Origin: a bacterium SCSIO 12643
Lineage (GTDB): Bacteria > Bacteroidota > Bacteroidia > Flavobacteriales_G > Salibacteraceae
Assembly: GCA_024398135.1 (NCBI GenBank)
Contig: CP073750.1
Coordinates: 3,224,001-3,288,000 of the forward strand
DNA length: 64,000 nucleotides
Reading direction: 5' to 3'
In this document: piece after piece, positions 1-64,000 of the stretch
Numbering within the stretch: position 1 is the stretch's first letter
How the letters are laid out: the number at the start of each line of letters is the position of its first letter
Translations under genes and position numbers: made by a program
Notes under the pieces: model-generated
What the model was told of the DNA's origin: nothing
Databases searched by the model: none
Seen by the model: the letters and a program-made list of their open reading frames with translations, nothing else

Positions 1-789
1 TTTATGGGGAGTTATACCAGAAGAATTCAACGACCGAGGCCCTGGTATTTAGAACCTTATGTTACTGCCCGGGATCAATGGAATTATAGAGGAGGTAACC
101 CGAATCTGGCACCGGAATATATTGATGCGATCGAATTTGGCTATCAAAAAAGAGTAGATAAAATCTTTTTTTCTGCGGAGGTTTATTATCGCTATACTAA
201 AGATAAAGTAGAACGTATTAATCAAGCATATACCGAAAAAGGGCCTGGAGTTACGATTCAAATTCCGGAAAATGTAGGATTTGATCAGGCACTTGGGCTG
301 GAGTTTATGTTGAAGACTCCTGTGGCTAAATGGTGGGATTTAAATCTAATGGGTAATTTTTATGATTATCGTGTACAGGGGAGTTTCACGGATATTGTAA
401 ATAACACGACTTATAGCTTTGATAATAATAGTACGAATTATACCATAAGATTAAACCAAACTTTTAAGTTAAACTCAAGATTGAAATTTCAATTTAATAG
501 TAGTTACAACAGTCCAACGGTATCCGCACAGGGTAAGCGGTCTGAATTCTTTGATTTTAGTTCAGCGTTAAGAGCAGATGTGATTGATAAAAAACTGTTT
601 TTTAATCTTCAGGTTAGAAACATGTTTGCGACCGCAATTCGCGAACATGTAGATTATGGAGTCAATTTCGAGTCCAGAGGTAAATTAACAATGGCAGGAC
701 CGGTAGTGACTTTTACAGCCACATATAAGCTGAATAATTATAAAGCCCGGTCAAAAGGAGAACGTGGAAATTCTGGAAATGGGGAGTAA
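1..789 (+). CDS. TonB-dependent receptor / outer-membrane beta-barrel protein, C-terminal part (5' truncated)
   Basis: The reading frame is open from base 1, so this is the C-terminal ~262 residues of a longer protein and the ATG at position 4 is probably internal. The residues visible near the beginning (arginine-rich RRIQRPRPWYLEPY, then GGNPNLAPEY) match the conserved stretch of the Bacteroidetes outer-membrane beta-barrel family OMP_b-brl_3, where a short Arg/Pro motif precedes an NPNLxPE motif. The rest is alternating hydrophobic/polar beta strands with many aromatic residues. It would sit in the outer membrane and take up a substrate that cannot be deduced from this end. The last ~15 residues are charged and lack the usual terminal aromatic. 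A strong terminator follows. Confidence 0.8.
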   Translation, partial: FMGSYTRRIQRPRPWYLEPYVTARDQWNYRGGNPNLAPEYIDAIEFGYQKRVDKIFFSAEVYYRYTKDKVERINQAYTEKGPGVTIQIPENVGFDQALGLEFMLKTPVAKWWDLNLMGNFYDYRVQGSFTDIVNNTTYSFDNNSTNYTIRLNQTFKLNSRLKFQFNSSYNSPTVSAQGKRSEFFDFSSALRADVIDKKLFFNLQVRNMFATAIREHVDYGVNFESRGKLTMAGPVVTFTATYKLNNYKARSKGERGNSGNGE

Positions 790-807
790 ACGAATAGGAG
801 ATAAAGC

Positions 808-838
808 AAAAAGGGCTGTTATTCAACAGCCCTTTTTT
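808..838. terminator. Bidirectional intrinsic terminator
   Basis: A perfect 13-bp stem (808-820 with 825-837, core AAGGGCTGTT/AACAGCCCTT) encloses a 4-nt ATTC loop and has A-tracts and T-tracts on either side. It ends the receptor gene on the plus strand and overlaps the stop codon of the small minus-strand ribbon-helix-helix gene, so it can serve both directions. Confidence 0.85.
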
Positions 839-1004
839 ATTCCTTCTTCTTTGCTTTAGGAAGCCTTTTGGCATCTTTTAATGATTTATGAATCATCCAT
901 TCCAATTGCCCGTTGACACTTCGAAATTCATCATCCGCCCATTTTTCAACTTCCTTGAAAACATCGGGATGAATTCTTAAAACAAATGATTTCTTTTTAC
1001 TCAT
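837..1004 (-). CDS. Arc-like ribbon-helix-helix DNA-binding protein (55 aa)
   Basis: A short gene starting ATG at 1004 and ending TAA at 837. The product begins MSKKKSFVLRIHPDVFKEVE, followed by a helix pair containing EFRSVNGQLEWMI and a basic tail. That is the layout of Arc/MetJ-type ribbon-helix-helix proteins: a short beta strand that contacts DNA as a dimer (here SFVLRI), then two helices, with NGQLEW resembling the Arc family signature. The start lies 4 bp after the stop of the SPFH gene, so the two form an operon. A perfect palindrome over the promoter of that operon (1871-1884) is a candidate operator for this protein; that link is inference. Confidence 0.8.
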   Translation of the reverse strand: MSKKKSFVLRIHPDVFKEVEKWADDEFRSVNGQLEWMIHKSLKDAKRLPKAKKKE

Positions 1005-1008
1005 ACTA

Positions 1009-1860
1009 TTAATGTAATGAACCTGTGTTGATCACCGGAGTGGCTTCTTTATCACCACACAGTACCACCATCAGATTACTGGCCATAGTAGCCTTTTTAT
1101 CTTCATCAAACTCTACGATTTCATCATTTGAAAGTTTCGTTAAAGCATCTTCAACCATACCCACAGCACCTTCAACAATCTTTTTACGTGCAGAAACAAT
1201 GGCCACAGCTTGTTGACGTTTTAACATGGAACTTGCGATTTCAGGAGCATAAGCCAAATAACCGATACGTGCTTCCATTACTTCAATTCCGGCTATCGCC
1301 AAACGCTCTGTGATCTCATGCTCCAATGCATCGTTCACTTCCTCCATTCCGGAGCGCAAAGTTATTGCAGTTCGCTCATCATCAAAATTATCATAGGGGT
1401 AAGATCCTGCTAATTTTCGTACTGCGGCATCTGTTTGAATACGTACAAAGTTTTCATACACATCTACTTCAAAAGCAGCTTTATAAGTATCGCTTACTTT
1501 CCAAACTAAAATCACATTGATGAGGATGGGGTTCCCGATTTTATCATTTACTTTAACACGTTCACTATCAAAATTTCGTGCACGTAATGATATTTTTTGC
1601 TTGGTATAAAACGGATTGGTAAAGAAAAAACCATTGTCTTTAACCGTTCCTTTATATGCTCCGAACAAAACCAGGACTCTGGAACCATTTGGATTGACAA
1701 TAAAAAAACCGGGTAACAATCCGATAATAAATGGAGCAGGGATCAACATCATCGGGTTTCTAGTTGCAATTACTCCGGTAACAACAAGGATGAATGCTAC
1801 AATAACTATGGTTAGCATTACATAACCATTGGCAGGCTTAACATATTTTTCTGATTTCAT
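1009..1860 (-). CDS. SPFH/band 7 domain membrane protein
   Basis: A 283-residue protein with two hydrophobic segments near the N-terminus (about residues 14-33 and 37-53), followed by an SPFH/band-7 domain (about 55-250). Typical features are the RVLVLFGAYKGTV turn, the segment around NPFYTKQKISLRARNFD, and a helical region with SSMLKRQQAVAIVSARKKIV. Proteins of this family (stomatin, flotillin, prohibitin, HflK/C) oligomerise on membranes and organise microdomains or regulate membrane proteases. The first gene of a two-gene operon with the Arc-like protein just downstream. No protease gene is next to it. Confidence 0.88.
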   Translation of the reverse strand: MKSEKYVKPANGYVMLTIVIVAFILVVTGVIATRNPMMLIPAPFIIGLLPGFFIVNPNGSRVLVLFGAYKGTVKDNGFFFTNPFYTKQKISLRARNFDSERVKVNDKIGNPILINVILVWKVSDTYKAAFEVDVYENFVRIQTDAAVRKLAGSYPYDNFDDERTAITLRSGMEEVNDALEHEITERLAIAGIEVMEARIGYLAYAPEIASSMLKRQQAVAIVSARKKIVEGAVGMVEDALTKLSNDEIVEFDEDKKATMASNLMVVLCGDKEATPVINTGSLH

Positions 1861-1870
1861 AATAATATCA

Positions 1871-1887
1871 TTTTGATATCAAAAATA
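1871..1887 (-). promoter_or_regulatory. Promoter -7 element overlapped by a perfect 14-bp palindrome upstream of the SPFH/Arc operon
   Basis: On the minus strand TATTTTTG (1887-1880) matches the Bacteroidetes -7 consensus TAnnTTTG, 20 bp upstream of the SPFH ATG. At the -33 position, 19 nt further up, the sequence is TTTT rather than TTTG. The palindrome TTTTGATATCAAAA (1871-1884) covers most of the -7 element and the likely start site, a position expected for a repressor operator. The co-encoded ribbon-helix-helix protein is the obvious candidate ligand. Confidence 0.55.
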
Positions 1888-2022
1888 GATTTTAAAAGTT
1901 GGAAATAAAAATTTTATTTAATGATTTCATATACCAACGGTTGAGCTGAGTTAACGTCTATGTAAATGAGTATGCTTAATTTAGGGTTCTACTATATGAT
2001 TTCAAACAATTCAAAAATCGTT

Positions 2023-3930
2023 ATGTTAAAGTCTTGGCTGGTATTGCTTTGTATAGCTTTTGGTAGTTTAAGTTATGCGCAGGAATTGTTCTTAAAGCAA
2101 TTGGATCACCGTACAACCGGAGATAACGTAGTGGTAAAACCAACTCCAGATGGTGGTTGGATAGTTGCTTCATTAGATAGTGTACAACTCAACAAGTTTG
2201 ATGCATGTGGTCAAATAGAATGGTCTAAATATTACGACCTGGAAAATCATGTGTGTTGCGTGGGGAACCGATTGGTAGTCACTCAGAATAACAAGATCAA
2301 AATTCTAACACATGAAATCTCAAATGGGCTAAGGCAATTTAGAGTCACTTCATTAGACCTTCTGGGTAATGTAGAATGGAGTAAACTCTATTCTAAACCT
2401 AATTTGGATGTGTATCCATATGAACTCATGGAAAATCAGGAAGGTGATATTTTAGTGTATTATAATAGTTCTCCGGCAGGAGCGAGTTTGCCAAATAATT
2501 TAACCAAGATGGATGCGAGCGGGAATATTATTTGGTCCAATAGTTACTCCTTTGGAAATGTATGGGGAACAGCAATTGTCACACAGGACACCGGAACTCT
2601 ATTTAGAACAGGAAAAACCGTTTTTAAATTAGATAAAAATGGAACTGTGGAATGGACTTCCAGATTGGTAAACCCTGGCTCATATTATTATTTGACTCCG
2701 ATTGAAGTGAGCGATGGATACATTTTTAGTCAAAGTAAAACGGGGGCTACAGATATAGGGTTTTATAAATTCGATAAATTCGGAGTATTGATGTGGGGTG
2801 GGGTTTTATATACTGGAATTCCCGGAGTCCCCAATCCATTACGCAAAACGGCAAGTGACGGATTTGCAACTGTTTTTAATGCATTCGTTTCAGGACAGAA
2901 TTATCCTGTTGTGATAGAGTTTGACAAAGATTTAAATGTGATCAAACAAAATGTATTGAAAGTACCTAATGCTGATTTGATTGTTACAGATTATGCCCAA
3001 TTAAATTCTGGGAATAGATTAGCAACCGGATTTGTTACTTCAGCCAATGATCATATTTTTCATGCGAAGTTAGATGCTGATTTAGAGATGGGTTGTGATT
3101 CTACGATTAATTTTCAAACTACCTTGGAACCTGCAAACTATAATCAAAGTACACATCCAAATCTATCATTTGGTTTAAACTATACCGATCAAACGGTCTC
3201 TGTTTTGGATATGACGGTTTCTGATCTTTTGTTATGCGGATATCAACCGGTTAAAAATTTGGATTTAGGACCGGATACAACCATTTGTTTGACCACACCT
3301 TTAACGATCCAAAACACATCTTCGGATGTATTTAACAGTTATCTGTGGTCTACAGGTGCAACAACTCCTTCAATTGAAGTAACTGCATCTGATACATATT
3401 GGGTGGAAACAAGAAGTTCATGCGATACCAATGTGTATAGAGATACCATTGTTGTGGATGTGGTAGATTTTCCTACACCTAATTTGGTTTCGGATACTTC
3501 TTTATGCGGAACCAATGGAATTTTGTTGGATGCAACGATTCCAAACGGGACCTATTTATGGCAAAATGGAAGTACATCACCAACGTATTTTGCTACGGTA
3601 TCAGGAGCATACCACGTGGATATTACCTATGAAAAATGTACCAGAAGATTTATTTCCAATGTATACGAATGTGAAGAGGTCTTGATCCCCAATATTTTTA
3701 CTCCAAATAAAGATGGATACAATGATGCATTTGAAATTGTTTATGAAGGTATCCAACCCTATAAAATCAGTATTTACAATAGATGGGGTGTACTTCAATT
3801 TGAAAGTGAACAACGGATTTTCCATTGGGATGGAACAGTGAATGGAACCCCTGCTTCAGCCGGAGTATACTACTATATTTTAACCATCGGAGACAAAGTG
3901 TATAAAGGTGCTTTGCAATTGGCTATCTAG
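2023..3930 (+). CDS. Secreted protein with T9SS type B (gliding-motility-associated C-terminal) sorting domain
   Basis: The frame is open with ATGs at 1966, 1996 and 2023. I chose 2023 because it gives a compact signal peptide (MLKSWLVLLCIAFGSLSYAQ), leaving a mature protein that starts at Glu. The first ~400 residues look like a repeated beta-propeller-like region (recurrent DxxGNxxWS motifs). Two short Ig/PKD-like stretches follow (LWSTGATTPSIEV, LWQNGSTSPTYFA). The end is a CHU_C domain: PNIFTPNKDGYNDAFEI, then IYNRWGVLQFES, WDGT and AGVYYYIL. This domain directs export through the type IX system and is associated with soluble or loosely surface-attached cargo. Likely an adhesin or extracellular protein; substrate unknown. 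Confidence 0.9.
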   Translation: MLKSWLVLLCIAFGSLSYAQELFLKQLDHRTTGDNVVVKPTPDGGWIVASLDSVQLNKFDACGQIEWSKYYDLENHVCCVGNRLVVTQNNKIKILTHEISNGLRQFRVTSLDLLGNVEWSKLYSKPNLDVYPYELMENQEGDILVYYNSSPAGASLPNNLTKMDASGNIIWSNSYSFGNVWGTAIVTQDTGTLFRTGKTVFKLDKNGTVEWTSRLVNPGSYYYLTPIEVSDGYIFSQSKTGATDIGFYKFDKFGVLMWGGVLYTGIPGVPNPLRKTASDGFATVFNAFVSGQNYPVVIEFDKDLNVIKQNVLKVPNADLIVTDYAQLNSGNRLATGFVTSANDHIFHAKLDADLEMGCDSTINFQTTLEPANYNQSTHPNLSFGLNYTDQTVSVLDMTVSDLLLCGYQPVKNLDLGPDTTICLTTPLTIQNTSSDVFNSYLWSTGATTPSIEVTASDTYWVETRSSCDTNVYRDTIVVDVVDFPTPNLVSDTSLCGTNGILLDATIPNGTYLWQNGSTSPTYFATVSGAYHVDITYEKCTRRFISNVYECEEVLIPNIFTPNKDGYNDAFEIVYEGIQPYKISIYNRWGVLQFESEQRIFHWDGTVNGTPASAGVYYYILTIGDKVYKGALQLAI

Positions 3931-3965
3931 ATTTTCATATAAATGTGAGAAATTTTAAAGGAAGA

Positions 3966-3995
3966 TTAAACCTTTTTTACTTTTAGCTATCTTAG
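3966..3995 (+). promoter_or_regulatory. Candidate ECF-type promoter upstream of the sigma factor gene
   Basis: TTAAACCTTTT (3966-3976) is followed, 16 nt after AAACC, by ATCTTA, just before the sigma factor ATG at 4002. The same 11-mer with TCT at identical spacing recurs in front of the next gene (4555-4582). Two copies inside one ECF operon suggest a self-recognised promoter; this is inference from pattern only. Confidence 0.4.
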
Positions 3996-4001
3996 TAAAT
4001 A

Positions 4002-4553
4002 ATGTCGGATCTTCTGGAAAAACAAATTAAGGGCTGTATAGCTGAAAATGACTACGACCGTGCTTTTGCTTTGGTGATGTCAGGCTATAAAGAACGTTTA
4101 TATTGGCATATCCGGAATATGGTTTTATCACATGCAGATACAGATGATATTTTACAAAACACCTATGTGAAAATCTGGAGGTATTTACCCAAATTCGAAG
4201 GACGTAGTCAGGTATTTAGTTGGGTGTATCGAATTGCAACCAATGAAACCATCAGTTTTATTGAAAAGAACAAACGTGTCAAGGCAGATAGTATAGACGA
4301 TACTGCAGGAAGCGTAGCCAATCATTTGATGGCAGATCAGTATTTCGATGGTGATTTTGCCGAAGCCATGTTAAGAGAAGCAGTGAAAACACTGCCAGAG
4401 AAACAACAACTCGTGTTTAATATGAAGTATTTTCAGGATATGAAATATCAGGAAATATCGGAGGTATTGGAAACATCAGTTGGAGGTTTAAAAGCCTCAT
4501 ACCATCATGCAGTGAAAAAAATTGAGGAGTATATAAAATTGAAAACGAGCTGA
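4002..4553 (+). CDS. RNA polymerase sigma factor, ECF (sigma-70) family
   Basis: A 183-residue protein with the two-domain ECF layout. Region 2 (about residues 25-95) contains SHADTDDILQNTYVKIWRYL and the FSWVYRIATNETISFI stretch that binds the core enzyme and the -10 element. Region 4 (about 125-180) contains LPEKQQLVFNMKYFQDMKYQ followed by the helix-turn-helix EISEVLETSVGGLKASYHHA. It heads a three-gene operon with a single-pass membrane protein (possible anti-sigma factor) and a periplasmic CpxP/Spy-like protein, which suggests an envelope-stress or metal-stress circuit. Confidence 0.93.
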   Translation: MSDLLEKQIKGCIAENDYDRAFALVMSGYKERLYWHIRNMVLSHADTDDILQNTYVKIWRYLPKFEGRSQVFSWVYRIATNETISFIEKNKRVKADSIDDTAGSVANHLMADQYFDGDFAEAMLREAVKTLPEKQQLVFNMKYFQDMKYQEISEVLETSVGGLKASYHHAVKKIEEYIKLKTS

Positions 4554-4554
4554 G

Positions 4555-4582
4555 TTAAACCTTTTGCAAAGCATAAAGTCTA
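4555..4582 (+). promoter_or_regulatory. Second copy of the candidate ECF promoter motif
   Basis: TTAAACCTTTT (4555-4565), then GTCTA (4578-4582) directly before the ATG at 4583. Spacing from AAACC to the TCT trinucleotide is the same as in the copy at 3966. If it is a promoter, the transcript would start at or inside the beginning of the next gene, making a leaderless mRNA (the internal ATG at 4589 would then be the start), so it could also be a coincidence. Confidence 0.3.
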
Positions 4583-5041
4583 ATGAGTATGCACACAAAT
4601 AAAAATATAGATTTTGATTTTTTTGATGAGGGAAATGGTGCAAAAAAATCCGGGATGAAAATGCCGGACGGTTATTTGGATCATTTGGATATTGAAATAC
4701 AATCTAAAATCAAATCGAAAAAAGAATCAAATAAAAAGATTCAACCGATTGGGAAGTTTACCCGTGTAATGAGTGTTATTGCTATTGCAGCATCATTACT
4801 TTGGGGTGGTTTATTTATGTACAATAATCAGACAGAAATTCCGCAAGCAGAAATAGCGGAGATGACTGTTGATGATGTAGCAGATTTTTATGAACTGGAT
4901 GAATATGCGATGGCGGAAAGTTTAACGGATACGGAAATAGAAAATTTATATATAGATGATGAATATATTTCGGCTGATGAAGCATATGCTTATATATTAG
5001 ACGAAAATTATTCGGAATATACTTTATTGGAAAACCTTTAA
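4583..5041 (+). CDS. Single-pass membrane protein, putative anti-sigma factor
   Basis: A 152-residue protein not assigned to a named family. A cytoplasmic N-terminal part of ~65 residues (charged, with KMPDGYLDHLDIEIQSKIKS, a pattern often seen in Bacteroidetes anti-sigma-like proteins) is followed by one transmembrane segment (about residues 66-83, VMSVIAIAASLLWGGLFMY). The C-terminal part is strikingly acidic and rich in Glu, Asp and Tyr. It lies 29 bp after an ECF sigma gene and 10 bp before a CpxP-like gene. A role holding the sigma factor at the membrane fits position and topology but lacks a recognised zinc-binding anti-sigma motif. Confidence 0.75.
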   Translation: MSMHTNKNIDFDFFDEGNGAKKSGMKMPDGYLDHLDIEIQSKIKSKKESNKKIQPIGKFTRVMSVIAIAASLLWGGLFMYNNQTEIPQAEIAEMTVDDVADFYELDEYAMAESLTDTEIENLYIDDEYISADEAYAYILDENYSEYTLLENL

Positions 5042-5051
5042 AAATACCACG

Positions 5052-5513
5052 ATGAAATCTAAAATTGTTATAGGATTAATTGTCATGTTAACCACACTGG
5101 TACAGGTGAGTTGGGCTCAACCTCCCGGAGGCCCTCATGGTGAGAAGAAAGAAAAGATTATGGCGATGAAGGTAGAGTTTATTACCAGTAAACTGGATCT
5201 TACGGTTGAAGAAGCCCAAAAGTTTTGGCCGGTGTATAATGAATTCGTAGCTAAAATGGATGCACTAGAGCAGAAACGTAGGCAAATGAGGCGTCAGAAT
5301 AGAGGAAAGGAATTGACTGATGCTGAGATCAATAAATTGATCGAATTTAATTTTGATATCGAGCAGGAAATCCTTGATTTAAAGCGGGAATACGACAAAA
5401 AGTTTAAGCAGGTAATTCCGGTTCAAAAAGTAGGAAAACTATATCAGGCCGAGCATGAATTTAAAAGAGAGATTCTAAAAAGACTGAAAAGAGGAGGACC
5501 TCCACCAAGATAA
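5052..5513 (+). CDS. CpxP/Spy-like periplasmic protein (third gene of the ECF operon)
   Basis: 153 residues with a signal peptide (MKSKIVIGLIVMLTTLVQVSWAQ) and a helical, highly charged mature part. The segment FITSKLDLTVEEAQKFWPVY resembles the LTxEEAxKFWP motif of Bacteroidetes Spy/CpxP-like 'sensor of ECF-sigma' proteins. It continues with long amphipathic helices and a basic tail ending in GGPPPR. Such proteins act as periplasmic chaperones or stress sensors that feed into the associated sigma/anti-sigma pair. Ten bp separate it from the membrane protein upstream. Confidence 0.8.
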   Translation: MKSKIVIGLIVMLTTLVQVSWAQPPGGPHGEKKEKIMAMKVEFITSKLDLTVEEAQKFWPVYNEFVAKMDALEQKRRQMRRQNRGKELTDAEINKLIEFNFDIEQEILDLKREYDKKFKQVIPVQKVGKLYQAEHEFKREILKRLKRGGPPPR

Positions 5514-5535
5514 ATTTTACAGACTTAAAATGAAG

Positions 5536-5574
5536 ATAGGAGAGCAGATACATTTGCTTTCCTATTTTTGTTTT
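5536..5574 (+). terminator. Intrinsic terminator ending the ECF operon, abutting the next start codon
   Basis: ATAGGAGAGCA (5536-5546) pairs with TGCTTTCCTAT (5555-5565) over 11 positions with one G-U pair and an 8-nt loop, followed by TTTTGTTTT. It ends right before the ATG at 5575, so it also forms the 5' leader of the aminotransferase gene. Confidence 0.75.
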
Positions 5575-6768
5575 ATGCCGAATTCAAAAGAGATATTTTA
5601 TAAGCATTTAGCGCAAACAACTCCTTTCCCAATTGGGATTGAAGTGGAGTCTGCGCAAGGATCCTGGTTACATGGAGTGAATGGAGAAAAATGGTTAGAT
5701 ATGATTTCCGGAGTAGCGGTTTCCAATATCGGGCACAACCACCCCAGAGTAGTGGAAGCGGTGAAAAAACAGGTTGATCAGCATATGCATTTGATGGTAT
5801 ATGGGGAATATGTTCAGAAAGTGCAATCTGATTTAGGTTATGAATTATCTCAGATTTTACCAGAGCATTTAAGTACCAGTTATTTCGTAAACTCTGGAAC
5901 AGAAGCCAATGAAGCTGCGCTAAAATTGGCGAAACGTGTGACCGGGAGAACACAATTAATCAGTTTTAAGCAATCCTATCATGGAAGTACGCATGGATCA
6001 TTGAGTGTTACCGGAAATGAGAATAAAAAATATGCTTTTAGACCGTTTTTACCGGATGTAAAGTTTTTGGATTTTAATGTATTAGAAGATTTAAAAGAGA
6101 TTTCAGATAAAACCGCAGCGGTAATCGTAGAAGTCATTCAGGGAGATGCCGGAGTAAGAGCAGCTTCACCAGAATTTATGGGCGAACTTAGGCGGGTTTG
6201 TGATCAAACTGGAACCCAGTTGATTTTTGATGAAATTCAAACGGGTATGGGACGTACCGGAAAAATGTTTGCATTTGAACATTATGGTGTCTATCCGGAT
6301 ATTCTGACACTAGCTAAAGGATTTGGAGGAGGAATGCCGATTGGGGTGATGATTTCAAGTTTTGACAAGATGAGGTTGTTGACCCACGATCCGATGTTAG
6401 GACATATTACCACATTTGGAGGACATCCGGTGAATTGTGCTGCTGCATTGGCTAATTTAAGAGTCATTCAGGACGAAATAGATTTTAATGAAGTCGAGCG
6501 TAAAGGGGCTTTGATCGAAAAAGGTTTACAACATACGGAAGTTAAAGAAATCAGACGAAAAGGAATGTTCTTTGCCGTAGATATGGATAGCTTTGAAAAG
6601 GTAAAAACCGTTGTGGATTATTGTTTGGAAAAAGGCGTATTGACCTTTTGGTTTTTATCGACCAGTTATGCTTTTAGGTTGTCGCCACCGTTAAACATTT
6701 CAGATAAGGATATCGTCTATGCATGTCAGGTCATTCAAGAAGGATTTGACCTGGCCGAAAAAGTCTAA
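5575..6768 (+). CDS. Class III aminotransferase (PLP-dependent, acetylornithine/4-aminobutyrate type)
   Basis: 397 residues from the ATG at 5575. The in-frame ATG at 5530 would start inside the terminator hairpin and adds an unlikely leader. Class III features are the NSGTEANEAALKLAKR motif, FDEIQTGMGRTGKMFAFEH, and LAKGFGGGMPIGVMIS, which carries the PLP-binding lysine; GHITTFGGHPVNCAAALAN follows. Family members move amino groups from ornithine, GABA, lysine or adenosylmethionine precursors to 2-oxoglutarate. The substrate is not determined by these motifs, and the neighbours give no pathway hint. It has no clear promoter of its own. Confidence 0.88.
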   Translation: MPNSKEIFYKHLAQTTPFPIGIEVESAQGSWLHGVNGEKWLDMISGVAVSNIGHNHPRVVEAVKKQVDQHMHLMVYGEYVQKVQSDLGYELSQILPEHLSTSYFVNSGTEANEAALKLAKRVTGRTQLISFKQSYHGSTHGSLSVTGNENKKYAFRPFLPDVKFLDFNVLEDLKEISDKTAAVIVEVIQGDAGVRAASPEFMGELRRVCDQTGTQLIFDEIQTGMGRTGKMFAFEHYGVYPDILTLAKGFGGGMPIGVMISSFDKMRLLTHDPMLGHITTFGGHPVNCAAALANLRVIQDEIDFNEVERKGALIEKGLQHTEVKEIRRKGMFFAVDMDSFEKVKTVVDYCLEKGVLTFWFLSTSYAFRLSPPLNISDKDIVYACQVIQEGFDLAEKV

Positions 6769-6780
6769 AGAAATAAAGTC

Positions 6781-7128
6781 ATGGATATAAATGTGATAGA
6801 CCAATACTTTTTGAAGTTTGAAGAACCACATCGTTCGTGTTATTTATCCCTGCGTGAAATCATCTTAAGTTTTGATGAACGTATTACAGAGCATTGGAAA
6901 TATTCAGTTCCGTTTTATTACTATAAAAAGAAGCCCTATTGCTATCTCTATCAGGATAAGAAAACCGGAGAACCTTATATAGGTATGGTCAGAGCCAATA
7001 ACATGGTGCATCCCAGTTTATATCAGGGAAACAGAAAAAAGATGAAAATCATGCGAATCGATCCTGAAAAGGACATTCCTATAGATGATTTACATGAAAT
7101 TCTGGATGCACTTAGACAGTTGTATTAG
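6781..7128 (+). CDS. DUF1801 domain-containing protein
   Basis: A 115-residue protein whose sequence (LREIILSFDERITEHWKYSVPFYYYKKKPYCYLYQD, read in parts) fits the DUF1801/YdhG-like fold, related to frataxin-like alpha/beta proteins of unknown function. The conserved parts are the hydrophobic stretch with aromatic residues in the middle and the DLHEILDALRQL helix at the end. It starts 12 bp after the aminotransferase and is probably cotranscribed. Its stop codon overlaps the stop of the convergent gene. Confidence 0.75.
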   Translation: MDINVIDQYFLKFEEPHRSCYLSLREIILSFDERITEHWKYSVPFYYYKKKPYCYLYQDKKTGEPYIGMVRANNMVHPSLYQGNRKKMKIMRIDPEKDIPIDDLHEILDALRQLY

Positions 7129-7670
7129 TTAGTTACCTGTACGGTAAGAAAGATGGCAAATTGAAGATCTTCCTCAAACTTAATATCCGGAAAATCTTCT
7201 TTTAATGCATCACCGGAAAATTTACCTGTGATTTGAATCATCACAGAAAAATCCTGAATCCCACGAATTTTAGAAATTTTAAAGTCTACAGGAATCAGAT
7301 TTTCTTCATCGCCAACAGCCACATTAATCTCATCTGTAAATTCTTCTACGGGAATAGTGGTTTTGATGCGTTCATCTAACCATGCATATTCATTCCAGAA
7401 TTGAATGGTAATATCTGCACGTTCGTTATCATCTAAAGTAGCAGGTGTGTGGTCCACAATTCTTGCATCTTGATTGTTATATTCTACACTGAGTTGCCCC
7501 AGTTCACCATTGATCAATACTTTGTTGTTTAGATTTTCAATGATTAAAGTATCATGGTTAATGATCCCGGAAATCAGAACTCTATTGGATAAATTGACAT
7601 AACTACTTTGCGCGTATAATCCGAAAGCACAGACTTGTAAGAAAAGAAATAGTATGAGTGTTTTTTTCAT
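7125..7670 (-). CDS. Secreted hypothetical protein
   Basis: 181 residues with a signal peptide (MKKTLILFLFLQVCAFGLYAQ) and a beta-rich mature domain; no family recognised. Repeated short strands with Asn and Asp (NLNNKVLINGELGQLSVEYN) suggest a small beta sandwich in the periplasm or on the surface. It is the last gene of a minus-strand run (YgjV-like, hutI, DUF547, CoA-binding), 9 bp after the CoA-binding gene. Confidence 0.65.
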   Translation of the reverse strand: MKKTLILFLFLQVCAFGLYAQSSYVNLSNRVLISGIINHDTLIIENLNNKVLINGELGQLSVEYNNQDARIVDHTPATLDDNERADITIQFWNEYAWLDERIKTTIPVEEFTDEINVAVGDEENLIPVDFKISKIRGIQDFSVMIQITGKFSGDALKEDFPDIKFEEDLQFAIFLTVQVTN

Positions 7671-7679
7671 AGATAGTAA

Positions 7680-8054
7680 TTAATAGAATGAATCCGTAGA
7701 CAGTAAAACCAATGTACAAGCTTCTTCATATTGAATTCCGACTTTCTCCAGTTGACTATAAAACGCAGGATTTTCTGTTCCGGGGTTAAAGATAACCTTT
7801 TGCGGTTGAAGTTGAATAATGTAATCGTAAAACTCAGGTTGACGATGCGGACCGATATAGAGGGTAACAATCTTTAAATTCTCAATCTGATCGGGCCAAT
7901 CTGTAACGATGGGCTGATCTCCAACTATACCAGATCTAAATCCTAGCGGAATAACCGGATATTGGTGTTTCTGTAACCGTGTAGTCGCAATATATGCGTA
8001 ACGATTTTGATTTGGAGTGAGCCCAATTACTGCGGTATTCCAGTTGACTTTCAT
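7680..8054 (-). CDS. CoA-binding domain protein (CoA_binding_2 family)
   Basis: A 124-residue single-domain Rossmann-like protein. It opens with NTAVIGLTPNQNRYAYIATT, keeps the HQYPVIPLG strand-turn found in CoA-binding_2 proteins (YccU-like), and has a late KVIFNPGTENPAFYSQLE segment where homologues carry WxQxGxxxEE. The usual glycine-rich loop GASxNPxKxS is altered here (GLTPNQNRYAY). Start codon overlaps the stop of the DUF547 gene by 4 bp (ATGA), so the two are translationally coupled. Function of the family is poorly defined. Confidence 0.75.
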   Translation of the reverse strand: MKVNWNTAVIGLTPNQNRYAYIATTRLQKHQYPVIPLGFRSGIVGDQPIVTDWPDQIENLKIVTLYIGPHRQPEFYDYIIQLQPQKVIFNPGTENPAFYSQLEKVGIQYEEACTLVLLSTDSFY

Positions 8055-8779
8055 TTGAGTTCTGCTATTTTATCCGAAAATACAATTTTTGGTTCTTGAT
8101 CTTCCGGAACTACCGAAGCTCTTTTTAATCCACGAATAATACCCGCTGTTTTACCAAATTCTCTTTTAAAATGTTTGATCCACTTCGGAAGATAGACCTC
8201 GTTTTTATCAACGTTATAATATACCCGAGCTTTTAAAAACAGCATCGCAATTTCATTCAGTTGATCATCAATATTTTCAGGTTCATAATAAGTCACTGCA
8301 TCCGCAATTTTTTGATTTCCTTCGATGGCCAACAGAATACGACCATCCGGATAATTTACACGGAGTGCTTTTTCCCATTTCGGACTGATGATACGTTTAC
8401 CCCTTGTAATGGTAGATTTAGAGTGGAGTAAAATACGATAGAGGATATCATTTAAACTAAATACACGATTGGCTACAGTAATCGTTTTTTTACGCTTACA
8501 TGGTTTATCACATTCTCCGTATTCTGAAAGTAACTTTTGGCTATAAGCAATGTACACATTAATCCAAAAAGCCTGTTTCTTTTGATCAGTATTGAGCTCT
8601 TCCGTTAATTTTTGAAAAGGAATATTGGCCAATTCTTTTTCAAAGTCCGTGATAGATTGATTCATTTTTATGCTGGTCAACATATCCTGCGAAAGCGATA
8701 TTGCATTTTGAGCATAAACAGAAACGGAAACTAAAAGGACTAAAGTTAGTGTAGCTATAATGTGGCGAATGCTTTTCAT
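8051..8779 (-). CDS. DUF547 domain-containing secreted protein
   Basis: 242 residues with a signal peptide ending near VYAQ. The body carries the DUF547 hallmarks: KKQAFWINVYIAYSQKLL near residue 65, RVFSLNDILYRIL, then ISPKWEKALRVNYPDGRIL and the WIKHFKREFG stretch near the end. DUF547 proteins have a papain-like fold but no established activity. Eleven bp downstream of hutI and overlapping the CoA-binding gene by 4 bp. Confidence 0.85.
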   Translation of the reverse strand: MKSIRHIIATLTLVLLVSVSVYAQNAISLSQDMLTSIKMNQSITDFEKELANIPFQKLTEELNTDQKKQAFWINVYIAYSQKLLSEYGECDKPCKRKKTITVANRVFSLNDILYRILLHSKSTITRGKRIISPKWEKALRVNYPDGRILLAIEGNQKIADAVTYYEPENIDDQLNEIAMLFLKARVYYNVDKNEVYLPKWIKHFKREFGKTAGIIRGLKRASVVPEDQEPKIVFSDKIAELK

Positions 8780-8790
8780 GTGTTTTAAGA

Positions 8791-10053
8791 TTAAATTATG
8801 GAAGAAGAATGATGAACTGTTCGTTTACCATTTAGAATGACCTGTTCAATTGGATTTACTCCAAAATAATATGGTAGATAAGCAATAGAACTCATCGGTT
8901 GTGTAATCATGATATTGGCTTTTTTACCTTTGGAAATGCTTCCCATAGAATCACTGATTCCCATTGCATAAGCACCATTAATGGTAGCTGCGTTTATGGA
9001 TTCTTGTGGAGTCATTTTCATTTTGATACAAGCGGTTGAAACCACAAAGTTCATATTGCCAGATGGAGTAGAGCCCGGATTAAAATCCGTAGCCAAGGCA
9101 ACAGGTAAACCTCTATTGATCATTTCTCGTGCTGGTCCGTAAGGAATACTTAAGAAATAAGAACAAGATGGAAGTAGCGTAGGGATGGTATGACTATTTT
9201 CTAAAAAAGAGTAATCATTTTCATCCATAACCTCCAGATGATCTACAGATAAAGCATCAAAATTTACACTCGCTTCAATTCCGCCAATGGCGTTGAATTG
9301 ATTAACATGTGTCTTTGGAATCAAACCATGTTTTTTACCAGCTTCTAAAACTCTATTCGTATGTTCAACAGAGAAATAGCCTTGTTCGCAGAAGATATCA
9401 ATATATTCTGCCAGGTTTTCTTTGGCTACGCGTGGAATCATTTCATTGACGATTAAGTCAATATACCCATTATGATCATTCTTATAAGCTTCCGGGAAAG
9501 CATGTGCGCCAAGGAAAGTCGATTTAATGGTGATCGGATGATTTTGCTTTAATCGTCCAATAACCTTCAGCATTTTAATTTCTGCATCTACAGATAGACC
9601 ATAACCACTTTTAATTTCAACGGCTCCGGTACCCATAGACATAATCTCATTGAGTCTGAAATAAGCAGCTTCATAAAGTTCATCTTCACTGGCGTTGGCC
9701 AATCGTTTAGCAGAATTTAAAATTCCACCACCACGTTTGGCGATTTCTTCATAGGAAAGTCCATTGATTCGATCTTCAAATTCTTGAGAACGATCTCCCG
9801 CATACACCAAATGCGTATGTGAATCACACCAGGTCGGTAAAACAAACCTTCCTTTTGCATTAATGGTTTGGTCAAAATCTCCGGAAGGACAGTCTTCCAT
9901 CTTTCCATAATCCAGAATCTCCTCATTTTCGATAATCAAAAATGCATTGTCAATGGCAGGAAGTGTTTTCATGTCCTCTCCCTTCTTGATCAATTGATTA
10001 TTTTCATTGATTTGTAAAAGAGATTTGATATTTGATATTAAGATTTTACTCAT
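8791..10053 (-). CDS. hutI: Imidazolonepropionase
   Basis: 420 residues, the usual family length. It hydrolyses 4-imidazolone-5-propanoate to N-formimino-glutamate in histidine degradation. Amidohydrolase signatures are all present: the metal-binding CDSHTHLVYAGDR early on, VEIKSGYGLS, KTHVNQFNAIGG, ALSVDHLEVM and the distal ALATDFNPGSTPS containing the catalytic Asp. The start overlaps the upstream membrane-protein gene by 8 bp. No hutH, hutU or hutG is visible in the window, so in this genome the histidine pathway genes are scattered, or those steps are encoded elsewhere. Confidence 0.93.
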   Translation of the reverse strand: MSKILISNIKSLLQINENNQLIKKGEDMKTLPAIDNAFLIIENEEILDYGKMEDCPSGDFDQTINAKGRFVLPTWCDSHTHLVYAGDRSQEFEDRINGLSYEEIAKRGGGILNSAKRLANASEDELYEAAYFRLNEIMSMGTGAVEIKSGYGLSVDAEIKMLKVIGRLKQNHPITIKSTFLGAHAFPEAYKNDHNGYIDLIVNEMIPRVAKENLAEYIDIFCEQGYFSVEHTNRVLEAGKKHGLIPKTHVNQFNAIGGIEASVNFDALSVDHLEVMDENDYSFLENSHTIPTLLPSCSYFLSIPYGPAREMINRGLPVALATDFNPGSTPSGNMNFVVSTACIKMKMTPQESINAATINGAYAMGISDSMGSISKGKKANIMITQPMSSIAYLPYYFGVNPIEQVILNGKRTVHHSSSII

Positions 10054-10282
10054 TTTGATCTGTAGATTTAAAGAATAAATGATAGGTGTGAAGCAAAATA
10101 ATTCCGGTATTAAATACGACTATGGGATAAGCTGTTTCCAACATAATTCCATAGGTAACAAATACTGCGGCACCCACCATATTAACCAGACGCAACTTTT
10201 TTACGTTTGAAAAAGAAAAGGAAAAAAACACAATAGCTGAAGCTAAATATCCAATCCAATCTGTTAAGGTAATATCAAACAT
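10046..10282 (-). CDS. Small YgjV-like (SWEET/PQ-loop-like) inner-membrane protein
   Basis: 78 residues with three hydrophobic segments (about 10-26, 33-49, 53-69). The pattern IGYLASAIVFFSFSFSNVKKLRLVN followed by GAAVFVTYGIML matches the YgjV / semiSWEET-like half-repeat of bacterial PQ-loop proteins (read in two pieces). Possible sugar or small-solute permease subunit acting as a dimer; no direct evidence of substrate. Cotranscribed with hutI (8-bp overlap). Confidence 0.7.
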   Translation of the reverse strand: MFDITLTDWIGYLASAIVFFSFSFSNVKKLRLVNMVGAAVFVTYGIMLETAYPIVVFNTGIILLHTYHLFFKSTDQNE

Positions 10283-10438
10283 AAACTCGCGAATTATATC
10301 GTTTTTTTGAACCTTATCGTTCAGCGGACTAAAGTATCAAATTATTGATTTAGGCGCTGTGGGAAACTAAATAAATTAGGATGAAAAGTTACCTTCTTCA
10401 TTTATTTCTTTTTAGGGTAAAACATATATTTTTATGGC

Positions 10439-11356
10439 ATGAAAAGAGCATTAGTGATTTCCGGTGGTGGATCGAAAGGAGCATGGGCCGGAGGTGTTGC
10501 TGAATACTTAATTAGAGAGAAAAAACATGATTATGTGTTAGGGGTGGGGTCATCCACTGGTAGTATCTTACTTCCACATCTGTTAATTGGGGAGATTGAG
10601 ATTATCAAACATATATATACGCATGTAAGAACCCGTGATATTTTTTCTCTAAACCCGTTTATTATTACGAAAGAAGATGATGATTTTAGTGTAAAACTGA
10701 ATCACCTGAATATTGTCAAATCATTTATTAAGAGAAACCCAACGTTTGGGAATAGTCACCGACTTCTAAGAAAATTAAGACGTGAAATCACGTTGAAGCA
10801 TTTTAATAAACTTCAGGAGTTGGATAAGGAAGTGATTGTAACAGTAAGTAATTTAACGCAACAAAAATTAGAGTATAAATCCTCTAAAACGGAGCGGTAT
10901 GCTGATTTTATAGATTGGATTTGGGGCTCGGCCAACTATGCACCTTTTATGTCTATCCTAAGAAAAGGAGGACAAGAATATGCAGACGGAGGTTTTGCGA
11001 CTTTACTTCCCATTAGAGCTGCAATTGACCTTGGAGATGTGGAGGCGGTTGATGTCATTGTTCTATCTCCAAAAGATCCACATAAAATATTACCGCCATC
11101 TACGAATGCGTTCCAGACAATGTCTAAAATTTTTGATGTGTCTATGAATCATAGCTTTAATAAAGATTTGATGTTGGGTCAATTGAAAAGTTTAACCCGA
11201 AAAGTAGATGTGAATTTGTATTATACTCCGGATTTACTGACGGAGTATCCGTTGGTTTTTGATCCAACTACGATGCGTAATTGGTGGAAGATGGGATATG
11301 AGTTTGCGAAATCTACCGAACCGGAATGTCATTGTTACCGTCCGAAGAAAGATTAG
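10439..11356 (+). CDS. Patatin-like phospholipase
   Basis: 305 residues. The oxyanion-hole motif GGGSKGAW (residues 9-16), the nucleophile elbow G-S-S-T-G with Ser39 and the second catalytic residue Asp183 in ADGGF form the Ser-Asp dyad of patatin-family acyl hydrolases, so it should be active. These enzymes cleave acyl chains from phospholipids. No signal peptide or membrane segment, so cytoplasmic or peripherally bound. It ends 3 bp before the convergent sugar transferase gene with no terminator between them. Confidence 0.88.
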   Translation: MKRALVISGGGSKGAWAGGVAEYLIREKKHDYVLGVGSSTGSILLPHLLIGEIEIIKHIYTHVRTRDIFSLNPFIITKEDDDFSVKLNHLNIVKSFIKRNPTFGNSHRLLRKLRREITLKHFNKLQELDKEVIVTVSNLTQQKLEYKSSKTERYADFIDWIWGSANYAPFMSILRKGGQEYADGGFATLLPIRAAIDLGDVEAVDVIVLSPKDPHKILPPSTNAFQTMSKIFDVSMNHSFNKDLMLGQLKSLTRKVDVNLYYTPDLLTEYPLVFDPTTMRNWWKMGYEFAKSTEPECHCYRPKKD

Positions 11357-11359
11357 TGT

Positions 11360-12781
11360 TTACTTTCCTTTTCCTTTTAAGACAATAAGAACAGTATAGA
11401 TTAAGATTTTAAAATCAACCAGTAAAGACATGTTTTCGATGTAAAGAATATCGTATTCCAGTCGTCTGACCATTTCATCTACATTTTCAGCATAACCGTA
11501 TTTCACCTGTCCCCAGCTGGTAATACCAGGTTTTACCTTTTGTAGATGTGAATATTGTGGCGCCTTAGCTTTAATCAAAGTAATATAGAATTGACGTTCT
11601 GGTCGTGGGCCAACAATAGACATGTCTCCAATCAAAACGTTATAGAATTGTGGAATTTCATCCAAACGCGATTTACGAAGAAAACGGCCAAATGGTGTAA
11701 TTCTGTTATCGTGTGTACTGGATAATAAAGGAATGTCCGTCTCTGCATTTTCATACATTGATCTAAACTTATAAATCATGAACGGTTTGCCATGATGTCC
11801 AATACGTTCCTGAGAATAAATCATAGGTCCTTTAGAACCTAATTTTACCATAATTCCGATGAAAAGATATAGTGGAAAGAGCAGTGTCAATACACTAAAT
11901 GAAACCACAATATCAAACATCCGCTTGAAGGATTGTTGCCATGAAGGCATGATTTCTTTACGAATATCAATGAGAGGTGCACCAAATATGGATGACATTT
12001 TTACTTGTCCGGTTAGGATCGTATACATGTCTGGAATAATCTTAATGCTTACTTCAGCTTCATCCAGAACAGAAATAATTTCTTCTATTTTATGATGCTC
12101 TGAAGGTTCAATTGCTATGATGACTTCCTCAATTTCGTTTTCTATGATGATACGTTTAACCTCCTTGAGATGTCCCAGATGGTTTACTTTTCCTTCAAGT
12201 AAATGATTGGAGCTTCCGTTTACATTGATAAAACCTTTGATCAGAAAACCACTGGATCTTTTTGCGCTTTCCAGATCATCAAATAGTTTAACCGCATTTT
12301 CGTTACCTCCTACAATTAGCGTATTGTAACCGATAATTCTGTTGTGTACTTTGTGTACAGTATTGCTAATCAGGAAATACCTAAACAAGAAAGTAGTTGT
12401 AAAATGCAGGCCAAATAAAGTAAAGAACGAGGTGTAGTAACTCTTGTAATTTGGAATTTCATCATCCAGGATCACGGTGAAAAACAAGATGAGTACACCA
12501 ATCAAAGATTGTAATAATGTAACCCCAAACTCGTTCAATCGGGATTTTCTAAAAGGGTCCTGATAGTATCCGGAAACAAAATAAAACAGAGCCCAAAAAA
12601 TAGGGATGAGTATTAGTCCTAGATAAAATTGATTGTCAAAGGTGATTGGAACGGGCTCAGCAAACTTAAGCGGTTCCAGGTATTTCTTTCTAAAAATGAA
12701 AAAGGCAACCCAGGTCGTCATTGCAGAAAACAAATCCGCAATAAGATATTTTAGTAGTTCTTTTCGTTTGTTTAAACTCAC
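11360..12781 (-). CDS. Exopolysaccharide biosynthesis polyprenyl glycosylphosphotransferase (WbaP/WcaJ type)
   Basis: 473 residues starting at a GTG (12781). Four to five transmembrane helices span the first ~145 residues. A Rossmann-like domain follows (TLIVGGNENAVKLFDDL). The C-terminal bacterial sugar transferase domain has its membrane anchor (FKRMFDIVVSFSVLTLLFPL) and the catalytic motifs MIYKFRSM, RLDEIPQFYNVL, GDMSIVGPRPE and KPGITSWGQVKYG. It transfers a sugar-1-phosphate to undecaprenyl phosphate, the first step of capsule or exopolysaccharide assembly. The start overlaps the upstream lipoprotein stop by one base (TAGTG), so translation is coupled. No other glycosyltransferases are nearby. 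Confidence 0.93.
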   Translation of the reverse strand: MSLNKRKELLKYLIADLFSAMTTWVAFFIFRKKYLEPLKFAEPVPITFDNQFYLGLILIPIFWALFYFVSGYYQDPFRKSRLNEFGVTLLQSLIGVLILFFTVILDDEIPNYKSYYTSFFTLFGLHFTTTFLFRYFLISNTVHKVHNRIIGYNTLIVGGNENAVKLFDDLESAKRSSGFLIKGFINVNGSSNHLLEGKVNHLGHLKEVKRIIIENEIEEVIIAIEPSEHHKIEEIISVLDEAEVSIKIIPDMYTILTGQVKMSSIFGAPLIDIRKEIMPSWQQSFKRMFDIVVSFSVLTLLFPLYLFIGIMVKLGSKGPMIYSQERIGHHGKPFMIYKFRSMYENAETDIPLLSSTHDNRITPFGRFLRKSRLDEIPQFYNVLIGDMSIVGPRPERQFYITLIKAKAPQYSHLQKVKPGITSWGQVKYGYAENVDEMVRRLEYDILYIENMSLLVDFKILIYTVLIVLKGKGK

Positions 12782-13662
12782 TATTTTGTGTTTACCACCT
12801 TGGCATTATCAATATACACAAGCCCTTCAGGATTTCCATCATTATAGTATGCGGTAAATCCAATACCAAATCCGGTTGCATTCACCAGGCCGGCAAAACG
12901 ATCCGTAAGATCAATGTATATATGTTTCCATTTAAGTTCCCCGTTTTCTTCAGTTGATCTTAATGTGATCAGAGGATTCTCTACCGTTCCATTTCCAGGT
13001 TCCTGAATAAGCGTACTGATAATTAGATTTTGGTTGCATTTATAGTCCAATTCCAGATACATTGGTAATGTGGAACTAACAGGAACCATAAATAAATCAG
13101 TATTGTATGCTTTAAATCCAGGTTTGTCTTCAGTCATTGTTGCTTTACCTACAAACTTTCCCAGGTAGGTCGGACCATTCGTGACTAATGTTTTCACCAG
13201 TGCCACATCACTTGATGGAGCAGTATCGATTTTGGAAACGGCATTTTCAAATTCTTCCTTAAAAGAGATGCCCGTATCCGTGAAATAGCGAACTTTAGGT
13301 TCTGCAACTACAGTATCCAGAGGAGTTAGAGTAACATCATCGTTCCACTGTTCATAGAAAGCATACCTTTCACGAGTAGAAGAAATACCGTTTAGTTTAA
13401 TGCCGGCAGCTACAGTAAGTTTGTGACTCCCTTCAGCAGCAACCGCTACCGTAGCAGGAAGTTCAAAAACACCCAGTAAATTATCGTTATCAAAAACCCA
13501 GGCATCAGTGATGGCCGTACCACCATTACCCAAAACACTGACATTATCGTAATTAAAGTCAATTTTTTCTATAGTAATATATGCTGGGATTCTTTCTCTT
13601 TTGCCTTCACAAGAAATAAAAAGTGGAAATAAAATTATTGCAAAGCGTAACAGTCTAATCAT
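12781..13662 (-). CDS. Hypothetical lipoprotein
   Basis: 293 residues from the ATG at 13662, which gives a short lipoprotein signal (MIRLLRFAIILFPLFISC, lipobox LFISC) and lies 21 bp after a good -7 element. Upstream in-frame ATG at 13716 would precede the promoter. The mature part is beta-rich, with a segment (AGLVNATGFGIGFTAYYNDG) reminiscent of carbohydrate-binding-like jelly rolls. Translationally coupled to the sugar transferase gene, so it may serve cell-surface polysaccharide assembly; the function is unknown. Confidence 0.75.
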   Translation of the reverse strand: MIRLLRFAIILFPLFISCEGKRERIPAYITIEKIDFNYDNVSVLGNGGTAITDAWVFDNDNLLGVFELPATVAVAAEGSHKLTVAAGIKLNGISSTRERYAFYEQWNDDVTLTPLDTVVAEPKVRYFTDTGISFKEEFENAVSKIDTAPSSDVALVKTLVTNGPTYLGKFVGKATMTEDKPGFKAYNTDLFMVPVSSTLPMYLELDYKCNQNLIISTLIQEPGNGTVENPLITLRSTEENGELKWKHIYIDLTDRFAGLVNATGFGIGFTAYYNDGNPEGLVYIDNAKVVNTK

Positions 13663-13683
13663 GTACCCAAATAATGTGGTTGG

Positions 13684-13710
13684 CAAATATAACGTTCTTT
13701 GTAACGTAAT
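13684..13710 (-). promoter_or_regulatory. Promoter of the lipoprotein/sugar transferase operon, with adjacent inverted repeat
   Basis: Minus-strand TATATTTG (13691-13684) is a perfect -7 element 21 bp before the ATG at 13662. Immediately upstream is an inverted repeat ACGTT-ctttgt/AACGT (about 13692-13707). No TTTG is found 19 nt upstream of the -7 element, so an activator or repressor site may replace it. Confidence 0.5.
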
Positions 13711-14054
13711 TATCATCGTTGAATTGTGGTTTTGGGTATAAAGTTTTTAAGAAAATGTGATATTGTTTTATGCTTTTGATTTTTAGTGTTTTGAGAGGCG
13801 GTGAGAATGTGTTAAAGTATGTTTACCAATGGAATAATATGTGCTTTCTAAACTTTGAATAACGAGATTGGGCGTAAAACACATATAAATAATGTTTTAT
13901 CATAATAGGATAAATCGGGACTGGAGAGTCAGTGAGTAAACCTTTAAAATACTTTGCTTTTTATTCCTTTTAAAGATCAACTTTTGTATTTAATATTGGC
14001 CAAAATAAGAAACTCTTTAAACGATTAACAGAAAGAATGCTAAGAGCGGATACA
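13711..14054. other. Intergenic stretch without recognised gene
   Basis: About 340 bp between divergent genes. It is AT-rich with no ORF of note on either strand, no tRNA-like fold and no clear terminator. It holds the region upstream of pcm; a small RNA cannot be excluded. Confidence 0.5.
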
Positions 14055-14702
14055 ATGAAGTTGAAAGGTGCCAGAAGAAGAATGGTACAGGAAGTGGAAC
14101 AAATGTTGTCCCAAATTGGAATAGCTGATGAAAAAGTGATGGAAGCGTTAATGTCGGTTCCTAGACATCAGTTTTTTGATAGTGCGTTTGATATCAATTT
14201 TACCTATCAAAATAATGCCTTTTCTATTGGTGCTGGACAGACAATTTCTCAACCGTATATCGTGGCTTTGCAAACGCATCTGTTGGATATAAAAAAAAGA
14301 GATAAGATATTGGAAATAGGTACGGGATCAGGATATCAGGCCGCTGTGCTTTTAGAACGTGGAGGGCGCGTGTATACCATTGAACGTCAGAAACAGTTGT
14401 TTGATAAAACGAGCAAGTTACTCCCTAAAATGGGCTATATGCCTAAGTTCTTTTATGGTGATGGTTATAAAGGATTACCGGAGTTTGCTCCATTTGATAA
14501 AGTGATTATTACCGCTGGAGCACCATTTGTTCCTGAGAAGCTGATTGAACAGTTAAGAGTAGGTGGGGTAATGGTCATTCCTATTGGGGAAACCGAAAAG
14601 CAAACGATGTATCGGATCACCAAGGTTTCTGAAACCGAAACCACAACCGAAGATTTCGGACCATGCAGTTTCGTACCAATGTTGCCAAAGGTGGAAAGAT
14701 AA
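14055..14702 (+). CDS. pcm: Protein-L-isoaspartate O-methyltransferase
   Basis: 215 residues from the ATG at 14055 (an in-frame ATG at 14037 adds six residues without similarity to the family). It contains PRHQFFDSAF, the GAGQTISQPYIVALQ substrate region and the SAM-binding LEIGTGSGYQAAVL, followed by VYTIERQKQLFDKT and DKVIITAGAP. The enzyme methylates isoaspartyl residues so that damaged proteins can be repaired. It sits alone between a divergent lipoprotein operon and the CsgG-like gene. Confidence 0.92.
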   Translation: MKLKGARRRMVQEVEQMLSQIGIADEKVMEALMSVPRHQFFDSAFDINFTYQNNAFSIGAGQTISQPYIVALQTHLLDIKKRDKILEIGTGSGYQAAVLLERGGRVYTIERQKQLFDKTSKLLPKMGYMPKFFYGDGYKGLPEFAPFDKVIITAGAPFVPEKLIEQLRVGGVMVIPIGETEKQTMYRITKVSETETTTEDFGPCSFVPMLPKVER

Positions 14703-14783
14703 TCGCATAGATCATTATGCCTGCATAATTAAAATACAAGAATCAAAACCAAGAGTTTAAAAACCTTTTGTTATACGATACAC

Positions 14784-14808
14784 TTTTGGCACAAGTATTG
14801 TAAATTTG
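14784..14808 (+). promoter_or_regulatory. Promoter region of the CsgG-like gene (two overlapping readings)
   Basis: TAAATTTG (14801-14808) fits the Bacteroidetes -7 consensus and lies 29 bp before the ATG at 14838, but no TTTG is 19 nt upstream. Overlapping it, TTGGCAC at 14786-14792 followed by TTGT places GG ten nt before GT, close to the sigma-54 pattern GG-N10-GC with one mismatch at the -12 position. The first reading is simpler. Confidence 0.4.
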
Positions 14809-14837
14809 GGACAACTTTAAAACAAAACATATCTATT

Positions 14838-16127
14838 ATGAAGAAAAATTTTACTATCGCATTAACGGCCGCAATTTTAATTTTTTCTCCCATATTCGTT
14901 CAAGCTCAATTAAAGTGTTACAGCTTAAAAGCCCCTGAAAAGACTATCGAAGGAATGAAGAAATTGGCGATCATGAATTTTGAAGATCGTCTAAATAATA
15001 ACTGGCGATACAATTACAATGATTATGGTTCGCAACTGGCGGATTATATGATTGCGAAACTTTTAGAAGAGCACAGAGGTGTTTATGCTCGTGGCGAAAA
15101 CTATATGGAGCGTTATAAAACTAACGTGTATACCGTTGTTGAGCGTAGCGAGATTGACAAAATTATGGCTGAGCAAAAATTAGGTGCTAGTGGTGCAGTA
15201 TCTGATGGTGATGCAGCTGAAGTTGGAAAGTTATTGGGATTAGATGTTATCATTACAGGTGGATACTCTACTGATGTAAAGACAAGTTCTAAAACAAATA
15301 CGCATAAAAACTCTAAAACCGGAGCGACAACGTATACTTACAGTGCTTATAAAACAGCAACTATTGAAGTAACTATGAAAATTATTTCTGTAGAAACTGG
15401 ACAAATCTTAAGTGTTGTAACTAAAACAAAAACACAAAAAGCATCTGCAAGCAGTAGTAAAAATAAATCTGAAGCTTATAATAAACTTCCTACGAACCAG
15501 GCGGTAATTACTAACGGAATGAAAGCGATTTCTTTAGACCTGGTATCATACTTTACACCAGTATTCGTTTATCAGGGTTTAACTGTTGAAAAGCCTAAAG
15601 TAAAAGATTATAAGGATGAGTTTAAAGAAGCAAAGAAACAAATAAAAGAAAACAACTTGTCTAAAGCTTTTGCAATTGTAAAAGGTGTATATGATGCAGA
15701 TCCATATGATGCTGCGATGGCACACAACATGGGTGTATTATACGAAGCTGTTGGTAACTACGATCAAGCAATCCAATACCACCAAACTGCATACGAGTTA
15801 GATGATTCTAAAGATCACAAAGCTGCATTGGAAAGAGCAATGAACAGTAAAGAAGCATTAGAAGAATTGGGAAAACTAGGTGTAGAAATTACTCCTTATG
15901 TTTTTGATGAGTCTGAAGGTGCGAAATTGAACATCGAAAAAGTTAAGACTGCTGGTAAGAAAAAAGACAGAATTAGTGTGTATGCTGAAGCAAACAAAGG
16001 TGCTGATAGCATCGCAAAAGTTCCTGGAGATACCGAATTCGAAGTATTAGGTAGAGAAGGAAGCTGGGTGAAAATCAAACTTCTTGGAGGAAAAGAAGGA
16101 TGGATTAACAAAAGCGATATCGACTAA
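14838..16127 (+). CDS. CsgG-like protein with TPR and SH3 domains
   Basis: 429 residues. Signal peptide MKKNFTIALTAAILIFSPIF ending at QAQ (no lipobox Cys). Residues ~40-240 resemble the CsgG/curli-assembly fold: KKLAIMNFEDR, then VYTVVERSEIDKIMAEQKLG and AAEVGKLLGLDVIITGGYST. Residues ~255-345 form TPR helices (AMAHNMGVLYEAVGNYDQAI), and ~370-429 form a bacterial SH3 domain ending EGWINKSDID. CsgG forms an outer-membrane pore in curli secretion, but this combination without lipidation suggests a different scaffold or secretion role. Followed after 35 bp by the LPP20-like gene. Confidence 0.8.
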   Translation: MKKNFTIALTAAILIFSPIFVQAQLKCYSLKAPEKTIEGMKKLAIMNFEDRLNNNWRYNYNDYGSQLADYMIAKLLEEHRGVYARGENYMERYKTNVYTVVERSEIDKIMAEQKLGASGAVSDGDAAEVGKLLGLDVIITGGYSTDVKTSSKTNTHKNSKTGATTYTYSAYKTATIEVTMKIISVETGQILSVVTKTKTQKASASSSKNKSEAYNKLPTNQAVITNGMKAISLDLVSYFTPVFVYQGLTVEKPKVKDYKDEFKEAKKQIKENNLSKAFAIVKGVYDADPYDAAMAHNMGVLYEAVGNYDQAIQYHQTAYELDDSKDHKAALERAMNSKEALEELGKLGVEITPYVFDESEGAKLNIEKVKTAGKKKDRISVYAEANKGADSIAKVPGDTEFEVLGREGSWVKIKLLGGKEGWINKSDID

Positions 16128-16162
16128 TTTTCTAGATAGTAGAACACTATTATAACTGATCA

Positions 16163-17911
16163 ATGAAGAAGCTCATACTTTTCACTTTCCTATTAAGTGC
16201 TATTCAAACTTTTGGACAGGCGCCAGGATGGATTTCCGCAGATACCAGATCAAACATGTATCCAACAGCGTTGTTTCTAACCGGGTATTTTGAAACATCT
16301 GATATCAATAAAAAAGAAATAGATGCAGAACTGCAATTGCTTGTAGATGCAGCCAAAGCGCAGCTAATACAAAGTGTTAAAGTTCAGGTGAAAAGTGTGA
16401 GCACTTCTAAAGTTTCCGATTTCAACGGGGAGATTGATGATTATTTTAATCAGAAAACGACTTCACAATCGGATTTACAACTTATCGGGTTACAGACGGA
16501 TTCGTACTACGATAAGAAAAACAAAAAAGGTTATGGATTTGCGTATGTAAGCAAATCTCAAATGATTGAATATTATCGTTCTGAAATTGGTAAAAACATT
16601 TCGGATATCGAGAATATTATTTCTCAAAGTCAAACTCTAAAAGATGATGGTGATTTAAAGAGAGCCTTTAAAAAAGGTCTTGGCGCATATAACAAGTTCT
16701 TCACCATTGATGAATCTCAAAAGATTTTAATGGCCATAGGCGCAAATGGCGATATGGATGTTAGAATTGATGAGGTAAACGGATTAAATAGTAAGTTCAA
16801 TAAATTAATGCTGGCTATCCAAAAGGATAAAAGAATGAGCATTGATGATATGGGATATATTATTGCAAATGGTTTAATGAAGTCTCAAGGTGATAATCAC
16901 AAGAGTATTCATTTAAAACCGTTTACTTATGAGCAAACTGGATTTACTTCTGATTTCTCATATAAATTAGATAAAACCATCAAACAATCTTTACCGGAAG
17001 AAATGCCTTCAGCCGGTTATATCATTGAAGGAGTATACTTTCATGAAGGTGAAAATATTGTAGTAAAAAGTAGTTTGATTGATTCTAAAACAAAAAAGGT
17101 AGTGGGGCGTAATGCGGTTCAAATTACAGAATTAGAATTGATTAATAGTAGTGTAGCAGTAGTTCCACAAGACATTAAAAACCTAAAAATGTTAGAGAAA
17201 ATTCAGATCACTTCTCATACTATTGGTGCATCTGGTAAAGCAGGATTAGGTTTAGATAAAGATTTGGTAGCTTCTGTTGTAGTGGATGGAAAAGAATTGG
17301 AAGGTATTCCGGTTCGATTCTTTAATAACAATGGAGGTACGGAGTATTGCTCAACAATTACAGACAAATCTGGTAATGCGACCTGTAAAGTGAAAAAAAT
17401 CAGTGGGGAGTATAAAAACCAGATTATTGTAGCACAGATTGATCTGGCGGAATTCTTATCCAATGATACCTCTGAGTATGTGAAAAGCATGCTGAAGAAT
17501 AAAGAATTGCCTAAAGCTTCTTTTAAGGTGACAGTCATGCCAAGTACGATCAATATTCAGGCTGAAGAAAACAACTTTGGTAAATCATTAGATGTAAAGT
17601 TAATTGAGCCACAGATCAAAGAAAGTCTGGCAACAAAAGGTTTTGATTTTAGCGAAGATTCAGGAGATACAGATTATGTGATTAAGATTCGTGCATCCTC
17701 GCGTAAAGGCGGATATTTTGGAGGTGTTTGTTTTGCATATGTAGATGTTACTATTTCTGTATATGACAACAATCAAGGAAAAGAGATCTATAAAGAAAGC
17801 ATCAACAACGTAAAAGGTGGTGGTGGTACTTTCGATCAGGCAGGAGGAAAAGCGTACTATCAGGCTTCTGAACAAGTGAAGGATAAGGTGGTAGAAATCT
17901 TAGTGAAATAG
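16163..17911 (+). CDS. LPP20-like secreted protein (partner of the CsgG-like protein)
   Basis: 582 residues with a signal peptide (MKKLILFTFLLSAIQTFGQ). The first ~130 residues resemble the LPP20 domain: a tryptophan near the mature start (PGWISADTRSNMYP), ALFLTGYFETSD, a helix of AKAQLIQSVKVQVKS, and a late GYGFAYVSKSQMIEYY. Beta-rich domains follow, including an Ig-like stretch around KSGNATCKVKKISG, and the C-terminus carries a GGGGTF loop. LPP20-family proteins often lie next to CsgG/FlgO-type proteins. Probably an outer-membrane or surface complex with its upstream neighbour. Confidence 0.65.
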   Translation: MKKLILFTFLLSAIQTFGQAPGWISADTRSNMYPTALFLTGYFETSDINKKEIDAELQLLVDAAKAQLIQSVKVQVKSVSTSKVSDFNGEIDDYFNQKTTSQSDLQLIGLQTDSYYDKKNKKGYGFAYVSKSQMIEYYRSEIGKNISDIENIISQSQTLKDDGDLKRAFKKGLGAYNKFFTIDESQKILMAIGANGDMDVRIDEVNGLNSKFNKLMLAIQKDKRMSIDDMGYIIANGLMKSQGDNHKSIHLKPFTYEQTGFTSDFSYKLDKTIKQSLPEEMPSAGYIIEGVYFHEGENIVVKSSLIDSKTKKVVGRNAVQITELELINSSVAVVPQDIKNLKMLEKIQITSHTIGASGKAGLGLDKDLVASVVVDGKELEGIPVRFFNNNGGTEYCSTITDKSGNATCKVKKISGEYKNQIIVAQIDLAEFLSNDTSEYVKSMLKNKELPKASFKVTVMPSTINIQAEENNFGKSLDVKLIEPQIKESLATKGFDFSEDSGDTDYVIKIRASSRKGGYFGGVCFAYVDVTISVYDNNQGKEIYKESINNVKGGGGTFDQAGGKAYYQASEQVKDKVVEILVK

Positions 17912-17912
17912 A

Positions 17913-19028
17913 TCAGCGCTGACCTTTATTCAAAGTCAATTTTCCAATTTTTTCATTACCCGAAATCCAGGCCGCATTTGGCGAAGCAAATTGTATAGCC
18001 AAATAATTGGTATTGTTCCATTTTTGCCAGGATTCACCCATATTGGAAGAGTAATACATCTGAGAAATACCGCCACGTGAACGACCACTTAAAGCAAGTA
18101 TTTCTTTTCCATTGGATCCGGGTACAAACTGAATACACGAAATATAACCGTTCATAGAATTATCATTTAAAACTTTCCAGGTTTGCCCACCGTCTCGGGT
18201 AAGCGCCATATGATTGTTTTTTTCGGTAACATTTTCCCAGTTTCCACCAGCAATCATTCCGATGTTAGGAGATATAAATTGAACAGAATAGATCCCGGTC
18301 ATGGTTTGACCTGAGACAATCGGTGTTTCCTCAACATCCCAATCCAATCCATAATTGGAGCTATGATATACACGTGATTTTGATTTTCCACCAGTAACAA
18401 ACCATGTATGCGAATCGGACAAAGAAACATTGGTATTGCTAGCTGCAAAAGGGTTTTCATTTTCTAAAGCAGGAGGGAGCTGCGAACAATTTACCCTTTG
18501 CCAGGTGTTGCCTCCATCATTGGTGGTTGCGATGTGAAAACATTGATGAACAGCATCCCCAAGTAAAATTCCTTGTTCATCATTCCAAAATTCAATGGCA
18601 TCAAAAAATGCATTTTCGGAAGTATCCTGATATACCTTTTTCCAGTTTTGACCTAAATCGGTTGATTTAAAAATGGCTGCAGGATGTGCAATGCTGACTA
18701 AATATATGAATCCATTATCGGTGATAGCGATAGACCTAAACTCAGGAAAAACAGTATCCAATTGCATTTGATGAATATGCCAATCCTGGCCATTGTTTTC
18801 GGTATATCCCCAGTAACCATTTGATCCGGCAAACCAAACCGTAGAGTCATTTAAAGCTTCCAATGCTCGAATACTGGTATTCGGAATATTAAACTCCTCT
18901 AGAGCATATGAAATGGTATCCTTAGATTGTTGATCTTGATTTTGAGGAGATTGGGAAGAGTTCGTTTGACATGAAGACCAGGTGAGAACAGCTGCGATAA
19001 AAAATGGTATATATTTGAGTGATGACAT
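17913..19028 (-). CDS. Lipoprotein with BNR/YCF48-like beta-propeller
   Basis: 371 residues from the ATG at 19028, giving a lipoprotein signal MSSLKYIPFFIAAVLTWSSC. The rest is a six- or seven-bladed propeller built from repeats of the type SxDxGxxW, for instance FKSTDLGQNWKKVYQD, ATTNDGGNTWQRVN, TRDGGQTWKVLND and YSSNMGESWQKWN. Such propellers occur in sialidase-like/BNR and photosystem-assembly YCF48 proteins; here probably a surface protein of unknown function. Its stop is 2 bp from the stop of the convergent LPP20-like gene. Confidence 0.82.
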   Translation of the reverse strand: MSSLKYIPFFIAAVLTWSSCQTNSSQSPQNQDQQSKDTISYALEEFNIPNTSIRALEALNDSTVWFAGSNGYWGYTENNGQDWHIHQMQLDTVFPEFRSIAITDNGFIYLVSIAHPAAIFKSTDLGQNWKKVYQDTSENAFFDAIEFWNDEQGILLGDAVHQCFHIATTNDGGNTWQRVNCSQLPPALENENPFAASNTNVSLSDSHTWFVTGGKSKSRVYHSSNYGLDWDVEETPIVSGQTMTGIYSVQFISPNIGMIAGGNWENVTEKNNHMALTRDGGQTWKVLNDNSMNGYISCIQFVPGSNGKEILALSGRSRGGISQMYYSSNMGESWQKWNNTNYLAIQFASPNAAWISGNEKIGKLTLNKGQR

Positions 19029-19081
19029 GATTTCGTTGGATTGAAAAACGAAAATAACGATAGCAATCAAAACATTACAAT

Positions 19082-19390
19082 ATGGATTCCGGACAATTGG
19101 CCTTAGCTTTCTTTTTTATGGCACTTGGAGTTTTGGTGTATAGATTCCCAAATCTTCTGGCAGGCTACAATACCATGTCTGAAGAAGACAAAGCCAAAGT
19201 AGATGTAGAAGGTTTAAAGAAATGGTCTCGGAACGTGTTTGTGATCATTGGAGTTTTGTTGATTCTTAGCAACTATGTGAGTCATTCTTTTGCCGATCCC
19301 AATTATGCGGATTACCCATTTTATGTAATTGTTGTAGTTGGTCTGGTTATTTTGATTGCGGGAGCGCAGAAATTTAGTGCACGTAAATAG
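19082..19390 (+). CDS. DUF3784 domain-containing membrane protein
   Basis: 102 residues with three hydrophobic segments (about 6-20, 49-62 and 79-96). The layout, with a loop FPNLLAGYNTMSEEDKAKVD after the first helix followed by LKKWSRNVFVIIGVLL, is typical of DUF3784 proteins. Function unknown. Divergent from the BNR lipoprotein with only 53 bp between start codons. Confidence 0.82.
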   Translation: MDSGQLALAFFFMALGVLVYRFPNLLAGYNTMSEEDKAKVDVEGLKKWSRNVFVIIGVLLILSNYVSHSFADPNYADYPFYVIVVVGLVILIAGAQKFSARK

Positions 19391-19437
19391 AAGCAGATTT
19401 ATATATATAAATCAGGTTTTAATTTCTTTGTCATTCG

Positions 19438-19445
19438 TACATTTG
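19438..19445 (+). promoter_or_regulatory. Promoter -7 element of the Cys/Met PLP enzyme gene
   Basis: TACATTTG fits the Bacteroidetes -7 consensus TAnnTTTG, 21 bp before the ATG at 19466. The -33 region has GTTTT about 18-19 nt upstream, a partial match only. Confidence 0.45.
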
Positions 19446-19465
19446 GGGACATTAATACGATAAAT

Positions 19466-20674
19466 ATGATTGATAAGAAATTTGATCCGGCATCGGCTGT
19501 TCAGGATACACAAAATTTTGGTGAGTTTGGAGGGGTAAACCCGTCTATTACAGATAGTTCAACATATACATTCTTAAAGGCTGAAAGTATGGAAGGTACT
19601 TTTGGTGGAGAGACCGAAGGATGTTATTTATATTCCAGACACTGGAATCCTTCAAACAAGTATTTAGCAAATGCTTTAGCAAAAATGGAAGGTGCGGAAG
19701 CGGCTCAGGTAGTTGGCTCAGGTATGGCTGCAATTTCCAATGTGACCATGCAAATTTGTGCAGCAGGTGATCATATTATTTCATCACAAACCATATACGG
19801 GGGTACGTATTCTTTATTCCATTTTTACCTGCCAAAATTTAATATCAATACGACTTTATTAGATATTACCGATTTAGATGCGGTAGAAAAGGCGATTACC
19901 CCAAATACAAAAATGATTTTTTGTGAGGTAATGAGTAACCCGCTATTGGAGATTGCAGATCTAAAAGCGTTGTCTGAGTTGGCGCATAAAAACGGAATCA
20001 AACTGGTTGTGGATAACACGTTTACTCCGATGGTATTTTCTCCGTTAAAATTTGGTGTGGATGTAGTGATTCATTCCTTAACGAAGTTTATTAATGGTGC
20101 AAGTGATACGGTAGGTGGTGCAATTTGTAGCACGGAAGAGTTTATCAATTCTTTGATGGATTTGAATACCGGTTCTACCATGTTATTGGGTCCAACAATG
20201 GACGGTGTACGTTCAGCAAGTATTCTAAAAAACCTGCGTACATTACATATCAGAATGATGCAGCATAGTAAAAATGCGATGTATCTGGCGAATAGATTAG
20301 AGGAAGATGGCGTACGTGTACGTTACGCGGGATTAGACAGTCATCCGTCATATGACTTGATGAAGAAGCAAATGAATGCGGATTATGGTTTTGGGGGGAT
20401 GATCTTAATTGATTGTAAGTCCAAGGAGAACGCATACAAATTGATGGATTCTATGCAAGAGGATAACGTAGGTTATTTGGCTGTGAGTTTAGGTTTCTAC
20501 AAAACATTGTTTAGCGCTCCGGGTAGTAGTACTTCATCTGAAATTCCTGAAGAAGAACAAGGAGACATGGGGTTAAGTCCGGGGTTAATCAGAATGTCTG
20601 TTGGTTTGGATATGGATATCGAACGTACTTATGAAACGATTAAAATTAGATTGGCTGAAGTAGGTTTAATCTAA
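19466..20674 (+). CDS. Cys/Met metabolism PLP-dependent lyase or aminotransferase-like enzyme
   Basis: 402 residues of the cystathionine gamma-synthase / methionine gamma-lyase fold. Key motifs are YSRHWNPSNKYLANALAKME near the N-terminus, GSGMAAISNV, the ISSQTIYGGTYSLF loop, VVDNTFTPM, and HSLTKFINGASDTVGG with the PLP lysine. The C-terminal part has MRMSVGLD-like RMSVGLDMDIE. These enzymes act on cysteine, homocysteine, methionine or O-acetylhomoserine, and the specific one cannot be told apart here. A terminator hairpin follows 23 bp downstream. Confidence 0.88.
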   Translation: MIDKKFDPASAVQDTQNFGEFGGVNPSITDSSTYTFLKAESMEGTFGGETEGCYLYSRHWNPSNKYLANALAKMEGAEAAQVVGSGMAAISNVTMQICAAGDHIISSQTIYGGTYSLFHFYLPKFNINTTLLDITDLDAVEKAITPNTKMIFCEVMSNPLLEIADLKALSELAHKNGIKLVVDNTFTPMVFSPLKFGVDVVIHSLTKFINGASDTVGGAICSTEEFINSLMDLNTGSTMLLGPTMDGVRSASILKNLRTLHIRMMQHSKNAMYLANRLEEDGVRVRYAGLDSHPSYDLMKKQMNADYGFGGMILIDCKSKENAYKLMDSMQEDNVGYLAVSLGFYKTLFSAPGSSTSSEIPEEEQGDMGLSPGLIRMSVGLDMDIERTYETIKIRLAEVGLI

Positions 20675-20697
20675 GCTTTAAGAAGATAAATTTGAAG

Positions 20698-20730
20698 AGC
20701 CATTCTCAACTTGTTGGGGATGGCTTTTTT
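20698..20730 (+). terminator. Intrinsic terminator after the PLP enzyme gene
   Basis: AGCCATTCTCAAC pairs with GTTGGGGATGGCT (internal mismatches), followed by a T-tract. It also ends the convergent DUF4180 gene, whose stop lies at 20734. Confidence 0.75.
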
Positions 20731-20733
20731 GTT

Positions 20734-21084
20734 TTAAGCTTCTAAGACTTCATTCAGAGAACTCGCAAAATGAATCTGTTTGGTTTGATTACATTCAAAT
20801 TTGAAATCGTTAAAACTTTTACTGGTGTATTTGGATAAGTCTCCTATGATGGCCAAACGCATTCTGTAGTTGGAGAACTTTTGAAGTATTTCTCCCGCCA
20901 TTTTGGTTTTTAGATCAAAGAAATCGGAAGTGAGATTTTGTTCGTAAATAATGATACGATCATAACCTTGATAATATAAATCACCCATGAGGTTGGTTCC
21001 ATCTTCAATAGATTGTATCAATATTTCATCGGAGATGAGTTCCGCACTTTTTAATTGGGCTTTTTGGTGTGATTTGATTTGCAT
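20734..21084 (-). CDS. DUF4180 domain-containing protein
   Basis: 116 residues. The conserved parts of DUF4180 are visible: ISDEILIQSIEDGTNLMGDLYYQGYDRIII near the middle (read in pieces), the NLTSDFFDLKTKMAGEILQK helix and YRMRLAIIGDLS before SKSFNDF. Structure of the family resembles a small alpha/beta fold and function is unknown. It starts 11 bp after the large FG-GAP lipoprotein gene, so probably the second gene of that operon. Confidence 0.82.
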   Translation of the reverse strand: MQIKSHQKAQLKSAELISDEILIQSIEDGTNLMGDLYYQGYDRIIIYEQNLTSDFFDLKTKMAGEILQKFSNYRMRLAIIGDLSKYTSKSFNDFKFECNQTKQIHFASSLNEVLEA

Positions 21085-21095
21085 AAGGAGCAGAA

Positions 21096-23315
21096 TTAAT
21101 GATGATAGTGGACTGCATCTTTACGGAAAGGAATGGTGGTATAATCTTCAACCTGAATTTGTTCCTTACCCTCCCGGATTCGAATTTTCTGGTGACCATT
21201 TATATCGTAAAATACCTGAGGTTTAGAATTAGACCAGTAAATAGTAAGTTGCTGTATTTTTTGTGCCGTCCCCAATCCAATTTCTTGTTGTAAGGGGGAA
21301 GCTCCGAAAGTGCCTCCGGTAGAAACTGTTCGATAAATCTTTTGTCCGGAATCCAAAGTCAATGCTATTCGTGTACCCACTGCGCTCTTATTGGATTCAA
21401 TACCTTCCAGTTGGATCACGATCCAATTATTTTTAGATATTGGGTTTTCGAATAAAACATTGGTAAAGACATCGCCTTCATAGGCCCCTCCTAATACTGT
21501 ATAAATATCCTGATCACCATCACGATCTAAATCCGCAAACGCCACACCATGCCCTTTTTGAATGTGACCAAAATGTCCGGCTGTGGTAACCTCTTCAAAC
21601 TTTTTTCCAGCCATATTTCTAAACATTCTATTGGGAACAATAGTACTAAAGTCAGGAGCCCCAGTGCCTACATAAAAATCTAAGAATCCATCATTATCCA
21701 GATCACCAAAATTAGCGCCCATCGCAAACATACTTTTGGAGATTTTAAAATCCTCAGTCGTTTCGGTAAAGGTTTCATCTCCGTTATTGAGATATAAACG
21801 TGGTTTTTCAGATTCAAAGGGAAGTCCCTGCATTTCTTTGGCATATTCTCCTGCCACATCTTCTAAATAGCGAAGATCATAACCGCTTACAAAAAGATCC
21901 TGATGCCCATCATTATTGACATCCCAGAACCAGCAAGGAAAACTAAAGAATGGTTCACCCACACCCGCGGATGATGTGATATTGGAGAACTGCCCTTCTG
22001 TATTTTTAAATAGCATATTCTCTCCCCCTAAAACTGAAATATATAAATCGATCCAGCCGTCACTATTGATATCTCCCCAGGTGACCCCTTTTACAAAACC
22101 GGTAATATTGGGAAGTCCGTATTGATTGGAAACTTCATTAAAAGTTCCATTACCATTGTTTTGAAAAAGCTCACAGGGATGCGGATCATTTTTACCACTT
22201 TCGTTACCAATAAAAAGATCCAAATCTCCATCCCGGTCAAAATCTCCCCAACTGGCAGTTTGGGTAGGGTGGAAGGATAATATTCCGGCAGATTGGGTAA
22301 CATCTTTAAAAGTACCGTCTCCCATATTTTTAAGCAACGAGTTGGGATGTGTACCTGCTTTGCCTAGCCAGGCGCCTCTTAAAACAAGAATATCCGTATA
22401 TCCATCGTTGTCATAATCAGCATGAATACAATTGAGTCCACTCACAATACCTTGAAGTCCGGCTTTTTGTGTGACATTGGAGAAGCCTCCATTTTGGTCG
22501 TTCAAAAATAATTGCACATTATCTTCCATGCCATAGGACGTGGCAAATACATCTAAGAAACCATCATTGTTAAAATCATCGATACAAGTACCTCCGGAAA
22601 GTCCGTTTTGCGCTAAACCTATGGACATGGCAATATCTTCAAATGCAGGAAAATTGTTTTGTTCCGATGCATGTGGAAAATCAATTTTATAATCTTTTGG
22701 AACTTGATTAGGATATTGTCCTAAAGTCATGTAGGCTACATTGAGGAGCCATTTATATTTGTCATTCGGGAAATGATCCTGAAGCAAACTGTAAATTTGA
22801 ATCGCATTTTCAGAACCACTTTTTAGTTGATGTTGCCCCATTTTTTGAATGGGAACAATACAAGATTGATTCGTATGGTTGTTCTGACAATTTTCTTGCT
22901 CTCCTTGTCTTAAATAGGCTAAAGCCAAAGCTTCAAATAATACTTTGGTTTTTGCATTAATGATTTCTTCATAGGGTTTTTGTGATTGATTTAAATAACC
23001 GGATATTTCATCGATACATACTTGATAATTACCAGCATTTAAGGATTGTTTGCAGTATTCAAACCAGGAATTCATTTGCTGTTGCATAGATCCCTTCTCC
23101 ATATTTTGTAGGTGTAAAGCGGCTTGTTTTCCATTCCAGTGATAATAGGTCATGGGGTCACCTGTGAGAACTAATTGTTTTAGTTCTTCAGGCATATTGT
23201 AGGCAGACGGCTCTTTAGTTGTTGGAGTTACCTCCTGATTCATTTGGGAAGGAGTAGATGAATCGCAAGCTATTAGTATGATTCCAGAAAATAAGTATAG
23301 TAATAAATAGCGCAT
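21096..23315 (-). CDS. FG-GAP/VCBS-repeat lipoprotein with ASPIC/UnbV C-terminal domain (CRTAC1-like)
   Basis: 739 residues. Lipoprotein signal MRYLLLYLFSGIILIAC. After a helical region (~25-230) come repeated calcium-binding FG-GAP/VCBS blades with DxDxDGxxD motifs, such as DFNNDGFLDVFATSYG, DYDNDGYTDILVLRG, DFDRDGDLDLFIGNE and DLDRDGDQDIYTVLGG. The C-terminal ASPIC/UnbV-like domain contains KSAVGTRIALTLDSGQKIYR and GLGTAQKIQQLTIYWS. Surface-exposed protein, possibly adhesion or polymer binding. The ~120-bp dispersed repeat lies just upstream of its start. Confidence 0.88.
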   Translation of the reverse strand: MRYLLLYLFSGIILIACDSSTPSQMNQEVTPTTKEPSAYNMPEELKQLVLTGDPMTYYHWNGKQAALHLQNMEKGSMQQQMNSWFEYCKQSLNAGNYQVCIDEISGYLNQSQKPYEEIINAKTKVLFEALALAYLRQGEQENCQNNHTNQSCIVPIQKMGQHQLKSGSENAIQIYSLLQDHFPNDKYKWLLNVAYMTLGQYPNQVPKDYKIDFPHASEQNNFPAFEDIAMSIGLAQNGLSGGTCIDDFNNDGFLDVFATSYGMEDNVQLFLNDQNGGFSNVTQKAGLQGIVSGLNCIHADYDNDGYTDILVLRGAWLGKAGTHPNSLLKNMGDGTFKDVTQSAGILSFHPTQTASWGDFDRDGDLDLFIGNESGKNDPHPCELFQNNGNGTFNEVSNQYGLPNITGFVKGVTWGDINSDGWIDLYISVLGGENMLFKNTEGQFSNITSSAGVGEPFFSFPCWFWDVNNDGHQDLFVSGYDLRYLEDVAGEYAKEMQGLPFESEKPRLYLNNGDETFTETTEDFKISKSMFAMGANFGDLDNDGFLDFYVGTGAPDFSTIVPNRMFRNMAGKKFEEVTTAGHFGHIQKGHGVAFADLDRDGDQDIYTVLGGAYEGDVFTNVLFENPISKNNWIVIQLEGIESNKSAVGTRIALTLDSGQKIYRTVSTGGTFGASPLQQEIGLGTAQKIQQLTIYWSNSKPQVFYDINGHQKIRIREGKEQIQVEDYTTIPFRKDAVHYHH

Positions 23316-23330
23316 CCCAATTCAGCTAAT

Positions 23331-23447
23331 AATGTGTGGAAGTATGAAACACCGAAAATAAGATTTGCATGGAGTTTATAGAAGGAATTAAATAAAAAGG
23401 TAAAATTGAAAAGCGCCATGACAATTATGACATGACGCTTTTTGGTT
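23331..23447. repeat. Dispersed ~117-bp repeat, copy A, with terminator hairpin
   Basis: The 63-bp stretch 23385-23447 matches 30630-30692 with two differences. A 17-bp block (GAAACACCGAAAATAAG) at 23346-23362 is shared with 30592-30608, and ATGTGTGGA before that is shared as well. The core holds a hairpin AAAAGCG-C-CATG / CATG-A-CGCTTTT with T- and A-tracts, reading as a terminator in both directions. It follows the 3' end of the 547-residue secreted protein gene. Confidence 0.8.
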
Positions 23448-23483
23448 TGAGTTCACGGTTCTGATTTAGGAATGACTACAAGA

Positions 23484-25127
23484 TCATTTGATGACTACAA
23501 TTTTTTTAGGTGTATTAATGAATAGATGCCCATCTTGACTTAATGTACCTGGAAAATTACCCACAATAAAATCATCGATCTGGATGACGTTTGAAGCTTC
23601 TTTTTTAGCGAGATTAATTTTGATCACATATCCAGCGTTTTGGGATTCATCAAGTCTATAAGAATGTGTATACGTTGTTGTGGTTTTGATTCCTCCGCTC
23701 GAATAAGAAGATGAGGTAACGTCTGTGTACACACCTTTTTGGTATCCATCAACTTCTGATCGAATGACAGCATAAAATGTATCTCCATTTGAAATTATTC
23801 GAACGGGTAATGACGATAATAATTTTTCATCGCTTAAAGGTTTGACGGCCGGAAGAGGATATGAAGCAATTAAACGACCATCAGTTGATATATGTACCAT
23901 AAGAAATACTTTTTCGGTACCGTTGGACGTATTTTTTACAGCTTCAATGAGAACCAGTAAATCACCATTATCTGTTTTAATGACTTTTTGAATAAAAGGC
24001 ATTTTAAACTTATTGATTTTTACTTTCTCCTTTAGCGGTTGTATTGCGTAGTTTAATAAATCTTCGTTAGTATAAGATTTGCTCCAGGATTCTTTACCAT
24101 TATCTATTTTTGAAACAGAGATTCCAATATCTCCACCGGTAGCACCTTTTGCAGTTGTGGCAAAGCAAAACACACTATTCTTTTCGTTCAATAAGAATGT
24201 GGAAGGTTGTACACCGTTTTGCCCTCCGGTTTTAGGTATAGAAAGTGAAATGATACTTTTTTTTGCGCCTGTATTGGAAACATGTAAATAAGTGAATTTA
24301 TCTTTTGATGGAATGAGAATCCCGGTTTCATCATTATTGAGCTTGACGTAATTCCTTTTTCCCGGATATATGGGATGAGGTAACTCAATTTCATGTTTGC
24401 TTACCCAGGTATTTGTTTTTAAGTCCATGATGCCACTTAAAAACATTTTGCTTCCTGAAACGGCCATCAAACCTCCAATGTACGCTTTGTTTTCTCTGGG
24501 CATAAATGAGTTTCTACAACTAAAAATGGCTCTGGCCAATTTTTTACTCGGTGCAGGTTGAATCAAATAATTGTTTCGGTCAATGACGTTATCACCTATG
24601 GGGTAATATACCTGAGCCCAAAATTTTTCATTTAGTTCTATGCTGTTTTCCTTTTGGAACTTGTATCGTAGAAAAACACCCAGGTCGTTGGTTTCTGGAA
24701 CTAGTTTTCCATTCACCAGATTAGGTTTACCCGCCAGAGTAGGATTATTGATATAAGAAACCTTTAGATTGTTTAGATTTTTCCTGGACTCTTCAATGTT
24801 GTCTTCGAACCTATGGATATTGTATTTGGAGAGACTCTCATCAGTCATGGGCAATACTTCAACTTTGATGAACTCACCATTTTGATTGTACGTTTGAACC
24901 TCCAGCATCTCTGCGTTCGTTTTTTTATCAGTAAATGATGAGAGTTTATAGAGTTTGGTCTGATCTTCACTCATGAAGAAACCTGCATTGTACAAAGAAC
25001 TATTCTTAGATGCTTTTAAAGCTTCTTTGGAATATCCCATCTTAATATCAGATGCTTTAATAGATTGAGATTGGAGATTGAAAATTACTGTAACCGTTAG
25101 AGCTACAGAACAAATTAGATTTTTCAT
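23484..25127 (-). CDS. Secreted hypothetical protein
   Basis: 547 residues from the ATG at 25127, which gives a signal peptide (MKNLICSVALTVTVIFNLQ ending SQS). The in-frame ATG at 25178 lies next to the previous stop and adds a non-signal leader. The body is beta-rich, without a family I recognise; mention of GKPNLVNGKLVPETND and a Ser-rich loop (TDVTSSSYSSGGIKTT) are the only notable stretches. It is the downstream partner of the cadherin-like lipoprotein, 51 bp apart. Confidence 0.65.
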   Translation of the reverse strand: MKNLICSVALTVTVIFNLQSQSIKASDIKMGYSKEALKASKNSSLYNAGFFMSEDQTKLYKLSSFTDKKTNAEMLEVQTYNQNGEFIKVEVLPMTDESLSKYNIHRFEDNIEESRKNLNNLKVSYINNPTLAGKPNLVNGKLVPETNDLGVFLRYKFQKENSIELNEKFWAQVYYPIGDNVIDRNNYLIQPAPSKKLARAIFSCRNSFMPRENKAYIGGLMAVSGSKMFLSGIMDLKTNTWVSKHEIELPHPIYPGKRNYVKLNNDETGILIPSKDKFTYLHVSNTGAKKSIISLSIPKTGGQNGVQPSTFLLNEKNSVFCFATTAKGATGGDIGISVSKIDNGKESWSKSYTNEDLLNYAIQPLKEKVKINKFKMPFIQKVIKTDNGDLLVLIEAVKNTSNGTEKVFLMVHISTDGRLIASYPLPAVKPLSDEKLLSSLPVRIISNGDTFYAVIRSEVDGYQKGVYTDVTSSSYSSGGIKTTTTYTHSYRLDESQNAGYVIKINLAKKEASNVIQIDDFIVGNFPGTLSQDGHLFINTPKKIVVIK

Positions 25128-25178
25128 TTTTTGTAGTTTAAATATGCTTTTGATTGTGGAAAAAGGGGCTACGGTCAC

Positions 25179-26084
25179 CTATTTGAAGTGAATCAGTTTT
25201 AGACTATTGTCAGATAATGCATTGTAATCCGATAAAGCAAATGTGAACTTGATATTAAACGTTTCCGTGCCAATACTTCCTAATCCGCCTCCAATTTCAA
25301 AGTCTTTAATCTCAACAGTCACATCACCTCCTGAAATGGTTAATTGTGCTTTGTGTTCAGCGTTTGGTTTCCACCAATAGTTTTTCTGAGACCCCAGACT
25401 GATTTTTTCGACCACAAATTCTCCCGGACTTAGTTTAACATTAGCAGGGGAAGAACCTGCCGAAGAAGTATAAGTTTTATTAGTTGCGCTTATACCAGAA
25501 AAATAAATGAGTAATCTCTTCCCATTTAGAGGTTCTCTGATGTCAAATTTCAATGCCCCTTCGGGATTTCCTGAAGCTAGATAAACATTATCCCATTTCT
25601 GCGCATACATATGAGATATTTCGAAATCCTGTGCAGTTCCGGTTATTTGTCGTAAAGTATTGTCTTTGGTCGGAGTAGCGTTTTCGTTGACATCGTTGAT
25701 CGCAATGGTAAAGTTGGCTGTATCCTGAACTGTCCCAATCGTTGCCATAATATTTCCGGTGATTTGTGTATTGGTTTCATAATCGAACTTGCTCACATCT
25801 GCAATGATGATATCATTTCCATTGATTTGAATGGCTCCATTCGGATTCTGATTAAGAATGGTAAATACAGGTTGATCATTAGAGTTTTCTACGGTTGCTA
25901 AAATGGAGCTAATGACCGTCCCGTTTGGGCTATTCTCGTCAATAGATAGTCCGGATAGATCAGAGATACTAATGGTTATTTCAGAGCCTGTTCCACCCGA
26001 ATTGGATGAAGGATTTATATCCTCTTTTTTACATCCGATAATAACAGTGCCGATGAATATGATACTAAGAATTGTTTTTTTCAT
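25179..26084 (-). CDS. Lipoprotein with cadherin-like repeat
   Basis: 301 residues. Lipoprotein signal MKKTILSIIFIGTVIIGC. Residues ~38-135 form a cadherin-like domain with SIDENSPNGTVI, a FDYETN loop and AINDVNENATP, the calcium-coordinating pattern of cadherin repeats. The C-terminal half is a separate beta-rich domain with SAGSSPANVKL and EIKDFEIGGGLGS. Probably a cell-surface adhesion or scaffold protein; partner of the downstream secreted protein. Confidence 0.75.
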   Translation of the reverse strand: MKKTILSIIFIGTVIIGCKKEDINPSSNSGGTGSEITISISDLSGLSIDENSPNGTVISSILATVENSNDQPVFTILNQNPNGAIQINGNDIIIADVSKFDYETNTQITGNIMATIGTVQDTANFTIAINDVNENATPTKDNTLRQITGTAQDFEISHMYAQKWDNVYLASGNPEGALKFDIREPLNGKRLLIYFSGISATNKTYTSSAGSSPANVKLSPGEFVVEKISLGSQKNYWWKPNAEHKAQLTISGGDVTVEIKDFEIGGGLGSIGTETFNIKFTFALSDYNALSDNSLKLIHFK

Positions 26085-26214
26085 TTTATAAGTTTTAATA
26101 ATTAATATGTTGTGAGAAGTTTAGTTTGTTGTCTCATGATTCGAGTCAAAGGTTTGGAAATCCCCAACCAATTGGAATACGTGTTTTTCGGAAATCCATA
26201 GGTAGTTTTGCTTA

Positions 26215-26796
26215 TCAACTATGGGCTTCAAAGAGTTGTAATAACTCTCTGGTAGATTTACAATTTGTTTTTTGTAGAATTGAAGATCGATGCCCCTCAA
26301 CGGTCCGTACGCTAATGTTTAATTGTTCAGCGATTTGTTTGGATTTATAACCTTTAACAATCAATTCAAAAAGTTCCAATTCTCTGCGTGTCATTCTGTA
26401 TTTGATGGCAAAACCTTGTAAATTTCTACCGTTTTTTTGTCGATCCAGACATTTTTGAATTTGCTGTATGACTTGATCTGCAGAATCATTTTTGTTGAAA
26501 TAGATTTCAGAAATAGGATTCGTTTTATATGGATAGTGGTCATAAATACAAATCACTTTCTCGTGAATAGAGAGCTTTCTTGGACTGATAAAATGGATGA
26601 AATAACTTACATCCACCAGAGCTATGGAACAAGAGGGTAGTTCCTGTAGAAATTCGGCTTCGGTTTTTACCTGAATAACCCACATTTCTTCATCCTGTAA
26701 TATATTTTCAATACCGCGAATAAATCCGGTATCCAATGAAGCAATAATGACTTTGGAAAGTTGCACTTTGATAGTTTTCGTTGAGACTTTTGTCAA
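26215..26796 (-). CDS. LuxR-type transcriptional regulator with degenerate receiver
   Basis: 193 residues. The C-terminal ~60 form a LuxR helix-turn-helix: MTRRELELFELIVKGYKSKQ, then IAEQLNISVRTVEGHRSSIL. The N-terminal ~120 residues have the alternating strand/helix order of a response-regulator receiver, but the acidic pair near the start is missing (IIASLDTG) and only an isolated Asp remains at ALVDVS. It is therefore probably not controlled by phosphorylation in the normal way. No histidine kinase is next to it; the adjacent genes encode surface proteins. Confidence 0.82.
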   Translation of the reverse strand: MTKVSTKTIKVQLSKVIIASLDTGFIRGIENILQDEEMWVIQVKTEAEFLQELPSCSIALVDVSYFIHFISPRKLSIHEKVICIYDHYPYKTNPISEIYFNKNDSADQVIQQIQKCLDRQKNGRNLQGFAIKYRMTRRELELFELIVKGYKSKQIAEQLNISVRTVEGHRSSILQKTNCKSTRELLQLFEAHS

Positions 26797-26853
26797 AGAT
26801 GATTTTACCCCTGACAGAAATATAAGATCAATTAAGTTTCTGGGTAGTTAGAA

Positions 26854-27786
26854 TTAAACACCTAAAGTCCAACGTTTGATTTTACTTTTAGGAATCGGAA
26901 TTTGTTTGAACTCTGCATTATCAGGAGTTAAATTTAGTCGCCCGATTCTCAGTATTGGAAATCCTATTTTGAATCCCAAAAAACCGACACCCCCAGGTTT
27001 TACGCCCAATTCAAAATCGACATTATAACTTTGTAAAATTCTATTTTTAACAGAGTTCGATCGCATCACCGTACTGCCCATGGTAATAGAAAAACCGATG
27101 TTGCTACCATTGGCTTTGGTGTCATCAATGTATGAAGGAACTCCAATGAAAATGTTGAGCCCTTTTCTGAGATCAAAACGGCTTTTAAGTGTACAATCCT
27201 CCACTTGAATTGTGGCTGATTTACTGGTGTTTGAAAATAGTCCTAAAACAAGCCCGGCACCAGAGAGTGTGTTATGATCTAGAGGATAATTATCATAATA
27301 TCCACCGACCTTGATAAAGCGTTCGATAACCGTATTGTACTGAAAGTCGAGATATTTGGTTTGGGTTTCTGACCCGGAGACTGTAGGCGTATATTTTCGA
27401 TCTAAAACAAACCTTTCGTTCTGACCTTCTAGTTTTACTTTTTTCTTTCTCCAGGCATAATTAAAGGTCGCATCAAAATAAATGCCCCCCATGTTTTTAA
27501 AGCTATCCGGAGTACTCCCATCATACTTACTACGATAATTGTTAAGGTACATGGCAGACATAAGATTTCCTTCCACCATCATTCTGGAGTTGAGTCGAAG
27601 ACGGCTGGTTACACCAGGACCCATATTGGCTCCTTTTCCATCTAATGGGTTGACATAGAGTTCCAGTAAATTTGCTTGAGGTCGATTTTCAATAAGTTCA
27701 TATTGAATTTGCCCGTTTTGCGCATATAAGATGATAGAAAAACAGCAGGTAAGCAGTAGTGTGAGTGATAAAATACGTGATTTCAT
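26854..27786 (-). CDS. Outer-membrane-like hypothetical protein
   Basis: 310 residues with a signal peptide (MKSRILSLTLLLTCCFSIILYAQ) and a mature part of alternating amphipathic strands with many Asn and Tyr, ending in a basic patch (IPKSKIKRWTLGV). It resembles a small outer-membrane beta barrel but matches no named family I know. Its promoter (27809-27816) carries a nearby dyad that may be bound by the neighbouring regulators. Confidence 0.65.
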   Translation of the reverse strand: MKSRILSLTLLLTCCFSIILYAQNGQIQYELIENRPQANLLELYVNPLDGKGANMGPGVTSRLRLNSRMMVEGNLMSAMYLNNYRSKYDGSTPDSFKNMGGIYFDATFNYAWRKKKVKLEGQNERFVLDRKYTPTVSGSETQTKYLDFQYNTVIERFIKVGGYYDNYPLDHNTLSGAGLVLGLFSNTSKSATIQVEDCTLKSRFDLRKGLNIFIGVPSYIDDTKANGSNIGFSITMGSTVMRSNSVKNRILQSYNVDFELGVKPGGVGFLGFKIGFPILRIGRLNLTPDNAEFKQIPIPKSKIKRWTLGV

Positions 27787-27808
27787 GATTTATGATTTTT
27801 GTTGATCA

Positions 27809-27868
27809 CAAATCTATTTTGGGGTGAAGCGGGAGAATACAGTAGTACTACCGCTTTATCTAGGTAGT
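27809..27868 (-). promoter_or_regulatory. Promoter of the outer-membrane-like gene with upstream dyad
   Basis: TAGATTTG on the minus strand (27816-27809) is a perfect -7 element 23 bp before the ATG at 27786. Upstream is the dyad ACTACC-N10-GGTAGT (27847-27852, 27863-27868), centred about 50 bp from the likely start, a typical activator position. Confidence 0.5.
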
Positions 27869-27911
27869 TTTACTGAATTTGACTATTTAGTGGCTTATTT
27901 GGATGCTTTTT

Positions 27912-28547
27912 TTAATCTATAAGCGCATTTTTAAATGCAAATCGAACCAGTTCAGCAATATTTTTTACATCTAGTTTTTTCATAATGCTCAGTCGATGCG
28001 AATCCACAGTTCTGATGGAAATAAAAAGCTGTTCGCCAATTTCTTTCGTGCTAAAACCATCAGCGACTAATTGCAGTATTTCCAGTTCGCGTTGGGTCAA
28101 CTGAAACTTCTTTTGGATATCTGAAACATGAGAAGTCTGATTCATCAACGAAGTGGTAATGTCCGTAGAATAGTATTGTTGACCTTGTGCTACTTTTTTC
28201 AAAGCCAAAATGATTTCTTCCTCTGAGGTAGTTTTAACCAAAAAGCCATCGGCACCAATGGAGACCAATTCTTTTACCAATACCGGGTCCGTGTGCATAG
28301 AAAGGACAATAACCTTTATCTCGGGATAGTTTTCTTTAACTCTTCTGACCAAATCAGAACCATGCATTTCAGGCATGTCTAAATCAGTGAGAAGAAGGTC
28401 TACCGGCATATGCTGTAACAATTGAAGTGCCTGATGTCCTGAATTGACATTTCCCATGACTTCAAAAGCATTTGAATCTGTAATAATTCGTTTTAATCCA
28501 TCTAAAACAATTTGATGATCATCTACAAGAAGTACTCTGCTTTTCAT
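27912..28547 (-). CDS. Two-component response regulator, NarL/LuxR family
   Basis: 211 residues. Receiver domain (1-120) with acidic residues D9-D10, phosphoacceptor Asp55 (LLLTDLDMPEM), and the conserved lysine in GFLVKTTSEEEI. LuxR helix-turn-helix at the C-terminus (LTQRELEILQLVADGFSTKE, then IGEQLFISIRTVDSHRLSIM). It directly follows the TPR histidine kinase gene, 5 bp apart, so the two form a cognate pair with the kinase upstream. A likely regulator of neighbouring surface genes; this is inference. Confidence 0.92.
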   Translation of the reverse strand: MKSRVLLVDDHQIVLDGLKRIITDSNAFEVMGNVNSGHQALQLLQHMPVDLLLTDLDMPEMHGSDLVRRVKENYPEIKVIVLSMHTDPVLVKELVSIGADGFLVKTTSEEEIILALKKVAQGQQYYSTDITTSLMNQTSHVSDIQKKFQLTQRELEILQLVADGFSTKEIGEQLFISIRTVDSHRLSIMKKLDVKNIAELVRFAFKNALID

Positions 28548-28552
28548 TCTAA

Positions 28553-30496
28553 TTACGATAATGGGATTTTAATATTGACCAGGATGCCTTCGTTATTTTC
28601 ATGATTCCAATTCATGACACCATTAATAATATCCAATCGTGTTCTGATACTATTTAATCCATGTCCGTCTTGCTCGGAGTTAATACCGATTCCATCGTCC
28701 TGATAACGCAAAATAAGATGGTTCCCTTTTTCTTTTAATTGAATCGTAATGTTTTTGGCTTGCGCGTGTTTGATCGTATTGTTGGATAATTCCTGACAGA
28801 TTCTAAATAACTGAACTTCGATACTTTCATTATATCTGTTTTTTGATTGATCAGTTTGAAATGTACACGTCAGCTCACTCATTTTGTTCAACTGAAGCGA
28901 CAGACTTTCCAGCCCTGCACGGAGACCGAATTTTTGTAAAACCACGGGCATCATTTGGTGCGAAATGGATCTAATATCATCAGCTGCCTGATTCAACTGC
29001 GTTTCTAAATTCTCCAGGTCATCGTTGGTGTTGTTTTGTTTTTGTATGATTTGGTGAACCCCTGATTTAAGAAGTGTAAGTTGTTGTCCCACACCATCAT
29101 GTAAGTCCTGTGCAATACGCTTACGTTCTTTTTCCTGCGCATTAATGACCGCTTCAATTCCTTTTTTCTTTTCTTTAAGAAGTGCATCGTTTTTTTCAGC
29201 TTCTTTCTTTTTGATTGTATTTTGACGAACTAGAATGATCCCTAAAATGAGTACAATGGCGAGTCCGATTAAAATCCAAATCTGCTGATTTTTTTTCAGG
29301 ATTTCAATGTCCTGTAGGGCTGTTTCTTTTTCAGATTGCGCCAATTTTTCTTTTTCGAATAAAAGCTCTTTTTCCTTTTTTTCTGTCTGATACTTCTTGT
29401 CTAATTCCAATAAGGATTTTACCCGCCCTTCTTCCAAAAGACTGTCTTTTAATTGGTTGTATTTTCTTTCGGTTTGAAAGGCCTTTTCGTATAATTTTAG
29501 TTGAGAATAGGTTTTTGAAAGGTATTGATAGGCATCTAGTTCCTGTTCTCTAAAGCTTTGTTTTAAAGAAATGTCCAGTGCCTCTTCTAGAATAGGTTTA
29601 GCATTATAAGCGTTATTTTGAACAAGGTAGTGATTCCCTAAAATGATCTGACTATTGGCCAATTCATACCAGTTTTGATCGAGTTTGAAATCTTGTATGA
29701 CTTTTAAATGTAATTTTCTGGCTTCACTATATTTTTTTAAACTGTCATATGCGATAGCAATGTTGCTTTCCATATAAGGGACATAGCGATTGTAACCTAA
29801 TTCTGCATACAGCCTCGCGGCTTTACCTGCGTAATAAATGGTGCTGTCATAATCACCTGTTAGCAGATAAATGGAGGACATATTCCCGGTAGTAATGACT
29901 TCACCAACTGCATAATCATTTGCTTTATAAATGGATATGGCTTTATTGTAGTAGTTCAATACTTGATCATACTGTTTGAGTTTTTTATAGATGATGCCAA
30001 TATTCACATATACCATGGGTACTTTTTGAAATTCATCGGTATATACTTCGTAGATTTCTAGTGCTTTGAAGTAATAATGTAGCGAAGCTTCATTATCTCC
30101 CATGAAATCATATATAATTCCCAAATTGTTGTAGGTATTTCCAATTCCAAGCGTATCTCCATCTGCTTGTTTTAACTCTAAACTCTTGAAGTAATAAACC
30201 AATGAACTATCGTATAGAGATGAAGCTTCATAACTGTTGGCCAATGTATTATATGCTGAAGCCAGAGCTTTTGAATTATCTATGTCCTGGGCTAATTGAA
30301 CAGCTTTTTGCGCAAAGAGCAGGGAACTGTCTAAATCAATGCTTTTATATTCCCATGAGATTTCATTGTAAGTGTGGACCAAATCAAATCCATTTTGAGA
30401 AGAACTTTGATCAATTAAACTGTCGAGTCTATTAATTTGAGAACTACCATCTAAAATGATAAATGCCATTAAAATGGATAAAAAGTATGGTTTCAT
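28553..30496 (-). CDS. Sensor histidine kinase with TPR sensory region (HisKA_3 type)
   Basis: 647 residues. Signal peptide (MKPYFLSILMAFIILDGSSQ), then about seven TPR repeats (residues ~40-330, e.g. ASAYNTLANSYEASSLYDSS), a coiled coil (~350-400), one transmembrane helix (~406-424, IWILIGLAIVLILGIILVRQ), a HisKA_3 domain with EKERKRIAQDLHDGVGQQLT (phospho-His in DLHDG), and an HATPase domain with ELSNNTIKHAQAKN and DDGIGINSEQDGHGLNSIR. Bacteroidetes commonly use this TPR-TM-HisKA_3 arrangement. Cognate regulator lies immediately downstream. Confidence 0.93.
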   Translation of the reverse strand: MKPYFLSILMAFIILDGSSQINRLDSLIDQSSSQNGFDLVHTYNEISWEYKSIDLDSSLLFAQKAVQLAQDIDNSKALASAYNTLANSYEASSLYDSSLVYYFKSLELKQADGDTLGIGNTYNNLGIIYDFMGDNEASLHYYFKALEIYEVYTDEFQKVPMVYVNIGIIYKKLKQYDQVLNYYNKAISIYKANDYAVGEVITTGNMSSIYLLTGDYDSTIYYAGKAARLYAELGYNRYVPYMESNIAIAYDSLKKYSEARKLHLKVIQDFKLDQNWYELANSQIILGNHYLVQNNAYNAKPILEEALDISLKQSFREQELDAYQYLSKTYSQLKLYEKAFQTERKYNQLKDSLLEEGRVKSLLELDKKYQTEKKEKELLFEKEKLAQSEKETALQDIEILKKNQQIWILIGLAIVLILGIILVRQNTIKKKEAEKNDALLKEKKKGIEAVINAQEKERKRIAQDLHDGVGQQLTLLKSGVHQIIQKQNNTNDDLENLETQLNQAADDIRSISHQMMPVVLQKFGLRAGLESLSLQLNKMSELTCTFQTDQSKNRYNESIEVQLFRICQELSNNTIKHAQAKNITIQLKEKGNHLILRYQDDGIGINSEQDGHGLNSIRTRLDIINGVMNWNHENNEGILVNIKIPLS

Positions 30497-30518
30497 ATAG
30501 AGCTGACGTAATCTTAAA

Positions 30519-30542
30519 TAAATATAGTAAGAACCCGGTTCT
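30519..30542 (-). promoter_or_regulatory. Putative promoter with palindromic operator upstream of the TPR kinase
   Basis: Minus-strand TATATTTA (30526-30519), one mismatch to TAnnTTTG, is 23 bp before the ATG at 30496. Directly upstream lies the odd palindrome AGAACCCGGTTCT (30530-30542), a plausible regulator site. Confidence 0.4.
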
Positions 30543-30563
30543 ATCTTATTTGGTTTGTTTTGA

Positions 30564-30692
30564 AATGTGTGGAGGTGAGTCTGGTGTCAAAGAAACACCG
30601 AAAATAAGGATTAACTTACGGTAATAAAAGAATTAAATAAAAAGGTAAAATTGAAAAGCGCCATGACTTTTATGACATGACGCTTTTTGGTT
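30564..30692. repeat. Dispersed ~120-bp repeat, copy B, with terminator hairpin
   Basis: Same orientation as copy A at 23331-23447; the 63-bp core (30630-30692) differs at two positions in the hairpin loop. It lies at the 3' end of the NTF2-like gene, overlapping its stop codon, and terminates transcription of that gene. The two copies bracket the six-gene surface/regulator module. Confidence 0.8.
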
Positions 30693-31101
30693 ATAGTTTG
30701 CGTTCGCTTTCTTCAATGGCTAAATCATTGATACTGGCAAAACGTTTTTGCATGAGTCCGTTTTCGTCAAATTCCCAGTTTTCATTTCCATATGCCCTAA
30801 ACCAGTTGCCTGCTGCGTTTTGGTATTCATATTCAAAACGTACCGCAATTCGATTATCGGTATGTGCCCAGTATTCCTTTTTGAGTTTGTAGTGGCGTTC
30901 GTTCTGCCACTTATCGGTTAGAAAGGCAACGATTTCTTTACGCCCATTGACAAATTGGTTCCTATTGCGCCATTCGCTATCTACGGTATACGCTTTTGAC
31001 ACTTTATCAGGATCTTGGCTATTCCAGGCGTTTTCTGCCAATTGGATTTTTTCTTTTGCAGTTTCCTCGGTAAACGGAGGAAGTGGAAATTTTTGTTCCA
31101 T
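30691..31101 (-). CDS. DUF1348 / nuclear transport factor 2 (SnoaL-like) family protein
   Basis: 136 residues with the DUF1348 pattern: [58 protein letters not shown] (read in parts) and [23 protein letters not shown]2-fold domain of unknown activity, common in detoxification-like clusters. It lies 2 bp downstream of a TetR regulator gene and is probably repressed by it. Its 3' end carries the dispersed repeat. Confidence 0.88.
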
Positions 31102-31103
31102 AA

Positions 31104-31628
31104 TTATGCGATTAAACGTGTAACAATATTTTTTGAAGTATGGATCAGTTCGTTCGATTTGAACATCTGACTTTCTATGATGCTGCTTTCAAAAAGCAGG
31201 TAAATATGATCTGATAATTCAGGAGAACCTAGTAGGTCTGTAAAAAATAATCGCAGATCATTTTTATGACCCTGAATCACTTTTAAGATTCGGGTATTAT
31301 CAGATGGGATTTCGGATAGAATATTGAGAAAACTACATCCTCTAAAGTTTTCTTTTTGGTTCATATGAATCAGAAAATCAAATGAGGTAAGCACTTTTTG
31401 AGATGGAGTGGAAGCTGAGGAGATAAAGTCTTGAAGCGCTTCTAACCAATAATCATGTCTCACATCTAGAAATGCGATACATAAATCTTCTTTGGATTTA
31501 AAATGGTGATAAAAACTAGCTTTTGCTACGGCAGCTTCTGCAATGATCTGATTGATTCCGGTGGAATTATATCCTTGTTGATGGAATAATCTAAATGCAA
31601 CTTCCAGGATGCGTTCTTTTGGTTTCAT
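31104..31628 (-). CDS. TetR/AcrR family transcriptional regulator
   Basis: 174 residues from the ATG at 31628 (much longer upstream frame has no family similarity and would cross the promoter). The N-terminus is a TetR helix-turn-helix: [20 protein letters not shown], then [29 protein letters not shown] in pieces. The C-terminal ligand domain includes [17 protein letters not shown]-like RGCSFLN. Controls itself and the NTF2-like gene; a perfect operator candidate sits over its promoter (31661-31674). Confidence 0.92.
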
Positions 31629-31645
31629 GGTATGCAATTGGATTG

Positions 31646-31674
31646 CAAATATAGAAAAGAACAGACAAGTCTGT
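31646..31674 (-). promoter_or_regulatory. TetR-family promoter/operator
   Basis: Minus-strand TATATTTG (31653-31646) is a perfect -7 element 17 bp before the ATG at 31628. Immediately upstream is the near-perfect palindrome ACAGACAAGTCTGT (31661-31674), which covers the -33 position. Palindromes of this size and place are typical TetR operators. Confidence 0.7.
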
Positions 31675-32075
31675 ATGTTTTTTGTTGAGGTAATATTTAT
31701 GGTATTGCAGATTGTTGATTTTAAGTCATAAAAGTTTGGTTTTCCATGAAGCGTAGCGATTGGAAAATTCATTCTCAAAAGTGCCTTTTCCTGCGCTGAG
31801 CTTGTCGAAGTGTCGTTCTTTTTTAGGGTAAGTAACCTAGTTTGCAAGCTCACGAAGTAAAAAAGGACATAGAGAAATAGGCTTATTAATATGATCACGT
31901 ACTTTAAGGTTACTATGTCCTTTTTGGCTTGACACTTCGACTTCGCTCAGCGTCCGACCAAAAGGACCAGCCGGAATGGAGTGAAGGAAAAGCACACAAA
32001 TCAAAATTTAAGAGATGTGTTTATTCGAAAAAGACAATAAAAAATTACTGTAAAAGCTATGTGAACGAGTTAAAC
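31675..32075. repeat. Intergenic region with nested inverted repeats (REP-like pair plus a 13-bp stem)
   Basis: About 400 bp without a gene. A REP-like copy CTGAGCTTGTCGAAG (31796-31810) and an inverted one CTTCGACTTCGCTCAG (31935-31950) flank it. Between them a perfect 13-bp inverted repeat AAAAAGGACATAG (31860-31872) / CTATGTCCTTTTT (31913-31925) and an 8-bp inverted repeat AGTAACCT (31831-31838) / AGGTTACT (31907-31914) form alternative structures. ORFs in this stretch are repeat artefacts. Confidence 0.65.
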
Positions 32076-33275
32076 CTAGTTATTCAAAATCTTTTCTACT
32101 ATGGTATAAGCCGTTTCGGCTGCTCCATGTACTGTGGCTTGATTGTTTACGGATAGCGCTTCTCCGGCAAAATAGATTTTTTTATCTACAGGATTGAGCA
32201 GTGTATTTACCGTTGCATTTTGATCTTGCGTGAAACTATCAGAATAGGACCCTTTAACATACGGTTCTTTTGACCAGTTTTGAATCACATGACGCATATA
32301 GTTTTGCGAAGCTTTGCCGTCAAAAATAGAATTCAACTCGCTCATGATATGTTGAATAAGTTCCTGATCGGTGGCAATATCTGTATACTGCGATGCGGCA
32401 TCTTGTACGGTAAATAAACCTAAAACGTTCTTATTGGTATTTTTTCTGAAAGCAGCATTATAGTAAATCCGCTCTGAGGATTTGAAAGCAGAAATGAGTC
32501 CACCCATAAAGAGTATATCCGGATAGAAGTTTTCTTTAAACTCTATAAACACTTTTAATCCATCTCCCATTTGAATGCTATTGTAAGCATTGATCTTGTC
32601 ATTCGGAAGTTGGGGAACAAAATCAATCATGCCACTTTTCAAGATATTGACTGGAACCGTTACCAAAACTTTGTCTCCTTCATAGGTGGTTTGATCCGTT
32701 TGAACAGTGATCTTGCTTCCCGAATAATCGATTTGTTGGACGGGAGCATTTAAACGGATTTTATCCTGAATTTTAGGAACGATGTATTTCTCAAAAAATC
32801 CAAACCAGGTGGTGCTTTTAAACTTATACTCACTGTAATAGTTATTGGCCCAGTTTTGCTTTTTGAGTTTTCCGTTTTTCCAGTTATATATGGTTTGAGG
32901 ATTATAGGTAATATAATCTACCGTAGCATTGGATTTCGGATCACGTAAAATCTCTCCCAGAAGGGTAGGTTGGCCATGCATCCATTCAGCTCCTATGTCA
33001 ATTGGGAAATCGGCCAATTGTGTCATACGTTTTACCCGTCCGCCATATTGTGGCGCAGCTTCGATGATTTCAAAATCAATACCATGTCGGTAGAGTATAT
33101 ATCCTGCGGTAAGACCTGCGGCTCCAGCACCTACAATTAGAACCTTCCCGTTAAAATTGACATCAAACTGCGGAAAGTTAAAATCTTCTTTTTTACACGA
33201 TTCTAACAACATGGAAAGAAACGGAGCACTCACTCCAAGGGCGATACTCTTTTTGATAAATTCACTTCTTTTCAT
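32076..33275 (-). CDS. Flavin amine oxidase / FAD-dependent oxidoreductase, lipoprotein-type signal
   Basis: 399 residues. N-terminal signal resembling a lipoprotein (MKRSEFIKKSIALGVSAPFL, later SMLLESC). FAD-binding Rossmann motif VLIVGAGAAGLTAGYILYRH and the monoamine-oxidase pattern EIIEAAPQYGGRVKRM; the C-terminus carries IYFAGEALSVNNQATVHGAA, the second FAD-contacting motif. The enzyme would oxidise an amine or related substrate in the periplasm. It is the last gene of a three-gene operon with an outer-membrane-like protein and a DUF6265 protein (gaps of 3 and 16 bp). Confidence 0.88.
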   Translation of the reverse strand: MKRSEFIKKSIALGVSAPFLSMLLESCKKEDFNFPQFDVNFNGKVLIVGAGAAGLTAGYILYRHGIDFEIIEAAPQYGGRVKRMTQLADFPIDIGAEWMHGQPTLLGEILRDPKSNATVDYITYNPQTIYNWKNGKLKKQNWANNYYSEYKFKSTTWFGFFEKYIVPKIQDKIRLNAPVQQIDYSGSKITVQTDQTTYEGDKVLVTVPVNILKSGMIDFVPQLPNDKINAYNSIQMGDGLKVFIEFKENFYPDILFMGGLISAFKSSERIYYNAAFRKNTNKNVLGLFTVQDAASQYTDIATDQELIQHIMSELNSIFDGKASQNYMRHVIQNWSKEPYVKGSYSDSFTQDQNATVNTLLNPVDKKIYFAGEALSVNNQATVHGAAETAYTIVEKILNN

Positions 33276-33278
33276 CTG

Positions 33279-33857
33279 CTATTCGTTTGAGGTGTTTTGT
33301 AGATTAAATTTCAAACCGAGTTCCGCTCCGTAGAAACCAGAATCTTCGGCACCAAAAGCCATTTTACGACCAACAAAGAACTTAAAATAATATCCCAATT
33401 TATCGGTAGGTGCTTTACCAAATTCATAACCGAGTGTAGGAAGTATTGATGAAACGTTTTCACGTTCTTTAGTCATTTCACCGGTACCTAAATGCACACT
33501 TCCTGAAACGATATGCGAAGTGAGTAGGTATCCCAGTCCAAATGTGGCAGCTCCATACCATTTTTTATCATCCTTCTGGGTTCGATAGCCCAATTCGAAA
33601 TTGAGCAAATAGTTATAATGGTTTTTGGGTTTAACAAAATATCCAATTTGCGGACTCAGATATAGGGTTCTATATCGCGATTCACCTGTTTGACTAACGA
33701 GCTCCCAGTTTTTGAGATGAATAGAAGTACTGACTTTTCCTCCAAACTCTACAAAGAAAGGGGTGAAGTAACCGACTGAAATATCCTGTAATTTGTATTG
33801 CGCAGAAAGTGTGAATGTACTGCTTAAAACGAATAGTAATAATAAGACCTTTTTCAT
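33279..33857 (-). CDS. Outer-membrane-like hypothetical protein
   Basis: 192 residues with a signal peptide (MKKVLLLLFVLSSTFTLSAQ) and a mature beta-barrel-like sequence (QYKLQDISVGYFTPFFVEFG, AATFGLGYLLTSHIVSGS). It resembles small Bacteroidetes outer-membrane proteins but no family is clear. Cotranscribed with the amine oxidase 3 bp downstream. Confidence 0.7.
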   Translation of the reverse strand: MKKVLLLLFVLSSTFTLSAQYKLQDISVGYFTPFFVEFGGKVSTSIHLKNWELVSQTGESRYRTLYLSPQIGYFVKPKNHYNYLLNFELGYRTQKDDKKWYGAATFGLGYLLTSHIVSGSVHLGTGEMTKERENVSSILPTLGYEFGKAPTDKLGYYFKFFVGRKMAFGAEDSGFYGAELGLKFNLQNTSNE

Positions 33858-33873
33858 TTTACAAAGTTGGATT

Positions 33874-34380
33874 TTATTGAACTCGATGGTAGTTAAACTT
33901 CATTTCTTTACTTTCTCCATGGTTTTCAAAAACCACGTACACATTGATTTCATTTTCACTCACTTTTTCAAAAGTAAATCCATCAAAATACACTTTGTTT
34001 GGAGTGACTTTAACGAGTTTAAAATCCAGGGTTTCATCTTTTTCTTCCCAGCCTTTCAGATCTGAATGGAAATGTTTGAGTTTTAAAATCAACGTATTGT
34101 TGACCTCCGATAAAGTCACGATTTCATAAAACTTCACGAGATCATCCACAACCAGTTTAAAAGTGCACATCATAGAACCACCCAGCGGAGGGCTCCACAT
34201 TTCCTCGGTAATTCCACCTAGAGCTTCACCTTTCCAGTGACCTGCAATCCAACTCACATCTTGAATAGTGGCAGCAGGTGAACCCTGAGCGTTATCGTAA
34301 GAAATGGTGTTGGTGAATTGTCCAAATAAAGTCGATGAAAAGACGATAGAGAAAATAACTAAAAGACTTCTAAGTTTCAT
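33874..34380 (-). CDS. DUF6265 domain-containing protein
   Basis: 168 residues with a signal peptide. The DUF6265 features are ISWIAGHWKGEALGGITEEM-like DVSWIAGHWKGEALGG, EEMWSPPLGGSMMCTFKLV and DGFTFEKVSENEINVYV. Function unknown; first gene of the amine-oxidase operon. Confidence 0.82.
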   Translation of the reverse strand: MKLRSLLVIFSIVFSSTLFGQFTNTISYDNAQGSPAATIQDVSWIAGHWKGEALGGITEEMWSPPLGGSMMCTFKLVVDDLVKFYEIVTLSEVNNTLILKLKHFHSDLKGWEEKDETLDFKLVKVTPNKVYFDGFTFEKVSENEINVYVVFENHGESKEMKFNYHRVQ

Positions 34381-34458
34381 GTTGATTGTGTTTGGTAAGA
34401 ATAATGAACTTGAATGGCCATAAAATTAATTAAAAGTAGGTGTTATTATGTGTCTGAT

Positions 34459-35202
34459 TTAATCATTCAAATGATTGATTTTCTTTAATGCAAAACCCGG
34501 GGCAATTCGAGACAAGAGGTGGAGTAGTTTCACTTTGGCAATTTTGATTTCGGTCTTTCCCTTTTTCAATTCCCGGAGCATTTCGTTAACTGCTCTTTGA
34601 GGCGAAATCGCAATTTTAGGTGGATTTCCTTTGTGCCATGGCGTATTGACTGCGGGCATCATGACTTCAATAATATGGACAGAAGACTGTGCTTCCTGGA
34701 TTCGGAGTCCCTGGGTAAAAGCATGGAGTCCCGATTTGGTCGCATTGTAAAATGGATAATCCGCACGAGGGGCAAAGACTAACCCTGTGGTGATATTGAT
34801 AATTTGTGGAGCCGTATTTTTTTGAAGTACCGGATACAAATGATGGATGAGTCGAATCGGGGCGAGTAGGTTTGTGGCAATTTCATTTTCGGCAAATTCT
34901 AAAACAGGTACATCACTGATAAATCGTCCATTGTATACTATAGCGGCATTGTTGATGAGCACATTAAGTTCGGGATGATTTTGACTTACCCAGTCTGCAA
35001 GATTCTGACACTGTTGCGGATCAGCCAGATCACATTGAAAAATTTCAAGTTGCGGAATCTGCTGTTGTGCGCTAAGAAGTTTGTCTTTAGATCGGCCGCA
35101 AATCAATACTTTGTTTTCTCTGGCTATAAATTGTTTGGCCAGTTCAAAGCCAATTCCGGAACTTCCTCCGGTGATTAAAATGGTATTTCCTGATAGTTGC
35201 AT
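34459..35202 (-). CDS. Short-chain dehydrogenase/reductase, DltE-like
   Basis: 247 residues starting at the ATG at 35202 (MQLSGNTILITGGSSGIGFE). NADP-binding TGGSSGIG motif at the N-terminus, then NNAAIVYNGRFISDVP and the catalytic YNATKSGLHAFTQGLR with the Y-x3-K pair. Typical of DltE-type SDR proteins with a longer C-terminal helix. It follows the Crp gene by 64 bp and may respond to it; substrate unknown. Confidence 0.88.
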   Translation of the reverse strand: MQLSGNTILITGGSSGIGFELAKQFIARENKVLICGRSKDKLLSAQQQIPQLEIFQCDLADPQQCQNLADWVSQNHPELNVLINNAAIVYNGRFISDVPVLEFAENEIATNLLAPIRLIHHLYPVLQKNTAPQIINITTGLVFAPRADYPFYNATKSGLHAFTQGLRIQEAQSSVHIIEVMMPAVNTPWHKGNPPKIAISPQRAVNEMLRELKKGKTEIKIAKVKLLHLLSRIAPGFALKKINHLND

Positions 35203-35266
35203 GTTTTTGTGTTTTAATATGAAAGGCAATATTAAAAGCACAAAACAACGGTTGCATTGACCTATG

Positions 35267-35842
35267 TTAAGAGGACATTTTTTTGCGAATGCGACTCAAC
35301 GATTCAGGTTGAATGCCCAGGTAAGACGCAATGATGGTTTGTTTGATTCTCCCCTCCATACCTGGATATTCTTTTAGAAAATTCTGGTAACGGGTTTCCG
35401 CAGGAAGTAGGAGTAAATCCCGTTCGCGTTTTTCTTTAGTGATAAACCCTTTTTCGATAAACTTCAATAGAAATCCAGTCCAAAACGGATCCTGAGCGAG
35501 TAGGGTTTGCCATTTATGGTAAGGAATCACGAAGACCACAGCATCTTCTAATGCTTCAATAAAAAAATGTGAACCACTTTGGGTAATCATCGCGGAGTAG
35601 GAGGATATAAAATCACGTTCCTGAATCAAGCTCTTGGTAAATTCCAAACCTTTGTCATTGATGTAGACATAGCGGAATAAACCGGTTAATACAAAAGCGA
35701 GTTTTTGCGGAGTTTCGCCTTCACGAATAAAATATTCACCCGATGACAGAGTTTTTAATTGCCCAATAGCCATTAAATCCTCCAGTTGATCCGGTGGTAA
35801 AACCTGAGCAAGTGTGGTTTTGATTTCTTCCAGGTGGCTCAT
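35267..35842 (-). CDS. Crp/Fnr-family transcriptional regulator
   Basis: 191 residues. A cyclic-nucleotide-binding domain (LKTLSSGEYFIREGETPQKL, FVLTGLFRYVYINDKG) joins a helix-turn-helix with TIIASYLGIQPESLSRIRKK. The cysteines and glutamates that bind haem or cAMP in CRP are not clearly kept; the ligand is probably different. 14 bp after the PNPOx-like gene, 64 bp before the SDR gene. Confidence 0.9.
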   Translation of the reverse strand: MSHLEEIKTTLAQVLPPDQLEDLMAIGQLKTLSSGEYFIREGETPQKLAFVLTGLFRYVYINDKGLEFTKSLIQERDFISSYSAMITQSGSHFFIEALEDAVVFVIPYHKWQTLLAQDPFWTGFLLKFIEKGFITKEKRERDLLLLPAETRYQNFLKEYPGMEGRIKQTIIASYLGIQPESLSRIRKKMSS

Positions 35843-35856
35843 TGCAGACCGTAAGG

Positions 35857-36519
35857 TTATTGTGTTTTTTTATAATCAATAAAATCCAAAACGTGTTGCG
35901 GCACTTCGCTACCTTCTTTTATATGCACATCCGGAGTAGGTGTACCGTATTCCATTCTCACCGGAATTTCTCCGGCCCAATAATCCAGTTCATAATCTCT
36001 TTTATTGTCGTTGGGTGGTGCTGCGGCAATTTTGGCCGAAGCTGTATCAATAGAGAATTCCAATACCCGTGTGGCTTTGAGCTCTCCGGCATTGGGTGCA
36101 CGACAGTGTTCCCAACGATTGGGAACAAAGTGATTGATGATACTTTTTAAACCTACCAGTTTATCGTCATCTTCAGTCAGTTCTCTAACGGTTCCAAAAA
36201 TCATAGCCGAACGATAATTTACCGAATGGTGAAAAGCTGAACGTGTGAGTTTCATGGAATCTAAAAGCATCACGTTCATACAGACCTCTTTGGCTTGAAT
36301 CAAAGCTTCAGTCATCCGGTTTTTATATGATCCATGGATATAGATCTTATCTCCATGGCGCCCGAAATTAATGGGTTGCACAAAGGGTTTCTCCTCATAA
36401 ATAAATGCAATATGACAAATTTCGGTGGCGTCCAGGATTGAGAAAATCACTTCCTGATCGTATGATGCTTTCTGTGCACCACGCTTAACTTCGTTGATTT
36501 TTGACTTTGGGTATTCCAT
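35857..36519 (-). CDS. Pyridoxamine 5'-phosphate oxidase family protein (Nim-like, FMN-binding)
   Basis: 220 residues. The split beta-barrel flavin-binding fold is indicated by ILDATEICHIAFIYEEKPFV, VQPINFGRHGDKIYIHGSYK and a long loop with MIFGTVRELTEDD. Such proteins are FMN-dependent nitroreductase-like or haem-degradation proteins of unknown substrate. First gene of a small operon with the Crp regulator. Confidence 0.88.
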   Translation of the reverse strand: MEYPKSKINEVKRGAQKASYDQEVIFSILDATEICHIAFIYEEKPFVQPINFGRHGDKIYIHGSYKNRMTEALIQAKEVCMNVMLLDSMKLTRSAFHHSVNYRSAMIFGTVRELTEDDDKLVGLKSIINHFVPNRWEHCRAPNAGELKATRVLEFSIDTASAKIAAAPPNDNKRDYELDYWAGEIPVRMEYGTPTPDVHIKEGSEVPQHVLDFIDYKKTQ

Positions 36520-36570
36520 CTTTTCCGCATTGAATTATTGGCCGAAAAGATAGCTTTTTTATTGATGATA

Positions 36571-37302
36571 TTAAGGAACAATAAAGCTCGTTGTTGTGGC
36601 TTTCCAGAATATATTCGGGAAAACACGGTAGTTTAAATTTGGATCATCATAATCATTTGAAAAGAAGGATTCTCCTACCACATTCACATAAACCGTTTCA
36701 CCCGTTTGAAAACCCATATCCACTAAATCGGTACGGGAATATTTAATGGTAAACGGATTGATCTGTTTGACGTATGCCGGAGAATACGCATCATATTTTT
36801 GCGCACTCAAATCACTGTTTTTCCCCATAAAAACACGTACATATTTCGGATTTGAAATACTGGCGTTTTGAACCAGTGTAGTGTTCAATATCACCGTGTC
36901 ATTTGAAATATTTGTGGTGAGTTGCGAAACACTGGTGGTACTCTCCATCCCCAATGAAGGATTTTGTGTAATGATCGTGTGGGTATTACTGGTATGATCA
37001 ACGTTAAACCTTTTGAACGTACCATAATTGGCTTTCTCAAAAGTGAGTGTATACGTTCCTGAGGTCACTTCAGATAGGTTAAAATCTCCATCATTGTCGG
37101 TAATTGCGGTGATCGCAGGATTACTCCCCACCACGGTGACCAACATACCCGAGTCAGAAATAGAAGCGGTACCTTCATCATAGAGATTGACCGAACCTAT
37201 GATATCATATTTTATGGTGGGTGAAGGTGTCTCCGGATCGTCTTTTTTGCAAGCGCTTAAACCAAGAATAGCGAGTAGGAAAATAGAAATTGTGATACGC
37301 AT
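36571..37302 (-). CDS. Lipoprotein with carboxypeptidase-regulatory-like domain
   Basis: 243 residues with the signal MRITISIFLLAILGLSAC. A carboxypeptidase-regulatory-like beta domain is visible (ITDNDGDFNLSEVTSGTYTL with the preceding VTVVG strand), then a second beta-rich domain. Surface-associated protein of unknown function. Confidence 0.75.
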   Translation of the reverse strand: MRITISIFLLAILGLSACKKDDPETPSPTIKYDIIGSVNLYDEGTASISDSGMLVTVVGSNPAITAITDNDGDFNLSEVTSGTYTLTFEKANYGTFKRFNVDHTSNTHTIITQNPSLGMESTTSVSQLTTNISNDTVILNTTLVQNASISNPKYVRVFMGKNSDLSAQKYDAYSPAYVKQINPFTIKYSRTDLVDMGFQTGETVYVNVVGESFFSNDYDDPNLNYRVFPNIFWKATTTSFIVP

Positions 37303-37375
37303 AGGAAGTTGAATTTTTTATTTTGGAAATGAAGCCTTAATGACCTTCTCCAAAGTTAGGAATTTGGACTGATAA

Positions 37376-37753
37376 TCAGTAGTCGAGTTCAACTATTTTA
37401 AAACCAACAATTAATGTATTAGAATCCACCGGGCTTGAGGAATCATCTAATTGCAAGTGCAGATACTTGGAATACACCGGATCAATATTCCATCCATAAT
37501 CTTGCACAATTCGATACGTCATTTCATAAGGGTTATGATCACAATAATTATCAGGTAGGCCCAGTAACTCCACCGTTTCCTGAACCGTTTTGTCTTTTAA
37601 CGGGTAATTCTCTAATAGATCATCCAGCATTTTCTCACGATGGGGATAAGTACCGTCTACTGTGATTGCCCATTTTTGCGCATCAAACTTTTGTTGACAC
37701 CCTGTGAATCCAATGAGAAGTGTAATAGCTATTATGAATTTAAATGTCTTCAT
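37376..37753 (-). CDS. Small lipoprotein (BamE/OmlA-like)
   Basis: 125 residues. Lipoprotein signal MKTFKFIIAITLLIGFTGC. The mature part has the pattern LKDKTVQETVELLGLPDNYC, typical of the SmpA/BamE (OmlA) motif G-x-P in a helix, but the rest diverges. Could be a BamE-like outer-membrane accessory protein. It lies 5 bp after the secreted protein gene. Confidence 0.7.
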   Translation of the reverse strand: MKTFKFIIAITLLIGFTGCQQKFDAQKWAITVDGTYPHREKMLDDLLENYPLKDKTVQETVELLGLPDNYCDHNPYEMTYRIVQDYGWNIDPVYSKYLHLQLDDSSSPVDSNTLIVGFKIVELDY

Positions 37754-37758
37754 TCTAG

Positions 37759-38154
37759 TTACTGCACCCTTTTGAAGTAAGTGTAAATGACCTGAGATTT
37801 ACCTTCCAGATCTTTTGAGTAAAATAGATTATCATCCTGCCATTGGATGGTGTAAGATACCGGAGGAGCCTTCATATTCTTTTTGTCATCAACATCAATG
37901 ATCAGCGTTTGTCCATCATATTTCCAGGTTCCGGCATAGTGTTGTTGTTTCCCATTAAGGATGAGTTTTCTATCATCCGTGAAGGTTCCGTCTTCATAGA
38001 AATGATAGGTTACATAACTTCCTGTTTCACATGTTTCATGAGGATTAAAAACGGCATTGGTACAAACTTTCCATTTTCCAATAATATGTTGTTGGGATTG
38101 GGAAAATGCTGTAATTCCAAATAAGATTAAAATGAAGAGTATCACATGTTTCAT
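37759..38154 (-). CDS. Lipocalin-like secreted protein
   Basis: 131 residues from the ATG at 38154. A signal peptide (MKHVILFILILFGITAFSQ) is followed by a calycin-like pattern: IIGKWKVCTNAVFNPHETCE, FYEDGTFTDDRKLILNGKQQ and HYAGTWKYDGQTLIIDVDD. This is common for bacterial lipocalin-like 'DUF'-type small domains; ligand unknown. First gene of a two-gene operon with the BamE-like lipoprotein. Confidence 0.75.
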   Translation of the reverse strand: MKHVILFILILFGITAFSQSQQHIIGKWKVCTNAVFNPHETCETGSYVTYHFYEDGTFTDDRKLILNGKQQHYAGTWKYDGQTLIIDVDDKKNMKAPPVSYTIQWQDDNLFYSKDLEGKSQVIYTYFKRVQ

Positions 38155-38213
38155 AACCAAGGTTTTTTAGGATGATGCAAAGAAAACGTAAGATATGGTA
38201 TTTTATGATGAGG

Positions 38214-38741
38214 TCAAGAAGTGATTTTTTTCAGAATCTTTAATGCCCTTTTTTTAAAGTCGTTGGAGTTTTTGTCGAGTTGATCTTCAATACCGAGTCG
38301 CAATTCGTTTTTGAGATCGGGATAGATGTCAACCAAATCAGATAATACAAACAAAGCTCTGGATTTGATGGTCACATTGGTTTCGGCAGATTGCAACCAA
38401 TGAAACAAAAGATCAATGGCTTCAGCTTCATTTTCCGGTGGGACTCCGCAAAAACGCCAATAGTTGGCAAATGAAGCTTGCATATCTACATGGGTGATGT
38501 GTTTGCTTTTTTCAAATAACGTGGGTAATACGGCATGGAGTTTTTGAGGTTGTTGCATGGCGATTCCCGTAAGCATCCATAGAAAACGTGTAGCAATTTT
38601 AGGCTCCTGATCAATCAAAGAGGAAAGTTCCAGAATATCAAAATCGTTTTCAATAATGGTATGGACCCATTGTTGTCGTTCTGTCCCGGTACTCTGGGGC
38701 AGATGGTTTTCCAGAGTGGTATAGAATTGCTGAAAAGTCAT
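38214..38741 (-). CDS. HEAT-repeat-like hypothetical protein
   Basis: 175 residues of repeated alpha-helical hairpins (SSLIDQEPKIATRFLWMLTG, HWLQSAETNVTIKSRALFVL), without signal peptide. It resembles an armadillo/HEAT-like scaffold. Its start overlaps the VOC gene stop by one base (TAATG), so translation is coupled. Role unknown. Confidence 0.65.
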   Translation of the reverse strand: MTFQQFYTTLENHLPQSTGTERQQWVHTIIENDFDILELSSLIDQEPKIATRFLWMLTGIAMQQPQKLHAVLPTLFEKSKHITHVDMQASFANYWRFCGVPPENEAEAIDLLFHWLQSAETNVTIKSRALFVLSDLVDIYPDLKNELRLGIEDQLDKNSNDFKKRALKILKKITS

Positions 38742-39127
38742 TACGAGTTCGCTTCGGCAAATGCAATCACATGTCCATCCGGATCAGCCATATATCCTGC
38801 TTGATCGCCCCAATTACGTATTTGTAACGGACTCACTTCTGTAGCTCCGGCATCAATTCCGCGTTGCATATATGCTGCTGCATTGGGAACTTTTAAATAC
38901 AATTCACATCTGGGAATTCCGGTTCCGGTTTGCGGGTGGGGAAGTGGACCGGATATGATTTTGGCAATTCCCGTTTCGGGCATTAAGCCGAGTTTTACAT
39001 TTTCTGAAAGTAAAAACTCTGTCATTCCCGGTACATCTAGATGGGGTTCTAACGTCAAAATCTGTGTATAGAAATCTCTACTGGCCGTTTGGTCTTTTAC
39101 ATACAATATGAATTCTATTTCGGTCAT
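38741..39127 (-). CDS. VOC-family (glyoxalase/bleomycin resistance-like) protein
   Basis: 128 residues from ATG 39127 (MTEIEFILYVKDQTASRDFY). The VOC pattern of two βαβββ modules shows: LTLEPHLDVPGMTEFLLSEN, then CELYLKVPNAAAYMQRGIDA and WGDQAGYMADPDGHVIAFAE. Members are metal-dependent glyoxalases, dioxygenases or antibiotic-binding proteins; not specified here. Coupled to the HEAT-like gene. Confidence 0.88.
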   Translation of the reverse strand: MTEIEFILYVKDQTASRDFYTQILTLEPHLDVPGMTEFLLSENVKLGLMPETGIAKIISGPLPHPQTGTGIPRCELYLKVPNAAAYMQRGIDAGATEVSPLQIRNWGDQAGYMADPDGHVIAFAEANS

Positions 39128-39164
39128 GGTGATGTTTAATTGAAGTACAATTTTACCAATTATT

Positions 39165-40058
39165 TTATTTTTCAATGAATCTAGCCATTGTATTATAAAT
39201 CCAATCACTTTCTGAAAGCTGATTGAGTTGCTCTACAAGATGAGTTGGAATCTGATCAAAACCAATTAATGCGCCTGCTATTTGACCTGCAATTGAACAG
39301 TTGGTATCTGTATCGCCACCAATATCAATTAATTGCTGAAGCATGTTTTCAATGCCCAACTCAGTAACTTTATTGGCAGCAGCTAGAGCTAAGGGAATAG
39401 AATCTACCACATATCCGCTATTTCCCAAATGTCCAACTTCCTGAAGATTTTCCATATGTTGAATTTGAATCAAGCGGTCTTTAACTCGGGTATCAGGGAT
39501 TTGTTGAAGCACCATATCTATAAGGTTTCCCTTTCCTATCCATTGACCATTAAGTGCGCTACGAATAGAAATGATTACACAAAGCGCCCCAATATAGGCT
39601 TCTTCATTTTGATGGGTGATATAACAAATATCTCGGATGGTTGAATTTGAAATACGATCTACAAACGCCAATGGAGCAGCGCGCATTGCGGCACCGTTTC
39701 CGGCAGCGTATTCACCCTTGCGACCAATTTGACTCCAATGTCCTCCAAATTCTAACTCCCTTAATGCTTTTAAAGTACTGGCACCAATACCGCTTAATTT
39801 TTTGGATTGATATAGTTTTAAGAAGTGATTGGCAATGTTATCAGGATTTGCCCGTCCTAGTTCTGCAATAGACTCAATGGTTGCAAGAGTTAATTGAGTA
39901 TCATCGGTAATTTGCCATATGGGTTCTTGGGGTTCAGGTTTACCGAATGGATAAAAGGCATGATCCTCATTTTGCACTACATTTTCATAGCCACTTCCCA
40001 TCGCATCGCCAATGGCTCCGGCAATGATGCATCCTTTAAATTGGTTGGCTATGTTCAT
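39165..40058 (-). CDS. ADP-ribosylglycohydrolase family protein
   Basis: 297 residues. All motifs are in place: AGAIGDAMGSGYENVV near the start, WQITDDTQLTLATIES (metal-binding D-D), AAGNGAAMRAAPLAFV, and the C-terminal DIGGDTDTNCSIAGQIAGAL. These enzymes remove ADP-ribose from proteins or related glycosides. Substrate unknown. No ADP-ribosyltransferase is adjacent. Confidence 0.9.
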   Translation of the reverse strand: MNIANQFKGCIIAGAIGDAMGSGYENVVQNEDHAFYPFGKPEPQEPIWQITDDTQLTLATIESIAELGRANPDNIANHFLKLYQSKKLSGIGASTLKALRELEFGGHWSQIGRKGEYAAGNGAAMRAAPLAFVDRISNSTIRDICYITHQNEEAYIGALCVIISIRSALNGQWIGKGNLIDMVLQQIPDTRVKDRLIQIQHMENLQEVGHLGNSGYVVDSIPLALAAANKVTELGIENMLQQLIDIGGDTDTNCSIAGQIAGALIGFDQIPTHLVEQLNQLSESDWIYNTMARFIEK

Positions 40059-40099
40059 TTATATGTGGTTTAAATAAATTATGAATGTACTTTTAACAA

Positions 40100-40729
40100 C
40101 TATTCTTTAGGAGAACTAAAACACCAATTGATAATAGGCAGTTTACGTTTTTCGTTCACATTCCATAAGCCTATTTGGATTCCCTTTGTTTTTTGAGATC
40201 TATTAAACAGTGCAATTTGGACTCCTTTTAGACTATATGTAGAATTACCTCCCAAACCTAATTGGACCCCTTTTATCGAATAAGTATCATTCCCCATAAT
40301 AGATAATTGTAAACCACAGAACCGCGTAGATATATTACCTGCCAAACTGATCATGACCCCGTTTACATTATTTAGAGCTTGTGCAAAGCCTCCAATTGCA
40401 AGTCCATTTAGATTATCAAATTTAATAGTTCCAAATAAGGATAAATTGATTCCGTTTATGGTTCCTGTAGGTGGTTGATTCATAATAATAGAGTCATTAA
40501 TGTCATGGGAAGGCCGAAACCCTAAAAAGCCTATTCCTAAACCTAAACCAATGGCTTCTAACCTGACTCCATTCACATTCGTGATACAGGAGTCTTTAAT
40601 ATCGGCCAATCCAACGGCAATGCCATGAATCGTATTCCCACAAGATGGAAATGCCCAAATAGGAGTTTTATTTTGGGTGTAAGAGGTAAGCGATACCAGG
40701 AAGAGGGATAGCGTAACTACATATTTCAT
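40100..40729 (-). CDS. LA_2272-like surface repeat protein
   Basis: 209 residues with a signal peptide (MKYVVTLSLFLVSLTSYTQ). The mature part consists of repeats of the type I-x-G-V-Q-x-x-x-x-N (SIKGVQLGLGGNSTYSLKGV, IALFNRSQKTKGIQIGLWN), a repeat family described from Leptospira. Likely a cell-surface protein forming a small repeat solenoid; function unknown. Confidence 0.75.
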   Translation of the reverse strand: MKYVVTLSLFLVSLTSYTQNKTPIWAFPSCGNTIHGIAVGLADIKDSCITNVNGVRLEAIGLGLGIGFLGFRPSHDINDSIIMNQPPTGTINGINLSLFGTIKFDNLNGLAIGGFAQALNNVNGVMISLAGNISTRFCGLQLSIMGNDTYSIKGVQLGLGGNSTYSLKGVQIALFNRSQKTKGIQIGLWNVNEKRKLPIINWCFSSPKE

Positions 40730-40756
40730 TGTATTTGTTTTACGGAGAGATTCAGG

Positions 40757-41590
40757 TTACTTACAATAATCCATCAGTTCCTGAATGAGTTCTCTACCCC
40801 AAATACGGATAAATCCCAGTTCTATTGCTTTATCCAGATTTTTACAAGCATTTTTTTGATCCCCTTTGGCTTGATACAAGATACCGAAATTGCGATAGGT
40901 CCATTCATTTTTGCTGTCCATTTTAAGCGATTGTTGCAGATATTTCTCTGCATTATCCAGGTCATTGAGTTTACATAAAACATACCCCAGATTATTAAAG
41001 TTATTGGTGAAATCTGGATATTCCTGAACAAGAGTCTCTAAATGTTTCCTAGCTTCAAGATAATTTTCTTGAATGATGTGTAAGTATGCAATATTCGTTA
41101 GGGCTTCCATGAAATTTGAATGAATTTCCAGGCTTTTATCAAAATAAAACATTGCACTATCGAATAGGTTCCAATCTATAAAGTTGTTTCCCATTTTTAG
41201 ATATAACGTGTCCAGTCCTGTTCCGCTATGCTTTGAAAGAGCTTGTTTGAAATATTTATCTGCTTTTTCATATTGCTTTAATCTTGAATAAACAGTGCCT
41301 AACTCTGCATATGCTTTGAAACCTTCTGGGTCGATTTGAATGGCCGTGTTTAAATATTTAATAGCTAAATCATATTCACCAATTTCTTTATAATCAGTCC
41401 CAATATTTAAATATGGCGAGCTATAACCTGGCTCCATTTCTATAACTTTGAGATATGTTTCTATTGCTTTGGTATTTTCTCCATTCATGGAATACTCGTA
41501 GGCTTTGTCAAAAAGCTTTTTTGTTTTTTTACTCTGTCCGTAAACGGTAAATACGGAAAGTATCATGGCTAGGGTAAATATGTGTTTCAT
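40757..41590 (-). CDS. Secreted TPR-repeat protein
   Basis: 277 residues with signal peptide (MKHIFTLAMILSVFTVYGQ). It holds six to seven TPR repeats, for instance SPYLNIGTDYKEIGEYDLAI, KAYAELGTVYSRLKQYEKAD and NNFNNLGYVLCKLNDLDNAE. A periplasmic scaffold. It lies 44 bp downstream of the hsdR stop, on the same strand, and may be read through from the RM operon; no terminator is obvious there. Confidence 0.85.
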   Translation of the reverse strand: MKHIFTLAMILSVFTVYGQSKKTKKLFDKAYEYSMNGENTKAIETYLKVIEMEPGYSSPYLNIGTDYKEIGEYDLAIKYLNTAIQIDPEGFKAYAELGTVYSRLKQYEKADKYFKQALSKHSGTGLDTLYLKMGNNFIDWNLFDSAMFYFDKSLEIHSNFMEALTNIAYLHIIQENYLEARKHLETLVQEYPDFTNNFNNLGYVLCKLNDLDNAEKYLQQSLKMDSKNEWTYRNFGILYQAKGDQKNACKNLDKAIELGFIRIWGRELIQELMDYCK

Positions 41591-41633
41591 TTTAAAATAT
41601 ATGTTTCTTTTTTGTTGTAGTGATAATTATATG

Positions 41634-44537
41634 TTATTCGGCAATCCCATTTATAAAGGTTTCTACAAAATCGGTTATTCGATTAAGTATTCTATTACCT
41701 AATTTTTTCCGTTGTAATAAGCTTGGTTTTTCACCTTCAAGGAGTTCTAAAACTTCATCTCTTAGTGGTGTTTTTTCTGCAAACAGATAGTCCTCAATTA
41801 GCTTTTCGGTTTTTTCGGAAGATAGCTTTTCTTCTTCTACCAATTTGTCAAATGCCTTTTGTTGTTCTTTACTCCAGTATTTATCAAACTCAGGTACTAC
41901 TTCTTCAGAATCAGCTATTACTGGTAAATTTTCTTCAATAAATTTTTCTATCAACTCACGTTTACTTCGAAGTGTTGTTTCGGTATTAAGTAAATTAAAT
42001 ATTTCTTTCTCTGCTTTGCTTGTATCTTTTTGTGTGTCAGCTTTGAGTTTAATTAAAAGTTGGATAATGTAAGTGACATTAATTTCATCACGGTGAATCA
42101 ACTCTAATTCAAAATCAACATCTTCTAAGATAGAGACTTTTTCTTTTTGGTTATTACTTTTTACTTTGTCGTATAAATCGAGGTATTTGCTTTTATAATC
42201 TTCAAATTCTTGTTCTGACATTTGTAAGCTTTCCCAGTTAAAGTCAGAAAAAGCTGAAAGAATATTTTTAATGCGCATCAAATCACGAAATGCCTTAATA
42301 AAATTTAATTCGTCTTCTTCAGTTACTAAATCATTTACACTGTCAACTGTAGGAGCATAATTTTTTAATTGTTCAAAAGCTTCATCAAATTTAGACGCGT
42401 ATTCTTCATAAGGTTGCATTACAATTACTTCAATAGCTTCTTTATTGCTAAAGAGAGTAATTGCTTCATCTGTTCTATTTTTTAGATTTCTAAATGCTAC
42501 GATATTTCCTTGTGATTTTTGTTCATTCAAGATTCTATTTGTTCTTGAATAAGCTTGTATGAGGCCGTGGTATTGAAGATTCTTATCTACGTAAAGTGTG
42601 TTCAATGTTTTACTGTCAAAACCAGTAAGGAACATATTAACGACTAATAAGATGTCAATTTTACGCTCTTTTACTTTTTTGGAAATATCATTGTAATAGT
42701 TGTAAAAATCTTGACTATCCTTAGTACTATATTTTACACCGAAGAGTTGATTGTAATCTTCAATGTATTCGTCTAGCTTTTCTCGGGTATGTTTGCTTTT
42801 TTGATATTGCGCACTGTCTTCTGCTACGACATTAAAATCGAAACTGTCAAAGTCTTGTTCAAAGTTGATAAACCCGTTTGCATCTTTGTCAGATTCATTA
42901 GCTCCATAGCTGAAAATGGTCGCAATTTTTAAATTATGTTCACCTGCCTCTTTTTTTCTTTTAAGTATGTCATAGTACTTAATTAGAGTAGGGACACTAT
43001 TAACACAAAACATAGCTGTAAACTCTTTATTGTGTGTTTTACGATTGTGATTAGCAATGATATAATTGGTTATTTTTTCCAACCGTTTTTCATCTTCCAT
43101 CAATTCTTTAGTGTCAATGTCTTCAACTTCAATGTCTATTTCTGTTACAGAATCTTTCTTTTTATATCTGCCAACATATTCAACTGAGAATTTTAAAACG
43201 TTTTCATCTTTAATCGCATCAGTAATTACATACTTATGCAAACATTCATCAAACAGGTCTTTAGTTGTTCTGGCTATAGCTTCACTTTTGTTCGCATTTT
43301 CTTTTAATATTGGTGTTCCTGTAAAACCAAACATCTGATTGTTGCTAAAGAATTCCTTTATGCGCTTGTGCGTATCACCAAATTGGCTTCTATGGCATTC
43401 ATCAAAAATGAAAACAATTCTTTTGTCTTTCAAGTCAGCCATTTTCGCCTCATACTTTAATTTGGTGATAGCTGTATTTAGTTTTTGAATGGTGGTAACA
43501 ATCAGCTTGGAATTTTTAGATACACCTTTTTTGTCTTTATAAGTTCCAGTGAATTGTTGAACTAGGTTTTTAGTATTATCTGTTCCGTCAATGCAACCTT
43601 CACTAAAGCTATTAAATTCTTTAGTAGTTTGATAATCTAAATCTTTTCTATCCACTACAAACACCACTTTATGAACTTCTGGAAGTTTCATAATTACCTG
43701 ACTTGCTTTAAAACTGGTTAGGGTTTTTCCTGAACCTGTGGTATGCCAGATATATCCGTTTTTGGTGGAGTTCTTTACGCGATCAATAATAGCTTCTACT
43801 GCATAATATTGGTACGGACGCAAAACCATAGGGATTTTTTGTGCCTCATTCAGTACAATGTATTTACATATCATTTTACTGAGATGGCATTTTTCTAAGA
43901 ACGAATCGGTAAATCCATTAAGTATATTTGTTTCTCTTTGGTTTTCCCTATCCGTCCAAAAGAAGGTTTGTTTGAAACTTTGACTTCTGTTGTTAGCGTA
44001 ATATTTAGTATTTCTACCGTTACTAACAATAAATAGTTGAACATATTGAAATAAGGCATTACCAGAACCAAAAGAATGTCTTTGATAACGATTAATTTGA
44101 TTGAATGCTTCTTTGAGCTCTAAACCACTCCGTTTGAGCTCTATTTGAACCAAAGGCAAACCATTAATCAAAAGTGTTACATCATAACGGTTTTTGTATT
44201 TACCTTCTTGGGTAATTTGATTTGTGACCTGATATTGATTTCGACACCAATATTCTGTGTTTAGAAATTCAAAGTAAAGGTTATCTCCATTGTCTCTAAC
44301 AATGTGTTGTTTTTCTCTAAGAATTTTACTTTTCTCAAATACAGTTCCTTTACTTAAGATATTAAGTACTTTTTCAAACTCAGATTGTGAGAAAGTTATA
44401 CTGTTGTGCTTTTCTAATTGTGACTTTAAATTGATGAGCAAATCTTTTTCACTATTAATTATAGCATATTCGTAACCCAATTTTTGTAACTGAGTTATTA
44501 ACTTTTCTTCTAGTATTTGTTCCGACTGTTTACTCAT
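41634..44537 (-). CDS. hsdR: Type I restriction endonuclease subunit R
   Basis: 967 residues. The N-terminal nuclease domain carries the LPLVQIELKRSGLELKEAFN motif of the PD-(D/E)xK type (QIELKRSG). The helicase motor has Walker A (WHTTGSGKTLTSFKASQ), the DECH box (IFDECHRSQFGDTHKRIKEF), the TGTPI motif III and QAYSRTNRI motif VI. It translocates and cuts DNA when the S subunit finds an unmodified site. The start overlaps the abortive-infection gene by 8 bp, and it is the last gene of the RM operon. Confidence 0.95.
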   Translation of the reverse strand: MSKQSEQILEEKLITQLQKLGYEYAIINSEKDLLINLKSQLEKHNSITFSQSEFEKVLNILSKGTVFEKSKILREKQHIVRDNGDNLYFEFLNTEYWCRNQYQVTNQITQEGKYKNRYDVTLLINGLPLVQIELKRSGLELKEAFNQINRYQRHSFGSGNALFQYVQLFIVSNGRNTKYYANNRSQSFKQTFFWTDRENQRETNILNGFTDSFLEKCHLSKMICKYIVLNEAQKIPMVLRPYQYYAVEAIIDRVKNSTKNGYIWHTTGSGKTLTSFKASQVIMKLPEVHKVVFVVDRKDLDYQTTKEFNSFSEGCIDGTDNTKNLVQQFTGTYKDKKGVSKNSKLIVTTIQKLNTAITKLKYEAKMADLKDKRIVFIFDECHRSQFGDTHKRIKEFFSNNQMFGFTGTPILKENANKSEAIARTTKDLFDECLHKYVITDAIKDENVLKFSVEYVGRYKKKDSVTEIDIEVEDIDTKELMEDEKRLEKITNYIIANHNRKTHNKEFTAMFCVNSVPTLIKYYDILKRKKEAGEHNLKIATIFSYGANESDKDANGFINFEQDFDSFDFNVVAEDSAQYQKSKHTREKLDEYIEDYNQLFGVKYSTKDSQDFYNYYNDISKKVKERKIDILLVVNMFLTGFDSKTLNTLYVDKNLQYHGLIQAYSRTNRILNEQKSQGNIVAFRNLKNRTDEAITLFSNKEAIEVIVMQPYEEYASKFDEAFEQLKNYAPTVDSVNDLVTEEDELNFIKAFRDLMRIKNILSAFSDFNWESLQMSEQEFEDYKSKYLDLYDKVKSNNQKEKVSILEDVDFELELIHRDEINVTYIIQLLIKLKADTQKDTSKAEKEIFNLLNTETTLRSKRELIEKFIEENLPVIADSEEVVPEFDKYWSKEQQKAFDKLVEEEKLSSEKTEKLIEDYLFAEKTPLRDEVLELLEGEKPSLLQRKKLGNRILNRITDFVETFINGIAE

Positions 44538-45177
44538 CTGTTTCGGTTTCTATTGATTCTCTTTCATCAATGAATTCTTGAAGCTTTAACTCGTAGGCCA
44601 CAAAATCTTGATTAAAAAGTGCTTTGCTATAGCTTAGATATTCCTCCAATGGGAATTTCATATCTAAATCCTCGTTAAATTCTGGATTATCTTCATATTC
44701 TAGTTCCTTGGTAATTGGGATTTTGGAAAAACTGTTTAATAGATATGAAGCAAAAGAATCACTCAAAGTCATGATAAAGGAAGAAAAATGTGGAGAACTT
44801 TGAATAGGCTTCGGTGTTAATCTTCCATGAGAAATGTCTCCTCTATCATTTCTTATATTACCAAGTTGTTCTAAGGATTTAATTAAACTTTTGGAAAAAT
44901 CAGATTCAAATTCAATATCTTCTTTTTCCAACAGTTCTACAGCTTTCGAAATGGCTCTTTTGTACTTAAAATTGTCAACAATATTGAAATTCAAACTTTG
45001 ATCAATGTTTAGGATTATAAACTTTCCAAGTCCTTCCATAAGGGATTTACAGCTCTCTATCGAGATGTCAGGATTAGATTCAACGTTTTCTTCTATTTTT
45101 TCAATAATGGTGTAGTAGTAATCAATATTGAGAAAATGAGGCTCCAGTCGTTTTAATATGTCCTTTGTTAATTTCAT
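44530..45177 (-). CDS. Abortive-infection family protein with HEPN-like RX4H motif (embedded in type I RM operon)
   Basis: 215 residues with no signal peptide. Residues ~40-145 look like the Abi_C (abortive infection C-terminal) domain: SCKSLMEGLGKFII, a helical middle, LGNIRNDRGDISHGR (RN at 109-110, and R112-x4-H117). The RxxxxH pattern and preceding glycine-rich turn fit HEPN ribonucleases, so a role cutting RNA or binding nucleotides during infection is plausible. It is placed between hsdS (4 bp upstream) and hsdR (8-bp overlap), so it is encoded as part of the RM unit. Whether it is toxic is unknown. Confidence 0.8.
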   Translation of the reverse strand: MKLTKDILKRLEPHFLNIDYYYTIIEKIEENVESNPDISIESCKSLMEGLGKFIILNIDQSLNFNIVDNFKYKRAISKAVELLEKEDIEFESDFSKSLIKSLEQLGNIRNDRGDISHGRLTPKPIQSSPHFSSFIMTLSDSFASYLLNSFSKIPITKELEYEDNPEFNEDLDMKFPLEEYLSYSKALFNQDFVAYELKLQEFIDERESIETETDE

Positions 45178-45180
45178 ATT

Positions 45181-46389
45181 TTAGCAAAACATTTTTTGGA
45201 GTAATCCTTTTTTCCATTCTACTGTTTCCTGCAGCTGCTTATCTACAGCTCCTATCTTTTTATCAATAGTTGAAAGGAAGTTGGCAATTTTTATTTGTTC
45301 ATCTTTGTGGGGAAAGGGAAGTAGAATTTCTGAGAAATACTTGTAGCTAACCATCTTACCATCCCTTATGCCTTCAAGTTTCCTGTTTAATTCTTTTACG
45401 TAGCTTTCAGTTTTTAGATAATGTTTGTAGAATTGATCATCAATATCGACAAAAGGTCTCAAAACAATGTACGCTGGACTACATATGCCTTTGTAGTTAG
45501 AATACTCTATTCCTCCTTGAAAGGATCTCAAACTAATAATGAAATCACCTTTTTGAACAACTTTATAAGTACTAACACTTTTCTCGGATACTGAAATTTT
45601 ATAATTGATTAACTCTCTAGGAATGGCTCCATGTTCTTGAGTTATTGCAAGAATTGGTAAGTCTGAGTTGTGATCCTTGTCAGATATGCTTTTAAAGACC
45701 TTATTCCCATTTTTATAATTCCATTTTGGAAATTCTTTTCCTTTATCATTTTTGAATCTAATTTTTTGAGAAAACAATTTTTGAGCAACTCCTCTTTTGT
45801 ATTCTTCCAGTAGCTCTTTTTTATTCGAAAGGGAATTGATTTTGCAATCAATAACAGAAAAGAATGATGTGATTTTTTGTTGTTCTTTTGAGCTAGATGG
45901 AATATAGATTTTACCTTTTAAAAGGTCATCTGGGTCAACTGTTATGTATCGGTCGCCTACTAATACGTATTTCTTTAAAAAGTTGTTTGCTCGATTTTGA
46001 TGACTGAAATAGCAATCTAGATATGAGGGAAGAACCTTGTTTGATACCTTGAAAGTAAAATAGAGAGTTGAGAGCAATCCATCCCTTACTTTATTTGCCT
46101 TAAAAACTCCATATGGAAAATTAGAACTGATACTTTTTCCAAAAACAAAATCATTGAGTCTTGTCTTAATATAGTTTTTATGATTTACTTTATCATAAGT
46201 GTCATCTAGTAGTTCTTTTCTATCTACAATTCCATAACGAGTTGAAAGAGACAAAATATCATCAATACTAAATTCTTCGTCTCTATTATTTTCAGAAACT
46301 CTGGACATTAATTTTGATAACTGATACTTTTTATAATTGTCGGAGAATTCAAACCTAATGGCTGGAGCTATGTGTTCATTTTTACTCAT
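45181..46389 (-). CDS. hsdS: Type I restriction-modification specificity subunit S
   Basis: 402 residues with the two-halves plan of HsdS. Target recognition domain 1 lies around residues 15-165, the first conserved helical spacer includes SKEQQKITSFFSVIDCKINS and LLEEYKRGVAQKLFS, then domain 2 (~210-355) and a second spacer (KDEQIKIANFLSTIDKKIGA, EWKKGLLQKMF). The two domains define two half-sites in DNA. No second hsdS or inversion cassette is visible. Start overlaps hsdM by 8 bp. Confidence 0.93.
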   Translation of the reverse strand: MSKNEHIAPAIRFEFSDNYKKYQLSKLMSRVSENNRDEEFSIDDILSLSTRYGIVDRKELLDDTYDKVNHKNYIKTRLNDFVFGKSISSNFPYGVFKANKVRDGLLSTLYFTFKVSNKVLPSYLDCYFSHQNRANNFLKKYVLVGDRYITVDPDDLLKGKIYIPSSSKEQQKITSFFSVIDCKINSLSNKKELLEEYKRGVAQKLFSQKIRFKNDKGKEFPKWNYKNGNKVFKSISDKDHNSDLPILAITQEHGAIPRELINYKISVSEKSVSTYKVVQKGDFIISLRSFQGGIEYSNYKGICSPAYIVLRPFVDIDDQFYKHYLKTESYVKELNRKLEGIRDGKMVSYKYFSEILLPFPHKDEQIKIANFLSTIDKKIGAVDKQLQETVEWKKGLLQKMFC

Positions 46390-47983
46390 GCTTGAATGGT
46401 GTTGCTATTTTCAGTTCTACACAGAATTCTTCAATTTTTTGATCTAGATTAATCATTAATTCTTCCTCTTTGACAATCAGTTCCGCAACTTCATCAATAT
46501 TAATATCGATTTCTTCTTCATAAGTATCTACGTAACGAGGTATGTTCAAATTGTACTGATTCTTTTCAACTTCTTTTAGAGAAGCTTTGATGCTAAATTT
46601 GTCTTGCTCCTTTCTACTTTGGAAGGCATCAACAATTTTATTGATATGTTCCTCCTTTAATACATTCTGCCCTTTACCTTTTTCAAACTCATTGCTTGCA
46701 TCAATGAACAGGATGTCATCTGGATTTTCTCTACATTTTTTGAACACCAAAACACACGTTGGAATACCTGTGCCATAAAAAATGTTGCCTGGTAAACCGA
46801 TTACAGCATCTAAGTAATTTTTGTTTTCTATTAGGTAGGTTCGAATGTGTTGTTCAGCTCCTCCTCTAAATAAGACACCATGAGGAAGTACAATTGCCAT
46901 AGTCCCATTCTCAGCCAAATGATGAATCATGTGTTGAACAAAGGCGAAATCTGCTTTACTACTTGGAGCTAGTTTGCCATATTGGCTAAAACGATCATCA
47001 CTCGTAAACAATGGGTTAGCACTCCATTTTGCAGAGAATGGAGGATTAGCTACAATGGCTTCAAATTCCATGTCAATATGCTGTGGTCTCTCCAAGGTGT
47101 CTTCTTGTTTAATGTCAAACTCACGATAATGCACACCGTGCAAAATCATATTCATTCGTGCTAAGTTATATGTGGTACGGTTCATTTCTTGTCCGTAAAA
47201 ATCTCCTACATCATCTACTTCTTTTGCCACACGAAGGAGTAATGATCCCGAGCCACAAGTTGGATCATACACAGATTTAAGTTTCTGTTTACCTGTTGTT
47301 ACAATCTTTGCCAAAATCATAGAAACTTCCTGTGGTGTATAAAATTCACCTGCCTTTTTACCAGCATTACTTGCAAATTGTCCAATCAAATACTCATAGG
47401 CATCTCCTAGTACATCTAGTTCAGTATGTTCTAATTTGAAATCAATTTTATCAAGATGAGTTAAAACTTTGGCAATAATGGTATTTCGAGCTTCAGGAGT
47501 TTTGCCTAGTTTGGTACTGTTTAAGTCCATGTCCTCAAAGAGATTGTCAAAATCTTCTTCACTATCAGTACCCATAGTACTCAATTGAATATTGAGTAAT
47601 ATTTTTTGAACATCTTCTAATATGAAGCCTGTTTTTTCTTCATCAAAATGATCGTCTTCATTGTTTTCTCCTTTACCTCTTACAGCTACTTCAGAAAACA
47701 ATTCTTCAGGTTTTAAGAAGTAACCTAGCTGTTCTAATGCTTCTTCTTTGATGGCTTTCAAATATTCATCAAAGTCAGGCATTGAAGGGTTTATCTGTCG
47801 AAATTTTATTTTGTCTTGTTTCAAGATTTCGTTGGCGAAAATTTCCATCTTTTCACTCAGATACTTGTAGAAAATGAATCCTAATATGTAATCACGGAAT
47901 TCATCCGCATTCATTTTACCTCTTAACGTATCAGCAATATTCCAAAGTTGCTGTTTCAATATTTTCTTATGGTCTTCAGACAT
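46382..47983 (-). CDS. hsdM: Type I restriction-modification DNA adenine methyltransferase subunit M
   Basis: 533 residues from the ATG at 47983 (the frame extends to a TTG at 48010, but MSEDHKKILKQQLWNIADTL is the family start). N-terminal helical region, then the SAM-binding motif I VYDPTCGSGSLLLRVAKEV and the catalytic motif IV VANPPFSAKW, with GKKAGEFYTPQEVSMILAKI between. It methylates adenine in the target site. Follows the XRE regulator gene at 30 bp. Confidence 0.95.
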   Translation of the reverse strand: MSEDHKKILKQQLWNIADTLRGKMNADEFRDYILGFIFYKYLSEKMEIFANEILKQDKIKFRQINPSMPDFDEYLKAIKEEALEQLGYFLKPEELFSEVAVRGKGENNEDDHFDEEKTGFILEDVQKILLNIQLSTMGTDSEEDFDNLFEDMDLNSTKLGKTPEARNTIIAKVLTHLDKIDFKLEHTELDVLGDAYEYLIGQFASNAGKKAGEFYTPQEVSMILAKIVTTGKQKLKSVYDPTCGSGSLLLRVAKEVDDVGDFYGQEMNRTTYNLARMNMILHGVHYREFDIKQEDTLERPQHIDMEFEAIVANPPFSAKWSANPLFTSDDRFSQYGKLAPSSKADFAFVQHMIHHLAENGTMAIVLPHGVLFRGGAEQHIRTYLIENKNYLDAVIGLPGNIFYGTGIPTCVLVFKKCRENPDDILFIDASNEFEKGKGQNVLKEEHINKIVDAFQSRKEQDKFSIKASLKEVEKNQYNLNIPRYVDTYEEEIDINIDEVAELIVKEEELMINLDQKIEEFCVELKIATPFKHE

Positions 47984-48013
47984 TATTTGTTTTCTTTTTA
48001 CTAATTCCAAATA

Positions 48014-48223
48014 CTAATTTCTTGTTGATACTAGTAATTCTCTTACGTCTATGTCTAACACTTTGGCTATGTGAAATAGGGTTTCAACCCTTGGTTGCAT
48101 TTCATTTCTACACCATTTGGAAACAGTTGTTCTGTTCATTTCCAGTTGGTCAGCAAGCCAATTATTTGTTTTCCCTTGTTCCGCTAAAACTGCTTTTATC
48201 CTGTTATAAACTTCTTTATCCAT
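48014..48223 (-). CDS. XRE-family helix-turn-helix regulator of the RM operon
   Basis: 69 residues, basically one Cro/C1-type helix-turn-helix: IKAVLAEQGKTNNWLADQL, then EMNRTTVSKWCRNEMQPR and VETLFHIAKVLDIDVRELL. Small regulators of this type head type I RM operons and probably time methylase and nuclease expression. Promoter at 48247-48254 with a possible operator (48243-48261). Confidence 0.9.
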   Translation of the reverse strand: MDKEVYNRIKAVLAEQGKTNNWLADQLEMNRTTVSKWCRNEMQPRVETLFHIAKVLDIDVRELLVSTRN

Positions 48224-48242
48224 GATAAATTTTTATTGTTCA

Positions 48243-48261
48243 AAGTCAAATGTAGCGACTT
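48243..48261 (-). promoter_or_regulatory. RM operon promoter with possible XRE operator
   Basis: Minus-strand TACATTTG (48254-48247) is a perfect -7 element 23 bp before the XRE start. It is enclosed by the 5-bp inverted repeat AAGTC (48243-48247) / GACTT (48257-48261). No TTTG occurs 19 nt upstream. Overlap of dyad and -7 element would suit an autorepressor. Confidence 0.45.
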
Positions 48262-48391
48262 CTTTTGAGATGTTTTTAGCATTATTATATGCTTTATAGT
48301 GTTCAATTGAATGTTTTAAATATCTTTGTTTTGCTTTTAAAGCATAAATTGAACCAATTAAAGTTTTTTTTGAATATTTAAAAATATCATT

Positions 48392-48610
48392 ATGAGTCGC
48401 AGATACACCAAAGCGCATTTAGAGGAGGTAGTGAACATGCAGTTTGAAAATTTAAATGCCATCCATGATTTAATCAGTATCATGAAACATCAAAACGAAC
48501 TGGTAAAAAGTGCCAATAAGAAATTGAGAGATGAAATCTCAGATTTTAAAAAGCAGTTGTATCCCAAGATGGAGAGAAGGAAGAAAGATGAGCGGGAGAG
48601 TAATGAGTGA
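48392..48610 (+). CDS. Small coiled-coil hypothetical protein
   Basis: 72 residues, helical, with a predicted coiled coil (HLEEVVNMQFENLNAIHDLI, then heptads around KHQNELVKSANKKLRDEISD). Divergent from the RM operon. Its last residues (RESNE) and stop are formed by the start of a compound REP unit. Function unknown; it might be a structural partner in a defence locus, but that is speculation. Confidence 0.55.
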   Translation: MSRRYTKAHLEEVVNMQFENLNAIHDLISIMKHQNELVKSANKKLRDEISDFKKQLYPKMERRKKDERESNE

Positions 48611-48786
48611 TGAGGGCACTTCGACTCCGCTCAGTGTCCCTCTTCGGCTCCCTTCGACTCCGCTCAGGGCACCGTGCTCAGGGTTCGGTATACAATTCAA
48701 CAAGCGCAGTGCTGGTCGCTCAGTGTTCTCAGTAAGAAGATCATTGAAGTATGAAAAAGGTTGCTGAGCGGAGTCGAAGTAACCTT
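48599..48786. repeat. Compound REP-like unit A
   Basis: Starts with AGTAATGAGTGATGAGGG, then two REP copies in one orientation (48614-48640 and 48651-48669), a spacer sharing CAGGGTTCGGTATACAATTC with unit B, and a third copy inverted (48759-48784, GGTT...AACC arms). Unit B at 50255-50413 has the same order. Apparent ORFs here are artefacts. Confidence 0.75.
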
Positions 48787-48845
48787 ATAAATAGTTTATT
48801 GAACGCTTGGGCCTCGCACGGGTTACTCTGCAAGTTTGGATTAGT

Positions 48846-50231
48846 TTACTCGGACACTGAGCGGAGTCGAAGTGTCACTTTTTTAAACTCTTTTAATATT
48901 CTTTCTTGTTCGGCTTTGAGGTATTCTTGAGCAAAAGGAGCGCCACAGTCCTGGTTATAGAGCTGGCGAACGAGTTGGCCGTTGATGAAATAATTCCGGT
49001 GTTCGTGAATATCCGATTTATCGAAATCAAAAACTTGATCGTCATGGTTTTCAATCATAGATGCAGAATCATAAAAGAGCGGACGGTTGTAGATGATTTC
49101 TTTTTCGAAAGCAAATGAAAGTTGACCATCCAGTAAATAATACTCGGTTAAATCTTGACGGGTTTCTCCAAAATGACGTACCAATACTTTTTCTAGAGTT
49201 CCATTTAGGTAGAAAAAATTAGCATGCCCGCCTTCGGTAGATTCCCATATTTCGATCGTATCAATACGATCCCATTTTTCAATGGAGTTGATCCGTTTAA
49301 AATTATCGCGGATAGGTTGCAGTTCTTTGGTGAGGTATTCCTTGAAATCTTCATCAGTCATGTTTTTGGATGCGTGAAGCAATCCGGTCACTTCGGCTCC
49401 GCTCAGCGTCCTGCGAAATTGATCATTTGGAATATACTCCGTATATGCATTGGAATTGATCTCATCTTGATCGAGATAGAAACTATCTATAGAAATGGTT
49501 TTGGGTTGATCTCTTAAAATAGAATCCATTAAGGTGGATCTGGGCATTTGATAAATGGTGCGTGTATCTATATAATGCGATTGAATACGATCAGCACAAA
49601 GGTCTTCATATACTTTTTGATAGGCCTTTTGAACTTCGGTGCCATTAAACGGGATATAAGGATAATATCTTTGAGGGGTAAAGTAATAAGCGGTCAACAG
49701 GTTTTTGTTGTTGGTACAAGTCTCATGAAAGAATTGTTTATCCAGTCGCAAATCATTCCCTTGTGGGTCCAAGGTATGGATTCTATATCCCGGCAGATCT
49801 TCAATTAAGGTGGACGTAACCAGAAAACCACTTTCGGGCATGACGAATTTCTTTTTCCAAAGAATAGACATCGGTAGGGGTGGTGCATCTTTGATTCCAA
49901 ATACGATGATGGCTTCTTGTTGGGTACCTTCAGGAAAAATGATGGTGGTTTCCCCTTGATATCTGAGGTAGCTTAGTCCATAAATCATTAGTACTAAAAA
50001 AACGATACTGATCTGTCCCGTCCAATATTGCGTTGGAGCATGTCTTTTTCGCGCGATAAAAAAATCAACTATATATAAAGTGATCCCACCCAATAGTGTT
50101 CCTGCAATCAAAGGAATATTCCCTTCGGTCCACATAATGGCTACAGTCAGGATAAGACTTCCCCAGAGAATCATCAATGCTGCCAATGTTTTTATAGGAG
50201 AACCCAGAATTCTATGAAGGAATGAAGACAT
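48846..50231 (-). CDS. Membrane protein of unknown function with REP-derived coding segments
   Basis: 461 residues. Three transmembrane segments lie in the first ~90 residues (ALMILWGSLILTVAIMW, IPLIAGTLLGGITLYIVDFF, IVFLVLMIYGLSYL); the remaining ~370 residues face one side and contain no recognised domain. One REP copy (49387-49411) is inside the frame and codes for TLSGAEVTG in that place; a second (48853-48876) codes for the last residues TLRLRSVSE and provides the stop. Two compound REP units flank the gene. Possibly a periplasmic/outer-surface sensor; unknown. Confidence 0.7.
   Translation of the reverse strand: MSSFLHRILGSPIKTLAALMILWGSLILTVAIMWTEGNIPLIAGTLLGGITLYIVDFFIARKRHAPTQYWTGQISIVFLVLMIYGLSYLRYQGETTIIFPEGTQQEAIIVFGIKDAPPLPMSILWKKKFVMPESGFLVTSTLIEDLPGYRIHTLDPQGNDLRLDKQFFHETCTNNKNLLTAYYFTPQRYYPYIPFNGTEVQKAYQKVYEDLCADRIQSHYIDTRTIYQMPRSTLMDSILRDQPKTISIDSFYLDQDEINSNAYTEYIPNDQFRRTLSGAEVTGLLHASKNMTDEDFKEYLTKELQPIRDNFKRINSIEKWDRIDTIEIWESTEGGHANFFYLNGTLEKVLVRHFGETRQDLTEYYLLDGQLSFAFEKEIIYNRPLFYDSASMIENHDDQVFDFDKSDIHEHRNYFINGQLVRQLYNQDCGAPFAQEYLKAEQERILKEFKKVTLRLRSVSE
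48853..48876. repeat. REP-like element forming the 3' end of the membrane protein gene
   Basis: Core CTGAGCGGAGTCGAAG with arms GACA and TGTC that are complementary (5-bp stem GACAC/GTGTC). It lies across the final codons of the minus-strand gene. Confidence 0.75.
49387..49411. repeat. REP-like element inside a coding sequence
   Basis: CTTCGGCTCCGCTCAG (one base different from the core on the reverse strand) with GTCA on one side and CGTCC on the other. It is in frame with the surrounding gene and keeps it open, unlike the intergenic copies. Confidence 0.7.
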
Positions 50232-50254
50232 GTGTCAAATTTAATGTTAAATGG

Positions 50255-50413
50255 GTAATGAGTAATGAGGGGACTTCGACTTACTTCGACACCCTTCGAC
50301 TCCGCTCAGGGTTCGATATACAATTCAGCAAACTCGATAGAAGTCGCACAGTGTCCTATATGCTAAGATTATTGAAGTATAAAATGGTTGCTGAGCGGAG
50401 TCGAAGTAACCTT
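50255..50413. repeat. Compound REP-like unit B
   Basis: Begins GTAATGAGTAATGAGGGG, contains a partial copy and a full copy (50291-50311), the shared spacer GGGTTCGATATACAATTCA, and an inverted copy with GGTT/AACC arms (50386-50411). Order and inner spacer match unit A at 48599-48786, so A and B are diverged copies of one element. Confidence 0.75.
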
Positions 50414-50428
50414 TTTGATGAGTTAAAT

Positions 50429-50923
50429 CTAATCAAACTCATCATCGTCTCCAATGCGATCAATCAATATATCAATTTCCTGAATGGTTTCTTTTCGTTT
50501 TTGTTTGGCTTTGGCGATAATTTCCGGAGTGTTATGCGGACTGGAGATTTGGATATTGTAATAGTCGATCAAGGTTTTTAATGCATTTAAACGGGAGGCA
50601 ATTTTCATTTGTTCTACTTGTTCAATCAACGCTTTTTCAGAATTCTTTTGGGCTTTAGCAGTCTTTTTAAGTTCCGTACGATTGAGTGCAATTTCATTTT
50701 TCTGAAATTCTAAATCATTTTTTTGCAATACGATTGTATAGATTAATCCGGCAAAAGCTAACCCGGAGAATAAGGCATTCACCGCCCCAAATAAATCACC
50801 AAAAGTTCCACGGTCTGACCAGTTGTCTAATCCGAAAATGATCAGGATGGTAGAGAGTCCCCAAATGAGTATAACAAGAACAATTAGTTTAGTGAGTAGT
50901 CCGATTTTTGATCCGATATCCAT
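50429..50923 (-). CDS. Membrane/coiled-coil protein (reminiscent of putative phage abortive-infection proteins)
   Basis: 164 residues. Two transmembrane helices (about 9-30 and 43-65) separated by DRGTFGDLFGAVNALFSG, then a long coiled coil (~67-110) and a polar tail with RIGDDDEFD. The GDLFGAVNALFSGLAFAGLI pattern is seen at the N-terminus of putative phage abortive-infection (putAbiC-like) and other short unnamed membrane proteins; the larger C-terminal domain of that family is absent. Position next to an RM system is suggestive only. Confidence 0.55.
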   Translation of the reverse strand: MDIGSKIGLLTKLIVLVILIWGLSTILIIFGLDNWSDRGTFGDLFGAVNALFSGLAFAGLIYTIVLQKNDLEFQKNEIALNRTELKKTAKAQKNSEKALIEQVEQMKIASRLNALKTLIDYYNIQISSPHNTPEIIAKAKQKRKETIQEIDILIDRIGDDDEFD

Positions 50924-51267
50924 GGTGTGTTGTGTTTTATATTTTGTGGTGTTCCGAATTTAATAATTTGTTGGGAGATAGAGTAAGGAGTAGAGAGTAA
51001 TGAGTAGTGAGTATTGAGGGTTGAGTAATGAGGGTGCTTCCTAGTTTCGTATTTCGATAATATAATGAGCCGTTTACTGAGCGGAGTCGAAGTAGGCGAA
51101 TGGATAGTTTGATGGAAAGCCTAGCTACGCTCGCTTTCTATATTATTTATTAATCAGATTATGAGGTTGAATATTGGTTCTTCGCAACTTTCCACTCCAA
51201 ACTTGAAAAGGATTACTTCGTGATCCCTTTTTGGGGTTTAATGACACATCAAAAATGTCGTTACACT
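50924..51267. other. Repeat-rich intergenic stretch, third REP locus and terminator-like hairpins
   Basis: No gene. Degenerate TAATGAG-type repeats (50981-51030) precede a REP copy (51075-51094, arms TAC/GTA). A hairpin AAAAGGATTAC / GTGATCCCTTTT is at 51206-51230. Confidence 0.6.
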
Positions 51268-51338
51268 CCTTTTTTTTATGCCTTATATTTTCTCCCTTGA
51301 GCGTTGCTCAGACTCGAAAAATAAGGCATAAAAAAAGG
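51268..51338. repeat. Long inverted repeat
   Basis: Arms CCTTTTTTTTATGCCTTATA (51268-51287) and ATAAGGCATAAAAAAAGG (51321-51338) pair over about 20 bp. The 25-nt loop region holds a smaller stem GAGC-gtt-GCTC. It lies directly next to the tRNA terminator and shares its A-tract. Confidence 0.7.
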
Positions 51339-51359
51339 CCTTCTAACGAAGACCTTTTT
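51331..51359 (-). terminator. Intrinsic terminator of tRNA-Ser
   Basis: On the minus strand AAAAAGGTCTTC / GAAGGCCTTTTT (one mismatch, TTAG-type loop) runs into a T-tract, 4-5 nt after the tRNA 3' end. Confidence 0.8.
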
Positions 51360-51363
51360 GATG

Positions 51364-51450
51364 CGGAGAGTGAGGGATTCGAACCCTCGATACCCTTACG
51401 AGTATAACACCTTAGCAGGGTGCCGCTTTCAGCCACTCAGCCAACTCTCC
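51364..51450 (-). tRNA. tRNA-Ser (anticodon GCT)
   Basis: 87 nt including discriminator G. Acceptor stem GGAGAGT/ACTCTCC, D-arm GGCTGAGTGGCTGAAAGCG, anticodon loop CTGCTAA (GCT at 51416-51414), a long class II variable arm and a T-loop GGTTCGAATCC. The CCA end is not encoded. No tRNA-targeting integrase is in the window. Confidence 0.96.
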
Positions 51451-51459
51451 AACGGTCGG

Positions 51460-51489
51460 CAAATTTATAAATAGATTTGATGTACCCAA
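51460..51489 (-). promoter_or_regulatory. Promoter of tRNA-Ser (TTG-N19-TAnnTTTG)
   Basis: Minus-strand TAAATTTG (51467-51460) with TTG exactly 19 nt upstream (51489-51487, CTTG). The start would be within a few nt of the tRNA 5' end. This is the cleanest consensus promoter in the window. Confidence 0.8.
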
Positions 51490-51575
51490 GCGATATTTTT
51501 TAAATTCTCACAGTTTTTTTCAGAATGATCTGTTGTTTGAATGTGAATTTAAAGTCAAGAAATGATAAAGTGTTG

Positions 51576-53630
51576 TTACGCACTTGGATATGCTACACGT
51601 ACATGATAAATGTTCATGATCTTTTTTTGCAACAATTTTTTCAATGCGGTGATATTTTGTAGTGTAATCGGGGCATAATCGAGTTGATTAGACTCTAAAA
51701 TGGTCTCAAAAATGCCATCAATAAGTTTGTTGATGGATTCGGCTGAGTATTCCGGTAAACTTCTTGCTGCTGCTTCCACACCATCGCACAACATCAATAT
51801 AGCCGTTTCTTTGGAGAAAGGAAGTGGACCAGGATATTGGAATAAACCCATATCGATATCCGCATCTTTTTTCTTTGCATTGAAATAGAAATAACGCGTA
51901 ACGGTAGTCCCATGATGGGTACGGATAAAATCAATGATCTTTTCAGGGAGTTTATGTTTTTTGGCCATTTCAATACCATCCAATACATGGTTGATAATAA
52001 TCTGTGCACTTTCGGTTTCGGATAGATCGTTATGAGGATTGTGTCCTCCAGATTGGTTTTCAATAAAGAAACTCGGATTCTTCATTTTACCTATGTCATG
52101 ATATAAAGCTCCGGTTCTAATCAATAAAGCATCTCCACCAATTTCTAAGGCACATTCTTCGGCCAGATTTGCCACTTGCATAGAATGCTGGAAGGTACCA
52201 GGGGCTTTCTCGGCCAATTGACGTAACAAAGTATTGTTGGTATCTGCCAATTCCAATAATGCCATTTCACTAATCAATCCGAAAATGCGCTCAATTAAAT
52301 ACACCGTTGGAATAGCCAATACAGTTAATAGAGCACTGGCTGCAAACCAGCCAAAGTTGGTAATGTCCACATTACTAAGGTGACCCTCTTTAATAATACT
52401 GGATGCAAAGTAGAGGAGTGATGAGGTAATGAAAACCACCAGCAAAACGCCCATGATTTGCGATCTTTTACGTAGGTTTTTAAGCAGTAAAATGGCTAAC
52501 AAACCTGATGGAGCTTCAATCCAAATAAATTCTACCCCATTAGGCGCATACAATCCGGCAATCATCATCATGATCATAAATACGATCACGGCTAACAAAC
52601 TTCTAAAGAATGATTGTAGAATAACTGCAAAGAGCGCAAACGGCAACATGTACATGTTGATATCCGGGAAGATACGCGGAATGTTGGCCATAAAGAAGTT
52701 GAGGAAAAATAAGATCAGAATCAAGGTAAAAGCATTCGTCTCAGAATAGGTGAAAGGACTAAATATCTTAAGTATTAAGATCAATAAGAAAGTACCTAAT
52801 GTGATGAATATAAACGTACCACCATATACATACCATTGTGACATATTGGTACCGACTTGTTTCTCGTAGTTCTCTTGTAGCGAAGTCAATTTTTGGAAAA
52901 TCTCAGGAGTGATGATTTCTCCCTTAGCTACAATCTCTTCACCCTCATTGACTTTCCCATACACGGTGGTCAATGCGGCTAGTTTTTGATCTAAGATTTC
53001 ACGGGTCAGTGATGGATCAAAAGTGATATTGGGGCGGATGTTTTCAAATACAGAGATTTGAAGTAATTTACCATTATCGACTTCGCTGGTCCATGCTTTT
53101 ACTGAATCAAAAGCCTGATTTAAAGTTAGGAAATTTTGAATTTCAAATTCGGTTTCAGAATGGTTGTCAATGGTTTTGATAATAAAGTCTGGTGGTTTGT
53201 TGAGCAGACTATCTTCATTGGCAATAATCCCGATTTGATACAATTGGGAGATGAGTTGAATTCCGGTTTGCTCAAATACTTCCGGATTTTGAATGAGTCG
53301 AACGGTATCATTTTGGATCAGTTCGGTCGCTTTATTTTTAAAGGCTGAAACCATACTGTCTCCAACCGTTTTGTCCAGATTGAAATACAAATAACTATTC
53401 GATAAAACTTCCTGACGTTCCGTTTGAATTTGCTGATCGGTTTTGTTAATCGCAAAAGAAAATGGGGCATATAAAGGTTGATGTACCCATGGATAACCTT
53501 GTTCAAATTCGTATTGAAACTTGGAGGTACTTGGAGAAATATAGACCATCAATCCAATGATGATCCCAACAATAACGATTCGGTAAATCTTGCTGTAATT
53601 GTGTCGTAAAGTAGAATTTATTCCAAGCAT
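51576..53630 (-). CDS. 7TM-HD phosphohydrolase (PgpH-like, HDIG domain)
   Basis: 684 residues. One N-terminal transmembrane helix, a large extracytoplasmic region (~40-270), seven transmembrane helices (~275-460), and a cytoplasmic HD domain with HSMQVANLAEECALEIGGDA and LYHDIGKMKNPSFF (HDIG signature), then a C-terminal histidine-containing patch near IRTHHGTTVTRYFY. Family members degrade cyclic di-AMP or related nucleotides in response to external signals. No cyclase is in the window. Confidence 0.93.
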   Translation of the reverse strand: MLGINSTLRHNYSKIYRIVIVGIIIGLMVYISPSTSKFQYEFEQGYPWVHQPLYAPFSFAINKTDQQIQTERQEVLSNSYLYFNLDKTVGDSMVSAFKNKATELIQNDTVRLIQNPEVFEQTGIQLISQLYQIGIIANEDSLLNKPPDFIIKTIDNHSETEFEIQNFLTLNQAFDSVKAWTSEVDNGKLLQISVFENIRPNITFDPSLTREILDQKLAALTTVYGKVNEGEEIVAKGEIITPEIFQKLTSLQENYEKQVGTNMSQWYVYGGTFIFITLGTFLLILILKIFSPFTYSETNAFTLILILFFLNFFMANIPRIFPDINMYMLPFALFAVILQSFFRSLLAVIVFMIMMMIAGLYAPNGVEFIWIEAPSGLLAILLLKNLRKRSQIMGVLLVVFITSSLLYFASSIIKEGHLSNVDITNFGWFAASALLTVLAIPTVYLIERIFGLISEMALLELADTNNTLLRQLAEKAPGTFQHSMQVANLAEECALEIGGDALLIRTGALYHDIGKMKNPSFFIENQSGGHNPHNDLSETESAQIIINHVLDGIEMAKKHKLPEKIIDFIRTHHGTTVTRYFYFNAKKKDADIDMGLFQYPGPLPFSKETAILMLCDGVEAAARSLPEYSAESINKLIDGIFETILESNQLDYAPITLQNITALKKLLQKKIMNIYHVRVAYPSA

Positions 53631-53799
53631 TTTTTTGATTCAATCAGTAAACGAAATTAAGCAGAAGCACGTAACAAAAAAGCGCTTTTTACATTTTGTT
53701 ATTCACGTGGCATTTTTGATCGTTTTTGTTGGTAAAATCTGCCTGTTTTCAATTTACCACACGTTTGATTTGGCTTATTTTGCGCACTAAAATTAGTAC

Positions 53800-55590
53800 A
53801 TGGGGTGTGATTATCAATCACGTGTGGATCAGTTCAATACTGAGTTAAAACAAATTAAAACGAAATCCAGATGGATCTCGGTATTAAGGTTAAGTGCATT
53901 TGTACTCATCATTTTTGGGGTATACCAGTTCTGGGGTAATCCATTGTGGGTATTTGGAAGTGTAGGTTTGGGCGGCATATTGTTTTTGAATCTGGTTGTA
54001 TGGAGTAACCGCATCGGACAGCAGATTATTTTTCTGGAAGCCAAATTGCAATTAAATCAAAACGAAATCTCCGCAGTACAAGATCAGTTTGACTTTAATT
54101 CGGATGGACGTGAATACATTCAACCTACGCATGAATACACTAATGATTTTGATGTTTTTGGACCGCATTCTTTTTTTCAATATCTCAATCGTACCGTAAG
54201 TGTTTTTGGGCGAAATCAATTGGCGCAATGGTTACAAGAACCGGTATTGAATAAAGAAGCAATTCTACAAAGACAAGATGCGATTCGGGAATTGGCGGCT
54301 AAATTGGAATGGCGGCAGGATTTTTTGGCTTCGGGGATGATGCATCAACTGAATGAAAAAGATCAGGAAAAAATGAAGAATTGGTACCTCCAAAAAAATA
54401 AGATTGGAGGAAGTACAGTATATCGTTTGGTATTAATTGCTTTACCAATTTTGACTATAGCGTTGTTTTTATTGGCATTATTTGAAGTAATGTCATGGAC
54501 TCCATTTACCTGGTGGATTTGGGTACCCATTGCTTTTGTGGGGAGTAAGTTGAAAGCCATTAATGAAGTGTATCACCAGCTCTCTAATATGGTGGGGAAA
54601 TTGGAAGTGTTATCCAAATTGACCGAAAAAATTGAGGAAGAAACTTTTCAAACAGAATTACTTCAAAGCTGGAAAGCAGAATTAAATACCCATGAGCTTC
54701 CGGCTTCTAAAAAAATCAAAGCGCTACGAAAGCTGTTGGATATGTTTGAACAGCGCAATAATATTTTGGTGGGAATTGTATTGAACATCTTTTTACTCTG
54801 GGATTTGAATCTCATGGAGCGGATGCATCAATGGAAATCAAACAATGCATTGGAGTTGGAAGAATGGTTAAATGTAATTGCACAATTTGACGCGATGATT
54901 TCGATGTCCAATCGATCTTTTAATGATGGGGAATTGATTTATCCCGAGGTTTCAGACGAAGAGTTTGAATTGAATGGGCAGGAATTATTTCACCCCATGT
55001 TAAAAAAGGAAGAAAGAGTTGGGAATGATTATGCAATTTCCGGTAGGGGAACCATTCATATTGTGACCGGGGCAAATATGGCCGGGAAAAGTACTTTCTT
55101 GAGAACAGTTGGAATGAATTTGGTGTTGGGCATGATTGGGATGCCAGTGGCTGCAAAAGCATTTATATTTAGTCCCATGAAAGTATTTTCAAGTATGCGA
55201 ACGGAGGATTCTTTGGCTTCGCATACCTCATTTTTCTATGCGGAATTGAGCCGCCTGGCACGTATCTCCGATATGTTAAAAGAAGGCGAAAAGCGATTCG
55301 TGATTTTGGATGAAATTCTCAAGGGAACCAATTCAGAAGATAAAGCGCGAGGATCTTATGCTTTTGTAGAAAAAATCATCGGATACAATATGATGGGGAT
55401 AATTGCCACGCACGATTTAAGTTTGTGTAAATTGGCAGATCAATATCCTGAAAGAATTCAGAATAAAGCATTTGAAGTGCAGTTTGTAAAAGACGAATTG
55501 CAATTTGATTATAAATTGAGAACCGGAGTGTGTCAAAACATGAACGCTTCGTTTCTATTGAAAAAGATGGGAATCGTAGATCATTATTGA
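53800..55590 (+). CDS. Membrane-anchored MutS-like ATPase
   Basis: 596 residues. Two transmembrane segments at ~30-68 and a further pair at ~205-245, then a MutS-type ABC ATPase: Walker A GANMAGKSTFLRTVG (~424), an ASHTSFFYAELSRLAR region, Walker B RFVILDEILKGTNSEDK and the THDLSL switch. The N-terminal mismatch-binding domain of true MutS is missing and membrane helices replace part of the clamp. Not a standard mismatch repair protein; function unknown. First gene of a run with nrnA and the two FKBP genes. Confidence 0.88.
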   Translation: MGCDYQSRVDQFNTELKQIKTKSRWISVLRLSAFVLIIFGVYQFWGNPLWVFGSVGLGGILFLNLVVWSNRIGQQIIFLEAKLQLNQNEISAVQDQFDFNSDGREYIQPTHEYTNDFDVFGPHSFFQYLNRTVSVFGRNQLAQWLQEPVLNKEAILQRQDAIRELAAKLEWRQDFLASGMMHQLNEKDQEKMKNWYLQKNKIGGSTVYRLVLIALPILTIALFLLALFEVMSWTPFTWWIWVPIAFVGSKLKAINEVYHQLSNMVGKLEVLSKLTEKIEEETFQTELLQSWKAELNTHELPASKKIKALRKLLDMFEQRNNILVGIVLNIFLLWDLNLMERMHQWKSNNALELEEWLNVIAQFDAMISMSNRSFNDGELIYPEVSDEEFELNGQELFHPMLKKEERVGNDYAISGRGTIHIVTGANMAGKSTFLRTVGMNLVLGMIGMPVAAKAFIFSPMKVFSSMRTEDSLASHTSFFYAELSRLARISDMLKEGEKRFVILDEILKGTNSEDKARGSYAFVEKIIGYNMMGIIATHDLSLCKLADQYPERIQNKAFEVQFVKDELQFDYKLRTGVCQNMNASFLLKKMGIVDHY

Positions 55591-55610
55591 TCTAGACGTT
55601 AAGAATAAAA

Positions 55611-56621
55611 ATGAAAGAACTAGAACAATTACAATCCATATTATCAGAACCAGTTAAAGCATTGGTTATTCCTCATATGAATCCCGATGGAGATGCATTG
55701 GGTTCCTGTTTGGGATGGATGCACTATTTGAATAAAAAGGGACATCAGGCGGAGGTGATTGCGCCAAATGCGTTTCCGGAGTTTTATAGTTGGATGCCGG
55801 GAGCAGAGAATATTTTGTTACATGCTACGGATACAGAAGTAGTAGAACAAAAGATGTCTGCATACGATGTGATTTTTTGTTTGGATTACAATGATCTGAG
55901 AAGAATTGGGGATTTTAAAGATGTGGTAGAAAGTCATACGGGAAAGTTTGTGATGATTGATCACCACCAGCAACCTACCGATTTTGCAGATGTGATGTTT
56001 TCTGATCCTAAGAAATCTTCTACATCGGAAATGGTGTATGATGTGATTTGTGGTTTGGGAGATCAACAATTGATTGATAAAACCATCGGAGAATGTTTGT
56101 ATACCGGAATCCTGACCGATACAGGTTCTTTTAGATTTGGGTCTACGACAAAAGAAACACACGAAGCTGCAGCTTATTTACTATCCGTAGGTGTTAGTCC
56201 TGATGTGATTCATACACGCGTGTATGATAATAATACTTTGGATCGTATGCATTTGATGGGATACGTATTGGCAGAAAAGTTAAATCAGGTGGAAGGTCTA
56301 TGGGCCTCTTACATTTCAATCAGTGAAGAAGAACAACAACGATTTAATTTTCAGAAAGGAGATTCCGAAGGATTTGTCAATTTTGGTTTGTCTATAAAAG
56401 GAATGAAATGTACCGGGTTCTTTAGAGAAAGCGAAGGGTTTATCAAAGTATCATTGCGTTCAAAAGGCGATTTTGATGTCAATCAAATTGCACGTCAGTA
56501 CTTTAACGGTGGTGGCCATAGAAATGCAGCCGGAGGAAAGTTAGAGATGAGTTTAGAGGAAGCGGTTGCGCATTTTAAATCGGTGATGCAACAATATTCT
56601 GAAGAATTAACAGTAGAATAA
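55611..56621 (+). CDS. nrnA: DHH-family phosphoesterase (NrnA-like oligoribonuclease / pAp phosphatase)
   Basis: 336 residues. DHH domain with IPHMNPDGDALGSCLGWM, FCLDYNDLRRIG and VMIDHHQQPTDFAD; DHHA1 domain at the C-terminus ends in NGGGHRNAAGGKL. The length and motifs match NrnA, which degrades short RNAs and dephosphorylates pAp. It starts 20 bp after the MutS-like gene. Confidence 0.92.
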   Translation: MKELEQLQSILSEPVKALVIPHMNPDGDALGSCLGWMHYLNKKGHQAEVIAPNAFPEFYSWMPGAENILLHATDTEVVEQKMSAYDVIFCLDYNDLRRIGDFKDVVESHTGKFVMIDHHQQPTDFADVMFSDPKKSSTSEMVYDVICGLGDQQLIDKTIGECLYTGILTDTGSFRFGSTTKETHEAAAYLLSVGVSPDVIHTRVYDNNTLDRMHLMGYVLAEKLNQVEGLWASYISISEEEQQRFNFQKGDSEGFVNFGLSIKGMKCTGFFRESEGFIKVSLRSKGDFDVNQIARQYFNGGGHRNAAGGKLEMSLEEAVAHFKSVMQQYSEELTVE

Positions 56622-56624
56622 GTC

Positions 56625-57149
56625 GTGAGGTCAATAAAACATATCGGGATATTATTGGGGGTGTTGATTTGGTTTTCGGGATGTGAAGACCCTAAACCAA
56701 AGAAGCCGCAGAAGTATCTGTCCAAAAAAGAGCTGATTCAGAATAACAAGAAATCGGTACGCGTGGAGTCTGATCAGATTGATTTGTATATCAAACGGAG
56801 AGGCTGGAATATGGAGAAAACGCGTTCGGGGTTACATTACATGGTTTATGAAGAAGGATCGGGAAAAGTACATCCGGAGGAAAATGATACCGTATTTGTA
56901 CAATACAAGGTGAGTTTAATTAATGGCAAACAAATTTATAGTTCAAGTAAAGAGGAACCGGCAAGCTTTGTTGTAGGGCATGATGATGTGGAAAGCGGAT
57001 TACAGGAAGGAATTCGATTCCTGACTACAGGAGATAAAGCCATGATGATTATTCCTGCACATTTAGCACATGGCTACACGGGCGATTTCAATAAAATTCC
57101 ACGTTCTTCCACAGTAATTTTTGATATTGAGTTGTTAGACATAAAATGA
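56625..57149 (+). CDS. gldI: FKBP-type peptidyl-prolyl isomerase, GldI-like gliding-motility lipoprotein
   Basis: 174 residues starting at a GTG (56625), 3 bp after nrnA. Lipoprotein signal (HIGILLGVLIWFSGC) and an FKBP domain with VQYKVSLINGKQIYSS, GLQEGIRFLTTGDKAMMIIP and AHGYTGDFNKIPRSSTVIF. GldI is needed for gliding and folding of secreted proteins in flavobacteria. The next gene overlaps its stop by 4 bp (ATGA). Confidence 0.88.
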   Translation: MRSIKHIGILLGVLIWFSGCEDPKPKKPQKYLSKKELIQNNKKSVRVESDQIDLYIKRRGWNMEKTRSGLHYMVYEEGSGKVHPEENDTVFVQYKVSLINGKQIYSSSKEEPASFVVGHDDVESGLQEGIRFLTTGDKAMMIIPAHLAHGYTGDFNKIPRSSTVIFDIELLDIK

Positions 57150-58006
57150 GAAATTTAGGGGCATTTCTTTTTATCGTTTTTTTATTAGGGGCATGTAATT
57201 CGGTAGATGATCATGGGTATTCAAGTACGAAAACCGGATTAAAATATAAAATTCACTCTATTGGAGATGTAGATCATGTGATTCATGATAGTGATGTATG
57301 TACGTTTGATTTTCAGGTGTATACTTTACAAGATTCGTTATTGTATTCGACTTCCCAATCAGAAGAGTTGTTGTTTACCCAAAAGAAAGACACCGGATGG
57401 ATGGAATGGATAGAACTACTTGCGGTAAACGATAGTTCTACGGCTATCTTATCAAGCGCAAAACTCAAAGCATTTATCCCTGACTTGAATCAACAGGATG
57501 TGAAAGTATCTATGGTCATTAGGTCTGCACAAACATATAAGCAATGGCGGTTTTATAAAAAATATCCTGAGCTAAGCGAACGAGATTTGGAGTTGGAAGA
57601 ACAGGTAGATTTGCGAAGGATTTTGTCATCTTATGTTTCGGATAGTATCCAATGGGTGAATGGAATTTTTATGATCAATCAAATCACAGGGAGCGGATCA
57701 TTACCCATAGCCGGAGATGAGGTGGTTATCCATAGTTCAGGCAAAACCTTAGATGGAAAATTAGTAGAGTCTACCGCGCATCGATCAGAAGCTTTTAGTT
57801 ACATCATTGGACAGAAAGACCAGGTACTTCCCGGATTCGATTTGGCAGTTCGAAACATGAGAAAAGGCGCAAAAAGCATAGCCATTGTGCCGAGTTATTT
57901 GGCTTATGGAAGTTCGGGTTCAAGTACCGGAATTGTAAAGCCTTATAAAACCTTGATATTTGAAATCGAAGTATTGGAGTTAAACTCTCCTGCCCAAAAC
58001 GAATAA
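57146..58006 (+). CDS. FKBP-type peptidyl-prolyl isomerase, lipoprotein
   Basis: 286 residues. Lipoprotein signal MRNLGAFLFIVFLLGAC. The first half is an FKBP-like domain without clear active-site residues, the second (~185-280) a more standard FKBP domain with GDEVVIHSSGKTLDGKLVES, LPGFDLAVRNMRKGAKSIAI and GIVKPYKTLIFEIEVLE. Translationally coupled to gldI. Probably an envelope folding helper. Confidence 0.85.
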   Translation: MRNLGAFLFIVFLLGACNSVDDHGYSSTKTGLKYKIHSIGDVDHVIHDSDVCTFDFQVYTLQDSLLYSTSQSEELLFTQKKDTGWMEWIELLAVNDSSTAILSSAKLKAFIPDLNQQDVKVSMVIRSAQTYKQWRFYKKYPELSERDLELEEQVDLRRILSSYVSDSIQWVNGIFMINQITGSGSLPIAGDEVVIHSSGKTLDGKLVESTAHRSEAFSYIIGQKDQVLPGFDLAVRNMRKGAKSIAIVPSYLAYGSSGSSTGIVKPYKTLIFEIEVLELNSPAQNE

Positions 58007-58163
58007 AGTTTTAAATTAAAAGTATTTTCGGTTGTAATTGTTTGATATTTAAATGTTTTCAGATTACTAACATAGGTGTGTGAATCGTATAGTTCTTAAA
58101 AATTCTAAAACAGTTTTGCAGATCGCTATTTTTATCACGTAGGAAATATCGAATGCGTTTAAC

Positions 58164-61100
58164 ATGATAGAAGAAGGTCCGATTCATGGTCAGAAAAACA
58201 GTAATATAAGTCATCAAATATTAATTAATAGTCCGGTTGTGACTTTTCTCTGGAGAAGAGAAAAAGATTGGATTATAGATTACATATCTCAAAATGTAGA
58301 AAATGTTTTGGGATATAAATATGAGCAACTGATATCACAAAGAGTTCTGCTTACTAAAATCATACACCCTCAGGATTTGGAAATTTGTACCAATGAGGTG
58401 AATCTGATTTCGAATACGGGAACCGGACATGGAATTCATCGCCCTTTACGCATTCGTAAAATGAATGGCCAGTATATCTGGGTAAAACTTCACACGCAGA
58501 TTCGTAAAAAAGAAAATGATGTGCTCTGGTGTGAAGGTGTGATGTATGATATCACGCAAGATATGCATCGAGAGGAAGAGCTACAGAACGATATTGAAGA
58601 AAGCCGACTCAAGACCTTACAGTATAAGACCTTTGTGAATTCCAGTTTTGAGGGCATTATGATTAGCGAGAATGGAATTGGAGTGGAATGCAATGCGAAA
58701 GCGTTGGAAATGTTTGGCTATACCCTGGAAGAAGCTGAAGGTTTACCCGCAGTTTCGGTAATTACGGAAGAATATAGAGACCTTGTCATTAAAAACATAC
58801 GGGAAGATTATACCAGGCCTTATAATGTTGTTGCGGTTCGAAAAGATGGAAGTCAGTTCGAAGCAGAAATTCAAGGGAAGAATTTTGTGCAGGGAGATCG
58901 TGTTTTGCGCATCACAGCAATTCGGGATATTACCGAAAAGAAAAAATCTGAAGCGGCATTGAATAAGAGTCGTGAAGAGTTGTATAAATCCAATCAAATT
59001 TTACAGCAACGTACCAACTTCTTAAAGACTGTAAATGAGTTTACGCATGAGCTGGCCCATTTTAAAACCATTAATGAAGTAACCTCATACATAAGGGACA
59101 TTACCATGGCCAAATTTGGTTTTGAAGATTGTATGGTATTTATGTGCGATAAAGTCACACAGGAGTTGATTGTGGAAGGAAGAGCTTCCAAGAACAAACA
59201 GATTCTTAAGAAAGGTCAGGGTATTGTTGGTGCTGCGGTTCAAGAAGGAAAACCCGTAGTGGTTAAGGATACGAGCAAGGATAGTCGGTATGTGGTAGAC
59301 CATGAAGTTAGGTACTCAGAATTAGCTGTTCCCATTATTTGTGATGGTGAGGTCTTAGGTGTGATAGACTCAGAACATCTGAAAAAGGATTATTTTACGG
59401 AGGAACATATTGAGGTGCTCAGTACCATTGCTAATATTTCCGGAGCGAGAATTAAACAAATTGAATCTCAAAAGGCGTTATTAGAAAGTGAATTGAAGCA
59501 TCGATTGATTTTTGAAAAAGCCAAGGATTCTATTTTCCTGTTAAAAGAGGGTTTGTTTGCAGATTGCAATAAAGTGACGCTGAAAATGTTTGGTTGTGAG
59601 AAAAAGGAAGATATTGTTGGAGAATCACCAGCAAAGTTTTCTCCCGAACTCCAACCTGATGGCAGAGATTCGAATACAAAAGCGGAAGAAAAGATTCAAT
59701 TGGCATATGATGGGAAACCGCAAACTTTCTATTGGTTGCATCAAAAATTAGATGGTACAACCTTCGATGCAGAGGTAAGTCTCAATCGTTTTTGCATGAA
59801 TGATGAGATGTTTTTACAAGCTGTAGTTCGGGATATTACAGAACGGAAAACGATGGAGTTGACCCTTAAGAAGAGTGAAAAATTATATCGTAATCTAATA
59901 GAACTTACCTCCACGGTAGCCTGGGAAATTGATGTGAATACCGATCAATTTACGTTTATGAGTCCGCAAATTGAGGAGGTTTCTGGATACACTCCGGATA
60001 AGTGGGCAGATTTGGATTTTTGGGAGGCTACAATTCATCCTGATGATAGAGCAGAGGCTGTGAATTATTGTAGCAATGCTGCCGCAAGTGGTAAAAACCA
60101 TTCTTTTGAATATCGTATGGTTCGGGCGGATGGCGAAATTGTTTGGATCAATAAGGTTGTGAGCGTTGTCAAACGTAATGATGAGGTGGTAAGGTTAAGA
60201 GGATATTTTCTGGATGTTACAGAACAGAAAATGTCTGAACGCATCAAAGAAGAGTATACGCAGAAACTGAGAGATAAGGTAACGGAACTTGAAGAAGCCA
60301 AAGAGAATTACCGAAAACTCTTTGATGAAAATAGAGTTTCACTGTTGGAAGAGGATTTTACAGAATCTTACAATCGAATTCAGGGATTAAAAGAACAGGG
60401 TGTAGAAGACTTTTTAGAGTATGTCAAAGCCCACCCGGAGTTTATCAATGAGTGTATTCGAGCGATAAAAGTAGTTCAGGTCAATAAGGCCTCAGTAGAA
60501 TTATTTAAGGCCAATAGTAAGGAGCATTTAGTTCAATCTACAGGTCAAATTAAAACGGATTCTACACCGGGGCATTATACCAGGATATTTAATGAAATAT
60601 TTAAGGATCAAACAGAGATTATTAGTGAAACCTCGTTTAGAGATTTAAATGGCCAGATTATATATGGAATCGAGAAGTTACATCTAAGCATTGATCAGAA
60701 GTTAGGCTCCATTACAGCTAATATCTCCATCATTAATATCACCGAACGTGTCATTGTGGAGCAAAAGCTTCAAGAGCAAAATGAACATCTGATTACAATT
60801 ACAGAAGCATTGTCGGAGAAAAACAAAATGCTGAATGATAGTAGGTTTAGGTTTGAGAACTTATTTGAACAAAATCCAATTTCGGTTTGGGAGGAAGATG
60901 TATCTGAAACAATAGCTTTAATAAGGTCATTAAAAATGGATAGTTCTGATGTGATGGACTATTTGGATATGAATCCACATTTTGTTGAGAAATGTGCACG
61001 TTCTATTAAAATACTCAATGTAAATACCTACACATTGAAGTTGTTTGGAATTGAATCTAAAAATGAGTTATACAATATCCTAATCGAAAGCTTTAATCAA

Positions 61101-62870
61101 AAGTCATTTGATGCCTTTAAAGCAGGATTGGTTTCTCTACATAAAGGGGAAAAGAAATTTTCAAAAGAGACACAGTACAGAAAGAAAAATGGGGATATTA
61201 TTCAAGCGATTTTAAAACTGGTTTTAATTAATGATGAAGGAACTGCGATTATTTCCATTATTGATATTACACCATTAAAGAAAACGCAAAAAGCTCTTCT
61301 ACAAGCTAAAGAAAGGGCAGAGGAGAACGAAACCCACTTTAGAACCATTTTCGATACCTATATTGATCCTGTTTCAATTAGTCGGATGTCCGATTCTAAA
61401 TTGGTCAGAATCAATAAGGGATTCACCAATAAGATTGGATACACTGAGGCAGATGTATTGGGAAAAACTGCGATTGAATTGGGTATCTGGGTAGATGTTG
61501 AAGCCAGACAACGTACCATTGAAGAGGTGAAAAGAATAGGGTTTGTTCATGGAGTCGAGATGGAACTCAGATTGCGAAATGGAGAGATCAGAACTGAACT
61601 GCTTTCATTGCGAAAATTTACCATCAAAGATGAAGCTTATGTTCTGGTGGTATCCCATGATATTACGCTGAGAAAAAGAACTGAAGATGAGCTGTTGAAT
61701 AAGCAAAAGGAATTAATTGATGCAAAGGAACGCGCAGAAGAGGCTGATCGACTAAAAACAGAATTCTTAAATAATCTATCGCATGAAATCCGAACACCAC
61801 TGAATGGTATTATTGGTTTTTCGAGTTTCCTTTCCGATGAGTTTTTATCAGATGAACTTCGCAATCAGTACGTAAAAATTATACAGAGCAGTGGTGGACA
61901 ACTGGTGCGTGTGATTGATGAAATATTAGAGATTTCAAAACTTGAAAAGAATCAGTTGGTACCACAAAATGTAGAAGTTGATGTAGATCGTTTGTTATTT
62001 GACTTGTATTCTATCTTCAAACTGAAAGCCGAAGAAAAAGGAATTTCATTGAGTCTGAAAAGTGATTTGGAGATCGATGTGCATCGAATTATTACAGATG
62101 AAACCAAGCTGAATAAGATATTGAGTAATCTCCTTCAAAATGCATTAAAGTTCACTTCTAAAGGAGGGATTGATTTCGGGTATAAGGTAGTAGGTGGATT
62201 TATCGAGTTTTATGTTAAAGATACCGGAATAGGTATTGAAATCAATAAACAGCAAAGGGTTTTTGAACGATTTGCTCAGGAGGATAAATCTATCGCTCCA
62301 ACCTATGGTGGGTTAGGATTAGGACTTTCAATTGTGAAAGAACATGTAGATTTATTGGGAGGAACGATCAATCTGGTATCATCAAAAGGAAAAGGTTCTA
62401 CATTTTTAGTTTCATTGCCTTACGAACCCGTTGAATATACTAAGGTAGTTGCTCTTGAAGAGCCTGAAAAATCGGTAGATAATAATGCCGGTGCCATTCG
62501 GATTTTGGTTGTGGAAGACGATGAGGTGAGTTCAAGATTGATGATTCGGCTTATTGAGAAACTCCTGGTTAATTGTGTGGTAATCCACGCAGTGGATGGA
62601 CAACAGGCGGTTGATTTTGTAAAACAGTTTGAAACGTTTGATTTGATTTTAATGGATATAAATATTCCGGTGATTAATGGATATCAGGCAACGGCTGAAA
62701 TTCAAGAAATCAATCCGAATATTCCGATCATTGCGCAAACAGCGTATTCTACCACAGAAGACATTAAACGTATTGAAGATGCCGGGTGTATGGATTTTAT
62801 ATCCAAACCGATTAAGCCAACTTTATTGAAAGCTTTATTTGAAAAGTATTTACCGGAGAATATTAGTTAA
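58164..62870 (+). CDS. Hybrid sensor histidine kinase with multiple PAS and GAF domains
   Basis: 1568 residues, no transmembrane helix. Approximate order: PAS (30-135), PAS (155-265), GAF (300-440), PAS (450-570), PAS (575-700), two related PAS-like domains (715-870 and 900-1055) that both start with an LxEEDF/V motif, another PAS (1070-1175), HisKA with NNLSHEIRTPLNGIIGFS (phospho-His1207), HATPase (1310-1420, NALKFTSKGGIDFGYKV, DTGIGIEINKQQRVF) and a receiver (1450-1565) with Asp1498 in LMDINIP. A cytoplasmic sensor of small ligands, oxygen or redox; the output partner is not nearby. Confidence 0.93.
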   Translation: MIEEGPIHGQKNSNISHQILINSPVVTFLWRREKDWIIDYISQNVENVLGYKYEQLISQRVLLTKIIHPQDLEICTNEVNLISNTGTGHGIHRPLRIRKMNGQYIWVKLHTQIRKKENDVLWCEGVMYDITQDMHREEELQNDIEESRLKTLQYKTFVNSSFEGIMISENGIGVECNAKALEMFGYTLEEAEGLPAVSVITEEYRDLVIKNIREDYTRPYNVVAVRKDGSQFEAEIQGKNFVQGDRVLRITAIRDITEKKKSEAALNKSREELYKSNQILQQRTNFLKTVNEFTHELAHFKTINEVTSYIRDITMAKFGFEDCMVFMCDKVTQELIVEGRASKNKQILKKGQGIVGAAVQEGKPVVVKDTSKDSRYVVDHEVRYSELAVPIICDGEVLGVIDSEHLKKDYFTEEHIEVLSTIANISGARIKQIESQKALLESELKHRLIFEKAKDSIFLLKEGLFADCNKVTLKMFGCEKKEDIVGESPAKFSPELQPDGRDSNTKAEEKIQLAYDGKPQTFYWLHQKLDGTTFDAEVSLNRFCMNDEMFLQAVVRDITERKTMELTLKKSEKLYRNLIELTSTVAWEIDVNTDQFTFMSPQIEEVSGYTPDKWADLDFWEATIHPDDRAEAVNYCSNAAASGKNHSFEYRMVRADGEIVWINKVVSVVKRNDEVVRLRGYFLDVTEQKMSERIKEEYTQKLRDKVTELEEAKENYRKLFDENRVSLLEEDFTESYNRIQGLKEQGVEDFLEYVKAHPEFINECIRAIKVVQVNKASVELFKANSKEHLVQSTGQIKTDSTPGHYTRIFNEIFKDQTEIISETSFRDLNGQIIYGIEKLHLSIDQKLGSITANISIINITERVIVEQKLQEQNEHLITITEALSEKNKMLNDSRFRFENLFEQNPISVWEEDVSETIALIRSLKMDSSDVMDYLDMNPHFVEKCARSIKILNVNTYTLKLFGIESKNELYNILIESFNQKSFDAFKAGLVSLHKGEKKFSKETQYRKKNGDIIQAILKLVLINDEGTAIISIIDITPLKKTQKALLQAKERAEENETHFRTIFDTYIDPVSISRMSDSKLVRINKGFTNKIGYTEADVLGKTAIELGIWVDVEARQRTIEEVKRIGFVHGVEMELRLRNGEIRTELLSLRKFTIKDEAYVLVVSHDITLRKRTEDELLNKQKELIDAKERAEEADRLKTEFLNNLSHEIRTPLNGIIGFSSFLSDEFLSDELRNQYVKIIQSSGGQLVRVIDEILEISKLEKNQLVPQNVEVDVDRLLFDLYSIFKLKAEEKGISLSLKSDLEIDVHRIITDETKLNKILSNLLQNALKFTSKGGIDFGYKVVGGFIEFYVKDTGIGIEINKQQRVFERFAQEDKSIAPTYGGLGLGLSIVKEHVDLLGGTINLVSSKGKGSTFLVSLPYEPVEYTKVVALEEPEKSVDNNAGAIRILVVEDDEVSSRLMIRLIEKLLVNCVVIHAVDGQQAVDFVKQFETFDLILMDINIPVINGYQATAEIQEINPNIPIIAQTAYSTTEDIKRIEDAGCMDFISKPIKPTLLKALFEKYLPENIS

Positions 62871-63490
62871 TGATATAGGATTTTCTCTCCGGCAGTAATC
62901 GGAATTGAAATATAATTCTCTTCCGGAGGGATAGGGCATGAGAATGCGATGTTATAAGCACAGTATGGGTTATATGCCAAATTAAAATCTACGAGGATAG
63001 AATCCGTACCAGAAACACCAAGGTTTAAATATCGACCTCCACCATAAGTCTCTTGTCCGCTGGTGAGATCTGTAAAAGGAACAAACAGTTCTCCTTTTGT
63101 ATCTCCCACTTCCTGAAAAGCTATAAGTTCAAAAGGTTTGTCCTGGATCGTAAGCACAATTTTTGCATATGTGATCATAGAAGCCAAACGTTCCGTACTT
63201 GTGGCCATTTGAATGATTTCAGGGTTTTGAATAAGCTGTATAGAGGCATTGATTATCCAGGTACTGTCAGGAGCAAAGTGATTTAATCCTACAAATGCTT
63301 CTCGTTTTTCAGTGGGAATTGGAGATTTAGGATTGGTCTTAAGCTCTTTATTCCAAATTTTTCTCGCTTGAATCAGGCTATCTACATAAGATAACCGGTC
63401 TTTAGTATTTGAACCGATAGAGGTCGAATCTGAGCAAGAAAAGCCCCAGATCAAAGCACTTAGAAAAACAATTGAACGTAAAATATTCAT
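62867..63490 (-). CDS. DUF1684 domain-containing lipoprotein
   Basis: 207 residues from ATG 63490, which gives the lipoprotein signal MNILRSIVFLSALIWGFSC. DUF1684 features: VDSLIQARKIWNKELKTNPK, SPIPTEKREAFVGLNHFAPD, LDFNLAYNPYCAYNIAFSCP and PPEENYISIPITAGEK. The family is predicted to be FMN-binding. Ends by overlapping the convergent histidine kinase gene by 4 bp. Confidence 0.88.
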   Translation of the reverse strand: MNILRSIVFLSALIWGFSCSDSTSIGSNTKDRLSYVDSLIQARKIWNKELKTNPKSPIPTEKREAFVGLNHFAPDSTWIINASIQLIQNPEIIQMATSTERLASMITYAKIVLTIQDKPFELIAFQEVGDTKGELFVPFTDLTSGQETYGGGRYLNLGVSGTDSILVDFNLAYNPYCAYNIAFSCPIPPEENYISIPITAGEKILYH

Positions 63491-63516
63491 TCTGTATAGA
63501 TGCATTTAAAGAATTG

Positions 63517-63524
63517 CAAAAATA
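63517..63524 (-). promoter_or_regulatory. Promoter -7 element of the DUF1684 gene
   Basis: Minus-strand TATTTTTG (63524-63517) matches TAnnTTTG, 26 bp before the ATG at 63490. No TTTG lies 19 nt upstream, so the assignment is tentative. Confidence 0.4.
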
Positions 63525-63669
63525 GTGGATTTGCAAAGCCCCGTTTGCTTTGAATTCAAAACTAATTTGGTTACGTTTGGTGCGCATTCTTTGTAAAGAA
63601 ATCAAGAGGTGATTGAAATAACAGAAAATCTGTGTAGAATGATTTCGAAATAAGAATTTAATATTGATT

Positions 63670-64000
63670 ATGAAGGAATTAGTTTTAAAAGAGAGTCATA
63701 TAGCAATGGGTGGAAAAATGATTGAATTCGCAGGATTCAATATGCCCGTTACATTTTCAGGATTAATTGAAGAACATAACACCGTACGAAATGGTGTTGG
63801 TGTTTTTGATGTTTCGCACATGGGGGAGTTTTTTGTACGTGGTCCAAAAGCTTTTGAGTTAGTACAAAAAATCACATCAAACAATGTGGCGACTCTTTTT
63901 GATGGAAAGGTTTTATATTCTACTATGCCAAATGGTAAAGGAGGAATCGTTGACGATCTTTTGGTTTACCGTGTAAACGAAGAAGAGTATTTGTTAGTGG
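63670..64000 (+). CDS. gcvT: Aminomethyltransferase, glycine cleavage system T protein (3' truncated)
   Basis: 110 residues visible from ATG 63670 to the window edge. It opens [20 protein letters not shown], then [39 protein letters not shown] and [20 protein letters not shown], all typical of GcvT. The enzyme passes a methylene group from the aminomethyl-lipoyl protein to tetrahydrofolate in glycine cleavage. The rest lies beyond the window. Confidence 0.93.

Follow-up and report, generated by a model that had tools for sequence, protein, structure and literature searches.

What does a gene for a putative abortive-infection protein do between hsdS and hsdR of a type I restriction-modification (R-M) operon, and is its product, here called X, tied to the enzyme encoded around it? 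The locus lies in a 64,000-nucleotide stretch of the SCSIO 12643 genome, referred to as the window.

Organization of the operon

ORF calls place the whole operon on the minus strand in the order XRE-hsdM-hsdS-X-hsdR, with the hsd subunits identified by Pfam, NCBIfam and PADLOC. A first-pass annotation of the window had described this order, with a 3-bp gap and an 8-bp overlap, and the ORF coordinates bear it out: 3 bp separate hsdS from X, and X overlaps hsdR by 8 bp (ATGAGTAA). The features are as follows.

48014–48223, minus strand: XRE-family HTH (HTH_3) protein, probable operon regulator (PF01381)
46382–48010, minus strand: hsdM (PF02384, PF12161, TIGR00497)
45181–46389, minus strand: hsdS (PF01420, two stretches)
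44530–45177, minus strand: X, 215-aa Abi_C/AbiJ-type HEPN protein with a C-terminal acidic tail, ATG start (PF14355; AF2 model; S-X-R homologues)
44713–45177, minus strand: HEPN part of X, residues 1–155, helices to residue 151 (AF2; Foldseek)
44827–44853, minus strand: putative RNase motif R109-N110-x6-H117, at the end of helix 94–112 and in the next loop (alignment)
44551–44709, minus strand: acidic C-terminal tail module of X, residues 157–209, proposed docking element (AF2 helices; conservation; recurrence elsewhere)
41634–44537, minus strand: hsdR, 967 aa, EcoR124-type (PF12008, PF18766, PF04313; TIGR00348)

The genome holds one copy of X. The GC content of the operon is 32.2%, compared with 37.1% for the remaining window, which fits its foreign acquisition.

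X is probably a HEPN ribonuclease

The first-pass annotation had likened X to Abi_C proteins, and a Pfam profile search agrees: residues 93–147 match positions 30–82 of the 83-position Abi_C profile (PF14355) with 27.7 bits, exceeding the curated gathering cut-off of 24. The AF2 model, built from an alignment of four sequences, is a helix bundle (mean pLDDT 80, pTM 0.65) with helices at residues 2–11, 19–34, 36–58, 72–85, 94–112 and 129–151 of the HEPN part. In Foldseek, the sole high-probability PDB match was the HEPN domain of sacsin (3o10; probability 0.99, TMt 0.65), albeit with an E-value of 0.26; helix bundle and match together favor the HEPN-like fold expected earlier. X itself has no PADLOC match, and the PADLOC AbiJ model PDLC02347 matches its homologues L011 (5.5e-8), L036 and L120, as well as tail-less Abi_C proteins. 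Sequence searches of the PDB with X, its profile and its tail found no relatives, phage records contained no match to X, and a fold search of viral structures gave no clear match. Abi_C is the sole domain that Pfam finds in the 215 residues, and with no ABC ATPase domain X does not share the domain composition of PrrC. Sequence and model thus point to X as a probable RNA-cutting HEPN protein of the AbiJ/Abi_C type.

An alignment of 15 homologues shows R109, N110, S116, H117 and G118 to be invariant, whereas position 112 varies among R, I, V and Y. The R-x4-H pair proposed in the first-pass annotation (R112/H117) therefore stands with respect to its histidine but not its arginine, the conserved arginine being R109; an R112A mutant, as proposed there, would miss the active site, and R109 is the right residue for an active-site mutant. 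In the AF2 model R109 ends helix 94–112 and H117 lies in the following loop (residues 113–122 form the lowest-confidence region of the model), and HEPN RNases carry their motif at the corresponding place (Anantharaman et al., 2013; PMC3710099). The position fits the canonical HEPN R-x4-6-H at the end of helix 3, but the spacing in X, R109-x7-H117, is longer. The x7 spacing recurs in every tail-bearing homologue examined except the cyanobacterial L120, which has R-x4-H (RNAFSHG), and this canonical spacing points to R109 and H117 as the likely HEPN pair. The motif residues R, N, S, H and G are unchanged across 27–50% identity and three phyla. Tail-less Abi_C/AbiJ proteins mostly have R-x6-H, also with RN...HG.

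R-x7-H was considered as a marker of R-M residence in its own right and was dropped, since L120 combines x4 with a tail in S-X-R order, and x7 also occurs in L118 and in the Streptomyces L131, neither of which has a tail or R-M genes. A single origin of all R-x7-H proteins is compatible with the data without these establishing common origin (p-AU 0.21). The HEPN part of L118 (7171–7764, minus strand) is almost identical to that of L046, which resides in an R-M operon; L118 ends straight after this part, with no tail, and lies next to genes for a reverse transcriptase and an ImmA-type peptidase, with no hsd genes.

Homologues of X occupy the same slot

Sequence searches blind to gene context turned up homologues in Bacteroidota, Pseudomonadota and Cyanobacteriota whose genes have hsdS and hsdR as immediate neighbors. 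S-X-R order with spacing of at most 17 nt was found in 12 of the 13 homologous loci measured, a recurrence that argues against chance. Full-tail homologues in this position come from Flavobacterium (L001) and six other Bacteroidota genomes (L032, L047–L050, L097), from Sinorhizobium, Acinetobacter and Paraburkholderia plasmids (L007–L011), from Picosynechococcus (L120, Cyanobacteriota), and from the viral contigs L062 and L064, the latter with a 303-aa gene between X and hsdR.

On a further viral contig (L063, 8001–8661), the X homologue in the same slot is broken by a frameshift, and hsdM, hsdS and hsdR are intact, which implies that the type I enzyme works without need of X.

Four loci (L036, L038, L039, L046) keep only the latter half of the tail motif, at 8.5–17 bits by the tail model; all are in type I operons, three of them beside an AAA_13 ATPase gene. 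In L036 (6110–9150), L038 (6957–10006) and L039 (4342–7382) Abi_C is immediately followed by AAA_13, of the PrrC/RloC-type ATPase family, downstream of a type I hsdS.

Full-tail Abi_C proteins were thus all found in type I operons, whereas tail-less ones almost never were: among about 26 tail-less loci, only L043 (between hsdS and hsdR), L041 (after an hsdM-like gene) and L127 (after hsdR) are so placed. Fisher's test (14/14 with tail versus 1/26 without) gives p ~6e-10, a value that serves as a guide only because the groups were merged by eye, include partial tails and count related sequences. Distances between X proteins correlate with those of HsdR (r = 0.85) and HsdM (r = 0.81), a comparison that does not favor HsdR over HsdM as the partner of X.

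Seen from hsdR, the slot is variable. About 27 EcoR124-like hsdR genes with at least 56% identity to that of the window were collected from 395 Bacteroidota genomes; X lies upstream in three (the window's own, L083 and L089) and hsdS directly upstream in six, and the remaining slots hold an integrase with an inverted hsdS, RhuM-Fic, Fic, RloB, Y1-transposase-like or unknown genes. The first-pass annotation had called X fixed between hsdS and hsdR, which holds for tail-bearing X, always in the slot, but not for the slot, given that only 3 of ~27 close hsdR operons carry X: the slot is variable, yet X is loyal to it. The S-R site has been described as a possible hotspot at which defence systems recombine (PMC12255303). 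Related operons with an integrase in the slot are L067 (Pfam-confirmed), L068, L079, L084 and L087; some have part of an hsdS on the other strand, which probably reflects phase-variable specificity.

The acidic tail recurs on unrelated proteins

After the HEPN bundle, AF2 predicts three short helices (residues 165–174, 183–190 and 192–212) in a tail of residues ~157–209, with N168, D172, S184, L187 and Y195 conserved in the alignment. The net charge is about −14 over residues 161–215, compared with −5 for the HEPN part. The tail matches no Pfam family; kinship with ribosomal protein uL18 was considered, and its weak matches (E 0.18 and above) were taken as chance.

The X profile, in a search ignorant of operon context, also matched two proteins with unrelated main domains (in L044 and L045), by their tail region only; neither had been in the profile when it was built. 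Per-genome E-values were 1.4e-6 and 1.9e-5, and a tail-only model made from 15 Abi_C proteins gave 5e-5 and 7e-4 when the search space was set to the sample's estimated 8 million ORFs. Both matches fall in type I operons. The L044 protein (6445–7449, plus strand; 334 aa) is encoded between hsdS and hsdR and carries the tail module at its N terminus (residues ~7–56); it has no Pfam or PADLOC match, and its RNGFEH stretch (R-x4-H) suggests a different HEPN-like domain. In L045 (~5287–6444, minus strand), directly after the hsdS of an R-M-S operon, the module lies in frame ahead of a SIR2_2 protein (best PADLOC match ThsA), interrupted by one in-frame TAG. A tail search of the 395 genomes gave eight strong matches, profile members among them, all eight lying beside type I operon genes; one new S-X-R locus came from another search of a genus.

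The hsdR genes that accompany the tail fall into three families by their C-terminal domain (EcoR124_C, T1RH-like_C and EcoEI_R_C), which makes that domain unlikely as the partner of the tail. These ~50 residues could be a portable adaptor that plugs Abi_C HEPN proteins, the 334-aa RNGFEH protein and SIR2 into type I complexes, a reading we propose tentatively and rate somewhat below an even chance; if it is true, type I enzymes would be sensor platforms with exchangeable suicide effectors.

A proposed mechanism and its alternatives

We propose, with a probability of roughly 50%, that X, a member of the AbiJ/Abi_C family, is a latent HEPN endoribonuclease that needs no metal and docks on the type I enzyme through its tail. 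X would be translated from the enzyme's own polycistronic message, held on the enzyme by the acidic tail and kept inactive as long as the M2S1/R complex stays together; once a phage inhibitor or a failure of restriction disturbed the complex, X would be released or activated, cleave RNA and abort the infection, in the manner of PrrC and EcoprrI. The gene for PrrC, a suicide RNase, lies within a type IC operon; the type I enzyme sequesters the protein and sets it free on attack by phage T4 (PMC3874165, PMC2610378). Since X lacks the ABC ATPase of PrrC, sensing would fall to the type I enzyme. The coupled second line of defence suggested by the first-pass annotation is plausible, and for this class it has been put forward before, with PrrC and with AbiJ solos of R-M operons. 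Weighing against the tail-docked model are the x7 spacing outside the x4-6 range, the E-value of 0.26 for the HEPN match, the lack of X in most related hsdR operons, the frame-broken X of L063 and the HsdR-independent action of the embedded TgvAB (PMC11411939).

X might instead be an abortive-infection RNase that acts on its own and has only the operon in common with the enzyme, with the S-R junction a hotspot for defence cargo and the tail serving an internal role such as dimerization or phage sensing. The many unrelated slot genes (integrase, RhuM-Fic, Fic, RloB, Y1-transposase-like) are in keeping with this, as are DarTG2 and other pairs between hsdS and hsdR at the potential recombination hotspot (PMC12255303) and the HsdR-independent defence by TgvAB (PMC11411939). 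Because TgvAB works without HsdR, independent action is the main rival; we nevertheless rate it below the tail-docked model, as the full tail was found at type I operons only and on differing main domains, which a sensor internal to X would not predict, and tail-less Abi_C proteins lie mostly outside such operons.

An addiction role, in which X is a toxin, the methylase complex acts as antitoxin via the tail, operon loss kills the cell and phage defence is secondary, would account for the strict co-inheritance and tight translational coupling, the frequent plasmid location and the low GC content of the operon (32.2% versus 37.1%). It shares its sequence expectations with the tail-docked model, however, and the frame-broken X in the intact L063 operon indicates that loss of X is tolerated, as expected of a toxin under either model; we judge this role improbable. 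That X is a catalytically dead or non-toxic HEPN-fold RNA-binding or structural subunit that modulates how the type I enzyme assembles or works is very improbable: R-x7-H is one residue beyond the canonical range and loop 113–122 is the least confident part of the AF2 model, but R, N, S, H and G are invariant at 27–50% identity in three phyla, including the homologue with canonical R-x4-H.

Relation to known systems

Published precedents exist for HEPN/AbiJ genes within R-M operons, for a type I operon that encodes PrrC and for DarTG2 between hsdS and hsdR. The AbiJ-family HEPN 'solos' of R-M operons, for which functional coupling with R-M has been proposed, resemble X in being AbiJ/Abi_C-type HEPN proteins without an N-terminal sensor domain; in contrast to X, with its tail and longer R-x7-H loop, no C-terminal tail or fixed S-R position is described for them in the accessible text (Anantharaman et al., 2013; PMC3710099). 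DarTG2 of the RRDM island, with a small regulator first, is a second defence module in the same S-R slot, and TgvAB is one inside a type I operon of Vibrio cholerae that acts independently of HsdR; both are effectors unrelated to X, and the accessible texts describe no common tail (PMC12255303, PMC11411939). Tail-less Abi_C/AbiJ abortive-infection proteins share the Abi_C domain and RN...HG with X but lack the tail, mostly have R-x6-H and mostly lie outside type I operons.

EcoprrI (prrABCD) shares with X a latent RNase gene in an hsd operon, there of type IC, and a proposed inhibition by the type I complex; PrrC has its own ABC ATPase and an R-x3-E...H triad, whereas X is a 215-aa solo HEPN protein with a docking-like tail. 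To our knowledge, PrrC is the one worked-out case of a type I enzyme restraining a suicide RNase. If the proposed mechanism is true, X would be a second, structurally unrelated solution with a recognizable docking tail, and coupling would have evolved more than once.

New here is a separate acidic helical tail outside Pfam, tied to type I operons and grafted onto unrelated effectors; neither the tail nor its grafting was found mentioned in the literature searched, from which most subscription journals fall outside. The tail may act as a plug joining back-up defences to the type I enzyme, and its short sequence signature can be used to look for more effectors.

Close to the operon, the window also contains a 297-aa ORF (39165–40058, minus strand) whose sequence looks ADP-ribosylglycohydrolase-like by eye.
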